Assembly: GCF_040183065.1 (NCBI RefSeq)
Contig: NC_091120.1
Coordinates: forward strand, 176,299,988-176,363,987
Direction of reading: 5' to 3'
Length of the DNA stretch: 64,000 bases
DNA from: Periplaneta americana
Taxonomy: Eukaryota; Arthropoda; Insecta; Blattodea; Blattidae
In this document: in pieces, positions 1 to 64,000 of the stretch
How positions within the stretch are numbered: the first letter of the stretch is position 1
How the letters are laid out: the number at the start of each line of letters is the position of its first letter
Notes under the pieces: generated by a model
The model's database searches: none
Told to the model about the DNA's origin: nothing
Seen by the model: only the letters and a program-made list of their open reading frames with translations
Program-made: the position numbers and the translations under genes

Positions 1-1470
1 GAGCTGACATTTTTACAACACATGGGCACATATCTTTTGCTTATGATGTAACAGTAGTTGCTTTGTTAATTCATTTCCTTACAAACATTTTCCATGCGAA
101 TATTTTCAAAATTTTCAATACACTATCTTCAGTAATAAGTATTTACGGTATGTTAGATTTACGAAAACATTCTGTAAGGCTACTAAATAAATAGGCCTAT
201 ATCTGAAAATTTCACTTTTCTATAAAAAAAAATAGCTGAGAAAGTATTCTTTTTGAATAAAAAAAAAAAAACAAACTTGTGAAAAATGAGAATTAAAATT
301 AAAACTTACATTCTTATAATGTACTTATACTTCTCAGATAAATATAAAAATTAACATGGATACAGTTTTAATAATTTCTCTTCCCTTTATCTACAGTATT
401 GGATCAGTGCCGGCCATCCCTATATATAGTTTATAGCTCTACCAAGTGGCATATACTACCTCTTTCGTCTGTTTCTTTCCTTTCCGCTGTAAAGCACTCG
501 GAATCTTTTGAGCTCTAAAGCGCGCTTGCGCCTATGGGCATCAACTGACATGACTGATGTAGAAGATGTAATACTCTTCAATAAATACAAATATTAATTA
601 CGTTTAAACATATTTCTTGCATTAATTAAACTTTTCTAAGATTATGGTTTTTGTCAAACCGGTCCGAAAGCTACAAAAAATTATTACCTAGAATGTAAAT
701 TAACAAGATACATATGAAGCAATCATTACATCTACCTATCCTTGGTTTTCATGAAGTCAATGACGAGACCAACATTTATCTTGTAGTAAATGTATGTATT
801 CAACATACGAATTTTCAAGACAGAGTTATAGAAGCAATATTGATTTTTTTACCTTAAATCGAAAAATGAGATAGCCTATTATACGAAAAGAACCTTACCT
901 TTACTGTTATTCTAATTACCATTGTGTGTCGGCTAGATAAAATATATTTTTCTGTTAGAATGAATGTTTAAAAATAGTTACGAATAAATATTTGACTGTA
1001 CATTTTTCGAGGTAGCCTATTCATGTAACAGACGGCGCACAACTCTTCGAATTTTGACAGAAGTTTATTTCTCTTGCATGATTAAAGATAACTTTCTGTC
1101 GTGGCTAGCCACGATTTTCTGTTGTCTTCGATATGTTTTCAACAATCGGAACAATCTAACAGAAGACTGTCTGAATCGTAAATGAAATCGGTTGTAGGGC
1201 ATCTATTTTATTTTTATTTTATAAAAGTTAACTAAACTTCTGTGAGTTTACAAACGTGGCCTAGAGGATTATTCTTTGAGAAATGTGTTTTATAGTTCTC
1301 AGAAGGTATTAGTGTAGTCAAAATTTTCTGAGGTTTAAAAGCATTTATGCTGCAAATTGGTTTGTGGTCGATTTCGTATATTGTTCGGGCGCATCATTAT
1401 GACGACACCACTTATTTCTTGATGCTGAAGAGGTGGAAAGGGAAAATTTCTGTGAATTGAAGTGTAGGGT
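1..1470. other. Intergenic/intronic AT-rich DNA, nothing recognised
   Basis: No open frame of useful length, no clear terminal repeats and no recognised protein similarity on either strand. It lies downstream of lipase exon 5 on the minus strand, so it is probably intron of that gene. I looked here for the missing lipase C-terminal exons and did not find them. Confidence 0.4.
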
Positions 1471-1477
1471 GAAGTTT

Positions 1478-1653
1478 GGTAATATTGTGATAGTTATTTT
1501 TGAGAATATATTACAATTTTACTGAGCACGAGGAAGATCGGTGTTTTGCGCTAACGTATTAAGGGAATGTTCGTGGACAAGTTTCCGCACAAAACTGGTC
1601 CTTCTCTAACTCGGTAAAATTGTAATAAATTCTCAAAAAGAACTATCACAATA
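1478..1653. repeat. Imperfect inverted repeat
   Basis: Two arms of about 45 bp face each other. The left runs from GGTAATATTGTGATAG into ATTACAATTTTACTGAG; the right runs from CTCGGTAAAATTGTAAT to CTATCACAATA. A further diverged piece of the right arm follows at about 1665-1690. Probably the remains of a MITE or a diverged hairpin; no target duplication was identified. Confidence 0.5.
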
Positions 1654-1889
1654 AGCTATTACTCGTATCACAACATTACCAACCTTTACCGAATGTTTCG
1701 TAAATTGAGGCTACATTATTAATTTTAAATATATGTCGCGGCGTAAATGGAATTTCGCCGACGATTGGTTCAAGGCAACGAGAACGATAACCGATATTTT
1801 GTGGCCTTCTGAATAAAAACAACAGAACTGTAAAATGAAACGAGTGTAGCAAAAATTAAACGTTGTCTAGACACTACATGTACGTCAAG

Positions 1890-2330
1890 TACACAGTGAA
1901 CAGGTGATCGTATGGTGTGCTGTTTCTACTAGAGTCATCATTGATTTCTACTCTATTCAAGATAAAAATGAGGCAGTTATTACATTATGCAGAGACGCAC
2001 AAAACACGGATGGCATTTGGTTTCAACAAGACGGGCCTAAGCCCCATACTGCCAGATATACTCTACGGTTGTTGAGAAGCCTTTTCCCTGACGCTTAATT
2101 TCTGGGTTTGACGATACGCGATATCAACTGGCCGGCTCGATCCCCAGACTTTACAGCTGCTGATCTTTTTTTTTTGTGGAGATACTTCAAAGTAAGGTGT
2201 TTCAAACCAGTCTACACTGTATCCAGGACCCGAAGAACAGAATGCAGGCAGAAGTCCAAAAAATTAACGAAACTACAGGTTTATTGCAACGTGTCACGAA
2301 CTCAAATAATTTTCGAGTAAGATTCAACAA
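1890..2330 (+). pseudogene. Mariner/Tc1-like transposase remnant
   Basis: The fragment starts near MIVWCAVS and continues through IWFQQDGPKPHTARYTL, which is the second catalytic aspartate region (QQDG) of IS630/Tc1/mariner transposases. A stop follows at about 2096. The frame resumes as DINWPARSPDFTAADLFFLW, the SPDxxxxD block with the third acidic residue. The DDE core is thus readable over two frames, but the N-terminal DNA-binding domain and first aspartate are not seen. This is a dead copy. Family placement comes from these motifs; the exact clade was not determined. Confidence 0.8.
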
Positions 2331-2339
2331 ACCATAAGA

Positions 2340-3078
2340 TAGCGAGGGAATCACTTAAAATGTGTTATTTTCTAAGAAATAATAACATACCAATAACTTA
2401 CATTGTTCAAGCCACATCCTGTGTCATTTTTACATTTATAAACCTTATAGGTGATAGAACAGCATGCTGAAATTCATCAGAGCCAACTACCTGATAGTAA
2501 TCGTGAAATGGTAGGACTGTCCTTGTCATTTTATATAGTATAAATGAGTTGCTTCCCTTATGCAGTCTCCGTTTTCTAATACGAATATTTCCCTTAATCT
2601 CAACTAATAATAAAACTGACCTAAATTTTTGTGGTAATTTTCGCCTTTGCAAAAATTATCGCCGTAAACATAATATATAATTAGCTTTACTGAGACAAAA
2701 AATCGCATTTTTGACATTTTTGTTTGTATGTATATCTGTCTGTTTGTTTGTTACCTTTTCACGCAATATTGGCCGAATCGATTTCTATGAAAATTGGTAT
2801 ATAAATTACGTTGGATCCCACTTAAAATTTAGGCTATATGGCATTCAAAATACCTTCTTTGCAAGAGAGATATAAAGAGGACTGAAGGCAATAAATCGAA
2901 ACATCTCTCTTATTATTGATTTTTTTAGAAAAATGTTACATTACAAAAGTTTTTTTAAAAAATGTTTCCGACAAGTTTTATTCCATGCAACATTTTAATA
3001 AAACTGATATTTAAGAGATAGACTATATGAGTTTTAAAATAACAATGCTTTTTTATATCAGTGCCGCCTCAATCACAT
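2340..3078. other. AT-rich DNA with possible transposon tail
   Basis: No gene. The stretch at about 2730-2870 (CACGCAATATTGG, then CCGAATCGATTTCTATGAA) resembles a motif I often associate with old insect DNA transposons, but the termini are not visible and I do not assign it. Confidence 0.25.
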
Positions 3079-3083
3079 TAATA

Positions 3084-3265
3084 CCACAGTCTAGTATATA
3101 CAGTCACGAAGCGTGTGTTTTGAGGGTGCTAGGAACAATGGACTGTGCCGGTAGTATTTCGCATTGTCTGTAATGAGGCGACAGTAGCGATACTAGTGGT
3201 TAGCAACTAACTACAGATGCATATTTGCTACGTATTGAGCTTCGTGACTGTATATACTAGAGTGC
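3084..3265. mobile_element. MITE, CACAGTCTA family (copy 1)
   Basis: A 182-bp element with inverted ends CCACAGTCTAGTATATACAG and CTGTATATACTAGAGTGC (right end slightly decayed). It is flanked by TAATA on both sides (TAATAC on both if the terminal base is counted). The internal sequence is about 85-90% like the copies at 6065-6248, 40383-40559 and 41723-41892. There is no coding capacity. The superfamily is not assigned: CACAG ends recall CMC/Transib-type elements, but the flanking duplication does not fit neatly. Confidence 0.85.
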
Positions 3266-3411
3266 TAATACAATGAAGTGAAAACAAATGACTCTGCGCT
3301 TATTTTAGACGGCCTTGCACAACAAACGGAAGATGTTCAATTAACACTATTGCTATATGCATATCATCGTAAATATAAATGTTTATAAATATTAATAGGC
3401 TATGTAAAGAA

Positions 3412-3536
3412 AGAGGATTTGAGAGAGGTGGGATATGATGATAGAGAATGGATTAATCTTGCTCAGGATAGGGACCAATGGCGGGCTTATGTGAGGGCGG
3501 CAATGAACCTCCGGGTTCCTTAAAAGCCAGTAAGTA
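3412..3536 (+). mobile_element. 5'-truncated RTE-like LINE 3' end
   Basis: Translates as LREVGYDDREWINLAQDRDQ then WRAYVRAAMNLRVP and stop, followed by a GTAA-type tail. The same C-terminus ends the copies at 15814-16535, 33000-33758 and 50653-50825, so this is a dead-on-arrival insertion of the same non-LTR family. Confidence 0.85.
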
Positions 3537-4017
3537 TGTAAAGAGAGAGTGTGTGTTTGTAAGAAGTAATATCTGAATATACTTAAATGATTTGAATAAT
3601 TCTTTCACCATTGGAAAGTGTAGCTGCTCTAGATGGACATAGTCTATATATCAGTACGGTAACTCCAGAGTGAATCGAGGACTGAGTACAAATTTTAAAG
3701 CGCAACACGGCAGAATTAAAACAGATCCTTATGCACAGAGAACTTGATATACTGTCGAAGCATTTTTATCACTTAATTACGTATTTGATGAGCCACAGTA
3801 ACAGATAACCCAACTTAAACTTTATTTAGTCCACATAAAGTGCTAATTTTATACTACTTACATTTTAATTTCTTTTTGCTCACGGAATATAAACGATTTA
3901 TGATCCTTTTACTAATAAATAATACAACTGTAACCTGAATATTTCTGGGAACAAGTACAGCGCAGCGCACGGGTATGGCTAATAACTAATAGGTCTAACG
4001 TAATTTTTAATTGGTTA

Positions 4018-4236
4018 TTGTACGACACGTTTTCAACTGCTATGGTTTTATAGCGTCTGAATGAGAAGGACGTGAAAAATGCTAGCGAAATGAGTCCAGA
4101 ATCCAACGCTGAAAGTTACTCAGCATTTGATCTTACTGGATTGAGGGAAAACCCCAGAAAAACCTCAACTAGGATTTGAACCCGAGCCCTCACGTTTCAC
4201 GGTCAGACATGCTAACCGTTACCCCACAGCGGTGGA
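4018..4236 (-). mobile_element. tRNA-derived SINE (family D), diverged
   Basis: In minus orientation it has a tRNA-like head (a decayed B box opposite GGATTTGAACCCG and an A-box region near 4205-4230). The body includes TAGCGTCTGAATGAGA, GAAATGAGTCCAG and GAGGGAAAACCCC. The same body is in the better-preserved copy at 47727-47957. Confidence 0.75.
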
Positions 4237-4243
4237 TACTATA

Positions 4244-4410
4244 GGTATCCTGCAAGGAAAACTCAGCTCGGACTCCTCGCGGCGCGCATGCTATTCCCCT
4301 TTACTCCCTGCAGTAGGCGTGAGAGCATGCTGGGAACGGGAGCATACGTCATCTGCGCGAGACAGTCACGCCGCTGGTTTCTGCGCACTGAGTTTTCCTT
4401 GTCGGATGCC
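4244..4410. mobile_element. Short MITE with 23-bp inverted ends
   Basis: The left end GGTATCCTGCAAGGAAAACT is inverted at the right end as AGTTTTCCTTGTCGGATGCC. The interior is GC-rich for this window. No convincing target-site duplication. Two overlapping open frames here are by-products of the high GC content and are not reported as genes. Confidence 0.6.
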
Positions 4411-4758
4411 GTAACTTCTGTCCTTTTAAAGACCCCCAAATTTTTCGATACAAATTTATTGACAATTGAGTTATCGGTTGTCACTGTTGTAGGCCTAGCT
4501 GATCTGAAACACAGAAAAATGTTGTGTCGTATAAACTTAGATCTATCACGCTCCATCCGGATGTTATGTTAAATAGAAGCGAGGAATAAAAGTTGAAAGA
4601 CTTCTGAATGCATTCCAGTGGTCTTGAGAAGTGTGAATACGGAAATGTATTGTGGAAATTAAAGTGGAGTAAGAAAGTATGCTTTCGAAGAGTTGATTTT
4701 TTCGCAGATAGAGTAGGAAGAAGAAATAATTGTAATTTATAATAGTAATATACGTTAC

Positions 4759-4863
4759 AAGAGCGGTATGTTGACGTTTTCATGGTCGAGGAAAAGATTG
4801 AAAAAGCGAAACGTAGTTGAGCTTTTTTAATTTCCGAGAACATGAAAACAAACATACCGCTCG
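4759..4863. repeat. Inverted repeat, about 22-bp arms
   Basis: GAGCGGTATGTTGACGTTTT near 4760 faces AAAACAAACATACCGCTC ending near 4862. A related left end (TTACGTTACAAGACCGTTAT) occurs at about 52020. Probably a small terminal-inverted-repeat element. Confidence 0.45.
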
Positions 4864-5735
4864 TGTATCGTACATTATTTTGTGCGAAGATCGTTTATTA
4901 CATACCTGAAAGACGAATTTCTAATTAGTTGCAATGAAATCTCCATGTTGGTTTCTGTTTAATGACGGCAACTTCGGAAAACCAAAATATCTTTCTTCAA
5001 CATTGTTGCTGTAAAATATTTTCTGTGTTTACTATACTCCAGCAGGCCGTGATATACGTCTGTCTTTTTTTCCCCCAGTCTATAAATGCGAACTTAAAAC
5101 AAACGGTAAGGTTATGTAATGATTTATTTTTCATTTTAATATTTTAACAATATTATTTATATAACATATTGCAGTAATAACATCAGCATCTGGAATCTTG
5201 TTGATTTTTTCACGGCTTCCTTAATGTTACTTGTATCAGGAATGCAGTAAGTTTCGTGGAGTAGTAGACTTTACTTAATTTTTGCAAATATTTAAATGCA
5301 ATAATTAACATTGCAATTTAGGTGAAATTGCAGTGGTAAGTTTCCAATTTATAATTATTACTAAGTTAAACGTCTCTAAAAATAATATGTTAAAAGCCTA
5401 AAGTAGTAAAATGAATGTCACGCTTAAGCGGTAAGAAGAGGGAAATTGTTATGTGTGTTACGTTGGGAATAGTGAATGTGGTATTTCACACTTACCGCGT
5501 ATTGGTTCTGTGCGGAAAACAAGCAAGTACGCACGATCTCGCACAAAGGTATGTTTATAAACATCGTGTCCATTGATAAATTGTATGGAAATGTTAATTA
5601 CAGTGAAGAATAAAAAGTGTATATTTATCTTTTATGCATACTGTACTCATTTCTTGACTATCAACTACTTGAAAAAATAGCGTGCACATCTAAAGCTTTA
5701 AAACAGAAGTGAATTTATTGCGTGTAAGATCTTAC
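4864..5735. other. Probable lipase intron sequence
   Basis: AT-rich, without recognisable coding or repeat structure. Because exon 5 ends at 5736 with a donor, this should be the start of the following intron. No matching acceptor plus lipase sequence was found on the minus strand to the left. Confidence 0.4.
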
Positions 5736-5894
5736 CATGTTAAATTGCGCTTCGTCAAATCCGGAAAAGATGAAGATAGTTTCTTCACAGATCTTCTTCT
5801 CGAACGTGACTTGTTCGCAGCCATATTTACCCAGCCATTGAAGGATTTTATTGTGAGGCAGAAATTCTCCCTTTCCGAGGTATTTAGAAATAAA
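5736..5894 (-). CDS. Acid lipase exon 5 (internal)
   Basis: Encodes residues 218-270: FISKYLGKGEFLPHNKILQW through FEKKICEE to FSGFDEAQFNM. GKGEFLPHNK and the cysteine-bearing KKIC...GFDEAQFN block are typical of the lid/cap-following region of acid lipases, corresponding to human FNLCGFD..NFN. The acceptor is GTTTGGTTTCAG before TTTATTTCT and the donor is ATG|GTAAGA. The exon is 159 nt (53 codons) and phase 0 at both ends, which fits the phase-0 end of exon 4. It is less GC-rich than exons 1-4. The next exon was not found in 1-5735. Confidence 0.88.
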
Positions 5895-6064
5895 CTGAAA
5901 CCAAACATCAAGGCATTAGTCACGAATTGCGTTTAATTAATGGAAGTCATGCAAGGTAATTTGAGGAAATATTATTACTTAATAGAATCACTGTACTGAT
6001 ACATCAATATTTCTCAGAGGAATTATGTAAAACATTCAACTTTCTGCACTCTTTGGAAGTAACA

Positions 6065-6248
6065 CCACAGTCCAGTATATACAGTCACGAAGCTTGAGTT
6101 GTGAGGGTGCCAAGAACAATTGACTGTGTCGGTACTATTTCGCATTGTCTGTAATGAGGCGATATTAGCGATCCTAGTGGTTAGCAACTATCTATGGATG
6201 CATATTTATTACGTATTGAGCTTCGTGACTGTATATACTAGACTGCAG
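6065..6248. mobile_element. MITE, CACAGTCTA family (copy 2)
   Basis: A 184-bp element from CCACAGTCCAGTATATACAG to GTATATACTAGACTGCAG, flanked on both sides by TAACA (GTAACAC on both sides if the outermost bases are counted). It lies just upstream of exon 5, in intron 4 of the lipase gene. Confidence 0.88.
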
Positions 6249-6640
6249 TAACACTGTAATTTAAAGTTAATCAAGTACATTGATATCTACGAGTAATTTA
6301 AATTATTTAATTCTCTACTGTACCCGAAGACTGATAAGTTATGAACTTTTGAATAATTCATGCTATGTAAGAAAAATTTCTTAAAGTAAATGTAGTCAGT
6401 AACACATGAAAATGTAGCTAATTGTAAGAAGAATTTAATTTTTTCTTCATTTCTATATTCAGTATCCAATTTTCTGCCCCATATGTCATGCAGTTTTTAG
6501 TCATCGTCTTAAAAATCTGCTTTGTTATTCCACGGATTCAGAAGGAGAAGCTCGACGATTGACTGTGTATTAGGCTACTATAAATCAGATACTTGAGGAA
6601 AGAAGGAAATGTAATATTCTTGAAACACATACATATATTT

Positions 6641-6862
6641 GCTAATATGTTTTCGCGGGATATCAGCCGAGTTAAGATTTTGGAATGCTCCAAGCTTTCG
6701 ACTGCTATCTCTGCAGCCATCTTCAGGGAAGTGATGTCCGAACCGAAAGTCGACTTTCGGTTCGGACATCACTTCCCTGAAGATGGCTGCAGAGATAGCA
6801 GTCGAAAGCTTGGAGCATTCCAAAATCTTAACTCGGCTGATATCCCGCGAAAACATATTAGC
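6641..6862. repeat. Perfect 222-bp palindrome
   Basis: Two 111-bp arms, identical and inverted, meet without a spacer at GAAAGTC|GACTTTC (6751/6752). The arms start GCTAATATGTTTTCGCGGGA and run through the centre to the exact complement. The same translated string appears in a plus and a minus frame, which confirms symmetry. It lies in lipase intron 4. Either a very young foldback element or an assembly artefact. Both overlapping open frames are by-products of the palindrome. Confidence 0.9.
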
Positions 6863-6901
6863 GAACCAACGCCGAGAAAGCCTCAAATCATACATACATA
6901 A

Positions 6902-7010
6902 ATATATTATTCATCGACTATGTGAAGGCCTTTGACAAAGTAAATAGAATTTTTTTAGAACAAAATTGTGAGAAATATTACTCAAGGAAGGCTATTCTCC
7001 TCAATCAATC
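6902..7010 (+). pseudogene. Reverse transcriptase fragment (motif A)
   Basis: Reads ILFIDYVKAFDKVNR, the aspartate-bearing motif A (FxDxxKAFDxV) of LINE reverse transcriptases, and then degrades. No other RT motifs follow, so it is a small relic directly beside the palindrome. Confidence 0.65.
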
Positions 7011-7567
7011 AGATGAATACGAAGTTTATACTACAACACCAATACATGCATTCTATTGTAACGTTTAAATTTTAAACTCAAAATGCATACCTTTAAAACA
7101 GTAGTTGTTAATGCCTTTTAATTACTCTAAGGAGATGATAAATCATTTTTAAGAACATATGTTTTGCTCTTGACGATACCAATTGTAATACTTGAATGAA
7201 TGAATGAACGAACCAATCAATCAATCAATCAATCAGTCATATAAATAAACAATCCATGGAAGAATGAATTAATGAGTCGATGAATGGATGTTTGATTGAT
7301 TGCAGTGAGAGAAGAAGAATTATTGTCAATTAAATGGTAGGCCTACACGATAATAAACGCGTCCTTGCAAGGGCTCTTATAACTCCTGCATGGCTCAATG
7401 TGGTCTGTCTTTGCCGTCCATCCACAAAGAGTGAGAAGCAACTCGAATATTCGTTAAACCGAACACTGAGACACTCCGCGAGATGGAAGAGCTTTGCATA
7501 CTGACTATAGCGCCAGGCGTTCAATAGCAATATATAATTTCTATTTTTCGTAACCGGTTCTGCCTAC
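7011..7567. other. Lipase intron 4, 5' part, with AATC-type simple repeat
   Basis: Contains (GAAT)n and (AATC)n runs at about 7192-7240, and otherwise unremarkable AT-rich DNA between exons 4 and 5. Confidence 0.5.
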
Positions 7568-7811
7568 CTCCAGGTCGCGGGTGAAGGGCGTGAGCAGGCG
7601 GATGGGGCTCTTGACGTGCCCCATGAATGCGACGGGCGCCAGACTCTTCATGAGCTTCACCTTGCGGTTATACTCCGGGCGCTCGGAAGCCATCACGTAG
7701 AACATGGTGGTGCCCATGGAGTGGCCCACGTACACGAGCTCCTTGTGTCCCGTGACCCCCAGCACCCAGTCTATAGCCGCGGGCAAGTCGTACACGCCCA
7801 TCTCGTGAAAG
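7568..7811 (-). CDS. Acid lipase exon 4 (catalytic serine)
   Basis: Encodes residues 137-217: FHEMGVYDLPAAIDWVL through ELVYVGHSMGTT, MASERPEYN and SLAPVAFMGHVKSPIR to RDLE. GHSMG is the GxSxG nucleophile elbow; Ser167 is the predicted catalytic serine. The preceding EMGVYDLPA block is diagnostic of acid/gastric lipases. The acceptor is TTTTTGCAG|C, where C completes the Ser136 codon begun in exon 3 (AG+C). The donor is GAG|GTAGGC. The exon is 244 nt. GC content is far above the flanks, as in the other exons of this gene. The frame runs on for a few codons past the donor into intron, which is why a longer open frame is apparent. Confidence 0.95.
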
Positions 7812-8769
7812 CTGCAAAAAGAATCTGTACATTATTCTAGAACATCTCTCATTAAACCGTCATCTACAGTGTTGCCAGAAACTTTAGAGACACCTTATAA
7901 TTCTTATAAGTTGCTGTCCTGGGCTTAAATTACTAGAGAAACTAACGATGTTTTTAACTGTTGATTAACAATAGGAAAGACTAATTTTTTAGTGCAATTT
8001 CGATATTTATATGATGACTGTTAGTCCTTATAAAGAATTTATAAATTTCTCAAACAAATAAAAAAAATCTTACATTTTCAGTATTAGAGCTGAATATGAA
8101 TGAGTAATTAGCTGGTGCACGATTCTCAACAATTTCGATACCTATCATAGCTCCCAAGTGCATCGTATGTTTTCACCGGTCCCATACTAGTGCTGCTTAT
8201 GATTAGGTTTTTCTCCGGAGCGCTTGTTTGTGCGCTTTCAATCGGAGACCTCCGGTTACTTCCGATTGATGCCGCGCAGGTTGTATATGTGATGTGGCGC
8301 AGACATACACTTTCCGCTGAGCATTCCTTTAATCAGATCAGGTAGTGATTCAGGTCCGCTGACGTCCGCGTATCTTTTAAAATAAGAGTGTAATTTTATG
8401 TTGTTTATTTTCTCTTCTTTATTTACCTCTCTCTCTCTCTTTCTTCGGCTCTTCTTTTTTTCTTGTTTTGCTTGAAGTACTGTGTTAGCTGACATTTTTT
8501 TTTTCTAGTTTTGAAATTCATAGTATATGTGGAAAAGCGTATTAGTTTTATGTCATTGATCAAATTAATAACATTAAAATTAACTGAAAACTAACGCAGA
8601 AGTAAAGCTTTTCAGTAGCTAATGTAAACATTTATAATTTTCCTGGAAACGCTCGTTTATTCACAAACAGTTTTTGTCAATTATTATTCTAATCGGTTTA
8701 GTTTAACGTAAAATATATTAAGGGAGTTTCAGAATGTTACAAACGAAACGTGTGACATCAATGGGTTAA
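7812..8769. other. Lipase intron 3, 3' end; nothing further recognised
   Basis: AT-rich with a (CT)n-like patch near 8425-8445. A 79-codon frame at 8256-8495 on the minus strand shows no recognisable domain and no splice context, so it is not called. Confidence 0.4.
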
Positions 8770-9119
8770 GGGGACACGCTACTGAGTTTTCGTCAATTTT
8801 GGTCAATGTTAAAAGTTAATTTTTTTTTTACTAATGAGCTGTATTGACTAGGAACAAACCCATGCACCATTTCATTGTACGTAGTCTTAGCATCATTTTA
8901 AAAGTTTAAGAAACAAATTATCTTTATATGAGACCCAGATATTTGTTTACTAAAATTATAAACACTTTTTTATATTTTATTTTTTTCCGAGTACATTTTT
9001 CAACATAAAATTTTGAAAATAATTGTGCACATGTAACTCATCAACATCTATTCGATTTTAAAATTTCAAAAGCTTACAATCAAAATTGTGGAGATTAGAA
9101 ATCTCAGTAGCGTGTCCCC
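8770..9119. mobile_element. 350-bp MITE flanked by TTAA
   Basis: Inverted ends GGGGACACGCTACTGAG and CTCAGTAGCGTGTCCCC, each flanked by TTAA (8766-8769, 9120-9123). TTAA duplication is the piggyBac signature, but a TA duplication with a longer end (AGGGGACAC) would equally fit Tc1/mariner. The interior is AT-rich and non-coding. Confidence 0.85.
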
Positions 9120-9123
9120 TTAA

Positions 9124-9990
9124 AGTTTACTGTCCAAAATAATTTATTAAGATTCTTCACCAGACAGGATTGTGATCATTGTATTAAAGGGTGTCAGTAC
9201 TCTTCTAAAACGCGCCACTCTTCCTCTGTAATAAAAAATATAAGCGGATATCAACTTAAGGATAATTGCAATTATATTATTACCATATGTTTCTTTAGTT
9301 TCAGAATGAAACTCAATATTTTAATCTAATAACTCAAGTTGCCTTTTAAATATTCCATATAAGTTATGTATAATTTTTATTGCCTCGAAAGTTACGTTTT
9401 ATAGAAATTTCAAGGCTTGTTTTTCTAGGCGTGTACCTTTGGAACAGTAGAATTAAAGCAGTTAAAAAATCATTTCAAATGTTTTGCGTAATTTTAAAAC
9501 TACGAAAACGATATCACTAATTAATCGTCAATGTGTATCTGAATGGTAATAATTTATTTTTGACAGCAAGTACGAGTACCACAACCGCGGCTCTTAATGT
9601 TAGCCTAAATACCTACATACCTACACTTTAAAATTTTGGTCTACTCAGCGAATCTATCTAACCTGGTCCACGCCATAGAGATGTCCAAATACGGATCTGT
9701 TAGCGTCCTAGGAGCGTTTGGCTTTTCTGGCAACACAATCACCAACTCATATTTCATTTCAAGTAAGCGGCTAATCACTGAAGTTTGGAGTTTCACCTCG
9801 TAACAATATGCTGGATCTATCTTAGGGGGTCCTTTTTTGCTGAAATTCTTCTGCTTTTCAGTTTTTCATTCGCAATGTTACTCTGTCTGCACACAAAACC
9901 ACGAAATTATTTATTAGAACTTTTATATATATAAATCAAAGTAAACACGCTTTTTAAAAGAGTTCAAAAGTGTTTTGAACAGTTAAATTT
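9124..9990. other. Lipase intron 3, no recognised feature
   Basis: AT-rich, with no readable coding or clear terminal repeats. Confidence 0.35.
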
Positions 9991-9997
9991 ACTTACT

Positions 9998-10166
9998 TAT
10001 TTTCTTCAAGTTCGCGATTGTGCGATCGCTTCAAATGGTCTAACAAATTCGAAGTACCACCACCCTTAGAGTAAATTCGCCCACAAAGTTAACAGCGTGT
10101 GACTTTATTACTATCTTCAACTAAATTAAAGAATTTCCATGCGACGGATATACGATTTGGTGCCAT
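9998..10166 (-). pseudogene. BED-type zinc finger of a hAT-like transposase
   Basis: Minus-strand reading: MAPNRISVAWKFFNLVEDSN, then KVTRC-stop-LCGRIYSKG and TSNLLDHLKRSHNREL. The aromatic W..F start, the C-x2-C pair (one residue now a stop) and H-x-x-x-x-x-H spacing match BED fingers at the N-terminus of hAT transposases. The frame ends at GTAAGT, a plausible donor, so this could be a BED exon. No catalytic core was found nearby. GC is high upstream (10170-10310), which may be the 5' end of the same element. Confidence 0.7.
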
Positions 10167-10320
10167 TTTATTCCACTCACAACTGCCCTCAGTCCGTACG
10201 CGCCGATCGTCCTTGAGCTCTACGTCCTCCAACTTCGCTTCGCTCCGAACCACCGCATCCCTCCGTATGTTCCCTGTTCCACCTACGATAGTACCGGAGA
10301 TCACCGGTGGAGAGCTTTAT

Positions 10321-10486
10321 TCGTAATCTCCGATTCCTCCGCGGTAGTAGTCACTCCGATGAGCAGCACTATCCCATACACTGGCAGAAATTTCATGAGA
10401 AAATTTTTCCCCCGTAAGGACTCGAACCAGCGCGCATTCCGTAACGAGAGTCCTAGGCAGGATGCCTTAGTCCACGCCGCGGAACG
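10321..10486 (-). mobile_element. tRNA-derived SINE (family A), 3'-truncated
   Basis: The minus strand shows the head with A-box GCGGCGTGGACTAAGGCATC and B-box GGTTCGAGTCC, then the body ATGAAATTTCTGCCAGTGTA. It matches the head and early body of 20617-21045 but lacks the rest. Near-repeats AGCTTTAT / AGCTTTTAT flank it and may be the target duplication. Confidence 0.8.
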
Positions 10487-10820
10487 ATCCGGACTATAGC
10501 TTTTATTGCGCTGCATGATGCTTTCCATTACACTGGTCTAAAAAAAAAAGAAAAAAAAACTTCTGTCTGCTACTGAGGAAATTGATGCGCTGATTCCAGA
10601 TCTGTAATCAGATTTATCATAGCACGTCAAGTTTTTGAGTTACGGGACTGAAACATTAATTCTAAATCTTACTATTCATTACACACCTATACCGTAAAAC
10701 CAGAGATATAAATTTAGAGCTTAGTGTATGTATTCTTTGTAAATTGTTATATTATATTATTTTAAATACAATTATAAATAGATATACACTTACAATATGT
10801 AGTAAGCACTAAAAACTCTG

Positions 10821-11177
10821 TTAAAAGTGCTTAAGACCTTTGCTGGTTGATCGCTGTAGGAACCAGCAGAAATCACCCATCATGCTCGGACCGTATTGAC
10901 CCTGGTACCTGGATTCAATCGTTGATATGTCCTGATGGAACCTCTCACCATGTTCGTCACTTACAGCGCCGAGATTTTAGGGGAAAAAGTCAAGGTGTAA
11001 ATGAAGAAAGTGCAGTTTTAAAGACATGCAACAACCTAGATTCTGAAATGCTCTAAGCATGTTATATACTAGCTCAGCATAATAATTATCAGCTCGATAA
11101 TTTTCTAAAACCCTAGTTGACATTAATACAAATGTGTCCCAAGTTTCGAATTCAAGAGTACTGTTTTGACCTGACAC
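10821..11177 (-). pseudogene. Conserved transposon-like protein remnant (DEHGERFHQD)
   Basis: Minus-strand frame of 118 codons with one internal stop at 10977. It reads MSGQNSTLEFETWDTFV, CMSLKLHFLHLHLDFFP-stop, then NLGAVSDEHGERFHQDISTI and SMMGDFCWFLQ. The block LHFLxxHLDFFPxNLG(A)xSDEHGERFHQD is one I recognise from a repetitive protein family dispersed in arthropod and cnidarian genomes. I cannot name its superfamily with confidence. The stop replaces the residue expected between P and N, apparently by one base change. The remainder of the frame is open, so decay is recent or slight. It lies in lipase intron 3. Confidence 0.65.
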
Positions 11178-11242
11178 ATCATAATTAAAAATTAAAAATT
11201 TTATTTTAAAATATTTTTATTTTATTTTAAAATGTGTTAGAA

Positions 11243-11490
11243 AAAAACGGACTTCAGATCTGTAATGAGCACACACTCAAATTAGGGTCGCTACAGTTGT
11301 TTTTGTTCAGTAGCAAAATTATAATAAAATAAATAAAAATGGATCTAAATGTATTACAAATGTAAAAATAAAAAAAAAAATGTTATTATTTTGAAATTGT
11401 GACGTGATAGAGAAAACGGACTTCAGATTCCTTAATCGGCACACTCAAATTAGTGTTGGTACACTTGTTTTTGTTCATTAGCAAATTCAC
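11243..11490. repeat. Diverged direct duplication, about 170-bp period
   Basis: AACGGACTTCAGAT, CACACTCAAATTAG and TTGTTTTTGTTCA recur in order at about 11245-11310 and 11414-11485. No gene. Confidence 0.5.
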
Positions 11491-11807
11491 TGTAGACCAG
11501 TGATATGTTTGGCTCTAATTCACAAAACTGACTGCAAGTATAATATTGCAATCGTAGTTTTCTGCATGAGTGTTGGCTGCGAGTAGGTTACTATTACACA
11601 TTGAGATCCTAGACCTAGATAAGCATCGGAATTAACCATTGTTGCACTATCAAAGGATATTCTCACGTGTTTTAACATAATGTGGTTGGAATCGAACTCC
11701 AGTCATATGTGGTGAGACGCTGACAAATAACGATAAACTTTTAAGATTTCAGTATTATGAAACTACATTTCCATGTTCATCGGGAGAAATACAGATTACA
11801 ATTACGA

Positions 11808-13294
11808 GTATATATATAATTTGAACTGGTAATAGAAATTACGGGAAAACGGCTGAACGGATTTTAATGAGTGACCCCTCATTTTCATGCCTGGCATCCA
11901 AAGTTTTTCGGAAAAGTAGTAGTTTTCACTGAAATGTCAATTTTCCTACATAATTTTCCTATTTTCCAAAATCCATCTATTGTCAGTTTTGAGAACTAAT
12001 TTTATTCAATCACGGCCGACTTGATTGAATTTCAGAACAAAACACACACTACAATAAACAATAGGCTATTACACGAAGGCCATGACCTGTAGGATTGCCG
12101 ACACATTTAGAGCTCAATTCAATTTGTTATTAAAAACTGATTCTGCAGTGTATAATTTTCTGAGTACAGCTGTGTATTGGGTATTCAAATCTACGAAACT
12201 TGAGGTGGTTTGATGACATTATTACCATTAGAAATTAAATATTATTACAGTTAATATCATGATGCATCTATTTTTCATTAATTGTACATAATATTGATGC
12301 TATATTGATGACATGAAAGTGAAACGTTTTGAGGTTATGTAAGTAAATGTAGAGAATATCTTAATTTAGATCTTCATTTCTATAATTTACTGAGTGGCTG
12401 CTATATATAACTACAAAACTTAAGTAAGATAATAATATTGTTATTAAAAATCAAATATTTTTATACTTATTAACCAGTGAGGTTGGATCTTTTTCATACA
12501 CTTAATGGCGGTGTAGTGTAGATATTGATATGTGTAATTGTCTTCAGTATTGGCTCGAGAGAGCGCAAAAATTACAGTTTCTAAGGAAAGATCAAAAGGT
12601 ATTACTTACTGATAAAATAAGAGGCCTAGAAAATTTTGTAGTCTCCAGATCATTTCAGCAAGATCTCTTAGTAGGATAAAATGATTTTACGCTCTACATT
12701 TCAAGTTCTACATGCAGCAGCTATACGAAAATGCTATTGTTCGAAAGCTAAGCAAACCTGACATTTTTTTAACTTTTGCCTACAATCCACAATGACCTGA
12801 AATAGCTACTGCTATCGTCCTGACATTGATACTTGCGTTTTCGCGTTGAAACTCAAAAACTGAAGTTGGATAGGTTCAAGAAAAAGTATTTGCCCTAAAA
12901 AAATCCATTCAGAGGGAGTATGTTTCATTATTATGGAAGCAAATAACTACAAAAAAGACAAGTATTCTTCATTGAAAATAAAACTGAAAAATTTTTATTT
13001 AAACGTCTAACGAACTTTTGCCTCAATCCACAATGACCTGAAATAGCTACTGCTATCATCCTGACATTGATACTTGCGTCTTCGCGTTGAAACTCAAAAA
13101 TTGAAGTTGGATAGGTTCAAGAAAAAGTATTTGGCCTAAAAAAAAATCCATTCAGAGGGAGTATGTTTCATTATTATGGAAGCAAATAACTAAAAAAAAG
13201 ACAAGTATTCTTCATTGAAAATAAATCTGAAAAATTTTTATTTAAACGTCTAACGAACTTAGTTTGCAGCAGCATTTGCTGCACAAGCCACTAG
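11808..13294 (+). mobile_element. Non-autonomous Helitron (copy 1)
   Basis: The 3' end shows the Helitron terminus: a hairpin GCAGCATTTGCTGC (13269-13282), a short spacer ACAAGCCA, then CTAG immediately before T. The 5' end (TATATATAATTTGAACTGG) matches copy 2 at 53802, which begins with the canonical TC after A; here the first two bases have decayed. The family motif GGGAAAACGGCTGAACGGAT follows the 5' end in both copies. No Rep/helicase coding. Contains an internal tandem duplication. Confidence 0.82.
12773..13257. repeat. Internal tandem duplication of the Helitron, about 243-bp unit
   Basis: TTTTGCCTACAATCCACAAT at 12773 recurs as TTTTGCCTCAATCCACAATG at 13016, and the two ~243-bp units are about 95% alike up to AACGTCTAACGAACTT. 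Copy 2 of the Helitron has a single unit, so this is a copy-specific expansion. Confidence 0.85.
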
Positions 13295-13659
13295 TAAGTA
13301 ATAATAATATTAATATTGTTATGATCTTTAACATGTACCATATTTGTAATTAAATGCCAGTGTTACACTACTCTTTGCGTCTCATTGTCAGCTTGAATGC
13401 CACGATGTTTTTCCCCTCCGGCACGTGTCACCGCCCCCAGACGTGTTTATTGTTGGTGGAGTAGTTCATTAAATTCCCGACTGAGAGCGCACGATCGATA
13501 GTGCCCTGGTGACAGCTGCCTTGTTTTGATGGCTCTTGAATTGTTAAAAATGCTTAAAAATTGCTTGGGGTGTTTAACTGCGTCGAATCAATATGTCTCC
13601 ACGTTGTTTTACGAAATGCGCAGTTACGTCACATTTGTCACGTATAAAGATTTAGTTTT

Positions 13660-14517
13660 AATTAACTAGACTAGATAGAACTATAAATGATTGGAATGAC
13701 CTACCTGCAGCGGTCTTTGAGGGCTGTCCTTCCTTAAGGAGATTCAAGAATAATTTAAAAAGTTGTATATAAAGTGAAAATTAAAATTAAGGTGACATTC
13801 AACATTTAATTTTTTTAAGGTGACATGTATTTATCTAGGCTGACGAGCTTACTTCCTTGTTTTGAATTGTAAATTATATAAAACTAGCGTGTAAGAGGGC
13901 CTTAGACTAGAAATAGACTAGAAATGTTTAGTTTAAATGTAGTTCTGTTTATAAGTATGCATAAGGATGTAATTATTTGACTTATTTGAACTGTTGTATC
14001 AGTGAAGCGAGGTGAATCAGTGAAGTTATGGTTTTACAGTGCAGTGAACAGTTCCGATCAGTGATAATTTATAGCGTCAATGAAATGTGTTCTATAGTGT
14101 CAGTGAAATGTGTTACAGAGTGTCAGTGAAATGTGTGCTAAAGTGTCAGTGAAATGCGTCATAGTGCCACTACAGGGAATGAGATGAGAGTAAAGTGAAA
14201 GACTATTGAAACTTATGTAGGACCTATACATAATTATGTAGGTTGTATTGTAAAATTAGGTATTTTATTTTATGTTTTATTATTATTGTGTTAAATTGTA
14301 TTGTGTATTATTATTGTATTGTGTGTAAAATTGTATATGTGTTGTAAAATTGTATTGTGTATTGTAAATTTTATTGTGTATTGGTTATCATTTTATTGTG
14401 TATTGTTAATATTGTATATACCACTGCCACCGGGTGCTTGCCCACTTGCAGTGTAAATACATACATACATACATACATACATACATACATACATACATAC
14501 ATACATACATACATACA

Positions 14518-14546
<29 letters not shown>
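13660..14546 (+). mobile_element. LINE 3' end with (ATAC)n tail
   Basis: Starts with the C-terminal codons of a LINE reverse transcriptase (13677-13772, RTINDWNDLPAAVFEGCPSL, then RRFKNNLKSCI and stop). The RTxxxWNxLP...SLxxFK pattern is typical of CR1/jockey-like ends. A long 3' UTR follows with short repeats (CAGTGAAATGTGT about 14060-14160), then CACTTGCAGTGTAAATACAT and the microsatellite tail. 5' truncated. Confidence 0.75.
14457..14546. repeat. (ATAC)n microsatellite
   Basis: About 22 uninterrupted tetranucleotide units at the 3' end of the LINE fragment. The in-frame threonine/histidine-rich reading here is a by-product. Confidence 0.95.
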
Positions 14547-14548
<2 letters not shown>

Positions 14549-14559
14549 GACTTATTTTC

Positions 14560-15160
14560 GAAACAACGTCTTCAGTCTGTATAATAATGTATTGCTTTCA
14601 TTCTGGGGCATGTACAATTTCAACAACTACAGTTGTAGTTATTAAACTATTCCAAATTTAGTTTACTAATACAAAATTATTACCCACACTTTAAAATATT
14701 GCCGCACTACCAGAATGGCTATAATAAAGTAAGTTGTACTGTTCTCCAACCAGGAGATTAACCGTGAAAGGAATGTGCTTACTATTGCGTCATCTATTGG
14801 AGCGAAGTAGATGAATAATATTACCGTTATAACGTCAGTTTAAAAACATGCGCTCTCCTGCATATGTTATTTCCTGTATGGAGAAATTAAAAGACCAGGA
14901 GATTAACAGTTATCTTAATTTTGTAACTGTGATATTATAAGTATGTGTGTATCAGTGTTCTCATTTGTACTATGAGAGTTAGCCAATGGAGATGCGTGTA
15001 CCCACGTGTGTGACCTTATGATATCGTATAACATCAGCATTCATTCACAGCATTGCTCCGCTGCGTCTCATTCCCCTGAGACTTTCTCGTGGTTGGAGTA
15101 CAGTAAAGTGTGAGTTAATAGGTTTGTTTCAGCACTTCCTGCTCATGCGCAGTAGCTCAA
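14560..15160. other. Unassigned intron sequence
   Basis: ACCAGGAGATTAAC occurs twice (about 14750 and 14897) in direct orientation. Otherwise nothing recognisable. Confidence 0.3.
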
Positions 15161-15165
15161 TGTGC

Positions 15166-15615
15166 GTTCCAACAAGACTAGAACTGATTTCGAATCAATT
15201 CTGAATTCCCAGTTCCTGTTCCAAAGTGCTTTAAAACTAGTTCGGAACGAGTGAAATTGGTTCTCGACAAAGAGCAGAACTGGGAATTCTGAACTGTTGA
15301 CGCATGCGTAGATGGTTTAATCTGAAGTTACGGTTAAAATGTTTCGAGACTAGGCATGTTAAAATTATAAAAAAAAAAATAGTCGATCATGAGTAATTTG
15401 GAAGGTGATAGTGATATATTTTATGACGAATAAAGTTTGGAAGATGAATATAATTTTAATGTGAGAAGAAACTCCGAAGGCCGAGAAAGAACAGTTAAAG
15501 AAACTTTCCAACAACGTAAAATTACGAACTAGTTCCGACATCGTACACAACTGGCGCATGCGTCGAAAGAAGTTTGGTATTAGTTCGGAAAGCGTTCTGA
15601 ATTGCTTGCTGGAAC
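15166..15615. mobile_element. MITE with GTTCCAACAAG / CTTGCTGGAAC ends
   Basis: Ends GTTCCAACAAGACTAGA and CGTTCTGAATTGCTTGCTGGAAC are imperfectly inverted. Several GCGCATGCG-type palindromes (15306, 15551) lie inside. A sequence with the same GTTCCAACAA and GCATGCGCA motifs is at 62350-62560. PIF/Harbinger-like is a guess; the target duplication is not clear. Confidence 0.5.
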
Positions 15616-15639
15616 AAACCTAATATTATATAAATCTCG

Positions 15640-15813
15640 CTTTCAGGTAGTAGCTCCCTGTAAAGCAGGTTTGGATAATTTCAAGGAAAAATTGTTCCGG
15701 AGTCGGGTATCGATCCCGGGACCTTTCGCACTCACAGTTGAGTTCTGGCGTATTGTCAGCTCATGTGAGTTGTGTGGCAATAAAAGAAAAAATTGTGACG
15801 GTGTCGTGTATAG
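15640..15813. mobile_element. tRNA-like SINE fragment (family B), 5' neighbour of the RTE end
   Basis: Contains TCAGGTAGTAGCTCCCTGTA, then the inverted tRNA-like box ATTGTTCCGGAGTCGGGTAT, then GCACTCACAGTTGAGTTCTG and AATTGTGACGGTGTCGTGTA. The same blocks occur at 16700-16877 and at 51210-51835. Confidence 0.7.
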
Positions 15814-16535
15814 TGTAAATCCCGAAAAGACAAAGTATATGATTATGTCTCGTGACCAGAATATTGTACGAAATGGAAATATAAAAATTGGAGATTTATC
15901 CTTCGAAGAGGTGGAAAAATTCAAATATCTTGGAGCAACAGTAACAAATATAAATGACACTCGGGAGGAAATTAAACGCAGAATAAATATGGGAAATGCG
16001 TGTTATTATTCGGTTGAGAAGCTCTTATCATCCAGTCTGCTGTCCAAAAATCTGAAAGTTAGAATTTATAAAACAGTTATATTACCGGTTCTTCTGTATG
16101 GTTGTGAAACTTGGACTCTCACTCTGAGAGAGGAACATAGGTTAAGGGTGTTTAAGAATAAGGTGCTTAGGAAAATATTTGGGGCTAAGCGGGATGAAGT
16201 TACAGGAGAATGGAGAAAGTTACACAACACAGAACTGCACGCATTGTATTCACCTGACATAATTAGGAACTTAAAATCCAGACGTTTGAGATGGGCAGGG
16301 CATATAGCACGTATGGGCGAACCAGAAATGCATATAGAGTGTTAGTTGGGAGACCGGAGGGAAAAAGACCTTTAGGGAGGCCGAGTAGATGGGAGGATAA
16401 TATTAAAATGGATTTGAGGGAGGTGGGGTATGATGATAGAGACTGGATTAATCTTGCACAGGATAGGGGCCGATGGCGGGCTTATGTGAGGGCGGCAATG
16501 AACCTTCGGGTTCCTTAAAAGCCATTTGTAAGTAA
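15814..16535 (+). pseudogene. RTE-like LINE reverse transcriptase C-terminus (copy with one frameshift)
   Basis: Reads NPEKTKYMIMSRDQNIVRNG, FKYLGATVTNINDTREEI, KVRIYKTVILPVLLYGCETW, then SRRLRWAGHIARMGE. After a one-base frameshift near 16320 it continues RNAYRVLVGRPEGKRPLGRP, DLREVGYDDRDWINLAQDRG and AMNLRVP-stop. KYLGxxV, LYGxExW and RWxGHxxRM are the usual post-catalytic landmarks of RTE-type endonuclease/reverse transcriptases. The YADD catalytic block is missing (5' truncated). The open frame that begins at 15602 starts inside SINE sequence, so its N-terminus is chimeric and not natural. Confidence 0.85.
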
Positions 16536-16545
16536 GTCGTTTATA

Positions 16546-16622
16546 GTTCCTGGGGTAGCTCAGTCGGTAGAGCGTTCGCGCGCTAAGCGAAGGGTCCCGG
16601 GATCGATACCCGGCTCCGGAAC
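16546..16622 (+). mobile_element. tRNA-like SINE head (family B, unit 1)
   Basis: A 77-nt near-complete cloverleaf. The acceptor GTTCCTG pairs with CCGGAAC except one position; D arm TAGCTCAGTCGGTAGAGC; anticodon stem TTCGC/GCGAA with loop GCGCTAA; T arm CCGGGATCGATACCCGG. Loop position 33 is C rather than T, there is no stand-alone tRNA context, and it is followed by SINE body, so it is called a SINE head rather than a tRNA gene. Confidence 0.75.
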
Positions 16623-16800
16623 AATTTTTCCTTTAAATCATCCAATATATAATACTTTCGTTACTCGAGGTACGTTAACAGAAAGCCACAATTTAAAGTC
16701 GCACAGTATTTGTGTGCACTCGCAGTTGAGGTCTGGCGTCTTGTCAGCTCATGTGAGTTGTATGGCTGTAAAAGGAAAAATTGTGACGGTGTCGTGTATG

Positions 16801-16877
16801 GTTCCTGGGGTAGCTCAGTCGGTAGAGCGTTCGCGCGCTAAGCGAAGGGTCCCGAGATCGATACCCGGCTCCGGAAC
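16801..16877 (+). mobile_element. tRNA-like SINE head (family B, unit 2)
   Basis: Nearly identical to unit 1 (one change, GATCGATACC context CCGAG). It is preceded by body sequence GCACTCGCAGTTGAGGTCTG to GGTGTCGTGTATG (16720-16800), which also precedes the RTE end at 15730-15813. The two units therefore form a body-plus-head tandem. Confidence 0.75.
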
Positions 16878-17404
16878 AATTTTTTCTTGAAATTATCCAA
16901 ACCTAATATTATTATTTCAAACAACTTATTATTTGGTAGACTGGAGATCTACTCTTCTATTAATAAATCATATATCCGAAAATGAATAAATGTCGAGATA
17001 AATAAATTAAAAGTCAATTAATGAAAAAAAAATGAATACAACAAGTAATACATAAATATAAAAAAAAAAATATGTGTAAAGGTAAATTCAGCCCCATGAT
17101 GGGCCAAATTGGCCCAGAAGTTTACGAGAGGTTTAGATTCCTTTTTAAAAACATTCGGCATTTAATGGTAGTAGGGATTTCAGTTCTACATGCCTGCCGC
17201 CTTTACCCCCAAGAAAATGCTCCTGGTACTCACCTCTGTTACAGGCTGAGTAAACAAAAAGATGTATAACTATGTGAGTAAGAGTATGTAAATAAGTAGG
17301 TGAATGGATGGACTGAGAATTAAACAGGCGAGTTGTTTCATGAAAAGAAAAACACTGAAATAAATTGGGAAAGGAGTAAGTAACACAAAAAGCGTTATAA
17401 ATCA

Positions 17405-18283
17405 AGGTGTTAGATAGGGGTTCTCGTTGTAGCCCACGTTGTTTAATATAATTATATACACGACATCATTAAGAGATGGAAAAGTGAAATTAAAGACAAC
17501 TTTATATTAATAATATACAAACCAATACTCGTCTTTAAGCTGATTATCAGGTTTTAATATCAAGTATGGAAGATAACTTACAAACAGCACTATAAAAACT
17601 GGATATAACGGCGAGAAAATATTAGAGAGAAAAAAAAAGGTAAAAGCCTTTGTAGAAAAACATCTTGTAAGAAGTAAAATAGTGATAATTGATAAAATAG
17701 TAGAACAGGTGATTAATTTCAACTACTTGGCCTGCAGTGTGGGATATGCAAAAGAACAGAAAATTAATGAGAATCTGCAAAGATTCCAACAAATATGTGG
17801 CACTTTAAGGTAAACTCTATTCGGTAAAGTCAAACACTACTGAAGTTCTATAGTGTAATGGCAATACCAGCTTTCTTGTACGGCTCTGAATGATGGACAC
17901 TTACAAATGATCAGATTGGAAGCAGCTGAAATGCGTTTCTTACGAGCAGTGGTAGGATGTTGGCTTATTGATCATAGACGAAGTGAAAATATACGAAAAA
18001 AACTACAAATACAGTTGAAGATATTATTTCTAAAATAAGGAATTACCAGATAAGATGGAGGGAGCGTGTAGAAAGAACGAATGAAGAACAGTTTTGGATT
18101 ACCTCAGAAGCAAAAAAGACATGTAAATGAAGGAGAGAACAATTTTTACGATATTTTAAACTTTCAAGAATGTAGTGCAGGTATCAATTGTAATATTTCA
18201 GGTTTGAGCGTTTTAATGTAGTCTACATGTTAGTTTAACAGATAACTTCGGGAATCCGGAACAGGCCAGATGCCTATTCATTG

Positions 18284-18325
<42 letters not shown>
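17405..18325 (+). pseudogene. Degenerate RTE-like reverse transcriptase, (GAT)n tail
   Basis: Decayed frames read PTLFNI, VEQVINFNYLACSVGY, TLFGKV and RLEAAEMRFLRAVVG, the C-terminal half of a different RTE-like family from the GTAA-tailed one. There are many stops and shifts. A (GATGAT)n tract at 18286-18325 ends the element. Confidence 0.7.
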
Positions 18326-18636
18326 GCGGTGAAAAATAAAAGGGAATTAGTGGAAAATTAATAAATGAATAAAAATTATTTAGGTAATAGTTCGATGAGT
18401 GAATGAGTGAATATCAGAGTGTGTTGAAGTAGATGGACGGCAGGACGGGTGGACAACACAACTTTCAGATAAGCAGATATTCGTACAGATATTCATATAT
18501 AGGCAGTCAGAGATACATACAGACATCAGACATTCAATGAGATACTAATAGGCATGTAGGGAGACATTTATATAGATATTCATATAACAGGATTTCTGGA
18601 ATTACTCGTGTTTTCAGCTATCATTATATAATCCGT

Positions 18637-19765
18637 GGTAAGAATAAACATGAGTATATAGTATATACTGGACTTTTTTTTAGTATATACTCTTGTTAGT
18701 AAGAATAAAAACATTTGAGTACCTACTCATTTTTGATTACATGCTCATAACATGACAGCATAGTAGAATGTACTCAAGTGTTCATCTTGTACAGAATATA
18801 TACTCATGCTTGATAAGAATAAAAGCTAGTATATTCTCATATTTATAAGTTCGTTCTCATGTTATTCTGAGTATGGTTTGTAGCAGGCTCAATTCTGAAT
18901 ATTTGTTGATTTTTGTTCAGTTTAAAGTTAAATAAAAGAAAAATGGCAGAATTTATGAACGATTTAGTACTTCATGGAAAAATATAGAAAAAGACGTGAA
19001 CTTCAGAAGCCTTTAACGCTTCACAGAAGTGAATGTGAAAAAAGTTAAACACGTATTTGTTATTCATAAAAAATATAACCTATAAAAATATGAATGGCTA
19101 TCAAATTATAAGGTTAGATTGTATTCTTAAATATAATTAATAATTACAGTTTATTTTGTAAAATTTGAATTGCAAAATGCAATTACATGTAACTTTAAAT
19201 TATATATAACTCTCTATAATAAAAAATAGAATTAGCATAACTGGAATTCTAGAAATAGATTGTAATCTCTATCCAACATCCCGTAATAACGATTTCCCAG
19301 TTGTTTCCTGTTTATTAACGTCACTTATTTGATTCACTCTCTCTTTCATGTTTATTTATTTATTCATTTATGTATTTACTTATTTATTTGTTTATTTAAT
19401 TAATTTATTTACTTAATTAATTAATTAATTAATTTGTTTGTTTATTTACTTATTTATTTATTTACTTATTTATTTATTATTTTATAAAAAGCAAAACACA
19501 AACCACTACAGCATGCGGATAGCATGTGAAAGTCTATAAAAAAAACTGAGCATCACGGTGCAATGTGGTCAAAGAGGATAGGTAACACGAGTACATACTA
19601 ACTTTTAAACGATCAAGAAGGCTGTAGAGTATATTCGCGTTAGGTAGAATGTCTTTATTCTTACGAATATGAGTATGTTCTAGTGGTTGCGAGTATATAA
19701 TCACAGGAAGTGCTCATACTCAAAAGTATAAACTTGAGAAAGTACTTAAGCTTTATTCTTACTAT
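18637..19765. mobile_element. Foldback element with TAAGAATAAA ends
   Basis: GGTAAGAATAAACATGAGTA at the left is inverted at the right as AGCTTTATTCTTACTA. Several subterminal copies of GATAAGAATAAAAG and ATACTCAT motifs occur inside both ends. Non-coding; AT simple repeats occupy the middle. Confidence 0.5.
19345..19487. repeat. (TTTA)n / (TTAA)n low-complexity tract
   Basis: Interrupted TTTA and TTAA tetranucleotides over about 140 bp inside the foldback element. Confidence 0.9.
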
Positions 19766-19928
19766 CTAATGTCTGCATTTACCTATAAAATGGAATGGCG
19801 TAGGTAAAGTCGCTGCATTGTACCTGCTGATTTAATGATTTGTTGACAGACGCGAAAATTACTCACAAATTACAATAGGCGTAACCCAAATGACTTACTG
19901 ACGCGTCAAACACACATACTAAAAATAA

Positions 19929-20955
19929 TAGTGTTTCTCAAACTATGGTCCGCGGACCACCTGTGTTCCTCGAGGTATGGCCTTATGGCCCTTCAAAAAA
20001 GACAGAAGAAAAAATAAAATTCAAACGAATTGCATATCACACTATAGCTGAAAATCTCAGAGTTTGTAAATGACACATGGCAATCGCCTTTCACTTTTTC
20101 CCCCAGTACTGACATTTTATAAAATTTATTTACCCTAACCGTCTATCGCCTACCCACTCTACTCTCAGCAACAAAAAAGGGATTTAAAGCACTATGAACG
20201 TGGTGTTTCTCGCCTTCTTTTCCGTGCACATCTGGCGCTGTGCCTGTAACCCAGCTAGGGACCACTCGAGTTCATAACAGGACCAAAGTACCGAACCTTT
20301 TCATGCATTTATGACTTTCTTAATAGTTTTTTTTGCCGACACCCAGTGTGCACATTCAAATGGTCACGTACTGTACGTCGTACACCAATAATAGAACATG
20401 AAAAATTGCATCTTTACTTGTTGAAAATCGGGCATGTTTCTGCATTATTTTTTTTATTTCTGTTTTTACAAATGACGATATAAGAAATTTTCTTCTATTA
20501 ACATTAACTTAATTAGTTAATACTAATATAAAATTAATTGAATTAAATTAATTTTAATTTATTTCTACATTAAAATGTAACTATACTGGTATTAAAATAC
20601 GCTACTTAAGTGATAAGTCCCGCGCCGTGGCGTAGCGGTCTAAGGCATCCTACCTAGGACTCGCGTTACGGAATGCGCGCTGGTTCGATTCCTCATGGGG
20701 GAAGAAATTTTCTCATGAAATTTCGGCCAGTGTATGGGACCGGTGCCCACCCAGCATCGTGATGCACTTGGGGAGCTACGATAGGTAGCGAAATCCGGTT
20801 GCGAATACCACCTATAACGGCTGAGGGGATCATCGTGCTAACCACACGATACCTCCATTCTGGTTGGATGATCGTCCACCTCTGCTTCGGCATGTGGGCG
20901 TGAGGCCAGCAGCCGGCTGGTCGGTCTAGGCCCTTCACGGGCTGTAGCGCCACGG

Positions 20956-21028
<73 letters not shown>

Positions 21029-21152
21029 TTGTTATTATTATTATTACTTAAGTGATAAATTTGCTTTCGAAGGGAACAAGAGTAAGGTGGTCCGCGGAAC
21101 TGCTCTGACTTTAAAAAGTGGTCCCCACTTCAGAAAAGTTTGAGAAACGCTG
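19929..21152. mobile_element. hAT-type MITE carrying a SINE
   Basis: The left end AGTGTTTCTCAAACTATGGT plus CCGCGGACC is inverted at the right as GGTCCGCGG ... AGTTTGAGAAACGCTG. CAGTGTTTCTCAAACT-like ends are typical of hAT (Charlie-like) elements. The 8-bp duplication is not clear. A family A SINE is inserted inside at 20617-21045. The right end lies only about 130 bp from lipase exon 3. Confidence 0.75.
20617..21045 (+). mobile_element. Full-length tRNA-derived SINE (family A) with (ATT)n tail
   Basis: The head has A box GGCGTAGCGGTCTAAGG and B box GGTTCGATTCC. The body contains CCAGTGTATGGGACCGGTGC, ATCGTGATGCACTTGGGGAG, GGATGATCGTCCACCTCTGC and GTAGCGCCACGG, then (ATT)n. It is flanked by a perfect 13-bp target duplication ACTTAAGTGATAA (20604-20616, 21046-21058), showing L1-type retroposition and recent insertion. 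Other copies: 10321-10486, 49570-49910, 50897-51184. Confidence 0.95.
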
Positions 21153-21279
21153 TAATAAAGGATTGCGTGACTCATACGTTAGATAAAGAACGAGTGAATG
21201 AATTAGCGTAATGATAAAAGAGAAAATGAATTAAAATTAATGAACGAATGAAAAGATAACACATTAACTTATAATTCAC

Positions 21280-21394
21280 CTGAAGTCCCAAAACCTGTAG
21301 TCATCTGGATCCAGGGACACGTGAGCCCTGGAATAAGTGTTCCCTCTGGCGTTTCCCAGCCACACATCGAACCCCAAGTCCGCCAGGAGCAGAG
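21280..21394 (-). CDS. Acid lipase exon 3
   Basis: Encodes the end of codon 98 to the start of codon 136: [51 protein letters not shown] is a near-invariant block of acid lipases just before the nucleophile elbow. The acceptor is CTCTTGTGTGCAG and the donor is TTCAG|GTGAAT. The exon is 115 nt, entering in phase 1 and leaving in phase 2. The AG left over at the donor joins with C of exon 4 to make Ser136, giving FWDFSFHEMG, the expected family sequence. The 68-bp satellite starts about 125 bp upstream of this acceptor. Confidence 0.95.
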
Positions 21395-21517
21395 CTGCAC
21401 ACAAGAGAGCATAAAGTGTCGGATGATTTTCAATTTTCACGACTACAATAAATAGCGTTTTCCAATGTTGGGACAAGACACCACCGTCACCAGAAAAAAA
21501 ATCAAAGGTGTACGTAT

Positions 21518-22773
21518 AGCTTTACTATTCTGCATATTCTTATGTAGAACTACGTGTGGGTGCGATCACCTGTCGACAAGTGCATAGCTTTACTACGCTG
21601 CAGATCCTTATGTAGAACTGTGTGTGGGTGCGATCACCTGTCGACAAGTGCATAGCTTTACTACGCTGCAGATCCTTATGTAGAACTGTGTGTGGGTGCG
21701 ATCACTTGTCGACAAGTGCATAGCTTTACTACGCTGCAGATCCTTATGTAGAACTGTGTGTGGGTGCGATCACTTGTCGACAAGTGCATAGCTTTACTAC
21801 GCTGCAGATCCTTATGTAGAACTGTGTGTGGGTGCGATCACCTGTCGACAAGTGCATAGCTTTACTACGCTGCAGATCCTTATGTAGAACTGTGTGTGGG
21901 TGCGATCACTTGACGACAAGTGCATAGCTTTACTACGCTGCAGATCGTTATGTAGAACTGTGTGTGGGTGCGATCACCTGTCGACAAGTGCATAGCTTTA
22001 CTACGCTGCAGATCCTTATGTAGAACTGTGTGTGGGTGCGATCACCTGTCGACAAGTGCATAGCTTTACTACGCTGCAGATCCTTATGTAGAACTGTGTG
22101 TGGGTGCGATCACCTGTCGACAAGTGCATAGCTTTACTACGCTGCAGATCCCTATGTAGAACTGTGTGTGGGTGCGATCACTTGTCGACAAGTGCATAGC
22201 TTTACTACGCTGCAGATCCTTATGTAGAACTGTGTGTGGGTGCGATCACCTGTCGACAAGTGCATAGCTTTACTACGCTGCAGATCCTTATGTAGAACTG
22301 TGTGTGGGTGCGATCACTTGTCGACAAGTGCATAGCTTTACTACGCTGCAGATCCTTATGTAGAACTGTGTGTGGGTGCGATCACTTGTCGACAAGTGCA
22401 TAGCTTCACTACGCTGCAGATCCTTATGTAGAACTGTGTGTGGGTGCGATCACCTGTCGACAAGTGCATAGCTTTACTACGCTGCAGATCCTTATGTAGA
22501 ACTGTGTGTGGGTGCGATCACCTGTCGACAAGTGCATAGCTTTACTACGCTGCAGATCCTTATGTAGAACTGTGTGTGGGTGCGATCACCTGTCGACAAG
22601 TGCATAGCTTTACTACGCTGCATATCCTTATGTAGAACTGTGTGTGGGTGCGATCACCTGTCGACAAGTGCATAGCTTTACTACGCTCCAGATCCTTATG
22701 TAGAACTGTGTGTGGGTGCGATCACCTGTCGACAAGTGCATAGCTTTACTACGCTACAGATCCTTATGTAGAA
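21518..22773. repeat. 68-bp satellite array, left half (about 18 units)
   Basis: The period is 68 bp exactly (GTAGAACTG at 21612, 21680, 21748). The unit holds GTGTGTGGGTGCGATCAC and the 16-bp perfect palindrome CACTTGTCGACAAGTG, alternating with CACCTGTCGACAAGTG. Units here almost all carry AGCTTTACTACGCTGCAG. It is broken at 22774 by a MITE. Confidence 0.97.
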
Positions 22774-24095
22774 CCACAGTCTACTATATACAGTCGCGAA
22801 GCTCAATATGTAGTAAAAATGCAAACATGGGTAGTTGCCCACCACTAGGATCGCTACTATCTCCTCATCATCTCAGATCTCTGTCCTAGCATCCGACAAA
22901 ATATGTTACACTTTCGTTGTCGTGTTCTTTTGGAAAAATTAACACCTTCCTTCCATTATTGAAATATTAAACGCATAAAGTTAATTTATTATTTTAATGA
23001 AGTATATTAAATTCCACCATAAACTCGAAGATACCTGCAAGAAATAAGTTAATATAATTTTTGTTTGTTCAAAACCAACTGAAATTTACTATAATAGCTT
23101 CACTCATTCAAGATTATAGCGAAAATTAACTATGAAACCAGTAAATATTAATTTGCATTTCTCTTTACAACAATAATAATGGAAATATGAATTAATGCAG
23201 TAACTTACGTGTACCGGTACTTGTAGTGTAGGCTTACGTAGTTAACAAAGTGGGATGAGGTTAAGCAATAATAATCACACCAGAATTGGAAATAAAACGT
23301 GATCAGTAAATTTTATTGTAACATACTTTTTCTACGTCTCTAGTAAAGCAACAGATAAAAATAACAACAAATTAACAGCTATAATTAAAAACATATCCTT
23401 TGAAGAAAAAAGTAGGCCTAAACAATAATAATCCCACCAGAATTGAAAATAAAACGTGATCAATAAATTTCATTAAAACAAACTTAATTTTTCTACGTCT
23501 TTACTAAATAACATATAAAAATAATAACAAAATTAATAGCTACAATTAAAAATATATCCTCTGAAAAAAAAAGTAGACCTAATCTTTATTTCTCTGGAAA
23601 TTTAACAGCCTAAGTGACAGAACTTTAACCGGTATCTAATGTCCTTTCAGTTAGACTGAAACGTTTCATTGTGAAATTTAATGATATAATATATTCTAAC
23701 AGTCACAAAGAACTTCAAATTAACAGTTTTGTTTCTGCACAGCATTCTTGTGGAAACCCAGGAACCTTTCTGAATCTTTCGGAAAAAAGGATAACTGGTC
23801 TCTTTCTCTTACTGTTGCTACAATTTATAGCACTACAAACGTCTCCTCCTTGTACCATATTATTATTCCAATTATTATATTTTAGCCATTAACATTTTCA
23901 TTATAACCAATAACGAACATTTCACAAGCATCAATGTGAAATACGCAACGAGCTAGCACTCGATAGAAATACGACACAGTCCAAAGTCGACCATGGACAG
24001 TCTATTATTTCTAGTTGCTAACCGCTTGGAGCGCTTTATCACGAGATTTGCAAAAAAACACCTCAAGCTTCGCGACTGTATATAGTAGACTGTGG
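22774..24095. mobile_element. 1.3-kb member of the CACAGTCTA MITE family, inserted in the satellite
   Basis: The left end CCACAGTCTACTATATACAG and right end CTGTATATAGTAGACTGTGG are inverted over at least 28 bp. The flanks are TAGAA on both sides (GTAGAAC on both if the ends are taken as CACAG...CTGTG), and the satellite resumes exactly. The left 130 bp are the inverted match of the small copies' right part. The middle contains a 155-bp tandem duplication and no coding frame, so this is a longer, still non-autonomous relative. Confidence 0.93.
23265..23580. repeat. Tandem duplication (about 155 bp) inside the MITE
   Basis: CACCAGAATTGGAAATAAAA and the following AACGTGATCAGTAAATTT recur at about 23431 as CACCAGAATTGAAAATAAAA and AACGTGATCAATAAATTT, followed by TTTTTCTACGTCT in both. 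Confidence 0.75.
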
Positions 24096-25290
24096 TAGAA
24101 CTGTGTGTGGGTGCGATCACTTGTTGACAAGTGCATAGCTTCACTACGCTGCAGATCCTTATGTAGAACTGTGTGTGGGTGCGATCACTTGTCGACAAGT
24201 GCATAGCTTCACTACGCTGCAGATCCTTATGTAGAACTGTGTGTGGGTGCGATCACTTGACAAGTGCATAGCTTCACTACGCTGCAGATCCTTATGTAGA
24301 ACTGTGTGTGGGTGCGATCACCTGTCGACAAGTGCATAGCTTTACTACGCTGCAGATCCTTATGTAGAACTGTGTGTGGGTGCGATCACCTGTCGACAAG
24401 TGCATAGCTTCACTACGCTGCAGATCCTTATGTAGAACTGTGTGTGGGTGCGATCACTTGTCGACAAGTGCATAGCTTTACTACGCTGCAGATCCTTATG
24501 TAGAACTGTGTGTGGGTGCGATCACCTGTCGACAAGTGCATAGCTTCACTACGCTGCAGATCCTTATGTAGAACTGTGTGTGGGTGCGATCACTTGTCGA
24601 CAAGTGCATAGCTTCACTACGCTGCAGATCCTTATGTAGAACTGTGTGTGGGTGCGATCACCTGTCGACAAGTGCATAGCTTCACTACGCTGCAGATCCT
24701 TATGTAGAACTGTGTGTGGGTGCGATCACTTGTCGACAAGTGCATAGCTTTACTACGCTGCAGATCCTTATGTAGAACTGTGTGTGGGTGCGATCACCTG
24801 TCGACAAGTGCATAGCTTCACTACGCTGCAGATCCTTATGTAGAACTGTGTGTGGGTGCGATCACTTGTTGACAAGTGCATAGCTTTACTACGCTGCAGA
24901 TCCTTATGTAGAACTGTGTGTGGGTGCGATCACCTGTCGACAAGTGCATAGCTTCACTACGCTGCAGATCCTTATGTAGAACTGTGTGTGGGTGCGATCA
25001 CCTGTCGACAAGTGCATAGCTTCACTACGCTGCAGATCCTTATGTAGAACTGTGTGTGGGTGCGATCACTTGTCGACAAGTGCATAGCTTCACTACGCTG
25101 CAGATCCTTATGTAGAACTGTATGTGGGTGCGATCACTTGTTGACAAGTGCATAGCTTTACTACGCTGCAGATCCTTATGTAGAACTGTGTGTGGGTGCG
25201 ATCACCTGTCGACAAGTGCATAGCTTCACTACGCTGCAGATCCTTATGTAGAACTGTGTGTGGGTGCGATCACTTGTCGACAAGTGCATA
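24096..25290. repeat. 68-bp satellite array, right half (about 17.5 units)
   Basis: Same unit and phase as the left half, but most units carry AGCTTCACTACGCTGCAG instead of AGCTTTACTACG. The first unit after the MITE and a few others carry CACTTGTTGACAAGTG. The array ends at CGACAAGTGCATATT, and unique sequence follows. Confidence 0.97.
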
Positions 25291-25440
25291 TTATTTTCAA
25301 TATATAGGCCTACTATCGTGCAAAAAAAAATACTGTACAATACACGCTTGTGAATTGCATTACAAAATCTCGGAAACTGAAAAACGAGCAGAGAGTTTAA
25401 GAAGTTCTCAATCTTGTATCGTAATATCGGGCCTACTGTA

Positions 25441-26712
25441 GAAGAGGGTAAAGTTGATCAAAATTTTGCAATTTTTTTATGATATTGAGGTTATGCAATG
25501 GAGCGAATTTCCTCAGAAAATATAATTTTGTCGTCATATCCTTCACTTATGAAGACACATTACAGGAAGTGAATTACAATCTATCAAAAACAGATTTTTT
25601 TTATTTTACTTGTGATCGAAGTTACCTCCTTAACTAGGGTAAAGTCGATCACCATTGAATTTTTAGTTTAATATCGATTTTAAAATATTGCGGAGTAAAT
25701 TCGATCACTGTTTATGTTTTTAAAAAAGAAATTAAGTGTATTACATATATTTTATTTGTTATAAGGGGTGTAAAAACAATAATAATCCACAATATATGCC
25801 TACAGAATTATATAGTGTATCTTTTGTTACTGTGATCATACAATTCGATACAATTAGGCCTATAGGTCTCCACTGTACAAAAGTGAATATGATTGCCAAA
25901 TTATAAACCATAAAAACACATTTTAATACTTCACATACCAACAAACAAAGATTTAAGAATTCAAAATTTACATTGAAATACCACACTTCAATTATAATCT
26001 AAAATGCTATTCAACATTGCTTAAGTTTATGTAAGATATTATTCGAAATCTTCCCCTCCTCATGTCACTTTAGAAACTACGTTGTTCCCATCGTCAGCTA
26101 CAGAAGGGTATACAAAATACATACCTTTGGCAGTGCTTCTCTTACGCAAGAAATTCACCATAATTTCACCTTCCTCTTGCCCAACTATCCCATCAATATA
26201 AGCTATACTATGGCACTTTTCTGTTTATAAGTGTTAGTTGGAAGTATTTCGGTGAACAATTTATTTTTCCCGCTGGTCCTATCTGCTTCGAGTAGGTCGA
26301 TTGCATGATCGACTTAACCCTACAAAGGTACAAGTTTTCTTAAAATAATAAGTTTCAAATTAACATTTTAAGAACTGCAAAACTATTATTTCACGATACA
26401 ATTTCAACGAAAAGTACTTGCGTATACTTCCTGTCTCCTTTCACTGCTGACGATAATTTAGAATTTGTATGACCTTGTTTTTGTTTAAGAGAAAAAGTTG
26501 AGCAAACAATTTTCACTTCAGCAGTAATTATTACACAGTGTTCCCATTGTTGGCATGCGCAGGCTTTTTGTTGTCCCTCTCGCTTACATTTGCAATGTCA
26601 GGCAATGAAGTCAGCATAACAAAATTTTAACAAGTAACAGAGAGAATATATAATTTCCAATAAAAATTGCAAATCATCGATTATATACCCACTGATTGAC
26701 TTTACCCACTTC
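25441..26712 (-). mobile_element. pogo-like element, core deleted
   Basis: Ends GAAGAGGGTAAAGTTGATCA and TGATTGACTTTACCCACTTC are inverted and flanked by TA (25439-25440, 26713-26714). GGGTAAAGTCGATCA-like motifs recur near both ends. On the minus strand, about 26030-26220 reads HSIAYIDGIVGQEEGEIMVN then FLRKRSTAKGMYFVYPS, which resembles the C-terminal VxFLRR..G..F.(W/F)P segment of pogo/Tigger-type transposases. The DDE core is absent. Confidence 0.7.
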
Positions 26713-26891
26713 TACGGTACTATTTATTTCAATTTTAATCATAAAAGTTCTTATATACATGTTACGGGATTATTTTTACACTGAAAGAATCTGTTTGACG
26801 GAAAATGAAATGTATGTTTGTTATCCATTGTGACATAGAATCTGAATAAAGAATTGCATTAACTGGATTCCAAAGATTTCCCGATACTTAC

Positions 26892-27090
26892 GTAAGCTTT
26901 TGTTGAGCCCGGTGAGGACCCAGGTGGCGCTGGTACTCAAGAGGCCGTGCTGGAGGAACACGGGTATCTTGGAAGCGTTGTATGCGGACGATCTGCCATG
27001 GGGAATACGGTGCAGTGTTAGGAGATAGCCGTCCTCAGTTTGTATGGTGTGAGACTCAGCGGGGTACCCGTACTTCCGGATCAGTTGCGG
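26892..27090 (-). CDS. Acid lipase exon 2 (oxyanion region)
   Basis: Encodes residues 32-97 plus one base: PQLIRKYGYPAESHTIQTED, GYLLTLHRIPHGRSS, YNASKIPVFLQHGLLSTSAT, WVLTGLNKSL. This is the 'partial alpha/beta-hydrolase lipase region': KYGYPAE...TEDGYxLxLHRIP followed by LQHGLL (HGL at 79-81, oxyanion-hole loop) and SATW. N69 (NAS) and N94 (NKS) are possible glycosylation sites. The acceptor is TTTCAAACAG|CCG in phase 0, and the donor is TTAC|GTAAGT. The last C plus CT of exon 3 gives Pro98. Confidence 0.95.
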
Positions 27091-27099
27091 CTGTTTGAA

Positions 27100-27689
27100 A
27101 TACAATTTATTTATGATCAGTATGGATGTTTTATAGAAAACAAAATATCTGATTTAAATCCTGGCACGGACACTGAAAATCGTGATGCACAGAGACGTAA
27201 TTGGGGGTGTTATTTCTGGGAGAACTCTCATCCATACCCCTGCCATAATTCCATCGTTTCCATTCCACCGTTATATGAAAGTGTGCGGCCTATTGCAGAA
27301 TCATGAAGCACATTGCTGGGGTTCGGTATGTGACCGTTCGTTTTGGCAGAGGCGTATACTGGTTAAAGGGTTTGGGCTACCGCTGACCCTATTATTACAC
27401 AAAATATATCTAACAATTACTTTAATTTTAATTACTATGGTAAAACTAATAATACAACATTATTACATTATGTTATATTATAAACTTTTTCTTTTGTAAT
27501 TTCCTTGGGCTACCGCCGGTAGCCCCGGTAGCCCGCAAAATACGCCCCTGCGGTTTTGGACAAAATAGAGAGATTTACCGTGAACAGACTGATAGGATGA
27601 CGGATTGGTGAGTGTCTGAATTAGTGCATGAATTGATTGATTGATGGGCGAATTTACTGATTGATGGACATATAGATTGGTTGATTGGT
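27100..27689. other. Intron 1, 3' end
   Basis: Unremarkable sequence between exon 2 and the minisatellite. GGGCTACCGC...GGTAGCCC short inverted motifs (27373-27545) suggest a decayed small element. Confidence 0.3.
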
Positions 27690-29345
27690 GAATGGGTAGA
27701 CTGGTTGCTTAATGAGCGGGTAGACTGGTAGCTTAATGAGTGGGTGGACTGGTTGCTTAATGAGTGGCTAGGCTGGTTCCTTAATGAGTGGGTGGACTAG
27801 TTGCTTAATGAGTGGGTAGACTGGTTGCTTAATGAGTGGGTAGACTGGTTGCTTAATGAGTGGCTAGACTGTTGCTTAATGAGTGGGTAGACTTATTGCT
27901 TAATGAGTGGGTGGACTAGTTGCTTAATGAGTGGGTGGATTGGTTACTTAATGAGTGCGTGCACTGGTTGCTTAATGAGTGGGTGGACTGGTTGCTTAAT
28001 GAGTGGCTAGACTCGTTGCTTAATGAGTGGGTGGACTAGTGCTTAATGAATGGATAGACTGATTGCTTAATGACTGGGTGGACTGGTCGCTTAATAAGTG
28101 GCTAGACTGGTTGCTTAATGACTGGGTGGACTAGTTGCTTAATGAGTGGGTAGACTAGTTGCTTAATGAGTGGGTGGACTAGTTGCTTAATGAGTGGCTA
28201 GACTGGTTGCTTAATGAGTGGGTGGACTAGTTGCTTAATGAGTGGGTGGACTGGTTGCTTAATGAGTGGGTGGACTGGTTGCTTAATGAGTGGGTGGACT
28301 AGTTGCTTAATGAGTGAGTGGACTGGTTGCTTAATGAGTGGCTAGACTGGTTGCTTAATGAATGGCTAGACTCGTTGCTTAATGAGTGGGTGGACTGGTT
28401 GCTTAATGAGTGGATGGACTGGTTGCTTAATGAGTGGGTGGACTGGTTGCTTAATGAGTGGCTAGACTCGTTGCTTAATGAGTGGGTGGACTGGTTGCTT
28501 AATGAGTGGCTAGACTCGTTGCTTAATGGGTGGGTGGACTAGTTGCTTAATGAGTGGACGGACTAGTTGCTTAATGAGTGGCTAGACTGGTTGCTTAATG
28601 AGTGGGTGGACTGGTTACTTAATGAGCGGGTAGACTGGTTGCTTAATGAGTGGGTAGACTGGTTGCTTAATGAGTGGATGGACTGGTCGCTTAATGAGTG
28701 GATGGACTGGTCGCTTAATGAGTGGGTGGATTAGTTGTTTAATGAGTGGGTGGACTGGTTGCTTAATGAGTGGATGGACTGGTCGCTTAATGAGTGGGTG
28801 GACTAGTTGCTTAATGAGTGGGTGGACTAGTCGCTTAATGAGAGGGTTGACTAGTCGCTTAATGAGTGGGTGGACTGGTTGCTTAATGAGTGGGTGGACT
28901 GGTCGCTTAATGAGTGGGTGGACTAGTTGCTTAATGAGTGGGTGGACTAGTTGCTTAATGAGTGGGTGGACTAGTTGCTTAATGAGTGGGTGTACTAGTT
29001 GGTTAATGAGTGGGTGGACTGGTTGCTTAATGAGTGGATGGACTGGTCGCTTAATGAGTGGGTAGACTAGTTGCTTAATGAGTGGGTGGACTGGTTGCTT
29101 AATGAGTGGGTAGACTAGTTGCTTAATGAGTTGGTGGACTAGTTGCGTAATGAGTGGGTGGACTGGTCGCTTAATGAGTGGACTAGTTGCTTAATGAGTG
29201 GATGGACTAGTTGCTTAATGAGTTTATGGACTAGTTGCTTAATGAGTGGGTGGACTAGTTGCTTAATGAGTGGGTAGACTGGTCGCTTAATGAGTGAGTG
29301 GACTAGTTGCTTAATGAGTGGATGGACTAGTTGCTTAGTGGGTGG
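27690..29345. repeat. 24-bp minisatellite, about 68 units
   Basis: The unit is GGTTGCTTAATGAGTGGGTG plus GACT, with frequent variants (CTAGACT, CGCTTAATG, GATGGACT). Because 24 is a multiple of three, long stretches stay open in every frame: LLNEWVDW at 28318-28542 and GWTGRLMS at 28670-29065. There is no codon-level constraint, start context or splice logic to make it a gene. It lies in lipase intron 1, about 600 bp upstream of exon 2. Confidence 0.95.
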
Positions 29346-29370
29346 GTGTTCTGGTTTATTGATGAGTGGG

Positions 29371-29372
29371 TG

Positions 29373-29432
<60 letters not shown>
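29371..29432. repeat. (ATTG)n microsatellite
   Basis: About 15 GATT units directly following the minisatellite and probably derived from its GATTGATT-like edge. Confidence 0.9.
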
Positions 29433-29794
29433 AGTTACATTGCGTCGTTGTGTGTAGTAGTTTCGCTAACAATGCGTTTCTCATGACTCACGCCTAATAC
29501 CAGGGAATCGCATGACTACAGTTCCCTGCGTTCATCTACGTTGCAATATTCGGTCGGTCCAATGTGTGCGAAGCACAGGAAATTGCAAGTCACAAGTCTG
29601 ATACGTAGCGATCGCTTGGATGGAGGTAAGGGCAAATGTTTTGGCTATACAGGCTACAGTAAGAGCGTTGTTAAATACACACTTAAATCTGACCGCAAAT
29701 TTATTTATCCCAATTCCATTACTCTTTATATAATCTAGGTCTTCTTACTTTATACCCTAAGGGTGAAATCTAATCATTCTTGCCGCTATTATTA

Positions 29795-30943
29795 TATATG
29801 AGGCGCTCAGCGCATAAATGACCAACACATAAAATTTCAATTTGGAGTTTATTGCTTTAAAGAGCTCCTCATATTGTTCTCTTCAAAGAGTAAATTGGCT
29901 TAATCATCATTAGGGAGCGGATTTTTATGTGCTAAAAAATTTAAATATATTTATTTTTATGTGGTAAAAAGTACGAAAATATTTGCTAAAAATTAAAAAA
30001 AAAAAATTTAATATGACAAAAATACCTTACTCAGCTTGAAAAAAAAAAGTTACTAGCTACTCACCAACCACACTTGAGTATCAGTTGCTAGTAGTTGGCC
30101 GAGAATTGCAGTGAACAACAAAAGTCATCTCCAAATTCTCCATTACAAATGCATGCCGATTATCTCTGAACAACGACTTATACTGTGAAAACGATCTTTC
30201 CACATCAGACGTGCATATTTAAAGAGAGGAATGTCACAAACGCCTACACTGTCAATTTCACCTACTGGCACATCCTCCAATACTTGAGCAACTTTACACA
30301 TTTTTTTTTATATCCACTGTTCTTCCCAAACACATTCTGGAATTTTGTGTTACAAGATCTCTCCTCCTTGTCCATGTTAATTTATTCTCTAATAATAACA
30401 TTGATATGCTGCCTAGCAGTTCTCAGAACTAGAGACGATACTATTGCGAAAATGGATCACGGATACACCACACAGCAATTAGAAACACGAAGTAACCAAG
30501 AATTCTTAAAAAAAAAAAAAAAAAAAAGATAACGTACTTCTGAGTGATACAGGTGATTTAGTTTTAAAATATTTAAAAGTTCTTGTAAAACATTATTTAA
30601 GTAAAAAACTCCAAGATTTATGTGTTTATAATAGATTTCCTAAAAATATGTATTTTACATTTTTTTTTTTGTGAAAATATGTGTTTTTATGTGAAATAAA
30701 ATTCGGGTTTTAAACTTGAAACTTCATGTTCGGAATTTTTAACTTTGTTAATTGTATTTTATCACACGCAAAAAGAATATTTAATTACATAGGAATCCGC
30801 TCCGAGATCATCATTCCCAGTTTTTACATGAGATTTCAGCACAGTTTTCTTTTGTGTATAGCATTTCGGCACTGTTACAAAGAGGTAAAGTGGAAATATA
30901 AATTTGTGGATTGGGCTATTTGTGTGTTGAGCGCCTCGTATAT
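29795..30943. mobile_element. MITE with ATATGAGGCGCTCA ends, split by a hAT element
   Basis: ATATATGAGGCGCTCAGCGC at the left is inverted at the right as GTTGAGCGCCTCGTATAT. Removing the hAT insertion at 29911-30806 (with its 8-bp duplication) leaves an element of about 245 bp. Confidence 0.65.
29911..30806 (-). mobile_element. hAT deletion derivative (copy 1)
   Basis: The left end TAGGGAGCGGATTTTTATGT is inverted at the right as ACATAGGAATCCGCTCC, and an 8-bp ATCATCAT duplication (29903-29910, 30807-30814) flanks it, the hAT signature. On the minus strand, about 30080-30300 preserves the transposase C-terminal part seen in 44350-45693 (GVCDIPLFKYA, and FVVHCNSRPTTSN near its end). The rest of the protein is deleted. 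Confidence 0.88.
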
Positions 30944-31294
30944 GATAATGCATTATAATGATTTTCTAGTTGTCAGTTTGAATTGTGTTTTGCCATCTTT
31001 GTTTCGAAATTCGCTACCGGTACTGCTAAGTACTCAAACTGGCAGTTACTTTCTAGCTCTTACGTTTACAGAAATGTTTGCCTATGAAAAAGCAGACAAG
31101 GTTCATGAAACGAAATTTACAAGCGAGTGTTAATTAAAATTTGAACTTAATGAATAATTAATAATATTAATAAATAATACAGTAACAATATTATTAATGA
31201 ATAAACAGCATGCTTTTAAAATGCTATTCGATTTTTGGAGTTCGTACTAATTATTTTATGTGGTCAAACACAATAAATTTTTAGGTTAGATCTC

Positions 31295-31435
31295 ATGAAT
31301 TATATATCATATCATCTCATGTCATATCATATATCATATATCATATCATATCATATTATATCATATCATATCATATAATATATCATATCATATCATATCA
31401 TATCATAAATCATTTCATATCATAAATCATATCAT
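31295..31435. repeat. (TCATA)n pentanucleotide tract, first block
   Basis: Irregular ATATCATATCAT repeats. Confidence 0.92.
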
Positions 31436-31437
31436 TT

Positions 31438-31697
31438 AGTATTAGTATTCAAGTTAGATATGTTAAAATAACTCTAAGCAATTCACGACCTTTATTAAGT
31501 CAATAGACTTCACGGTAGTGTAATTATTGTAAATAGTGAAAATACTACTCCAGTTAAAATTAGTATTAGTATTACTACTAATATTAGTATTCAAGTCATA
31601 TACGTTAAAATAATTATAAGTAATTCATAAACTCTATTCAGTCAGTTGACTTTACATCCTTGTAAATATTGTAAATAGTCAAAGCACTACTATTGTT
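31438..31697. repeat. Diverged tandem duplication, about 140-bp unit
   Basis: ATTAGTATTCAAGTTAGATA...GTCAATAGACTT...TATTGTAAATAGTGAAAATA at 31441-31545 recurs as ATTAGTATTCAAGTCATATA...GTCAGTTGACTT...TATTGTAAATAGTCAAAGCA at 31583-31686. Confidence 0.8.
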
Positions 31698-31854
31698 ACA
31701 AATAGTTTACTATTAGTTTTTTTTTTAAGTTCAGACAGAATGTAAAAACAGTGTAGCAACAAATGTGTGTAGTATTGCATTACTGCAATGGAGCATACTG
31801 AATAAAAGGGGGAAATAAATAAATACAAAAAAAAAAATATATATATATATATAT

Positions 31855-32292
31855 CATATATCATTTCATATCATATGTCAAATCATATCATATATAATAT
31901 CATTTATATCATATCATATCTATCATATATCATGTCATATCATATCATATCATATCATATCATATCATATCATATCATATCATATCATATCATATCTATC
32001 ATATATCATATCATATATATCATATATTATATCTATCATACATATAATAATATTATATATCATATCATATCATATCATATATCATATCATATCATATGCC
32101 ATATATCATATCATATCATATATCATATCATATGCCATATCATATCATATCACATCATATATCATATCATATCATATCTATCATATATCATATCATATCA
32201 TATCATATCATATCATATCATATATCATATCATATATCATATCATATCATATATATCATATATCATATCTATCATATATCATATATCATCAC
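31855..32292. repeat. (TCATA)n pentanucleotide tract, second block
   Basis: About 440 bp of ATATCATATC with ATATCTATC and ATGCCAT interruptions. The isoleucine/tyrosine/histidine-rich open frames are simple-repeat by-products. Confidence 0.95.
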
Positions 32293-32999
32293 ATAATCTT
32301 CAAATGACTGGATAGAGCATTTTTATGTGACGATGAATTACCAAATAACACCTCGCCTTATCTAGTGAGAAAACTGACGTAATTCTAGATCAAAAATAGA
32401 TTTTATATATTGAAACGCAAATATAAATAGACTGTAGACGTCTCTCCGTCATGTGGCCACATGGGAAAGAGCTACCTCGATTTTCTGCTGAAATTAGAAC
32501 TCTGCTCGTCTGGGTTTGTAGGCAGAAACTACTATCGGGTCACAGCGGGGGTGTAATACTTATAATGAAAATTGAACAGAAATAAAGGAAAATCATTGTT
32601 TAAAATTTGGTTCTGGGAGCCAGATCAATTCGTTCGCAGAGCGCCTGCCAGCAAGGGCATTGATCTCGGGCGGATAAAAGCAGTTTCTCCTCGCCTTAAC
32701 TTCAAAACGTCTCTGGGGCCCACTCATCCTCCTGTGAAATGATTAGTGGGGTCTACTTCCCTCGGGGAAAGACGGATAGAGTGCGATTCCAACTTGAGAG
32801 GAAACTTTGAAACTCGCTTCCATACTTCCCAGTGCAAAGTTCTCATACAAACGAGAGCAGGAGATTAGATCGCCTTTTCAGGTGCGAATTTTCACCACCA
32901 GAACAACATAATGGCTTTACAGAAAGGAAAAGCGTTGTGCTCTACAGAAATCTAGTCTTTTAAAAGCTTTGTGATGTATTTATATTTGCTCGTGTCTCG
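32293..32999. other. Moderate-GC intron segment, unassigned
   Basis: About 32440-32880 is richer in GC than its surroundings (for example CTCTGGGGCCCACTCATCCT) but no frame longer than about 50 codons, no splice-bounded exon and no terminal repeats were recognised. Confidence 0.3.
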
Positions 33000-33758
33000 A
33001 GGTTATTCCCAAGAAACTAGTTCGATAAATTAAAATGTGTTTCAGTGAAACGTACAGCAGAGTCCATATAGGCCAGTTTCTGTCTCACGGTTTTACAATT
33101 CACTTCGGGCTAAAGCAAGAAGATGCACTATCACCTTTACTTTTTAACTTTGCTCTAGAGTATGCCATTAGGAACATCCAGAAAAACAGGAAGGGTTTGA
33201 AATTGAAAGGGTTACATCAGCTTCTTGTCTATGCGGATGACGTGAATATGTTAGGAGAAAATTCACAAAAACTATTAGGGAAAATACGGGAATTTTACTT
33301 GAAGCAAGTAAGGAGATAGATTTGGAAGTAAATCCCGAAAAGACAAAATATATGATTATGTCTCGTGACCAGAATATTGTACGAAATGGAAATATAAAAA
33401 TTGGAGATTTTGCCTTTGAAGATGTGGAAATATTCAAATACCTGGGAGCAACAGTAACAAATATAAATGCCACTCGGGAGGAAGTTAAACACAGAATAAG
33501 TATGGGAAATGCCTGTTATTATTCGGTTTAGAAGCTTTTGTGATCCAGTCTGCTCTCAGAATAGCTGAAAGTTTGAATTTATAAAATAGTTATATTACCG
33601 GCTCTTCTGTATGGTTGTAAAACATGGACTCTCACTTTGAGAGAGGAACAGAGTTTGACAATAAGATGCTTAGGAAAATATGGGAATGATGGCGGGCTTA
33701 TGTGAGGACGGCAATGAACCTCTGGGTTCTCTAAAAGCCATAAGTAAGTAAGTACGAT
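33000..33758 (+). pseudogene. RTE-like LINE reverse transcriptase, palm to 3' end
   Basis: Reads [35 protein letters not shown], then [17 protein letters not shown] with the YADD catalytic pair. After a one-base shift near 33265 it continues EVNPEKTKYMIMSRDQNIVR, FKYLGATVTNINATREEV. It breaks down after a stop at about 33529 and a large deletion, and ends with AVMNL-type sequence before a GTAA tail. It extends further 5' than the copy at 15814-16535, so the pair gives most of the family's RT C-terminal half. Truncated and inactive. Confidence 0.88.
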
Positions 33759-33900
33759 TCACATTTTTTTTTTCAGTTCAGTTCACATTTTTCAAGTATT
33801 GAGATCGAACAGTAATGGATATAAGTACATATTACCTATAAATAATAAGACGGAATTAACAGTGCATTTGACAGTATTTTTGCCTAATATCAGTTAGCAA

Positions 33901-33901
<1 letters not shown>

Positions 33902-33959
<58 letters not shown>

Positions 33960-33960
33960 C
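33902..33960. repeat. (ATT)n microsatellite
   Basis: About 19 TTA/ATT units. Confidence 0.95.
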
Positions 33961-34144
33961 GTCGTTCAACATATTTTCATAAACAAATTTTATAGTAACC
34001 GGAAATTACTTTTCCAGAATTAGGGATATTCAAATATACTCCAGGATATAAAAAAAGATTCTCCCAAGAAGAAGATCTGTGGGTCGACCATTCAGAAGAT
34101 GACGGGAGACCGTAACAGGCCACTAGCCTATTACTTGACGGATA

Positions 34145-34146
34145 GA

Positions 34147-34227
<81 letters not shown>
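34145..34227. repeat. (GAT)n microsatellite
   Basis: About 26 GAT units, preceded by TAACAGGCCACTAGCC. The sequence upstream (about 34060-34145, AAGAAGATCTGTGGGTCGAC) looks like the decayed 3' end of a GAT-tailed RTE-like element, as at 17405-18325. The histidine-rich minus frame is a by-product. Confidence 0.9.
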
Positions 34228-34847
34228 AATGTGTATTTAAGCGAAAATGTTTAAGTAAATTTCTTTGCCGCATCACAATATTTTCTCCTACACCTCATGG
34301 TAATGGGAAAGTTAAAAGAAGCTGAAATGTATTTCGAATATCAGAAATACACCGTGTTCCAAAATGATAGCTCCTATTTTACAATACTTTATCTCTATAA
34401 CTATCAATGCTACAGCAACGCAATAAGTGCCAATTGACAGGTAATCTATTTTTAAGTTTTGTTCGATACAAAAAATATCATATGGAAGGCACCTGGGCAG
34501 TGCATCGTTTAATGATCGGAGTGAGGGGCACCATCCCACAATCAACTGTTAACACTCTAAAAACATTTGGAATCCATGATATCATACCTAAAGTAATTAA
34601 TCACTTCAAGCATTCTGAAAAATCATTTATACTGAATATCATAATTCCCCCCCCCCCCTTTTCTATTCGTTAGTGTATGATTGTTATAAATATAAAGTAC
34701 AATGTACATTATTTCTGAAATTTAAGCTCTTAAGTTCATATTTAATTTGACTCATCTATTTACTGTAATTAGTTATTAGGCTATTCTTGTATGTGTATTA
34801 TTCTGTGTTTTTGGCAACCTAGGATGCCTGGGCAGACTATTTCTTGG

Positions 34848-34902
<55 letters not shown>
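34848..34902. repeat. (AT)n microsatellite
   Basis: About 26 AT units that abut the 3' end of the mariner pseudogene. Confidence 0.95.
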
Positions 34903-34904
<2 letters not shown>

Positions 34905-35260
34905 CCTCTGGTCACACGGCACACATCTAAGCGATATTCCAATAAAATTCCTCCTACGCTCTGCACAGCGTGTCACGATCTATTGCCCTGCACCACAGCT
35001 GTGATGCGACGCCGCAGCTCGTGCAGTTATTGGTAAAAGGAGGAACGTAAACATTGTCCTTTACATACCCTCACAGGAAAAAATCACAGGAGGAACTTAA
35101 GTCAGGTGAAAAGGGAGACCACCTCGTCAAGTTTTGGTCTTTGGCCAATCCAAGAGATGCTCGTTGAGGTACTTAAGCACATGACGGTGTAAGTGAGGCG
35201 GTGCACCATGTTGCTGGAAAATAAACTCATCTTCCTTTCTCTCCAGTCACAACAGAATGA
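34900..35260 (-). pseudogene. Mariner/Tc1-like transposase, C-terminal half
   Basis: On the minus strand, across frames: FIFQQHGAPPHLHRHVLKYL, NEHLLDWP, then a decayed SPDLSSCDFFLWGYV-like block, VYVPPLP, and finally EYRLDVCRVTRGS just before the (AT)n tract. The layout matches insect IS630-type transposases (QQDGAPPHFH ... SPDLTPCDFFLWG ... YRLDVCRVT). The catalytic aspartate of QQDG has become His (QQHG). It also has stops and frameshifts and lacks its N-terminal half, so it is dead. Confidence 0.82.
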
Positions 35261-35264
35261 TGTC

Positions 35265-36350
35265 CTGCGAAATTCAGGACACAAAAAACTCTTTGAAGTT
35301 TCGATAGCGCCATTTTCTAAGAACGAAATTTTTTCAACAATAGCAAACGCATGCGCATATAGTAGCCGTAACCTTAATAAAATACGAGATATTAGCTGTC
35401 TATTGAGACCACAGATTGAGACTGCGTCTCTAGAGCTTACATACTTTCTGCAATATAAAATCGTAGGAATCATTTTGGGACATGTTGTAGTATTGATGTA
35501 CACACGAATTTAAATAAGATAGCAGAGAGATCTTCCAGAATAATATGACAACAGAAACTCGAGGTTGGAAAAAATGTTCCATTTCATCTTTCTAAATGAG
35601 AGAATGAATTTTCGTGAAGTCTGTAATAGGATAAAAGGTCTAAACCCATTAAAGGGGAAATATATTGGAGATGAGGAGAGATATCGAATGTGAAATATTA
35701 ATACGTCCGTCAACACCCATTTTCATGCATAATTCATATTAAGGGGAAACTGTTTAATGGTGCTTTCTAGTCAATAGCGAGTAATATAACGTATTATTTA
35801 CAATTGTCATTAAGTGGTATCAGTGTATAGAGATCAGTGAAAAATTACGCTTATTGCATAGAATCTCATTTATAAAATAGACTCTGGTAAGCTATCTGTG
35901 TTACTGGTAATAACGAGAATTACGTCAGTATTTTACTATAAAGTAATATGGAAAGGTTTAGCACTTATATTCATCGAGCAATCCTTGGCTAGTAAGCGGG
36001 ACTTGTAAGAAGTAACAGATAACTTTGCCGAGATCAAAGCATGAAGAAACTAATTTTAAGGTGTGAATAATGTTATACGTACCATACATTTATATTTAAA
36101 ATGTAACTAACTTGTAGCTCACATGAACACTTCGCAATTTTTTTATGCAACCGAGGTTCATGGAGGACAGCAAAGCAATTTCGACAACGATGTAAGGTCA
36201 GATGTAATAATTTTATAAGAAATTGAAATACTATGCGAATAGGAGATTGTCTGAAATATTTCAAAGCCAATTTACTTAGGTATAAAGCAAATATTTTTCT
36301 TCCAAGCTATGAACAAACTGAACACGGCTCTCGTCCAATTTCCGAGATCT
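35265..36350. other. Intron 1 sequence, nothing recognised
   Basis: AT-rich. Two overlapping 100-130-codon frames at 35102-35513 run through the mariner relic and beyond, with no domain. Not called. Confidence 0.35.
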
Positions 36351-36361
36351 ATCATAATAAC

Positions 36362-37688
36362 TAGGGACCGGATTTTTATGTAATATCAAGGTGTGAAATA
36401 TGTACATATTTATGTAAGAAAAATAAGCTGAATATGTACCAAAATATGTAAAATCATGAAAATATTTAATATCAATACGTGGTAGGTATAGGATAGGTAA
36501 GACTCTTCAGTTGTGATTTCATAGAGCACCCGACTTTTTTACTGCACACTTGACACAATACTATTTCTCCATCTGTAGTGAAAGCTTCGTCCATCGCAAT
36601 CCATAATTTTATTTTTGTCGTTAGGATTGAAGATACAGGGGCCACTTTAGTTAGTACAAGCAGGAGATAAACTCACTTGCACTTTATGCTGTAAGTACTA
36701 AAACTAGAGAACTGAGTAAAATGAATGACACAACAGTACTGCAAGCACTGTTTCGCTTTACTGGATTAGGAGAAAATAAGAGATGTGGGACACATGCATT
36801 TTAGCTGCTCCCTGTAAGAAACAAAGTACCTACTAAAAGCTCAAACCATAGGTATTTACAAACTGTTGTTTGAAAAGTGACATTCCTGTCTCACTCAGAA
36901 GGGTAAGATTATTCCAGCCGAGAACCATAGTTTCTAATTCCTCGGAAAATCCCATTTCCGCATAGGTCTACTAAATTTAAAGTAAAGAGGTCAAGCAATA
37001 ACCTGAAAAGCTATTTATTTTAATCTTTCAACATCTTTCCAGTTTGTTCCTTTACTCCAGCTTCTTTTCGAAAGTCGGTTACTTTATAGCGGCTCATGTC
37101 AGACTTGACACGGGTTTTCCATGGAAAGATTAGGAAGAGGGTGGGTAAAGTTGCAATTGCATGGGAACAGGTTGTTAAGACGTGTGCAGAACAATTATAG
37201 TTCGAGACAAATCATGTCGTCCTCGACCCACTCCACCGCATGAAGACAACGCTACTTTCTGAGTGATTTTTACATTACAAGGTAGTTGTATGAGAAGGTT
37301 GTATTTTGTTCACTCATATTTACAGTAGGCGGTATGGGATGAGAGCCTCTATTACTTCCTGGAACTAAGGACGTTATGTTTCGTTCCGAAATATATATTT
37401 TCTTGGGTAGGTAAAAAGGCTTTTTAAATCTGTGTATTTCAAATTATAAACTTCCCCAACAGAAGTTTTTTCTCTCCCTTTTAGAAAAGTAAAAATGAAT
37501 AAACCCCTTAAATATGTAGATGTATGTAATACCAAGCCATAATACGCAATGTGGGGTAAATATGTAAAAATATGTAGTATACAATTTTAATATATTAATG
37601 GTAATTACAAGATTCGCGAAGATTGTTATTTATATACGATTAGGTTGAAAGGAATATAATATGTAATTACATAAAAATCCGGTCCCTA
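36362..37688 (-). mobile_element. hAT element (TAGGGACCGG ends), mostly deleted
   Basis: TAGGGACCGGATTTTTATGT at the left is inverted at the right (ACATAAAAATCCGGTCCCTA). A perfect 8-bp duplication ATAATAAC (36354-36361, 37689-37696) flanks it. On the minus strand, about 36530-36610 reads DEAFTTDGEIVLCQVCSKKV, a BED-like finger start comparable to FTTDGKVLFCQTCGKSV in 44350-45693. A sister subfamily of the TAGGGAGCGG elements. Confidence 0.88.
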
Positions 37689-37696
37689 ATAATAAC

Positions 37697-38300
37697 ATGA
37701 AACGTCTTGGAAGAATTTCTGGTCATTATTCATTCTGACATTCAAAACAAAAAGTGCAATTTTATCAAACGTTTATCTCTGAAAATTTGACGAAGAAGTC
37801 TGCACAGTCTCTGCTCTACATGTGATCGTTTCCATAACTAGTTTTGGTTGATTGAGTTATATGGAGTTCCAAAAATAATCACAAGGAGGAGAAGCAGGTT
37901 TTGAAACTGCTGTGAATGCTAGACTATATATAGCCTACTTTATGACAAGGAAACATTTTATTGAATGTGGTTTACAAGTTTGTGCTTTTGAACCTACGAA
38001 GTTGTAATGGTAATGGTAGTGGTAGTAAAATCCATTTGTGTGACCGAAAAGTTTTCCCCTCTACCTAAATTTCCATCAATACTTAGAGAATACTCTAAGG
38101 GAAGCCCAGACAATGTTTAGGATGGGCCAAAGAATTACGGACATATTCTAAAGTAAATTGGCGTAGGCCCATGTAACAATACCCACACAATGTTTCATAT
38201 AATTATTGTGATCCTGCAGAAGAGAGTAATAACTAATAAAAATGTCAAACTAATTTACCTCTCGGTTTCTTGGGAATACCAAATTCAATAAGAATGTTAG
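37697..38300. other. Intron 1 sequence, nothing recognised
   Basis: No coding or repeat structure visible. Confidence 0.3.
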
Positions 38301-38576
38301 CCACCGGCGTAGCTCAGTCGGCTAAGGCGCTTGCCTGCCGATCCGGAGTTGCGTTCGGGCTCGGGTTCGATTCCCGCTTGAGCTGATTACCTGGTTGGGT
38401 TTTTTTCCGAGGTTTTCCCCAACCATAGGGCAAATGTCAGGTAATCTATGGCGAATCCTCGGCCTCATATCGCCAAATATCATCTCGCTATTACCAATCC
38501 CATCGACCAATCCCATCGACCAATCCCATCGACGCTAAATAACCTCGTAGTTGATACAGCGTCGTTAAATAATCAA

Positions 38577-38614
<38 letters not shown>
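38301..38614 (+). mobile_element. tRNA-derived SINE (family C) with (TAA)n tail
   Basis: The head CCACCGGCGTAGCTCAGTCG (A box) and GGGTTCGATTCCC (B box) is followed by CTGATTACCTGGTTGGGTTT and CCGAGGTTTTCCCCAACCAT. A triplicated CCAATCCCATCGA lies at 38495-38533, then GCGTCGTTAAATAATCAAG and (TAA)n. A full-length, well-preserved copy. It resembles Talua-type cockroach/termite SINEs as I remember them; not verified. Confidence 0.9.
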
Positions 38615-38616
<2 letters not shown>

Positions 38617-38906
38617 TATCCTGTAAAGTCTTTAGGATCTATCTATGTCGACGTGGGTACATCAGCTAAAGACAAACAGGACAAATCCATTAATGGAAAT
38701 CGCGATTATGAACTTACATGTTCAGTAAAAATACTAATTTGTGATAAAAATGTTGAAGACACAGAATTTGGCCTCGTTTTGTTTCAAATTTCATCATTTA
38801 AATTTGCACCCGTCACTTCTTCTGAAGTGAAAAGGTCACTTTCTATTTACAACATTTTTGACAGATACACGCATTAATTTGACTGCTGAAAATTTGGAAA
38901 GACTCT

Positions 38907-39886
38907 TAGGTCTGGTTCACAATAAACCAGGAACGGAAACGACAATGGAAAAATTGCTAAAATGTATATAGGCCTATTTAAATGTGAGCATTCATAATTA
39001 ACGAAAAACTTGCCGGAGCCCGGGAACGTGAAAGTTGGCAAATATTCAACTTTGCCGATTTCGTTTCCGATCACAGCCTCCCATTCACAATGAAAATTAA
39101 ACATAATCGTAACATAAACAGAAGTTTGCGGCCAGATTACCAAATAGGATCATTCACAATGATTCACATAAACACTGACATTAACATTACCGTAAGACGT
39201 TAACATCAAAGTTTGCAAACTCCAAACTTTCATGCTTATGCTTACGTGATTTGCAAACAGAACACAATCGTGGAGCGCTGAAGTATACGACAGAATATGA
39301 GGAAATGGCGTCGTTGTTATGTTTCCATGGTTACCAAGTATCTTTGCGGTTATGTTTATGTTCCCATCATGAATGATGGTATGACTTCTTGATTTTACCG
39401 TAACGTTTACATATTTAAGTTAACGCTTACATTATGTTTAATTTTCATTGTGAATGAGCCTTTTAGATTCACTCTGTTGTCAACATAAATCTATTTGGTC
39501 GTCGTATATTTTGTAGCAAGGAAATCGTGACATAATTTCTTCTTCATCCATCGTTTTTAACTCAGAAATTCAGTAGAATCACTTTAATATATGCTACATG
39601 TATATGTGACCAGATTACCACGTGAACTGAATTCTTAAATATTCTGTGTCACAAATTTTGATGCTGGTTAGCCTGTGTCTATGTTGACTGACTTGTACTT
39701 ATGAGAGAACGCCATTGGTCAATGATCAGAATCCGTAATATCGACTTTACATATCATTATTATCGATATGCATAGTCGTTTCCTTTCCCGGTTTATTGTG
39801 AATAAAAAATCTTCACGTTCACGTCCTCCGCTTCCCCTTCTCGTTCTGGTTCTCGTTCTCGGTTTATTGTGGACCAGCCTTTAACA
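38907..39886. mobile_element. MITE with GGCTGGTTCACAATAAACC ends, containing another MITE
   Basis: GGTCTGGTTCACAATAAACC at the left is inverted at the right as GGTTTATTGTGGACCAGCC. TA-type flanks; second copy at 46607-47417. Probably a Tc1/mariner-type MITE. Confidence 0.8.
39078..39463. mobile_element. Nested MITE with ATTCACAATGAAAATTAAAC ends
   Basis: CCATTCACAATGAAAATTAA and ACATAATCGTAAC are inverted near 39430-39460 as TTAATTTTCATTGTGAATG. It sits inside the element at 38907-39886. Confidence 0.75.
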
Positions 39887-40062
39887 TACATTGTCCGTTT
39901 TAAAATAAAATGTTTCAATTTTGATTGTGCATATTATTAGCTTTTTTTCCTTCATTGTACATATTTGGTAATTTTACAGTGCATGAATACATGCATGTTT
40001 TACGATTTGATAGTGCATGAAAATTCTGTTTCTACTGATGACATTAAATTCATTTCACTCAC

Positions 40063-40155
40063 CGTGGTGAGATGTTCATCGGAATTGTAGGCCGCGCCTG
40101 CGTCGGTCCACAAAACGAGGAAGGCGATGAGTCCCAAACTGCTGATGATGCACAT
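40063..40155 (-). CDS. Acid lipase exon 1 (start and signal peptide)
   Basis: Encodes residues 1-31: MCIISSLGLIAFLVLWTDAG, AAYNSDEHLTT. The hydrophobic run ISSLGLIAFLVLW followed by small residues is a classic signal peptide, cleavable around DAGA|AYN. The donor ACG|GTGAGT leaves phase 0 and joins CCG of exon 2 to give LTTPQLIRKYGYP, the expected N-terminal lipase motif. An in-frame Met 28 codons upstream (40239) exists, but it would put a charged stretch before the hydrophobic core, so the Met at 40155 is preferred. Promoter side lies at higher coordinates. Confidence 0.9.
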
Positions 40156-40184
40156 GTCTTCCGCCTCAGCCGCAGTCCCCCACA

Positions 40185-40190
40185 AACTGA
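40185..40190 (-). promoter_or_regulatory. Possible initiator (TCAGTT) of the lipase gene
   Basis: TCAGTT on the minus strand fits the arthropod initiator, with the A 33 nt upstream of the ATG. No TATA box at the usual distance and no good DPE were seen. A match of this length is weak evidence. Confidence 0.25.
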
Positions 40191-40382
40191 TAGTTTTGTC
40201 CAGCCCGAGCCGAGCACGAGACGTGTTATCTAAGTACACTCACGGCTTGCCGCTCTTGGACCTTCGGTCCCTGGAGTGGGGATAATGCAGCTTCACTCAA
40301 TGAACAATACGCCTTGACAAAGTCTTGCCGTGGGTAGCTGTGAGAACACTACACAGTTGCCATGTTTAGTCACAGTGTGTTA

Positions 40383-41892
40383 CCACAGTCTACTATATAC
40401 AGTCACGAAGCTTGAGTTTTGAGGGTGCTAGAAACAATAGACTGTGCCAGTATTATTTTGCATTGCCTGTAATGAGACGATATTAGCGATCCTAGTGGTG
40501 AGCAACTATCTAATGTTTGCATATTTACTACGTATTGAGCTTCGCGACTGTATATACTAGCACCACAGTCTAGTATATGGGCTATTCCATATGAAATCGA
40601 TCAGTAAAAAAACTCGCATTTTTTATACTCTTAATTTTTTCCCTATTTATACAAGGTGCTGAAGAATGTGCGTTTTCAAAAATATACTATCGAAAGTCAA
40701 ACGGTTTTCGTATTGTTGAGCGACAAATTTAGCGTATTTTATAAAAACAGGCCTCTTTCAGCGCTAAGAACTCTGGAACCATTTATTGCAGAACATTGAA
40801 CGAGAGCCCATTTTGAAGCTGACATTTGGTAGGTTATGATAAGAAATAATCCTTATTTTTATTGTATACAGAGAGACAGAAAATCTGATTTTACTTACTT
40901 TTAGGCTTTTTGCCAATTTGTAAAAATGTAAAAAAATATTGAGAAAAAAACTTACATTATTAAGAGGGATTAGGCATTGTTTGCTTAGTGTCACGGCAAT
41001 AAGTTTCGGGGATATTAAATAAATTATTTTCACACGCCTAGACTTGAAAGGCGCAACACAGCACGCACTGGCCGAGAGATGAAGATAAGCGAGCGTTGGG
41101 CGTCATTTTACTCCTGTGTTTATGAAAACCTGTGATAAAGCTAGCCCAGCTATGCGCTACTAGACGAAACATCACGTGTTTATGTCTCCTGGCCTTGCTT
41201 GCCTAGGCTAGCTCCCGCCTCACAGTCAGCTGGTTAGCTCACGCGCGTACTATTTATTTTCTTTATTTGATTTTTCAATACTTTCTTATTAACGTTGCAC
41301 CAGTAAAAAATACGTGTTTATTTGTACTTTCAATGCGGAATCTAACCATATATTTTAAAAATATTTTTTCGTGGGCAAAGGCGTCTTAATGAAGAAAAAT
41401 CTAAATTTCTCCATTTCCATAAAAAGTAAGAAAAACTGTTTACATGTCAATATAAATTTTAACTTTTCAGCATCAAAAATAAACCATGATTTTGATCATT
41501 GGGTGAAAGGGTTTCGGAGCTACAACAGTTTAAATTTGCTAATTTTATGAAAATACGATAAATTTAAATATTTTTAATTTAAACACTATGAAGTTCTGAT
41601 GCCTCAAACCTTGCACAAAACATTGTATCATAATTGTCTACGGACAGAAAAAGTTTCATTGTACTTAAAAATTGCAAGGTCAATTTTCTCTATATTTCGG
41701 TCGATTTGAGACGGAATAGCCCAAATACAGTCACGAAGCTTGAGTCGTGAGGGTGCTAGGAACAATAGACTGTGCCGGTACTATTTCGCATTGTCTGTAA
41801 TGAGGCGATATTAGCGATCCTAGTGGCTAGCACCTATCTATGGATGCATATTTACTAAGTATTGAGCTTCGTGACTATATATTAGACTGTGG
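40383..41892. mobile_element. Dimer of CACAGTCTA-family MITEs with a nested element
   Basis: Unit 1 is 40383-40559 (CCACAGTCTACTATATACAG to CTGTATATACTAG). Unit 2 begins at 40563 (CCACAGTCTAG) and ends at 41892 (TTAGACTGTGG). The outer flanks are TGTTA/TGTTA (GTGTTAC/GTGTTAC if the ends are CACAG), so the dimer shares one target duplication. Unit 1 lacks its last bases. Unit 2 is split by the element 40579-41722. Confidence 0.88.
40579..41722. mobile_element. 1.14-kb element with GGGCTATTCC ends
   Basis: GGGCTATTCCATATGAAATC at the left is inverted at the right (GATTTGAGACGGAATAGCCC) over about 24 bp with a few differences. It interrupts unit 2 of the MITE dimer 16 bp from its left end. The target duplication is unclear (ATAT against AAAT). 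No conserved coding; superfamily not assigned. Confidence 0.8.
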
Positions 41893-41936
41893 TGTTACGG
41901 TGGTAGTAATGTGCTATATTACACCTTGATGAGAAC

Positions 41937-42325
41937 TATACTTCTTTTTTTTTTGAAAGATGGGACATAGCAGGAGCGTTGCGATCGGAAAAACAAATGA
42001 ATGTCACGTAACGTGGTAGGCCTGTTGCTATGGTAACAATGGTTGAGTTGCCAAACTTACCATTCTCACTTGGCGAGTGCTTAATAGCTCTCTTGGCGAC
42101 ATTTATTGTGCACACAATGTTAGCATTGGTATATTTCGTCTTTGATTCTCTGTCGATTTTTGTACTGTTTTCTTACCTTCGCGTCAATTGTCAATGAATG
42201 TTTTAACATCAGCCATCTTAACGTAAATTGCTGGCAGCATGGTAGTCCATATTGGCAACATAGCACTGTAGTTCCAAACTCGGCCGCTTAACTGCCATGT
42301 CCCATCTTTAAAAAAAACAAGTATA
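41937..42325. mobile_element. MITE with AAGATGGGACATGGCAG-like ends
   Basis: TATACTT, a T run, then AAGATGGGACATAGCAG at the left is inverted at the right as CTGCCATGTCCCATCTT, an A run and AAGTATA. The TA/TATA at the borders suggests a Tc1/mariner-type duplication. Confidence 0.75.
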
Positions 42326-42734
42326 ACGAAACTTCAGCTAATTAGACAGTCATGATCAGAGACGGGAAATTATAGCATGTTCTTCACACCTGTTATGCGG
42401 GAAGCCTAAGTTTCACAACATTTTTCTTTAGTGTCATGGTGATGAACTTGTTTCTTACTGGTTAATGATACATAGAAGTGCGAGCGAAATTCAGTAATGG
42501 TATTGGGGATATATAGGCCTACAGTACTGTCATGGCAATTCTTTTCTTGGCCATACGCCCCACCCCTTGTTTTCTCCCTTGAAATATATTTTACTCTCCT
42601 CTCTCTATCTCTCCGACTGTCATTTAATGATCCTTTTTTGTATTAAAGAAGTAGAGAAATTGTTTTGCTTTACATTTTAATTGTACAAGAAGTTTCATTT
42701 AAATAATACACCATGTATACTCCATTTTATTTCA

Positions 42735-42999
42735 AGGAGTGCATTTCGGTTGCTCCATTGAACACTCACTTACAGATGATTTATGACTTCCTACACAAAC
42801 ACCTCTGACAATTCCATCTTGTCCCTTCGTCCCAACATTGCACAGTTGCCACAATCCTGGTGACCCTCGAAATGAGACAGTGAGACTGACGGGATTCTTG
42901 GAATTCGGAAAAGATGCAGCAACTCTGCCTCCACGTGGATTTGACGGGAGCCTGTCAATTCTTCTGAACAAGGGTTGCGATTGGTAACTGACAGGAGAA
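42735..42999 (-). other. Unidentified exon-like stretch (candidate terminal exon)
   Basis: On the minus strand a strong acceptor (CTTGTCTTCTCCTGTCAG) is followed by about 88 open codons (YQSQPLFRRIDRLPSNPRGG to SMEQPKCTP and stop). AATAAA overlaps the stop region (42726-42731). A second frame is also open for 66 codons to a stop at about 42797. A donor-like GTAAGT also occurs at about 42769. GC content is near 50% against an AT-rich background. I recognise no domain. It could be the 3' exon of an unknown host gene lying between the two lipases, or the relic of a mobile element. Confidence 0.3.
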
Positions 43000-43019
43000 G
43001 ACAAGATTTCCGTCACCGC

Positions 43020-44349
43020 AAGGAAGACATTTATTTATGACAACCAATTAGTAGGGGGCAATAGAAGGTCTTCGGCAAAGTCCTTTCTGTGAAACTGCAC
43101 TCCATGAAATAAAATACAGTATAGCACCACCGTAGATGCCCACTTGTCTCGATTAACCTTGGGGTATTTGCAGCACCTCTTGTTTTTCAACCATTATTTT
43201 ATATATTCTGGATTCCAGTGCTGCAGAGGTGGACAATTTTTGTTTATGAACATCAAACAAAATACATTAGGAACAGCAAGAGATGATCTAAGATCTGTAC
43301 AGACCTCCGCGTACAAATCTTAGGCACCCATATGCCATATGGCTTCATACAGACAATTTTTTTTTTTTCCTCATACGATTAATTAAAAAAAATTGTAGAC
43401 TCCCATACGTTGTATGGCCCCGTGTGGCCTCCATGACAGCACTGGATATATGTATGAGAAGTTTATTAAATTTAAACCTATCAGATGATAAATTTATAGG
43501 TTTTGTCCAAGGAAAGAAGTGTTACGACGATTTCCGGAGAAATTAGCCTACATGTATTTCTGGTGATTTCATTAGTGAAAATCTTTGAATTCATAAGGGA
43601 TTTTTGTGGAGATGGAGTTCATTCTATATGCAAGGCACAACAAAAGCCTAAACTAACCAAATCTAACTTTGTCACAGATTCGTAAATGCAAGGTGTACAA
43701 GCGAAGTAAGTTTAACCCGATATTCTAAGTAATTTCAAATCTAATGTAAATCTTCTCCCTAGAAGGATAAAATTACTAGGTTTTATCTCAATTTTAATCT
43801 TCTTAATCTTTAGATCAGGTAACTATTTATTAGTTATTCATTTAATAATATTATATAAAAACTGATTCAATATTATGTGCCAACGAACTGTTAAACACCA
43901 GGAATTGACATGTTTTAAATCATTGCCAGATGATGAGATAAATAAATGTAAGGAAGTCATTTACCTAATGGGGTTTGAAATATTTCGTGCTCTGAAGCCT
44001 TTCAATAGAACAGAATTTCTCATAAGGGTAATGTTTAAATAGCTTGTCCATAAGAAGTTTTTAATTTTGAAAAACTACGAACTTCTCGATCAAGTATCGA
44101 GACAAAAATTCAGAAAATTCCTGATTTTATTCAAGAGGAAGGTTAAAAAAAAAAGAAGCAAGAAAAATCGTATATTATTCACTGACTCTTGATGACAGCA
44201 GTGACATTACTGATATAGCAAAGCTTGAGATTTTTATCCGCGAGATTGATCAAGATGTTAGTACAGGAACCACCACTGGTTGTAGTTTTCATGCCAAGTA
44301 CCTTTCCTCCGTCTCCTTACTTCATAGGTTGTCTGTCGCGTGTAATCAC
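43020..44349. other. Intergenic DNA, nothing recognised
   Basis: AT-rich sequence without clear inverted ends; short open frames lack any recognisable motif. Confidence 0.35.
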
Positions 44350-45693
44350 TAGGGAGCGGATTTTTATGTGCTAAAAAATTTAAATATATTTATTTTTATG
44401 TGCTAAAAAGTACGAAAATATTTGACAAAAATAAAAAAAAAATATTTTTTAAATATGACAAAAATACCTTACTTAGCTTGAAAAAAAAATGATACTAGGT
44501 ACTCACCAATCACACTTGAGTATCAGTTGCTAGTAGTTGGCCGAGAATTGCAGTGAACAACAAAGGTTCTTTCCAAATTCTCCATCACAAATGCATTTCC
44601 ATTATCTCTGAACAACGACTTATACTGTGAAAACGATCTTTCCACATCACAGGACGTCAGATGTGCATATTTAAAGAGAGGAATGTCACAAACACACCAT
44701 CAATTTGACCCAATACTTGAGCAACTTTACACATTTTTTTATATCCACTGTTTTGCCATGAATGCACACGTGAAGCAGCGGCAATGTGCTTGTTTCCAGA
44801 CAATGTTGGGTTACCTGAGAGCTCTGATCTGCACTTACTGATTTACCACATGTTTGGCAAAATAACACTTTTCCGTCGGTAGTAAAAATGTTTTTAAATT
44901 CATCTACATGTTGCTATAGACGCGATCTTAAACTCGATTTTATTTTAGGCATCTTAAGGGGCTAATATACACACGCCTTAACGTAAAAAAGTGTTTCTAG
45001 CTACTGACTGACAATGTCGGAGAAAAGCTTCCTATAGCGACGCCACCACGTCTACACTACGCAGCTTACGCTTATGGTCCGATAACGGGGGAATCACAGC
45101 AAGATGTATTTCCTCACTTCATAGGCATGAGCGAGAGGCGAAAGATTTGTTTAAATTAAATAATGTTTATACCCGAGCTCTCATCCGTTGTGTTTCACAA
45201 ACAAAGCGCGGAATGAAATCATCTTCAGCAACAATAAACATTCCTAATTATGTGTTGCAAAATCTCTCCTTCTTGTCCATGTTAATTTATTCTCTAATAA
45301 TAACACTGATATGCTGCCTAGCATTTCTCAGAACTTAAGGCGATACTATTACAAAAATGGATCTCGGATACATCACACAGCTCATAGAAACACGAAGCAA
45401 CCAAGAATTCTTAAAAAGAAAACGTATATCTGAGTGATATAATTGATTTAGTTTTAAAATATTTAAAAGTTCTTGTAAAAAAAAATTGAGCAAAAAAACA
45501 CAAGATTTATGTGTTTATAATAGATTTCCTGAAAATATGTATTTACATAAATTTTTTGTGAAAATATGTGTTTTTATGTGAAATAAAATTCGGGTTTTAA
45601 ACTTGAAACTTGACATTCGGAATTTTTAACTTTGTTAATTGTGTTCTATCACAAGCAAGAAAAATATTTAATTACATAGGAATCCGCTCCTTA
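44350..45693 (-). mobile_element. hAT deletion derivative (copy 2) joining BED finger to C-terminus
   Basis: TAGGGAGCGGATTTTTATGT at the left, ACATAGGAATCCGCTCCTTA at the right, flanked by GTAATCAC / GTAATCAT (7 of 8). On the minus strand, 44950-44690 reads MPKIKSSLRSRL, stop, HVDEFKNIF, then DGKVLFCQTCGKSVSADQSS (BED-like CxxC finger). After a shift it goes directly into DIPLFKYAHLTSCDVERSFS, QYKSLFRDN and FVVHCNSRPTTSN-stop, the hAT C-terminal dimerisation end. The catalytic core between them is deleted, so the copy is non-autonomous. Confidence 0.88.
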
Positions 45694-45701
45694 GTAATCA
45701 T

Positions 45702-46600
45702 GCAGCTCGAGTTTTGGTCACCGCTGTATTAGAAGCTCCAGGAAATATTATAGGCTAAGCTGTTTCTCGCCTCTCCCCTCAAGCTTCTGTCTTGTGGACA
45801 GATGTGTCTGCGTTTCACAGACGTCCATACTGATTCTGCATTGTATGTCTCGGAAGTAGAGAACTCAGAATTTGAATGGAGTGTACAGATTACTCATGGA
45901 GCCTGATAATGAACTTAGTCATCTGTTACGATGTAATTACGCATATGTAGATTTTATTTTTATGTTTAGAGCTATAGACGTAGACGGATTGCGTTGTAGG
46001 CTATTGTAGGGAAGAGTAAACATACATATTTCTGCATATTAATAAAGTCTTCGAGGATGAATCATCTTCACAGCATCAAATGGTCGATTTCTATCTCGTA
46101 CTGACCTATACTCCCCTTGTTAACACTAACAACTTGCAAGAAATTGATTCTCTTATGGTCTGTGTTACCCAAAGTTGACGAATGTAAGATGTTTAACGTT
46201 TATCAAAAAGTTTGTTCGACCTACACTTACAGAAAAAAAAAAACGACTTTCTAGAACGGAAATTCTACTTAATAATCACATTCAATATTTAAGAAATTTA
46301 AGAAATAAGTAGGTTTAAACATTTTAAAATTTCATTTCTGAACGAAAAGTTAAAGTTGTTCAGATGAAATTTCTTCACATTTAAAGGACAAAACTAAATT
46401 TCTTCCAAACATTCATATCATAATACACTGCTCTCTTAAACTGACTGAGTATACTGGGGATTAAATCAATGGCTTTCCCAAAACACGCTATGAAATATGT
46501 CATATAAAATAATTTTTTCCTCGAAAAGGAAGGAAAAACGAGCAAATTGTATTAAACATTTTTGTTCGAACTATCCCTTGAAATTAATGAGTTGTTATTA
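45702..46600. other. Intergenic DNA, nothing recognised
   Basis: No readable gene or well-bounded repeat. Confidence 0.35.
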
Positions 46601-46606
46601 CTAAAG

Positions 46607-47417
46607 GCTGGTTCACAATAAAACGAGAACGGAAATATTGTTAAAATAAATGTATTTAAATGTGAGCATTCACAATTAACGAGAAGCTTGCCGGAGTCCG
46701 GGAACGGGAACATGAAATTTAATTGTGAATGCTCACATTTAAATATATACAGTCTTACTAATAAACCGTGTATGGTTTTTATACGAAACTTATGCAAAGT
46801 TGAGACGGAAAACTTTACTAATAAACCATGCAGAAGCGATGGACGTATAAACAGGCTGTAACTATACAACGAGAATTGTTTTGCAGTAGTTATATACACG
46901 AAACCCCTTGTTTAATCGTTGTATATAGAGAAAAAATGGCCTACCCTCTAACAGCTGTTCGTATCGACTGTCATTTTACGATGATGGTTGCCTTGTAACC
47001 ACAGAAGAACAAACCAAAGAGCACAGAACAATTAGAATAATATTGCTGTAGCTTGTACTCTTTGACCAAAATATAGTGTGGTGATCGATTAGAGCCAGTT
47101 GTAATATCGATACTTAACACGCCACACTAGAGCGCTCTACCGGATGCAATAGAGAACCTCAGATATTGTATTACCTTTCGTAAGGAAGTAATGACGAAAC
47201 TATTACGTAGCTGTGTAACAGTTATACTGTTATACACGATATATGTAGTGATTATTAGTAAGGAATTTAAACACGACTTATAAACGAACTACTACTCATT
47301 GTATAAGTATAAGACAATCGTCTGTATATAGAGTTTTTATTAGTAAGACAGATATATTTTAACGATATTTCCGTTCTCGTTGTCGTTTTCGTTCCCGGTT
47401 TATTGTGAACCAGCCTT
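46607..47417. mobile_element. MITE with AAGGCTGGTTCACAAT ends (copy 2), holding a nested MITE
   Basis: AAGGCTGGTTCACAATAAAA and TTTATTGTGAACCAGCCTT are inverted, with TA on both sides. Inside, TTTAAATGTGAGCATTCACA (46656) faces its complement (46718-46743) around a short loop. The insertion 46748-47352 splits the element. Confidence 0.82.
46748..47352. mobile_element. MITE with CAGTCTTACTAATAAAC ends (copy 1)
   Basis: CAGTCTTACTAATAAACCGT at the left and TTTTTATTAGTAAGACAG at the right, flanked by ATA (ATATA) on both sides. About 90% identical over its length to 58308-58916. Non-coding. Confidence 0.85.
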
Positions 47418-47726
47418 TACGGTTCACTCAGTATATTCTTAAAGAGAAATAATCTACGTTTATAGCAGTGTATGTTTAATTGATTTCGTTTTTAAATTAT
47501 GATATGTTTTGAGGTTATAACTTACAACATCAGTGTGTCACAAATATGAAATACTAGTATTATTAGTATTTCAACTTTATACTCCGGTTTTCTGTTTCGT
47601 TACTAGTGTTGGCACCTGTAGGAGGAGGGAAAACCTTACCTTCCAACAAACTTAGGAAACAGTGGAATGAGAAGGAAATGCAAGAAGCCATAAAACAAAT
47701 TCGAGAAAAGACGTGAGAGACGATTC

Positions 47727-47957
47727 TTTTTTTTTAGTAGGTTATTTTACGACGTTTTATCAACATCTTAAGTTATTTAGCGTCTGAATGAAATGAAGAT
47801 GATAATGCCGCTGAAATGAGTCCGGGGTCCAGCACCGAAAGTTACCTAGCATTTGCTCATATTGGTTTGAGGGAAAACCCCGGAACCTCAACCAGGTAAC
47901 TTGCCCCGACCGGGAATCGAACCCGGGCCACTTGGTTTCGCGGCCAGACGCGCTAAC
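47727..47957 (-). mobile_element. tRNA-derived SINE (family D), poly(A)-tailed
   Basis: The minus-strand head (B box GGTTCGATTCCC, opposite 47915-47930) and body end in a poly(A) run (plus-strand T run at 47727-47735). A perfect 13-bp duplication TGAGAGACGATTC (47714-47726, 47958-47970) marks a recent retroposition. Diverged copy at 4018-4236. Confidence 0.93.
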
Positions 47958-48557
47958 TGAGAGACGATTCATCTGGATTCAGTATTACATTTGGATAAAC
48001 ACCTTCTAATGAAGATACTGAATGCTTGTTATGTGCTTTTCTTAGTAGAGGCCATTTTGACTTTGCAATTTTGTTAATCTTGTAACTTGTTAATAGGGTA
48101 ATTCCGGGGGAGATAACCATGCGGGTGAGACGACCAGCCGCTCTTATTTTTATTCTAATCATCTGTTTCGAATGAAAATCGGTTTGCCGCCAGATGTTAA
48201 TTAAACGAAGTGATTGTTGCACCTGCGAAAACGAAAGGTTATTATTTCCGCGTTTTGTAGCCGTTCGTTAGTCTGTGAGCAAGCAATAATTTTTCACCTT
48301 CTGAAATAACAATAGAGAAATACTGCATTTTGTGAGGAAATTTGCTGGAAACATTATTAAAGAGGTAAGGCATCTTTAAACATTCTATCGTAACTGTATT
48401 TCTTCTCTTCACTGTTGCCAGTTTTTATTACGCTGTATGGCCATCTTTCCCGTAAAAAAGGAGAGATGGCCAGCATTTTTCCGGGATAGATGGCCTACAA
48501 TTGAGGAATACTATTATGTTAAAAGTATCGTTATTTCTAGATTCCGATAAAATATAA

Positions 48558-48900
48558 AGCAAAGCCCGGCAGCAACCGCGTCTTTGGAATGAAGATGACT
48601 TACACCGTGCTTTTGAAGTCATTAAATATGGCACTTCTGTACGTCAAGCCTTCATTACATTTCATATTCCAATAAAAGCCCTGGAAAGTAGAGTTAAAAC
48701 AGACAATTCTACAAAGGGTGCAATGGGACCAAGTGACACATAGGCAATGACAATGGATGTAAGTTTGTTCGCCATATTAAATATGCAGGAACATGGATTT
48801 TCCCTTACAGGGACCGATGTCTATAGTCTCGCTTACATTTTTGCTGAAGAACTTGTCAATATTCTCTGACTGGCTGACAAGCAAGCATTCTGATGGGAGC
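48558..48900 (+). pseudogene. pogo-type transposase N-terminus (psq-like HTH)
   Basis: Reads KARQQPRLWNEDDLHRAFEV, IKYGTSVRQAF, HIPIKALESRV, stop at 48741. The reading shifts to GFSLTGTDVYSLAYIFAEEL and breaks. W..(E/D)L..A....G.S...A...(F)xIP...L..R is the psq/CENP-B helix-turn-helix pattern of pogo transposases, and GFxLTGTDVxxLAYxFAEEL is the following CENP-B-type segment. No DDE core is visible downstream. Confidence 0.8.
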
Positions 48901-49473
48901 AGATAAAAAAGTTGTATTTTTTCACCATGTTAATAACGTCAAAAGAAGTGCTTATACAAATTTTGGCCACTTGACCGCAATTACGAGGGCCGTAAAAAAA
49001 AAGTTCGCCAGGGGTCGTTAACAGAAAGAAAACACAATTTAATTCAAAAAATTTATTGGCACAGACACAGCAATTGTTGAGCTATTTTTTTCAACACATT
49101 CCACACCGGAATGAGACATCTGTCATGTCATGGGATCGGTAGAGAGGTGCAGGCGGCTGTCCAACGCTGGTTTCGATCTCAGGAAGCTGACTTCTACGAC
49201 ACAATGATACAAAAATTGATCCCATGGTATGACAAATGTCTCAATTCCAGTGGGAGATACGTTGACAATTAGCGCAACAATTGCTGTATCTGTTTCAATA
49301 AATATTTCCATGTAATTGTGTTTTTTTCTGTAAACGGCCCCAGGGAAAATCACTTTCTGGATGGCCTGGTAATTACGGTCGAGTGGCCAAAATTTGTATA
49401 AGCACTTCTTTTGACATTATTAATATGGCGGAAGAAAAAAAAATAACTTTTTTATCTGCTCCCATCAGAATGT
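48886..49473. repeat. 588-bp inverted repeat inside the Tigger element
   Basis: CATTCTGATGGGAGCAGATA...CTTATACAAATTTTGGCCAC...CGCAATTACG at 48886-48990 is inverted at 49370-49473. More diverged inner arms (CCGTAAAA...CAGGGG..CGTTAACAGAAAG against the region 49318-49372) continue inwards. Outer arms are about 103 bp, inner arms about 60 bp, with the mariner fragment in the loop. Confidence 0.8.
49093..49272 (+). pseudogene. Mariner-like transposase C-terminus, nested
   Basis: Reads GREVQAAVQRWFRSQEADFY, DTMIQKLIPWYDKCLNSSG, RYVDN-stop (49144-49272). WFRSQxxxFYxxxIxxLxxxxxKCLxxxGxYV is the usual end of mariner/IS630-type transposases. Only the last about 45 codons remain, within the loop of the inverted repeat. 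Confidence 0.75.
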
Positions 49474-49569
49474 TTGCTTGTGAGACAACACTTCCTATCC
49501 CGGAAACCAACTGGAAAAGATCTGTTACTTTGATCTTTCAGGATTTTGTTTCATTAACATGTTCATAAG

Positions 49570-49910
49570 GTCCCGCGTCGTGGCCTAAGACATCCTGCCT
49601 AGGACTCGCGTTACGGAATTCGCGCTGGTTCAAGTCCTCATGGGGGAAGAAATTATCTCATGAAATTTGAGCCAGTGTATGGGATCGGTGCCCACCCAGC
49701 ATCGTGATGCACTTCGGAAACTACGGTAGGTAGCGAAATCCGGTTAAGAAATCCTGCTGTAACGGCTGGGGGGATCATCGGGCTAATCACACGATACCGC
49801 CATTTGGTTGGATGATCGTCCACCTCTGCTTCGAATGTGGACGTGAGGCCAGCAGCCGGCTGGTTGATCATGGTCCTTCATGGGCTATCGTGCCTCGGAT
49901 TATTATTATG
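49570..49910 (+). mobile_element. tRNA-derived SINE (family A) inside Tigger
   Basis: The head (GTCCCGCGTCGTGGCCTAAG, slightly deleted A box; B-box position TGGTTCAAGTCC) and full body match 20617-21045. A 10-bp duplication TGTTCATAAG (49560-49569, 49911-49920) flanks it. The tail is short. Confidence 0.92.
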
Positions 49911-50584
49911 TGTTCATAAGCGTTTCAATTTATTTCTGTGTTGTTTTAAGGAAAATTCACTAAAAGAGGAAAAAAACAAAAAATAAAGTTGTTGAAAAAT
50001 TTCAAACAATCATAATTATGCACTTAGACACTATATTTATGTGTCCAGTGCATATAACCTAATTGTTTTACAAAAAATTGTTATGAATTTACTTAAAAAT
50101 AATGGTGGCCATCTATCCCTATTTCCTATTGCCGTCTCACCCATATATGTTGGGTGAGATGGCCAGTGGCCTATTATATTTCAAACGTATTTTTTTATTA
50201 CATCAGTGAATTCTATGCGCCCTGAGGCACTGTAGTGGAGAAATATAACCTAGAAGGAACGTATTTGATTTGTTTCGTATTTCTTTTCCAATCGGTTACC
50301 CTGTTCTAAGTGATTTAAAAAACTATGGCCATCTAACCCGGAATTACCCTAGTATTCCATATTCTGTACTTCCATTTTTACGAAGGAAATAATATGTTAG
50401 ATTTTGAGGAAATTTCTTTTTTCAAACATTTCGTAACATCTTACGAACATTGAAGACCGGTGTACCATTCACAGGAACATTCAGCAATAAACAGGACTAT
50501 ATTTTATGTTCAGTATTCAAAACATGTACGTTCCAAAACGGAAAAAAAAACCAACGTTGTATTCCATATTTGTAACACTTACTA

Positions 50585-50585
50585 A

Positions 50586-50652
<67 letters not shown>
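50585..50652. repeat. (TAA)n microsatellite
   Basis: About 22 AAT/TAA units immediately before the RTE tail. Confidence 0.95.
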
Positions 50653-50653
<1 letters not shown>

Positions 50654-50825
50654 GGAGAGAGAAAAAGACCTTTGGGGAGGCCGAGACGTAGATGAGAGGA
50701 TAATATAGAAATGTATTTGAGGGACGTGGGATCTGATTATAGAGACTGGATTAATCTTGCTCAGGATAGGACCGATGATGGCTTGCTTATGTGAGGGCGG
50801 CAATGAACCTCCGGGTTCCTTAAAA
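50653..50825 (+). mobile_element. RTE-like LINE 3' end, truncated
   Basis: GAGAAAAAGACCTTTGGGGA...GGGCGGCAATGAACCTCCGG, then stop and tail. Same family as 3412-3536 and 15814-16535, with small indels that break the frame. Confidence 0.85.
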
Positions 50826-50827
50826 CC

Positions 50828-50864
<37 letters not shown>

Positions 50865-50894
50865 CAATAACAATAATAATAATAATAATAATCT
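50826..50894. repeat. (TAA)n microsatellite, interrupted
   Basis: AAT units with CAATAA variants, linking the RTE tail to a truncated SINE. Confidence 0.93.
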
Positions 50895-50896
50895 AC

Positions 50897-51184
50897 CAAA
50901 ATGCGCGCTGGTTCGAGTCCTCACGGGGAAAGAAATGTTTTATGAAATTTCGGCCAGTGTATGGAACCCGTGCCCACCCAGCATCGCGATGTAGTTGGGG
51001 AGCTACGGTAGGAAGCGAAATCCGGTTACGTAAACCAGCTATAGCGGTTAGGGAATCATCGTGCTAACCACACGATACCTCCATTCTAGTTGGATTATCG
51101 TCCACCTCTGCTTCGGCATGTGAATGTGAGGCCAGCACTGTCTGGTGAGTCTGGGCCCTTAAAGGACTGTAGCGCCACGGATTA
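50897..51184 (+). mobile_element. tRNA-derived SINE (family A), 5'-truncated
   Basis: Starts at the B-box side (GCGCGCTGGTTCGAGTCCTC) and runs to GTAGCGCCACGGATTATT. Diverged from 20617-21045 by about 10%. Confidence 0.88.
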
Positions 51185-51209
51185 TTTTTCTTTACAGTAT
51201 ATATCCTGA

Positions 51210-51835
51210 ATAATTTCGAGGGAAAAATTGTTCCGGAGCCGGGTATCGAACCCGGGACCTTTGGTTTAACGTACCAACGCTCTACCACTGAGCTACTCGG
51301 GAACTCTAACCGACACCGATCCAATTTTTCCCTCTAAATCCACAGACCTCAAAGTGGGCTGACAACCGTCAAGCAACCAACTTTGAGTGCACACTAACTC
51401 CGTGTGACTTAAATTGTGGCTTTCTGTTAACGAACAGTGACGTGTATTATGCAAATCAAGATTTCAGGTATAACTCCCTGTAAAGTTGATTGAATAATTT
51501 CGAGGGAAAAATTGTTCCGGAGCCGGGTATCGAACCCGGGACCTTTGGTTTAACGTACCAACGCTCTACCACTGAGCTACTCGGGAACTCTAACCCACAC
51601 CGATCCAATTTTTTTTTAACGTACCAACGCTCTACCACTGAGCTACTCGGGAACTCTAACCGACACCGATCCAATTTTTCCCTCTATATCCACAGACCTC
51701 AAAGTGGGCTGACAACCGTCAAGCAACCAACTTCGAGTGCACACTAACTCCGTGTGACTTAAATTGTGGCTTTCTGTTAACGAACAGTGACGTGTATTAT
51801 GCAAATCAAGATTTCAGGTATAACTCCCTGTAAAA
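51210..51835 (-). mobile_element. Tandem tRNA-like SINE units (family B)
   Basis: Two minus-strand tRNA-like heads (51228-51310 and 51512-51600) and a partial third (51619-51665) repeat with a 284-bp period (TTCCGG at 51231 and 51515). Each head has TAGCTCAGTGGTAGAGC, stem TTGGT/ACCAA, and CCGGGTTCGATACCCGG. The shared body contains GACAACCGTCAAGCAACCAA and GTGGCTTTCTGTTAACGAAC. The same family flanks the RTE end at 15.6-16.9 kb. Confidence 0.85.
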
Positions 51836-51880
51836 TTCAAATCAACTTTACAGGGAGTTATACCTGAAATCTTGATTTGC
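51801..51880. repeat. Perfect 34-bp inverted repeat with 12-nt loop
   Basis: GCAAATCAAGATTTCAGGTA through CTGTAAA (51801-51834) is exactly inverted at 51847-51880. It arises from one SINE-body end turned back on itself at the edge of the tandem array. Confidence 0.92.
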
Positions 51881-52158
51881 AGTATATATCCTACCCAAGG
51901 ACAGAATCTCTAGTAGGTCATGGATCTATTTTAACAGTAATAGTAGTAACAGTATTCTGTTTCTGTGGTAACAAGTGACATAAATATAAACAAACAGGCC
52001 ATGAAATGTACAACAATAGTTATTTACGTTACAAGACCGTTATGTAGAGCTTATCATGCGAGCGTGTTCAGTTCTTATAACAGTCGTGTATTGTACAACG
52101 TTTTATGATATTTTGAATTGTATATCTAAAGAGAAAATAAATTAATAATATTATTGTA

Positions 52159-52996
52159 CAGTAGAACTTGGTTATAACGACATTCAAGGGACCTTGAAAA
52201 TTATGTTGTTATAAACGAGTGTCGTAGTAACCGAGATTCATATTATCGGTCTAGTGAGGTGGAAAATGAAAAATAATAAACATAATTAGGCTTATTTTAG
52301 ATTTATGTATTCACTTTTAAGCATACCATAAACACAATAAAACACATGTACAATTATAAATACAGTATTCTGCATTAAAACAGTTTGTTCATTACTCACC
52401 AAACTTATTTACTGAGGAGTGTAGTAATCAGTCATTTTACTCTGTTGTCTCCTACTTGCCCAATATACGCTTTCTAAATTAAATTCTATGTTTATTATTT
52501 CAGTTGCAATTTCACTGCTCCTTCTCCTAGCTTGATACTCCCTTCTCTAGCTTCATAGAAATGTTCACAATTCTAATGGCTTTTAAAGTGTTACTCACTT
52601 TTTTTAGTGGCCATACTGCGTTAAAATGTGTGCACTTATGAAAACTTCCTGTCGAAACTGACCGCATGCAGGTACCATTAATACCGCATGAATTCGGGCG
52701 GATTACAATGGGATGAGGAATCTGCCTGCATTCCAGAGGTCTATGATGGAAGGCAACTGTAATGAATTTTCCACATTTCAGCAAAATATTTCTTAAAATA
52801 CTTTGGTCCTTAGAAAATTGTATTCCAAACTGAGATTGAAAATGACGTTATATGCGAGGTAGACGCATATGCGTTTGTCGTATTAAGCAAGGTAGGAAAG
52901 CATATGTCTTATGGGGAATTAGTTGGAACCACAGAATATTTGACGTTATAGGCGAGGTGTCGCACAAAACGAGGTCGCTATAACCAAGTTTTACTG
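52159..52996. mobile_element. Tigger/pogo-type MITE
   Basis: CAGTAGAACTTGGTTATAAC at the left and TATAACCAAGTTTTACTG at the right, flanked by TA (52157-52158, 52997-52998). CAGTA.AACTxGGTTATAACGxC ends are a common pogo/Tigger pattern. The interior is non-coding. Confidence 0.88.
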
Positions 52997-53169
52997 TATT
53001 TTGCATGTTGTTGGAACAGAAATTACTGAGAATTTATATATAAAATAACCATTGAGAAACGTCTTAATCAGTTACTATGATAGGGAAAACGTCATAATCA
53101 GTTACTACTGTAGAAAAATAAAACAAACGTGTTTACTACAAATGTTTTGTCTGAGATTAATTTCTGGAA

Positions 53170-53337
53170 ATGGATTGCATTGAAATTCCTAACGAAATAT
53201 TGGCAGAAGCAGAACAAGCAACCCAAAGGGCTATACCAGAGAAATAGCGAGATCGATATTATAAGGAGCTGTCACTACTTAATGAATGGCGAATAAAGAA
53301 GGCAGTGAGTGAGATGTTAAATGAAACGGTTGTGTAG
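53170..53337 (+). pseudogene. Fragment resembling the N-terminus of a tyrosine-recombinase (Crypton-like) protein
   Basis: Reads MDCIEIPNEILAEAEQATQR, AIPEK-stop-RDRYYKELSLLN, EWRIKKAVSEML and stop. The (L/I)PEKSRxRYxKE...(F)xxW pattern recalls the N-terminal core-binding region of Crypton-derived/KIAA1958-like recombinases. Only about 56 codons with one stop; no catalytic R/H/Y box is seen. Tentative. Confidence 0.35.
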
Positions 53338-53801
53338 CCCGTTAAGTGTAAAATAAAAAGTGCTAGCCTGTTAAGTCGTACTTTACGTACATAGATGCAC
53401 TTCTCTTAAACAATCTTTATTATTCAAAATATCATAAAATAACTTTTTTGTACACCAGCATTATAAACATTCTTTATCTTTAGTCCTAATCGTCTACATT
53501 ATGCCACATTATTGTACCAGTGTCGTAAAATATTGCTACGTCAACTAAAACGTCATGAGTGTCACTTCTATTAGGACGGCATAATTTGTGCCATAAAGTT
53601 AACATTATGAAACGATTTACCATGCAATAATATGCAATACATAGCTATTGTCATAGCAACTCCTTTCTGTATAAGCCATAATTACCAAACTACCCACCAT
53701 TAAAAATCGGATAGGTCTATGTTATTTCTTTATTAATTGTTTTATAATGCTATTATACAAAAAAATTACGTATAAAACAGTGACCCGTACCATGAAGTAT
53801 A

Positions 53802-54956
53802 TCTATATATATAATTTGAACTGGTAATGAAAATTACGGGAAAACGGCTGAACGGATTTTAATAAATGACTCCTTATTTTGAAGCTTGGTACCTAAAGTT
53901 TTTCAGAAAAATATTAGTTTTCTGTGAAATGTCAATTTTCCTACATCATTTCCCTATTTTCCAAAATCAATCTGTCGTCAGTTTTGAGAAATAATGGCTT
54001 TTAGAATAAAACAAAACACACACTACAATAAACAATATTACACGAAGGCCATGACCTGCAGGATTGCTGACATATTTAGAGTTCAGATGGCGTATAAAAA
54101 ATAATTTACAGGTCTGATTCTCTGGTCTGTAGTTTTCCGAGTACAGCTGTGTATTGGATATTAAGAACTACAAAACTTAAGAATGTTTAATGAGATTATT
54201 ACCATTAAAAATGAAATATTATTATAGTTAATACAATTATGTGAGTATACCTATTTGCCACTAATTACACACATTAATGCTATATTGATGATATGAAAGT
54301 GAAACCTTTTGAGGTTTTATGTAGGCCTAAATAGACGCAGAGAAAGAATATTTTAAATTAGATTTCCATTTCTATAATTTACTGAATAACAGCTATATAT
54401 AATGTTACTAAAAACTATAAAACCTACGTAAGGTAACAATATTGTTATTAAAAATGAAATATTTTTATAGTTATTAGTCAAGTGATGTAGGTCTTTCTCA
54501 TATATTTAATGGCAGTGTGATGTACATATTTATACTGTATGTGTGATTCTCTAATTTTCCTAGGTAGTAATGATTCATGTTTCCTATTTTAGCTGCGTCT
54601 TGAAACTAAATCAAAATTAATTTCATATTTCTTTGGTTTAATCGAACCTGAACTTTTCTTAGCTCTCACCTATAATCCGCAATGACTTGAAATAGCTAAT
54701 GCATTACTCTCACATGAAAAATTCTCTGATCGTCTTAACATTGTTACTTGCGTTTTCGCATTGAAACTCAAGAACTGAAGATGGATAGGTTCAAGGAAAT
54801 GTATTTGGCATAAAAAGCATTCAGAGGGAGTATGTTTCACTATTATGGAAGCAAAACTTCCAAAATGTCTGGTATTCTTCATTGGAAATAAATGTGAAAA
54901 ATTTTTGTTGAACTTCTAATGAACTTAGTTGCAGCATTTGCTGCACAAGCCACTAG
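53802..54956 (+). mobile_element. Non-autonomous Helitron (copy 2), complete
   Basis: Starts TCTATATATATAATTTGAAC directly after A and ends with hairpin GCAGCATTTGCTGC (54931-54944), then ACAAGCCACTAG before T: the Helitron A^TC...CTAG^T insertion signature. About 1155 bp, roughly 85% similar to copy 1. No Rep/helicase frame. Confidence 0.88.
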
Positions 54957-54959
54957 TAA

Positions 54960-55955
54960 CATTATAAACTTGTTTCATAATATACGCTACAACGGTATTC
55001 AAAAAAGGCCTAAACTGTTTAGGAAAGTCCTACATTTTGTTATGATAGTAAATAAACGACATTTTCAGACTTTGAAATATACTTCAGAGATATATTATAC
55101 GTAGAACTTTTCACGAAAAAAAAAGAAAGAAAAAAGAAAAGAAAAAGAATTTGACTTTCACTACATATGGGTCTACTACATCAAATAATAGAATTTAGAT
55201 ATATTTATTCTATTTTAATTATGCATATTGTAATTTCACGTTTATAGTGCACCTTAGTGAATTTTTTAAAAATATTTTCATGCATATTTCTGTTCGCTTA
55301 TGCATACATATCTGGGCTCTAGTTACAATTGAATTCGACTGTACCTGCTGTCTTGTAATGATGTATCACATCGACAAGTTTATAGGTTAGGAGCACATGA
55401 TTCATTACCGCGTTGTCTGATTCACCAGAGACATTTTTTAATATAATTTATTGCACAGAACTTTGAACCTCCTTGTCAGTATTCAGTCTGCTCTTTACTC
55501 AATTTCCTTTTACGTATAAGCCAATAAGGCGATTATGTAATTGATTGTCATCATGAATCCCTACTACTACAGATCTATACTGTTTTGAGCTCACAATTCT
55601 GCATTCTGATGATAGGTGGCAGTAGGGAGCAGGAGCGTATATGTAGTGCCCTCTAACGACATCTGGGAGAACTTGTTTAGATCGGCAGCGATGTCTTGTT
55701 CATATGAACTCATATCTCATTCTGTACATTTACTGAACTTGTTGTTCATTATTTTCGTTGCTACGTAATTTGAAAATTTCAACGTACAAGGTGAGCCATA
55801 TGTTATCGTACCCAACGAACTGCTAGCACATGTTTCCTAAAGTGAAAAAGCCGGTCTCATTCGACTAAACACTTTCTTTTTAATATATTATTATAATGCA
55901 AGAAAATTCCTTTTGATACGTTATGGTTGCAGATTTGAATTCTGCTTTCGTAGAA
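54960..55955. other. Intergenic DNA, nothing recognised
   Basis: AT-rich; a purine run (AAAGAAAGAAAAAAG) occurs near 55118-55150. Confidence 0.35.
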
Positions 55956-55959
55956 TCCC

Positions 55960-56208
55960 AGATCACATATAGATTGCTCAGTCCTATGTTAAAAACGGTT
56001 GCACTTTGAAGAGAACCTCCAGAATCGCCATCCATCCGCCGTAAACGAACACGAGATGGAAGTACAGTCGCTAATGCAATTCAAATGGGAGTTATGACGT
56101 GACTCCTTATATAACACCTAGATGGCAGCATAGTAAACCTGACAAAAGTTGTTACTGTCAAAGCCTATAACGCAGAGCAATCTGGATATATATGATCTAG
56201 GGTAGAAT
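55960..56208. mobile_element. MITE with CCCAGATCACATAT ends
   Basis: CCCAGATCACATATAGATTG CTCAG at the left is loosely inverted at the right (CAGAGCAATCTGG, ATATATGATCTAGGG). CCTAGATGGCAGCATAGT and its relatives recur in fragments at 56452-56545 and 62152-62310. Confidence 0.6.
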
Positions 56209-56451
56209 GTAGAAACATTTCTAAATGTAAAGCTTTTTAAAATTGAGTAAATACTTTCAGAAACTACAGTCTTCACATACAGTATGTCATTATTAGAACT
56301 TAATAATATTTGGAATATCACCTGATGACATTTAGCTCGTTATGATAACAATAAGAACAAAATGAACAAACGGTTGGTAATGGTGACTGATGAGATAAAC
56401 ATCGCGCCAATATAATGAAGAGTTTTTAAGTTGCGCAGAATCTTGAATCTA

Positions 56452-56545
56452 ACCCCTGATCACATATATAACAGATAGCTCAGCCTTATAAGCTTTGACG
56501 GCAAAACTTTGATCAATTTCATTATGCTGCCATCTATAGTCGTGT
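56452..56545. mobile_element. Fragment of the CCCAGATCACATAT MITE
   Basis: CTGATCACATATATAACAGA, then GACGGCAAAACTTTGATCAA and TATGCTGCCATCTATAG match 62152-62240 in order. Confidence 0.65.
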
Positions 56546-56639
56546 CGCTGTTATTTCCGGTGTGACTCCTCCTCTTTGCTTACGTCTTAGGAAGTGAAAG
56601 CTCTATAAAGTCTAAGTAGGTAATATCGTTCGCCATTTT

Positions 56640-57466
56640 TGTTCTTTCGTTGCCGAGCTACCATACGAGGAATCTATTTGCCACACACTACACTCATTAT
56701 TATTCGCCGATGACCAGGTGATATTTGCGGGGGATGAAGATGATATGATACATATAGTAATTAAACTAATGGAAGAATAAAGAAAATGGGGACTAAACAA
56801 AAATCTACAGAAAACAGAATATATGTGTTTAGGAAAAGATGTGGGTGACCTCATACTTGAAACAGGAAATATTAAAAAATGTGAATCCTTTAAATATCTT
56901 GGATCAATAATCACAAATATAGGTACATGTGAGAGAGACATTCAAAATAAAATTGCTTTGGCAAAAAATGCTACCAAGACTTTGCATGGAATAATCTGGA
57001 ATAAAAATATAACAAAAGAAACTAAAATTAAAATCTACAAGAGTATAATACAGAATATTTTATCATATGGAAGTGAAACTTGGTCCATGACAGAACTAAA
57101 AAAAAAAAACAAAATTAAAACAGTTGAATTCGACTATCTTAGGAGAAGTCTTCACAAAACAAGACAGGATAAAATTAGAAATGAACTCCTTTGGAAAGAA
57201 ATGAACGTCACCACATCTGTTGTTAAGAGAATAGGAAATCAAACTCTGAAATGGTATGGACATGTACAAAGAATGGGCAACGAAAGATGGCCAAAAACAT
57301 ATATATCAATGGTCACCCCCAGGAAAAAATAAACGTGGTAGACCAAAATTGAAATGGAAAACCCATGTCACAGCAATAATGGACGACAGGAATTTGGAAG
57401 AAGGAGATTGGAACGATAGATAGATATGGAAACTGAAGACGGCGAACCTATAAGTGGGAAAAAGCC
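56640..57466 (+). pseudogene. RTE-like reverse transcriptase, 3' half, (GAA)n tail
   Basis: Reads SLLFADDQVIFAGDEDDM (FADD catalytic pair), a stop, NLQKTEYMCLGKD, CESFKYLGSIITNIGTCERD, KIKIYKSIIQNILSYGSETW, NQTLKWYGHVQRMGNERWPK, and breaks at about 57330. The layout is the same as the GTAA-tailed family but the sequence is clearly a different RTE-like lineage. The longest continuous part is 56823-57332 (169 codons). It ends in a GAA microsatellite. Confidence 0.85.
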
Positions 57467-57509
57467 GAAGAAGAAGAAGAAGAAGAAGAAGAAGAAGAAG
57501 AAGAAGAAG

Positions 57510-57540
<31 letters not shown>
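57467..57540. repeat. (GAA)n microsatellite
   Basis: About 24 GAA units serving as the 3' tail of the RTE-like element. Confidence 0.95.
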
Positions 57541-57855
57541 TCGTTGTTTAAAAAATACATTAGAATTTTAACAAATAGTTATTCATTAATTCATTATAGA
57601 AATTGCCGTAACGTAAGCCCAGTTATGAAACTCTTAATATGTTTCCGTCATTGAAAAAACTTTCCCCAGGTATTTCATACTTAATCGAAATTTAACGAAA
57701 ATTTCATTCCCTGCCGGATGTCGATGGACTGGTGCGGGCGTAGTATAGATATGTCAGAAACTAAATGGCGGATTGTGGTGAAAAAAGGACGGGGGAATAG
57801 CGCACATGGAATCGGTTTCCCCCATATCTTGTATAACTCATACAATAAAATTCTT

Positions 57856-57938
57856 CTGATCAGAATTAGGTTTTGGGGTAGTCAATGTCAAGTTCCAGGA
57901 CACGGTTGAATACCCAAAAGCCTAATTCTGATCACAAT
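57856..57938. repeat. Short inverted repeat
   Basis: TCTGATCAGAATTAGG plus TTTTGGGGTA faces TACCCAAAAGCCTAATTCTG over a loop of about 30 nt. Confidence 0.65.
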
Positions 57939-58307
57939 CACTGTGAAAGCCTAAAAACTCGTAACATTCTTCTTGTTTAAAATGTCTGTGCAATACTTCC
58001 GCACCTTCGGTTTTACTAATTTATTCTACAGTTGATTTTGTATTTAGAGACTCTTTTCCAAAAATGATGAAAAAGTACGAGAATCCCATTTTCTTTCATC
58101 GCTTATTCTGAACTTAAACATATTCGAATATTTTTTTTATTACAACTAATGTGACAGAGGATTGAAAGGATACAGTATCTGGAATTGTGTGAAACGCTTA
58201 TGTTCCCGGTTGGGTGTTATTGTGATATTTAGATTTTTAAGGAATTGGTTCTGAGGGTCTCGGGTGTAAAACATGGTAACTGACATTTTGATAAAAAATG
58301 AGATATA

Positions 58308-58916
58308 TACGGTCTTACTAATAAACAGTGTATAGTTTTTATACGAGACTTATGCAGAGTTGGGACAGAAAATGTTACTAATAAACCATGCATAAGCTAT
58401 GGACGTTTAAACAGTCTGTAACTATACAATGGGAAATGCTTTGCAGTAGTTACATACACGAAAACCCTTGTTTAAGCGTTGTAAATAGAGAAAAAATGGC
58501 CGCCCCTTTAACAGCTGTTCGTAACGACTGTCATTTTTTTTTTTATGATGGTTGCCTTGTAACCACAGAAGAACAAACCAAAGAGCACAGAATAATTAGA
58601 ATAATATTACTGTAGCTTGTACTTTTTGACCAAAATATAGTGTGGTAATCGATCAGAACCAGTTGTACTATCGATACTTAACACGGCACACTAGAGCGCT
58701 CTACCGGATGCAATAGAGAACCTCAGATATTCTATTACCTTTCTGAATGAAGTAATGACGAAACTATGACGTAGCTGTGTAACAGTTTTACTGTTATACA
58801 CTAGGTATGTAGTGATTATTAGTAAGGAATTTACACACGACTTATAAACGAGCTACCCATTGTATAAGTATAAGACAGTTGAACGTCTGTATAGAGAGTT
58901 TTTATTAGTAAGACCG
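58308..58916. mobile_element. MITE with CGGTCTTACTAATAAAC ends (copy 2)
   Basis: CGGTCTTACTAATAAACAGT at the left and TTTTTATTAGTAAGACCG at the right, flanked by ATA. Nearly co-linear with 46748-47352; a poly(T) expansion near 58535 and small indels differ. Confidence 0.85.
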
Positions 58917-59186
58917 ATAGCATATAATGATATCTTTCATTCTGCGTCTAATGCAGTAGTTAGTTTTCCAACATCTCAACAGATGACAGAAGTATGCAGA
59001 TTTTACTTTCCTGGTAACTATACAAACTGTTGCATGTATAAATGTTTACCTACCTAATAACTTGAAAACACTAAAACGTCATTTACCATGTTTCACGCCC
59101 GAGCCTGTAATTTTACAAGGATTGTGAATATGATTAGGTGTGAAATAAATTTAATGCAATTTATGTGTTATATATTAATGATTATC

Positions 59187-59309
59187 AGGCAGCGGATTTT
59201 TGGTCCCGATACTGTACGTCAGTTGCAGGGAAGTCATTGAACTCACTGCTGCACTTCCTCCTTATGCCTTGTGTCTTGTCTCTGTGTAGGGACTGAAAAT
59301 CCGCTGGCT
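59187..59309. mobile_element. 123-bp hAT-like MITE
   Basis: CAGGCAGCGGATTTTTGGTC at the left, GACTGAAAATCCGCTGGCTG at the right. The 8-bp flanks ATGATTAT / ATTATTAC agree at 6 positions. Confidence 0.65.
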
Positions 59310-60512
59310 GATTATTACTGTATTTTTTTTTTCTTTTCTTTATTGAATATATACCATATAACGTACCTGTACATGTATTTACAATGAAATTACTGTATTT
59401 AATCTTAATTATCCATTGTTAATTGGCGTTAGAATAATGTGATGTAACTCATTGCCATTGCTAAACAACTGACGTCAGATGTTGACATTTTCGTGACATT
59501 TTAATTTGATACTCGTGCATAAACGTTTTATGTTCAAAGTAACGTATATTACTATGACGTCAGAAGGACGTATTAAGTAAATAATGATAAACACACATGA
59601 CATTACGGGAATATTTCTCAGAAATGAATTTTAAAAAAGTAATACAGTAGAGTTCCGATTATCCGGACTATACGTGTCGAGGGCAATCCGGATAAGCAAA
59701 CATACGGATAATATGGAGAATGAGAGCGCTATGTGCTTTTTAATCCTGTAATCTTAAAGGGACAGAGGCCGGAATCATTAATGTTAAAGACGCTACTTGT
59801 ACAGCAGTGGCAAAAAAAAATGGCCGACCCTTGTAGCTGATACAAAAGAATCCTGTGCTGTGTATTGTGTCAAACTGTGGTAATTTCAATATGGGTATTG
59901 ACGCCAGAGGTATGTACTGCTATTTAATGTAAAAATACGCAGTTATCTTTGCCGAATAGAGGTAGAAATGTAATATTGATGCCAGATGAAAATAAAACTC
60001 TCAAAGTTTTTTCGTCTGTAAGTTGAGGCAATGAAGGAAACAAAAGATGGTAAGAATCGAACAAATGCAATAAATTTCATTGTTACAATTATTTACACAA
60101 GATGGATGTGTTTTGTGACTAGCAAAATTTGAATCTGTAACTCTGAAATCAGCTACAAGGGTCGGTCCGGTTTTTTTTGCCATACGTCATAATAAACGAC
60201 TTTTTATTCATAATACACTGCAGTATGTAAATGATTTAAAAAACTTTGTTGTTCAGTACTGTATATACGAACACTACTGTAATTACAAAAAGCGATCCGG
60301 ATGGGCAGGGCATAGTTGCGCCCCACGGTCAGATAAGATGCAGGAGATAAAAAAGGGTCCCTGTTTTGTGGGCATAGTTGCATCAGGTATAGAAAAGGGC
60401 ATGGCATAGTTGCGCCCCGATGAAATAGGTAGAGAAAAAGACACTACGGAAACTCGAGCCTCGTCATCAACCAACCTTATTGATTTCTTATTCGATTTAA
60501 TATTCATTACCG

Positions 60513-60885
60513 ATACCGTTAAAATGAACACCATGAAGTTGGCAGTACTTTATTAACTGTTTTTCTATTGTTTATCCAGTGATTATCGATAGCATACCGT
60601 TAAAATGAACACCATGAAGTTGGCAGTACTTTATTAACTGTTTTTCTATTGTTTATCCAGTGATTATCGATAGCATACCGTTAAAATGAACACCATGAAG
60701 TTGGCAGTACTTTATTAACTGTTTTTCTATTGTTTATCCAGTGATTATCGATAGCATACCGTTAAAATGAACACCATGAAGTTGGCAGTACTTTATTAAC
60801 TGTTTTTCTATTGTTTATCCAGTGATTATCGATAGCATACCGTTAAAATGAACACCATGAAGTTGGCAGTACTTTATTAACTGAC
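60513..60885. repeat. 81-bp tandem repeat, about 4.6 nearly perfect units
   Basis: TACCGTTAAAATGAACACCA recurs at 60514, 60595, 60676, 60757 and 60838. Units look identical, which implies recent amplification or active homogenisation, within the MULE-like element. Confidence 0.97.
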
Positions 60886-60988
60886 ATATTCAAATGAGTG
60901 AGTCGTTTGAATATGGGGCCTTAGCAGTCTTTGACATTTTGTTAGTGATTTTCACACAGTCTGTGGCGTATAGTGAGGTTAATTTAAA

Positions 60989-61134
60989 ATGAATGTTAAG
61001 TTTAGTGAAAAGGGTAAAGAGTTAATAATTCACAATGGTTCTAAGTTTCAATTTTCGAAATCCTGTACCGCAGGGTTAAGATATCAATGTACAAACAAAT
61101 AATGCAGTTCATTTATTGTGTGTGATCGGTAAGA
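60989..61134 (+). pseudogene. FLYWCH zinc-finger-like remnant
   Basis: Reads MNVKFSEKGKELIIHNGSKF, QFSKSCTAGLRYQCTNK-stop-CSSFIVCDR then a donor-like GTAAG. (F)SxKGKxLIxHNGxxFxxxxx...YxCxxxxC matches the FLYWCH zinc finger, except that the W of YW is Q. One in-frame stop at 61100 separates the two cysteines. It lies inside the MULE-like element, so it is probably the relic of its transposase N-terminus. Confidence 0.55.
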
Positions 61135-61658
61135 AAGTGTTATTTTAAATAGCAAAATTGATCATATGCTAGGCCTACCTGATTTCAATGCAGCTATCAC
61201 TGTAATATTTTTAGGTAATTTATTTATTTTATGACAGTCACTTTCGTGTGTACTATGCCCATCGGGGCGCAACTATGCTATGTCCATTCTGCTACCTGAT
61301 TTCTTCGGGGCGCAACTATGCCATGTCCCTCCTGCTACCTGATTTCTTCGGGGCGCAATTATGCCATACCGATCCGGATAACATGGGAGGCCGGATAATC
61401 GGGACTCATGTATATCTATTGACTTTCGGTTTAATTAAATGTGTAAGTCGAGAGATTTTATTGCCGGAAACTAACGCTCTGAATCAGGCTATTATTTGTC
61501 CATTTCACTTTACGAACTGCGCCGTATTAAACTGAGCCTGTTTTCAGGCGGACATCCATTATTTTGACATGTAATGTACTATGCATGCTGCAGATATTGA
61601 ACGCTTACTTCCGTATTACTTTTCATAGCAATGAGCATACTATCAAGAATTACATCAA

Positions 61659-61664
61659 TTTATT
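61659..61664 (-). terminator. Possible poly(A) signal of the upstream lipase
   Basis: AATAAA on the minus strand, about 190 nt after the lipase stop codon at 61852. In AT-rich DNA this hexamer is common, so support is modest. Confidence 0.35.
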
Positions 61665-61851
61665 ATTTTCGTTTGGCTGTTATTATAGTACCAATAACAA
61701 CAATAATAGTGAATTACTGATCATAATAAAAATTCTTGGATTGTAATTTCCATTTAGATATAAAATGTACATAAGTAAATATTTTGTACTTTTGCAGTAT
61801 TATTCTATCTCGTCCTTGTCTGTCTCCATTTCGTCACACTTGAGTCATCTG

Positions 61852-62001
61852 TCAGTATTTGCTCATGAGACTCAAAACGTGCTCATACACAAGCTGAGGA
61901 CTGTCGATGGCCCACAAGTAGTCGAGGTGGTTGAAGGCAGGCAGAGCGACTTTGTGCATGGCGATACAGTTAGGCAACTTGCTGTGCAGCTCTTCGACGT
62001 C
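61852..62001 (-). CDS. Acid lipase, last coding exon of the upstream gene
   Basis: Encodes the final 49 residues of a lipase: DVEELHSKLPNCIAMHKVAL, PAFNHLDYLWAIDSPQLVYE, HVLSLMSKY and stop (TGA). FNHLDYLWAID contains the catalytic histidine of the Ser-Asp-His triad (human gastric lipase NHLDFIWAMDA). The exon is 150 nt in phase 0 with acceptor TATTCTTTGTTGCAG. The catalytic Asp is expected just upstream in the previous exon, which lies outside the window; nothing else of this gene was found in 62002-64000. GC is high compared with flanks, as in the other lipase exons. It ends about 21.7 kb upstream of the next lipase start in the same orientation, showing a tandem arrangement. The plus-strand open frame here is a shadow. 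Confidence 0.93.
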   Translation of the reverse strand, partial: DVEELHSKLPNCIAMHKVALPAFNHLDYLWAIDSPQLVYEHVLSLMSKY

Positions 62002-62151
62002 CTGCAACAAAGAATATTGCAGTAGAACAAGGGCTCCAACCTATTTCAATGAAGTACCACTGTTTTTAATTTAGGACATTATACCGTCTATGTATCATTC
62101 AACTAATTAATTCTGGTAAAACATGATATCTGTCACTATTGACTCGTAGTA

Positions 62152-62310
62152 CCCCAGATCACATATAACAGATTGCTCAGTCTTATAGGTTTTGACGGCA
62201 ACAACTTTTATCAGTTTGACTATGCTGCCATCTAGCTACTGCATAAGTCTCATTTGAATTGTACGGAGCAACTGTACTTCCATCTAGCGGTCGTTTCCAA
62301 CCGACGGCGG
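62152..62310. mobile_element. Fragment of the CCCAGATCACATAT MITE
   Basis: CCAGATCACATATAACAGAT, GACGGCAACAACTTTTATCA, TATGCTGCCATCTAGC and AACTGTACTTCCATCTAG match 55960-56208 and 56452-56545 in parts and partly in inverted order. Confidence 0.65.
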
Positions 62311-62329
62311 CGATCCTGATGGTAGTTCC

Positions 62330-62570
62330 CTTCCACATGTCACCGTAGGTTCGTTCCAACAACAGTCAGGAATCGTCCTTAACTATCGTGAGCATGCGCA
62401 GTACAGAAAAAGCGTTCCAACACAATCCGAACCAGTCCTGAACCGGAAACATGTACTGCAGTCTGGCGTTCCAACAAGCTTTTGGCACGGGTTCGGAACG
62501 GTCAGAAGTAGTCCGTGGATTGAGGCATGTACGGAAGAGTACGCGAGACGCGCATGCGCATAAGCTCACC
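62330..62570. repeat. GTTCCAACAA / GCATGCGCA motif cluster
   Basis: CGTTCCAACA occurs three times (about 62352, 62412, 62469) together with GCATGCGCA palindromes, resembling the element at 15166-15615. Probably a diverged MITE; limits unclear. Confidence 0.4.
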
Positions 62571-62882
62571 AGCGTCTCCTGGATACTGAAGAAAGACATG
62601 ATCGACTGTTCACATCAATGAGGTTAAAGATGAAAAGTGACAGTACAGACGAATAATAAAACTAGAGATTTAATTTAAATTTTCGCCAAAAAGAAAGGGA
62701 ATGGAAATTATTTGGGTATTGAAATAGTTAATTACAATTTCAACATGCAGCTTTGATTAAAGGTATAATAAAGTACATAAATTCATAATTAAAAAAGAAC
62801 TAATTTTTAGATGAGAATTCCCCAGTACACGACACAGAATTAGCGGAATTCTTGCCTTCCATATTTTTTGTCATCTTTTTAT

Positions 62883-64000
62883 CAGGGGCGGCCCGTCCCT
62901 ATGTGTTACAGTGCTACAGCACAGTGATAATTTTTGCTCAAATAATGCATTTGTAATACCATAGTATCTGATCTGTCATTTAACAATTTCCCGTGGTTAT
63001 ATTCATGACGCATTATCGAGTGTATAGTCTTCGCTCTTCGCTCTTTGGTGCCTCAGGGGGTTCGTTGTGCTATTCTGAAGTTCATATGAGAATGTAAACA
63101 TTTATACGCATGTGCGAAGCTGAAATCACTGCTCTGATTGGTTATTTTTACGCGGGAAAGTGCTGTAGTCAGCTTCAGCACAACACAGCTTGGAGATTGC
63201 AAAAGTAAAGCGTAACGAAAGAATGCTTGTTTGTGGAAGAACTCGGAACTATTTACAATGTATTTGGAATTCAAATATCAGACTGCTGCTGCCATCTACC
63301 TGTAGGGCTACGAGGTATCTCCTGAATCAGCTAGCAAGCGACGGAAAATGGAATCCCAGAAAATTGAAGCCAAGGAAGTATGTGACTGTATAATTCAGGA
63401 AGCTACTCACCATTTCCAGTCTGTAAGCTAGGCTACCTAGACGCAACAAAATTGTTAAACAGCAAAATTTTTTAGAATTTTTCGTATAATTTTCGCGAAC
63501 GCGAACTTGAAGTTGCTGTCAACAGCTATACTATACTGAAAAAAAAGAGTGTTAAAGACACAACTTGGAGTTCTATACGGAAAACCCGACTTCCAAAATA
63601 TAGAGGTCTGTTCAATTGTTACAATACATAGTCTCCAACAATTTACAGGATCCATTCCGTGAAGTACCGAAGTTGTTAAATATTTTGGTTACAACACCAA
63701 TGGCCACTGCTGAGCCAGAAAGATGTTTTTCTTGCTTGAAACGCATAAAAACGGTTTTTAAGGAACACTATGTCCCAGGATCGTCTCATTGCTCTTGCAA
63801 TACTGTCAATAGAAAAAAAATATGATGTCCAAGATGGAGGGGTTTACACCAGGGTAATTGACAAGTTCTACAGTAGGAAGGAACGTCGTATGGACTTCAT
63901 ACTAGGCGAGTCTCAAATTAAGATAAATACATATAAGTGTATACAGTAGGTCGATATAGAGATGGTAGCACACTCATTATTTTGACCACCAGCCGCTACT
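62883..64000 (+). mobile_element. hAT element, internally deleted, running to the window edge
   Basis: The left end CAGGGGCGGCCCGTCC is mirrored by ACCAGCCGCTACT at 63988-64000, where one more base (G) would complete CAGTAGCGGCT. The element is thus about 1.12 kb and ends at, or one base beyond, the window edge. Its coding remnant is the C-terminal end of a hAT transposase. The 8-bp duplication cannot be checked because the right flank is missing. Confidence 0.75.
63616..63950 (+). pseudogene. hAT transposase C-terminal dimerisation domain
   Basis: Reads IVSNNLQDPFREVPKLLNIL, VTTPMATAEPERCFSCLKRI, KTVFKEHYVPG; after a shift, LIALAILSIEKKYDVQDGG-like sequence, VIDKFYSRKERRMDFILGES and QIKINTYKCIQ-stop. 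L..(L)..P...AEPERCFSCLKRIKT is the core of the hAT C-terminal domain. One frameshift near 63780 and no upstream catalytic region, consistent with an internal deletion. Confidence 0.85.

Follow-up and report, generated by a model that had tools for sequence, protein, structure and literature searches.

A stretch of 64,000 nucleotides of Periplaneta americana DNA (hereafter the window) carries near 40.4 kb an inverted-repeat insertion with duplicated flanks, which raises the question of what kind of transposase could have moved it and its relatives. The first-pass annotation had described four insertions of a MITE family with matching flanks and an apparent 7-bp duplication of a palindromic GTNNNAC target, and had suggested that, as no superfamily seemed to fit, an undescribed lineage could be involved.

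Four insertions and their flanks

The insertions share the ends CACAGTC...GACTGTG, and the features considered below are the following:

40377..40383, + strand: target duplication GTGTTAC, left
40384..40563, + strand: MITE copy A, left end intact
40564..40578, + strand: MITE copy B, left end (CACAGTCTAGTATAT) up to a nested insertion
40579..41722, no strand assigned: nested element of 1,144 bp, unrelated to the MITE, ends GGGCTATTCC...GGAATAGCCC
41723..41891, + strand: remainder of MITE copy B, right end ...TTAGACTGTG
41892..41898, + strand: target duplication GTGTTAC, right
22768..22774, + strand: target duplication GTAGAAC, left
22775..24094, - strand: larger relative, 1320 bp
24095..24101, + strand: target duplication GTAGAAC, right
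6059-6065 and 6248-6254: target duplication GTAACAC/GTAACAC of copy C
6066..6247, + strand: MITE copy C, of 182 bp, with CTGCA as its degraded right end
3078-3084 and 3265-3271: target duplication TTAATAC/CTAATAC of copy D
3085..3264, + strand: MITE copy D, of 180 bp, with AGAGTG as its degraded right end
21516..25290, + strand: 68-bp tandem array (18.5 + 17.6 copies) holding the 1320-bp element

The inverted ends extend over approximately 30 bp, with the consensus CACAGTCTASTATATACAGTCRCGAAGCTY followed with substitutions in the four insertions. Of the ends CACAG...CTGTG proposed for the family, the right one is mutated at 6.2 kb (to CTGCA) and at 3.3 kb (to AGAGTG). Four of the five copies (A to D) measure about 180 bp and are 88-93% alike in pairwise comparison. 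The fifth, of 1320 bp, has a left end in which 89-94 bp match the MITE right arm (at 82-89%, depending on the copy) and a right end in which about 35 bp match the MITE left arm, while its middle has no match to the MITE. Both size classes display the same end asymmetry, with CTTGAG at one end and CTCAATA at the other (one copy being substituted). The family has several short copies with inverted ends, a duplicated target and no recognized coding capacity in the pieces scanned, as MITEs do. Neither the one scanned ORF piece lying mostly within a short copy (40406-40600) nor two ORF pieces of the 1320-bp element gave a Pfam match, the latter at E up to 1.

The letters of the right end, TAGACTGTG, recur inside the short MITE at about 55-63 bp from its left end, in the copies at 3085-3264, 6066-6247, 40384-40563 and 41723-41891, two of the four holding one-base variants. 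This internal motif could be a candidate subterminal binding site or, possibly, the relic of an end.

At 40384-41891 the reading as an insertion flanked by GTGTTAC was retained, whereas its reading as a single element had to be given up, because the interval comprises two tandem MITE copies and a nested unrelated element. The recognizable right arm of copy A ends in ...TATACTAG (40560) and is followed by CAC (40561-40563) and then by copy B, so that the joint reads TATACTAG-CAC-CACAGTC and the right end of copy A is lost there. Copy B is itself split after 15 bp by the 1,144-bp element, which has inverted GGGCTATTCC ends, is bordered by ATAT/AAAT, possibly an imperfect 4-bp duplication, and matched no Pfam family with either of its two scanned ORF pieces. 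The presence of both copies between one pair of GTGTTAC could be explained by a later copy entering the target already duplicated by the earlier one, with about ten bases lost afterwards, and equally by a rearrangement. The whole interval may have moved as one unit, the alternatives being successive insertion at one target and later rearrangement.

All four flank pairs were confirmed at their positions. In the 7-bp register the left and right flanks of each insertion agree at 27 of 28 positions (7, 7, 7 and 6 of 7), against 16-24 identities in the other 23 of the 24 possible pairings of the same flanks, whose scores are high because all flanks share the motif. Just outside this register, agreement drops to 0-1 of 4 at each of five positions on both sides. 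GTNNNAC itself occurs at three of the four sites, the fourth having TTAATAC as its left and CTAATAC as its right flank, and the proposed palindromic target and apparent 7-bp duplication are thereby supported. As the motif makes up 0.35% of the window's 7-mers, a simple binomial gives about 2e-7 for its chance occurrence at three or more of four sites, a figure to be read with the caveat that it was these very sites that first drew attention to the motif.

The window was also scanned without regard to the motif, for duplications beside 14-bp inverted repeats (at least 12 matching). At 7 bp five hits were obtained, corresponding to the 40.4-kb and 22.8-kb insertions, an internal pairing at 40.4 kb, and sites at 55.95 kb and 9.8 kb, compared with 0, 1, 0, 0 and 0 hits in five first-order Markov sequences, in which AT-rich simple repeats were kept although they had been filtered from the window hits. 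The same scan at 5, 6 and 8 bp, performed on the window without controls, gave 1, 13 and 4 hits, which include several palindromes or members of other families. Owing to their degraded right ends, the copies at 6.1 kb and 3.1 kb escaped the scan.

At 55957-56201 lies a 245-bp element with the ends CCCAGATCACATAT/CCTAGATCATATAT and the 7-bp sequence GTAGAAT on both sides, which may represent another family of similar target preference but could also be due to chance. Two non-identical elements at 36362-37688 and 44350-45693 have the ends TAGGGA(C/G)CGGATT, with TAAGGAGCGGATT at one end, and 8-bp duplications (ATAATAAC on both sides of one, GTAATCAC/GTAATCAT beside the second, read by eye); judged from these letters they look like a hAT-type family. 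A near-perfect palindrome at 6638-6865, with two 114-bp arms that are 99% complementary and no spacer between them, may be a genuine fold-back or else an artefact of assembly.

An empty site within a tandem array

The 1320-bp element interrupts a 68-bp tandem array, the intact units of which supply the empty site CTTAT-GTAGAAC-TGTGTG. Among 36 matched units, ATGTAGAAC is uninterrupted in 35 and ATGTAGAACTGTG in 33, and 29 units are identical over 32 bp; the 36th unit is the one directly to the right of the element. Between empty and filled site a single GTAGAAC becomes two, one on each side of the 1320 bp, and the spacing across the insertion amounts to 1395 = 68 + 1320 + 7, meaning that the duplication cannot exceed 7 bp. 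A tandem array acting in this way as its own empty-site control is a clean example of its kind.

Under the 5-bp reading, also considered by the first-pass annotation, the duplication would be TNNNA with a preference for outer G and C, and the element would possibly be C-CACAG...CTGTG-G. Both lengths can be read from the same letters because the element may itself end in C...G, letters that merge with the outer G...C of the palindromic target. Copy D speaks slightly for 7 bp, since one of its flanks would then have undergone a transition (T to C) rather than a transversion (G to C), but the right end of this copy is degraded.

Tandem repeats are found elsewhere in the window. A 24-bp array of 71 copies occupies 27678-29381; along part of it both strands have open frames, which would specify a repeated peptide. 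Two tRNA matches of equal score lie 284 bp apart on the same strand (51231-51302 and 51515-51586), the latter overlapping a 66-bp tandem repeat.

Candidate transposases

Of the 167 ORF pieces selected from the window (at least 62 aa, low-complexity sequences removed), 148 were covered by a Pfam scan, which at E up to 0.01 returned six families, among them RVT_1 (one reverse transcriptase) and a lipase. Neither THAP nor P-transposase was among them, and one further piece of the 167, scanned separately, gave no match. The single transposase-like match was a weak one to the hAT dimerisation region (E 0.0025, one of the 148 pieces). No autonomous copy with the MITE ends was seen in the window, and not seeing a P-type transposase there is what would be expected for MITEs. 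The window is eukaryotic and insect-like: for its lipase exon the best organism-named match belongs to Blattella germanica (70% identity, with 61% of the query covered), which ranks third of 43 behind two JGI 'hypothetical proteins', with Timema, Frankliniella and Camponotus lower.

The exact end patterns gave 0 hits in public viral contigs. In prokaryote contigs the end pattern was hit 5 times, in no case preceded by CACAGTC within 14 bases, which we read as chance, unrelated occurrences. Little follows from this silence, as insect repeats would hardly be expected in such collections. In a literature search for CACAGTCTA as text, the 8 best-ranked papers, of 3,247 containing two or more of the three terms, showed no occurrence; any paper containing all three would have headed the ranking.

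The CACAGTC end presumably resembles the ends of Transib elements and RAG signals, and a Transib-type MITE family would have the 5-bp TNNNA as its true duplication; as the outer G and C would merge with the possible terminal C...G, this shorter length could apply to all four sites. Duplications of 5 bp are in fact described for the Transib families hopper and transib2, but the motif given for them in the available text of the same source, CCANTGG, fits none of the four (PMC3276498), and a Transib origin is considered very improbable. That a hAT-type family is involved, with a duplication one base short, is likewise very improbable, even if hobo prefers GTNCGNAC, likewise of the form GT...AC (PMC3276498, available text), hAT-like elements seem present in the window (36362-37688, with the 8-bp ATAATAAC) and the dimerisation region was weakly matched in one of 148 ORF pieces. 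Duplications of hobo were 8 bp long in 1,196 of 1,198 insertions according to the same text, whereas flank agreement falls short of 8 bp at each of the four sites and the empty site of the array permits at most 7 bp.

The undescribed superfamily originally proposed would agree with the failure to link any transposase to the ends, and with 0 hits in the viral scans and only unrelated ones (5) in the prokaryotic contigs. It is nevertheless decidedly unlikely, because target length and palindrome fit a group already described: 7-bp targets of the sequence GTTNAAC (1360) and GTANTAC/GTATTAC (Galileo) have been published for the P superfamily, and the assertion that no superfamily fits could not be upheld. 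Two further candidates were discarded. Dada elements generate 6-7-bp duplications, but they target small RNA genes, and in their U6 and U1 families terminal inverted repeats were not found; Tetris-like foldbacks generate duplications of 8-10 bp and were placed with Mutator by their authors.

P-superfamily elements compared

Target, duplication length and element anatomy together suggest that the family most probably consists of P-superfamily MITEs of the 1360/Galileo target type. This classification draws on the 7-bp GT...AC targets of 1360 and Galileo, on the P-driven MITEs of Anopheles and on the distribution of the P superfamily, which was present in every species of a 73-genome arthropod survey, Blattella germanica included (PMC6327564, from the part of the survey available). 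The 8-bp duplications of the Anopheles MITEs, of the canonical P element and of three Galileo copies count against it. The canonical element inserts at GTCCGGAC, and ANAGT...ACTNT is given as the extended flank motif of the P group (both in the available text of PMC3276498); here, ACTGT is found at two of the four right flanks and ANAGT at none of the four left flanks.

P-type transposases are described, in the accessible part of PMC7776569, as having a THAP domain, an RNase H-like core and a GTP-binding insertion domain. In the mechanism that we infer, the non-autonomous MITEs would be cut and pasted by a transposase of the P superfamily, with targeting of the 1360/Galileo type, whose gene would lie in a master copy elsewhere in the genome. 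This enzyme would bind their inverted ends of about 30 bp (CACAGTCTASTATATACAGTCRCGAAGCTY) and insert them into a palindromic GTNNNAC site, with strand-transfer points 7 bp apart, and repair of this stagger would leave the 7-bp duplication.

It is also conceivable, though unlikely, that the MITEs are mobilized in Blattodea by a deep lineage, so far undescribed, that neighbours the P elements and combines CACAGTC ends with GTNNNAC targets. If such a lineage existed, its transposase could show that 7-bp GT...AC targeting long predates the Drosophila elements 1360 and Galileo. Apart from the target type and the array control, the family is an ordinary one among MITEs.

Among the closest known systems, a likeness in target to the putative P-superfamily MITEs described here is shown by 1360 (Hoppel) of Drosophila melanogaster, a member of the P superfamily whose modal duplication is 7 bp (274 of 279 insertions) and whose motif, GTTNAAC, fits GTNNNAC (PMC3276498, available text). 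The likeness concerns the target, and 1360 is a Drosophila family, whereas the present MITEs are blattodean. Galileo, also a Drosophila member of the P superfamily, typically generates 7-bp duplications as well, with the consensus GTATTAC from 118 copies and GTANTAC from 106, the three exceptional 8-bp copies being from D. willistoni (PMC4168063, in the part available); its target has also been given as GTAGTAC. It differs in anatomy, as its terminal inverted repeats are long and internally repetitive (1.2 kb in Galileo-G), against ends of about 30 bp here, and its two-TIR forms average 1.7-2.2 kb, against some 180 bp in most of the present copies. In size range and structure a parallel is offered by the P-driven MITEs of Anopheles gambiae, in which short and kb-sized elements (205-2450 bp) combine P-derived ends with unrelated middles (PMC1562414, accessible text), much as the 180-bp and 1320-bp forms share their ends here. 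According to the same text, the Anopheles elements generate 8-bp rather than 7-bp duplications, and P masters were found for them only. With the P-superfamily assignment, the 7-bp GTNNNAC target type described for Drosophila elements would be extended to a blattodean.
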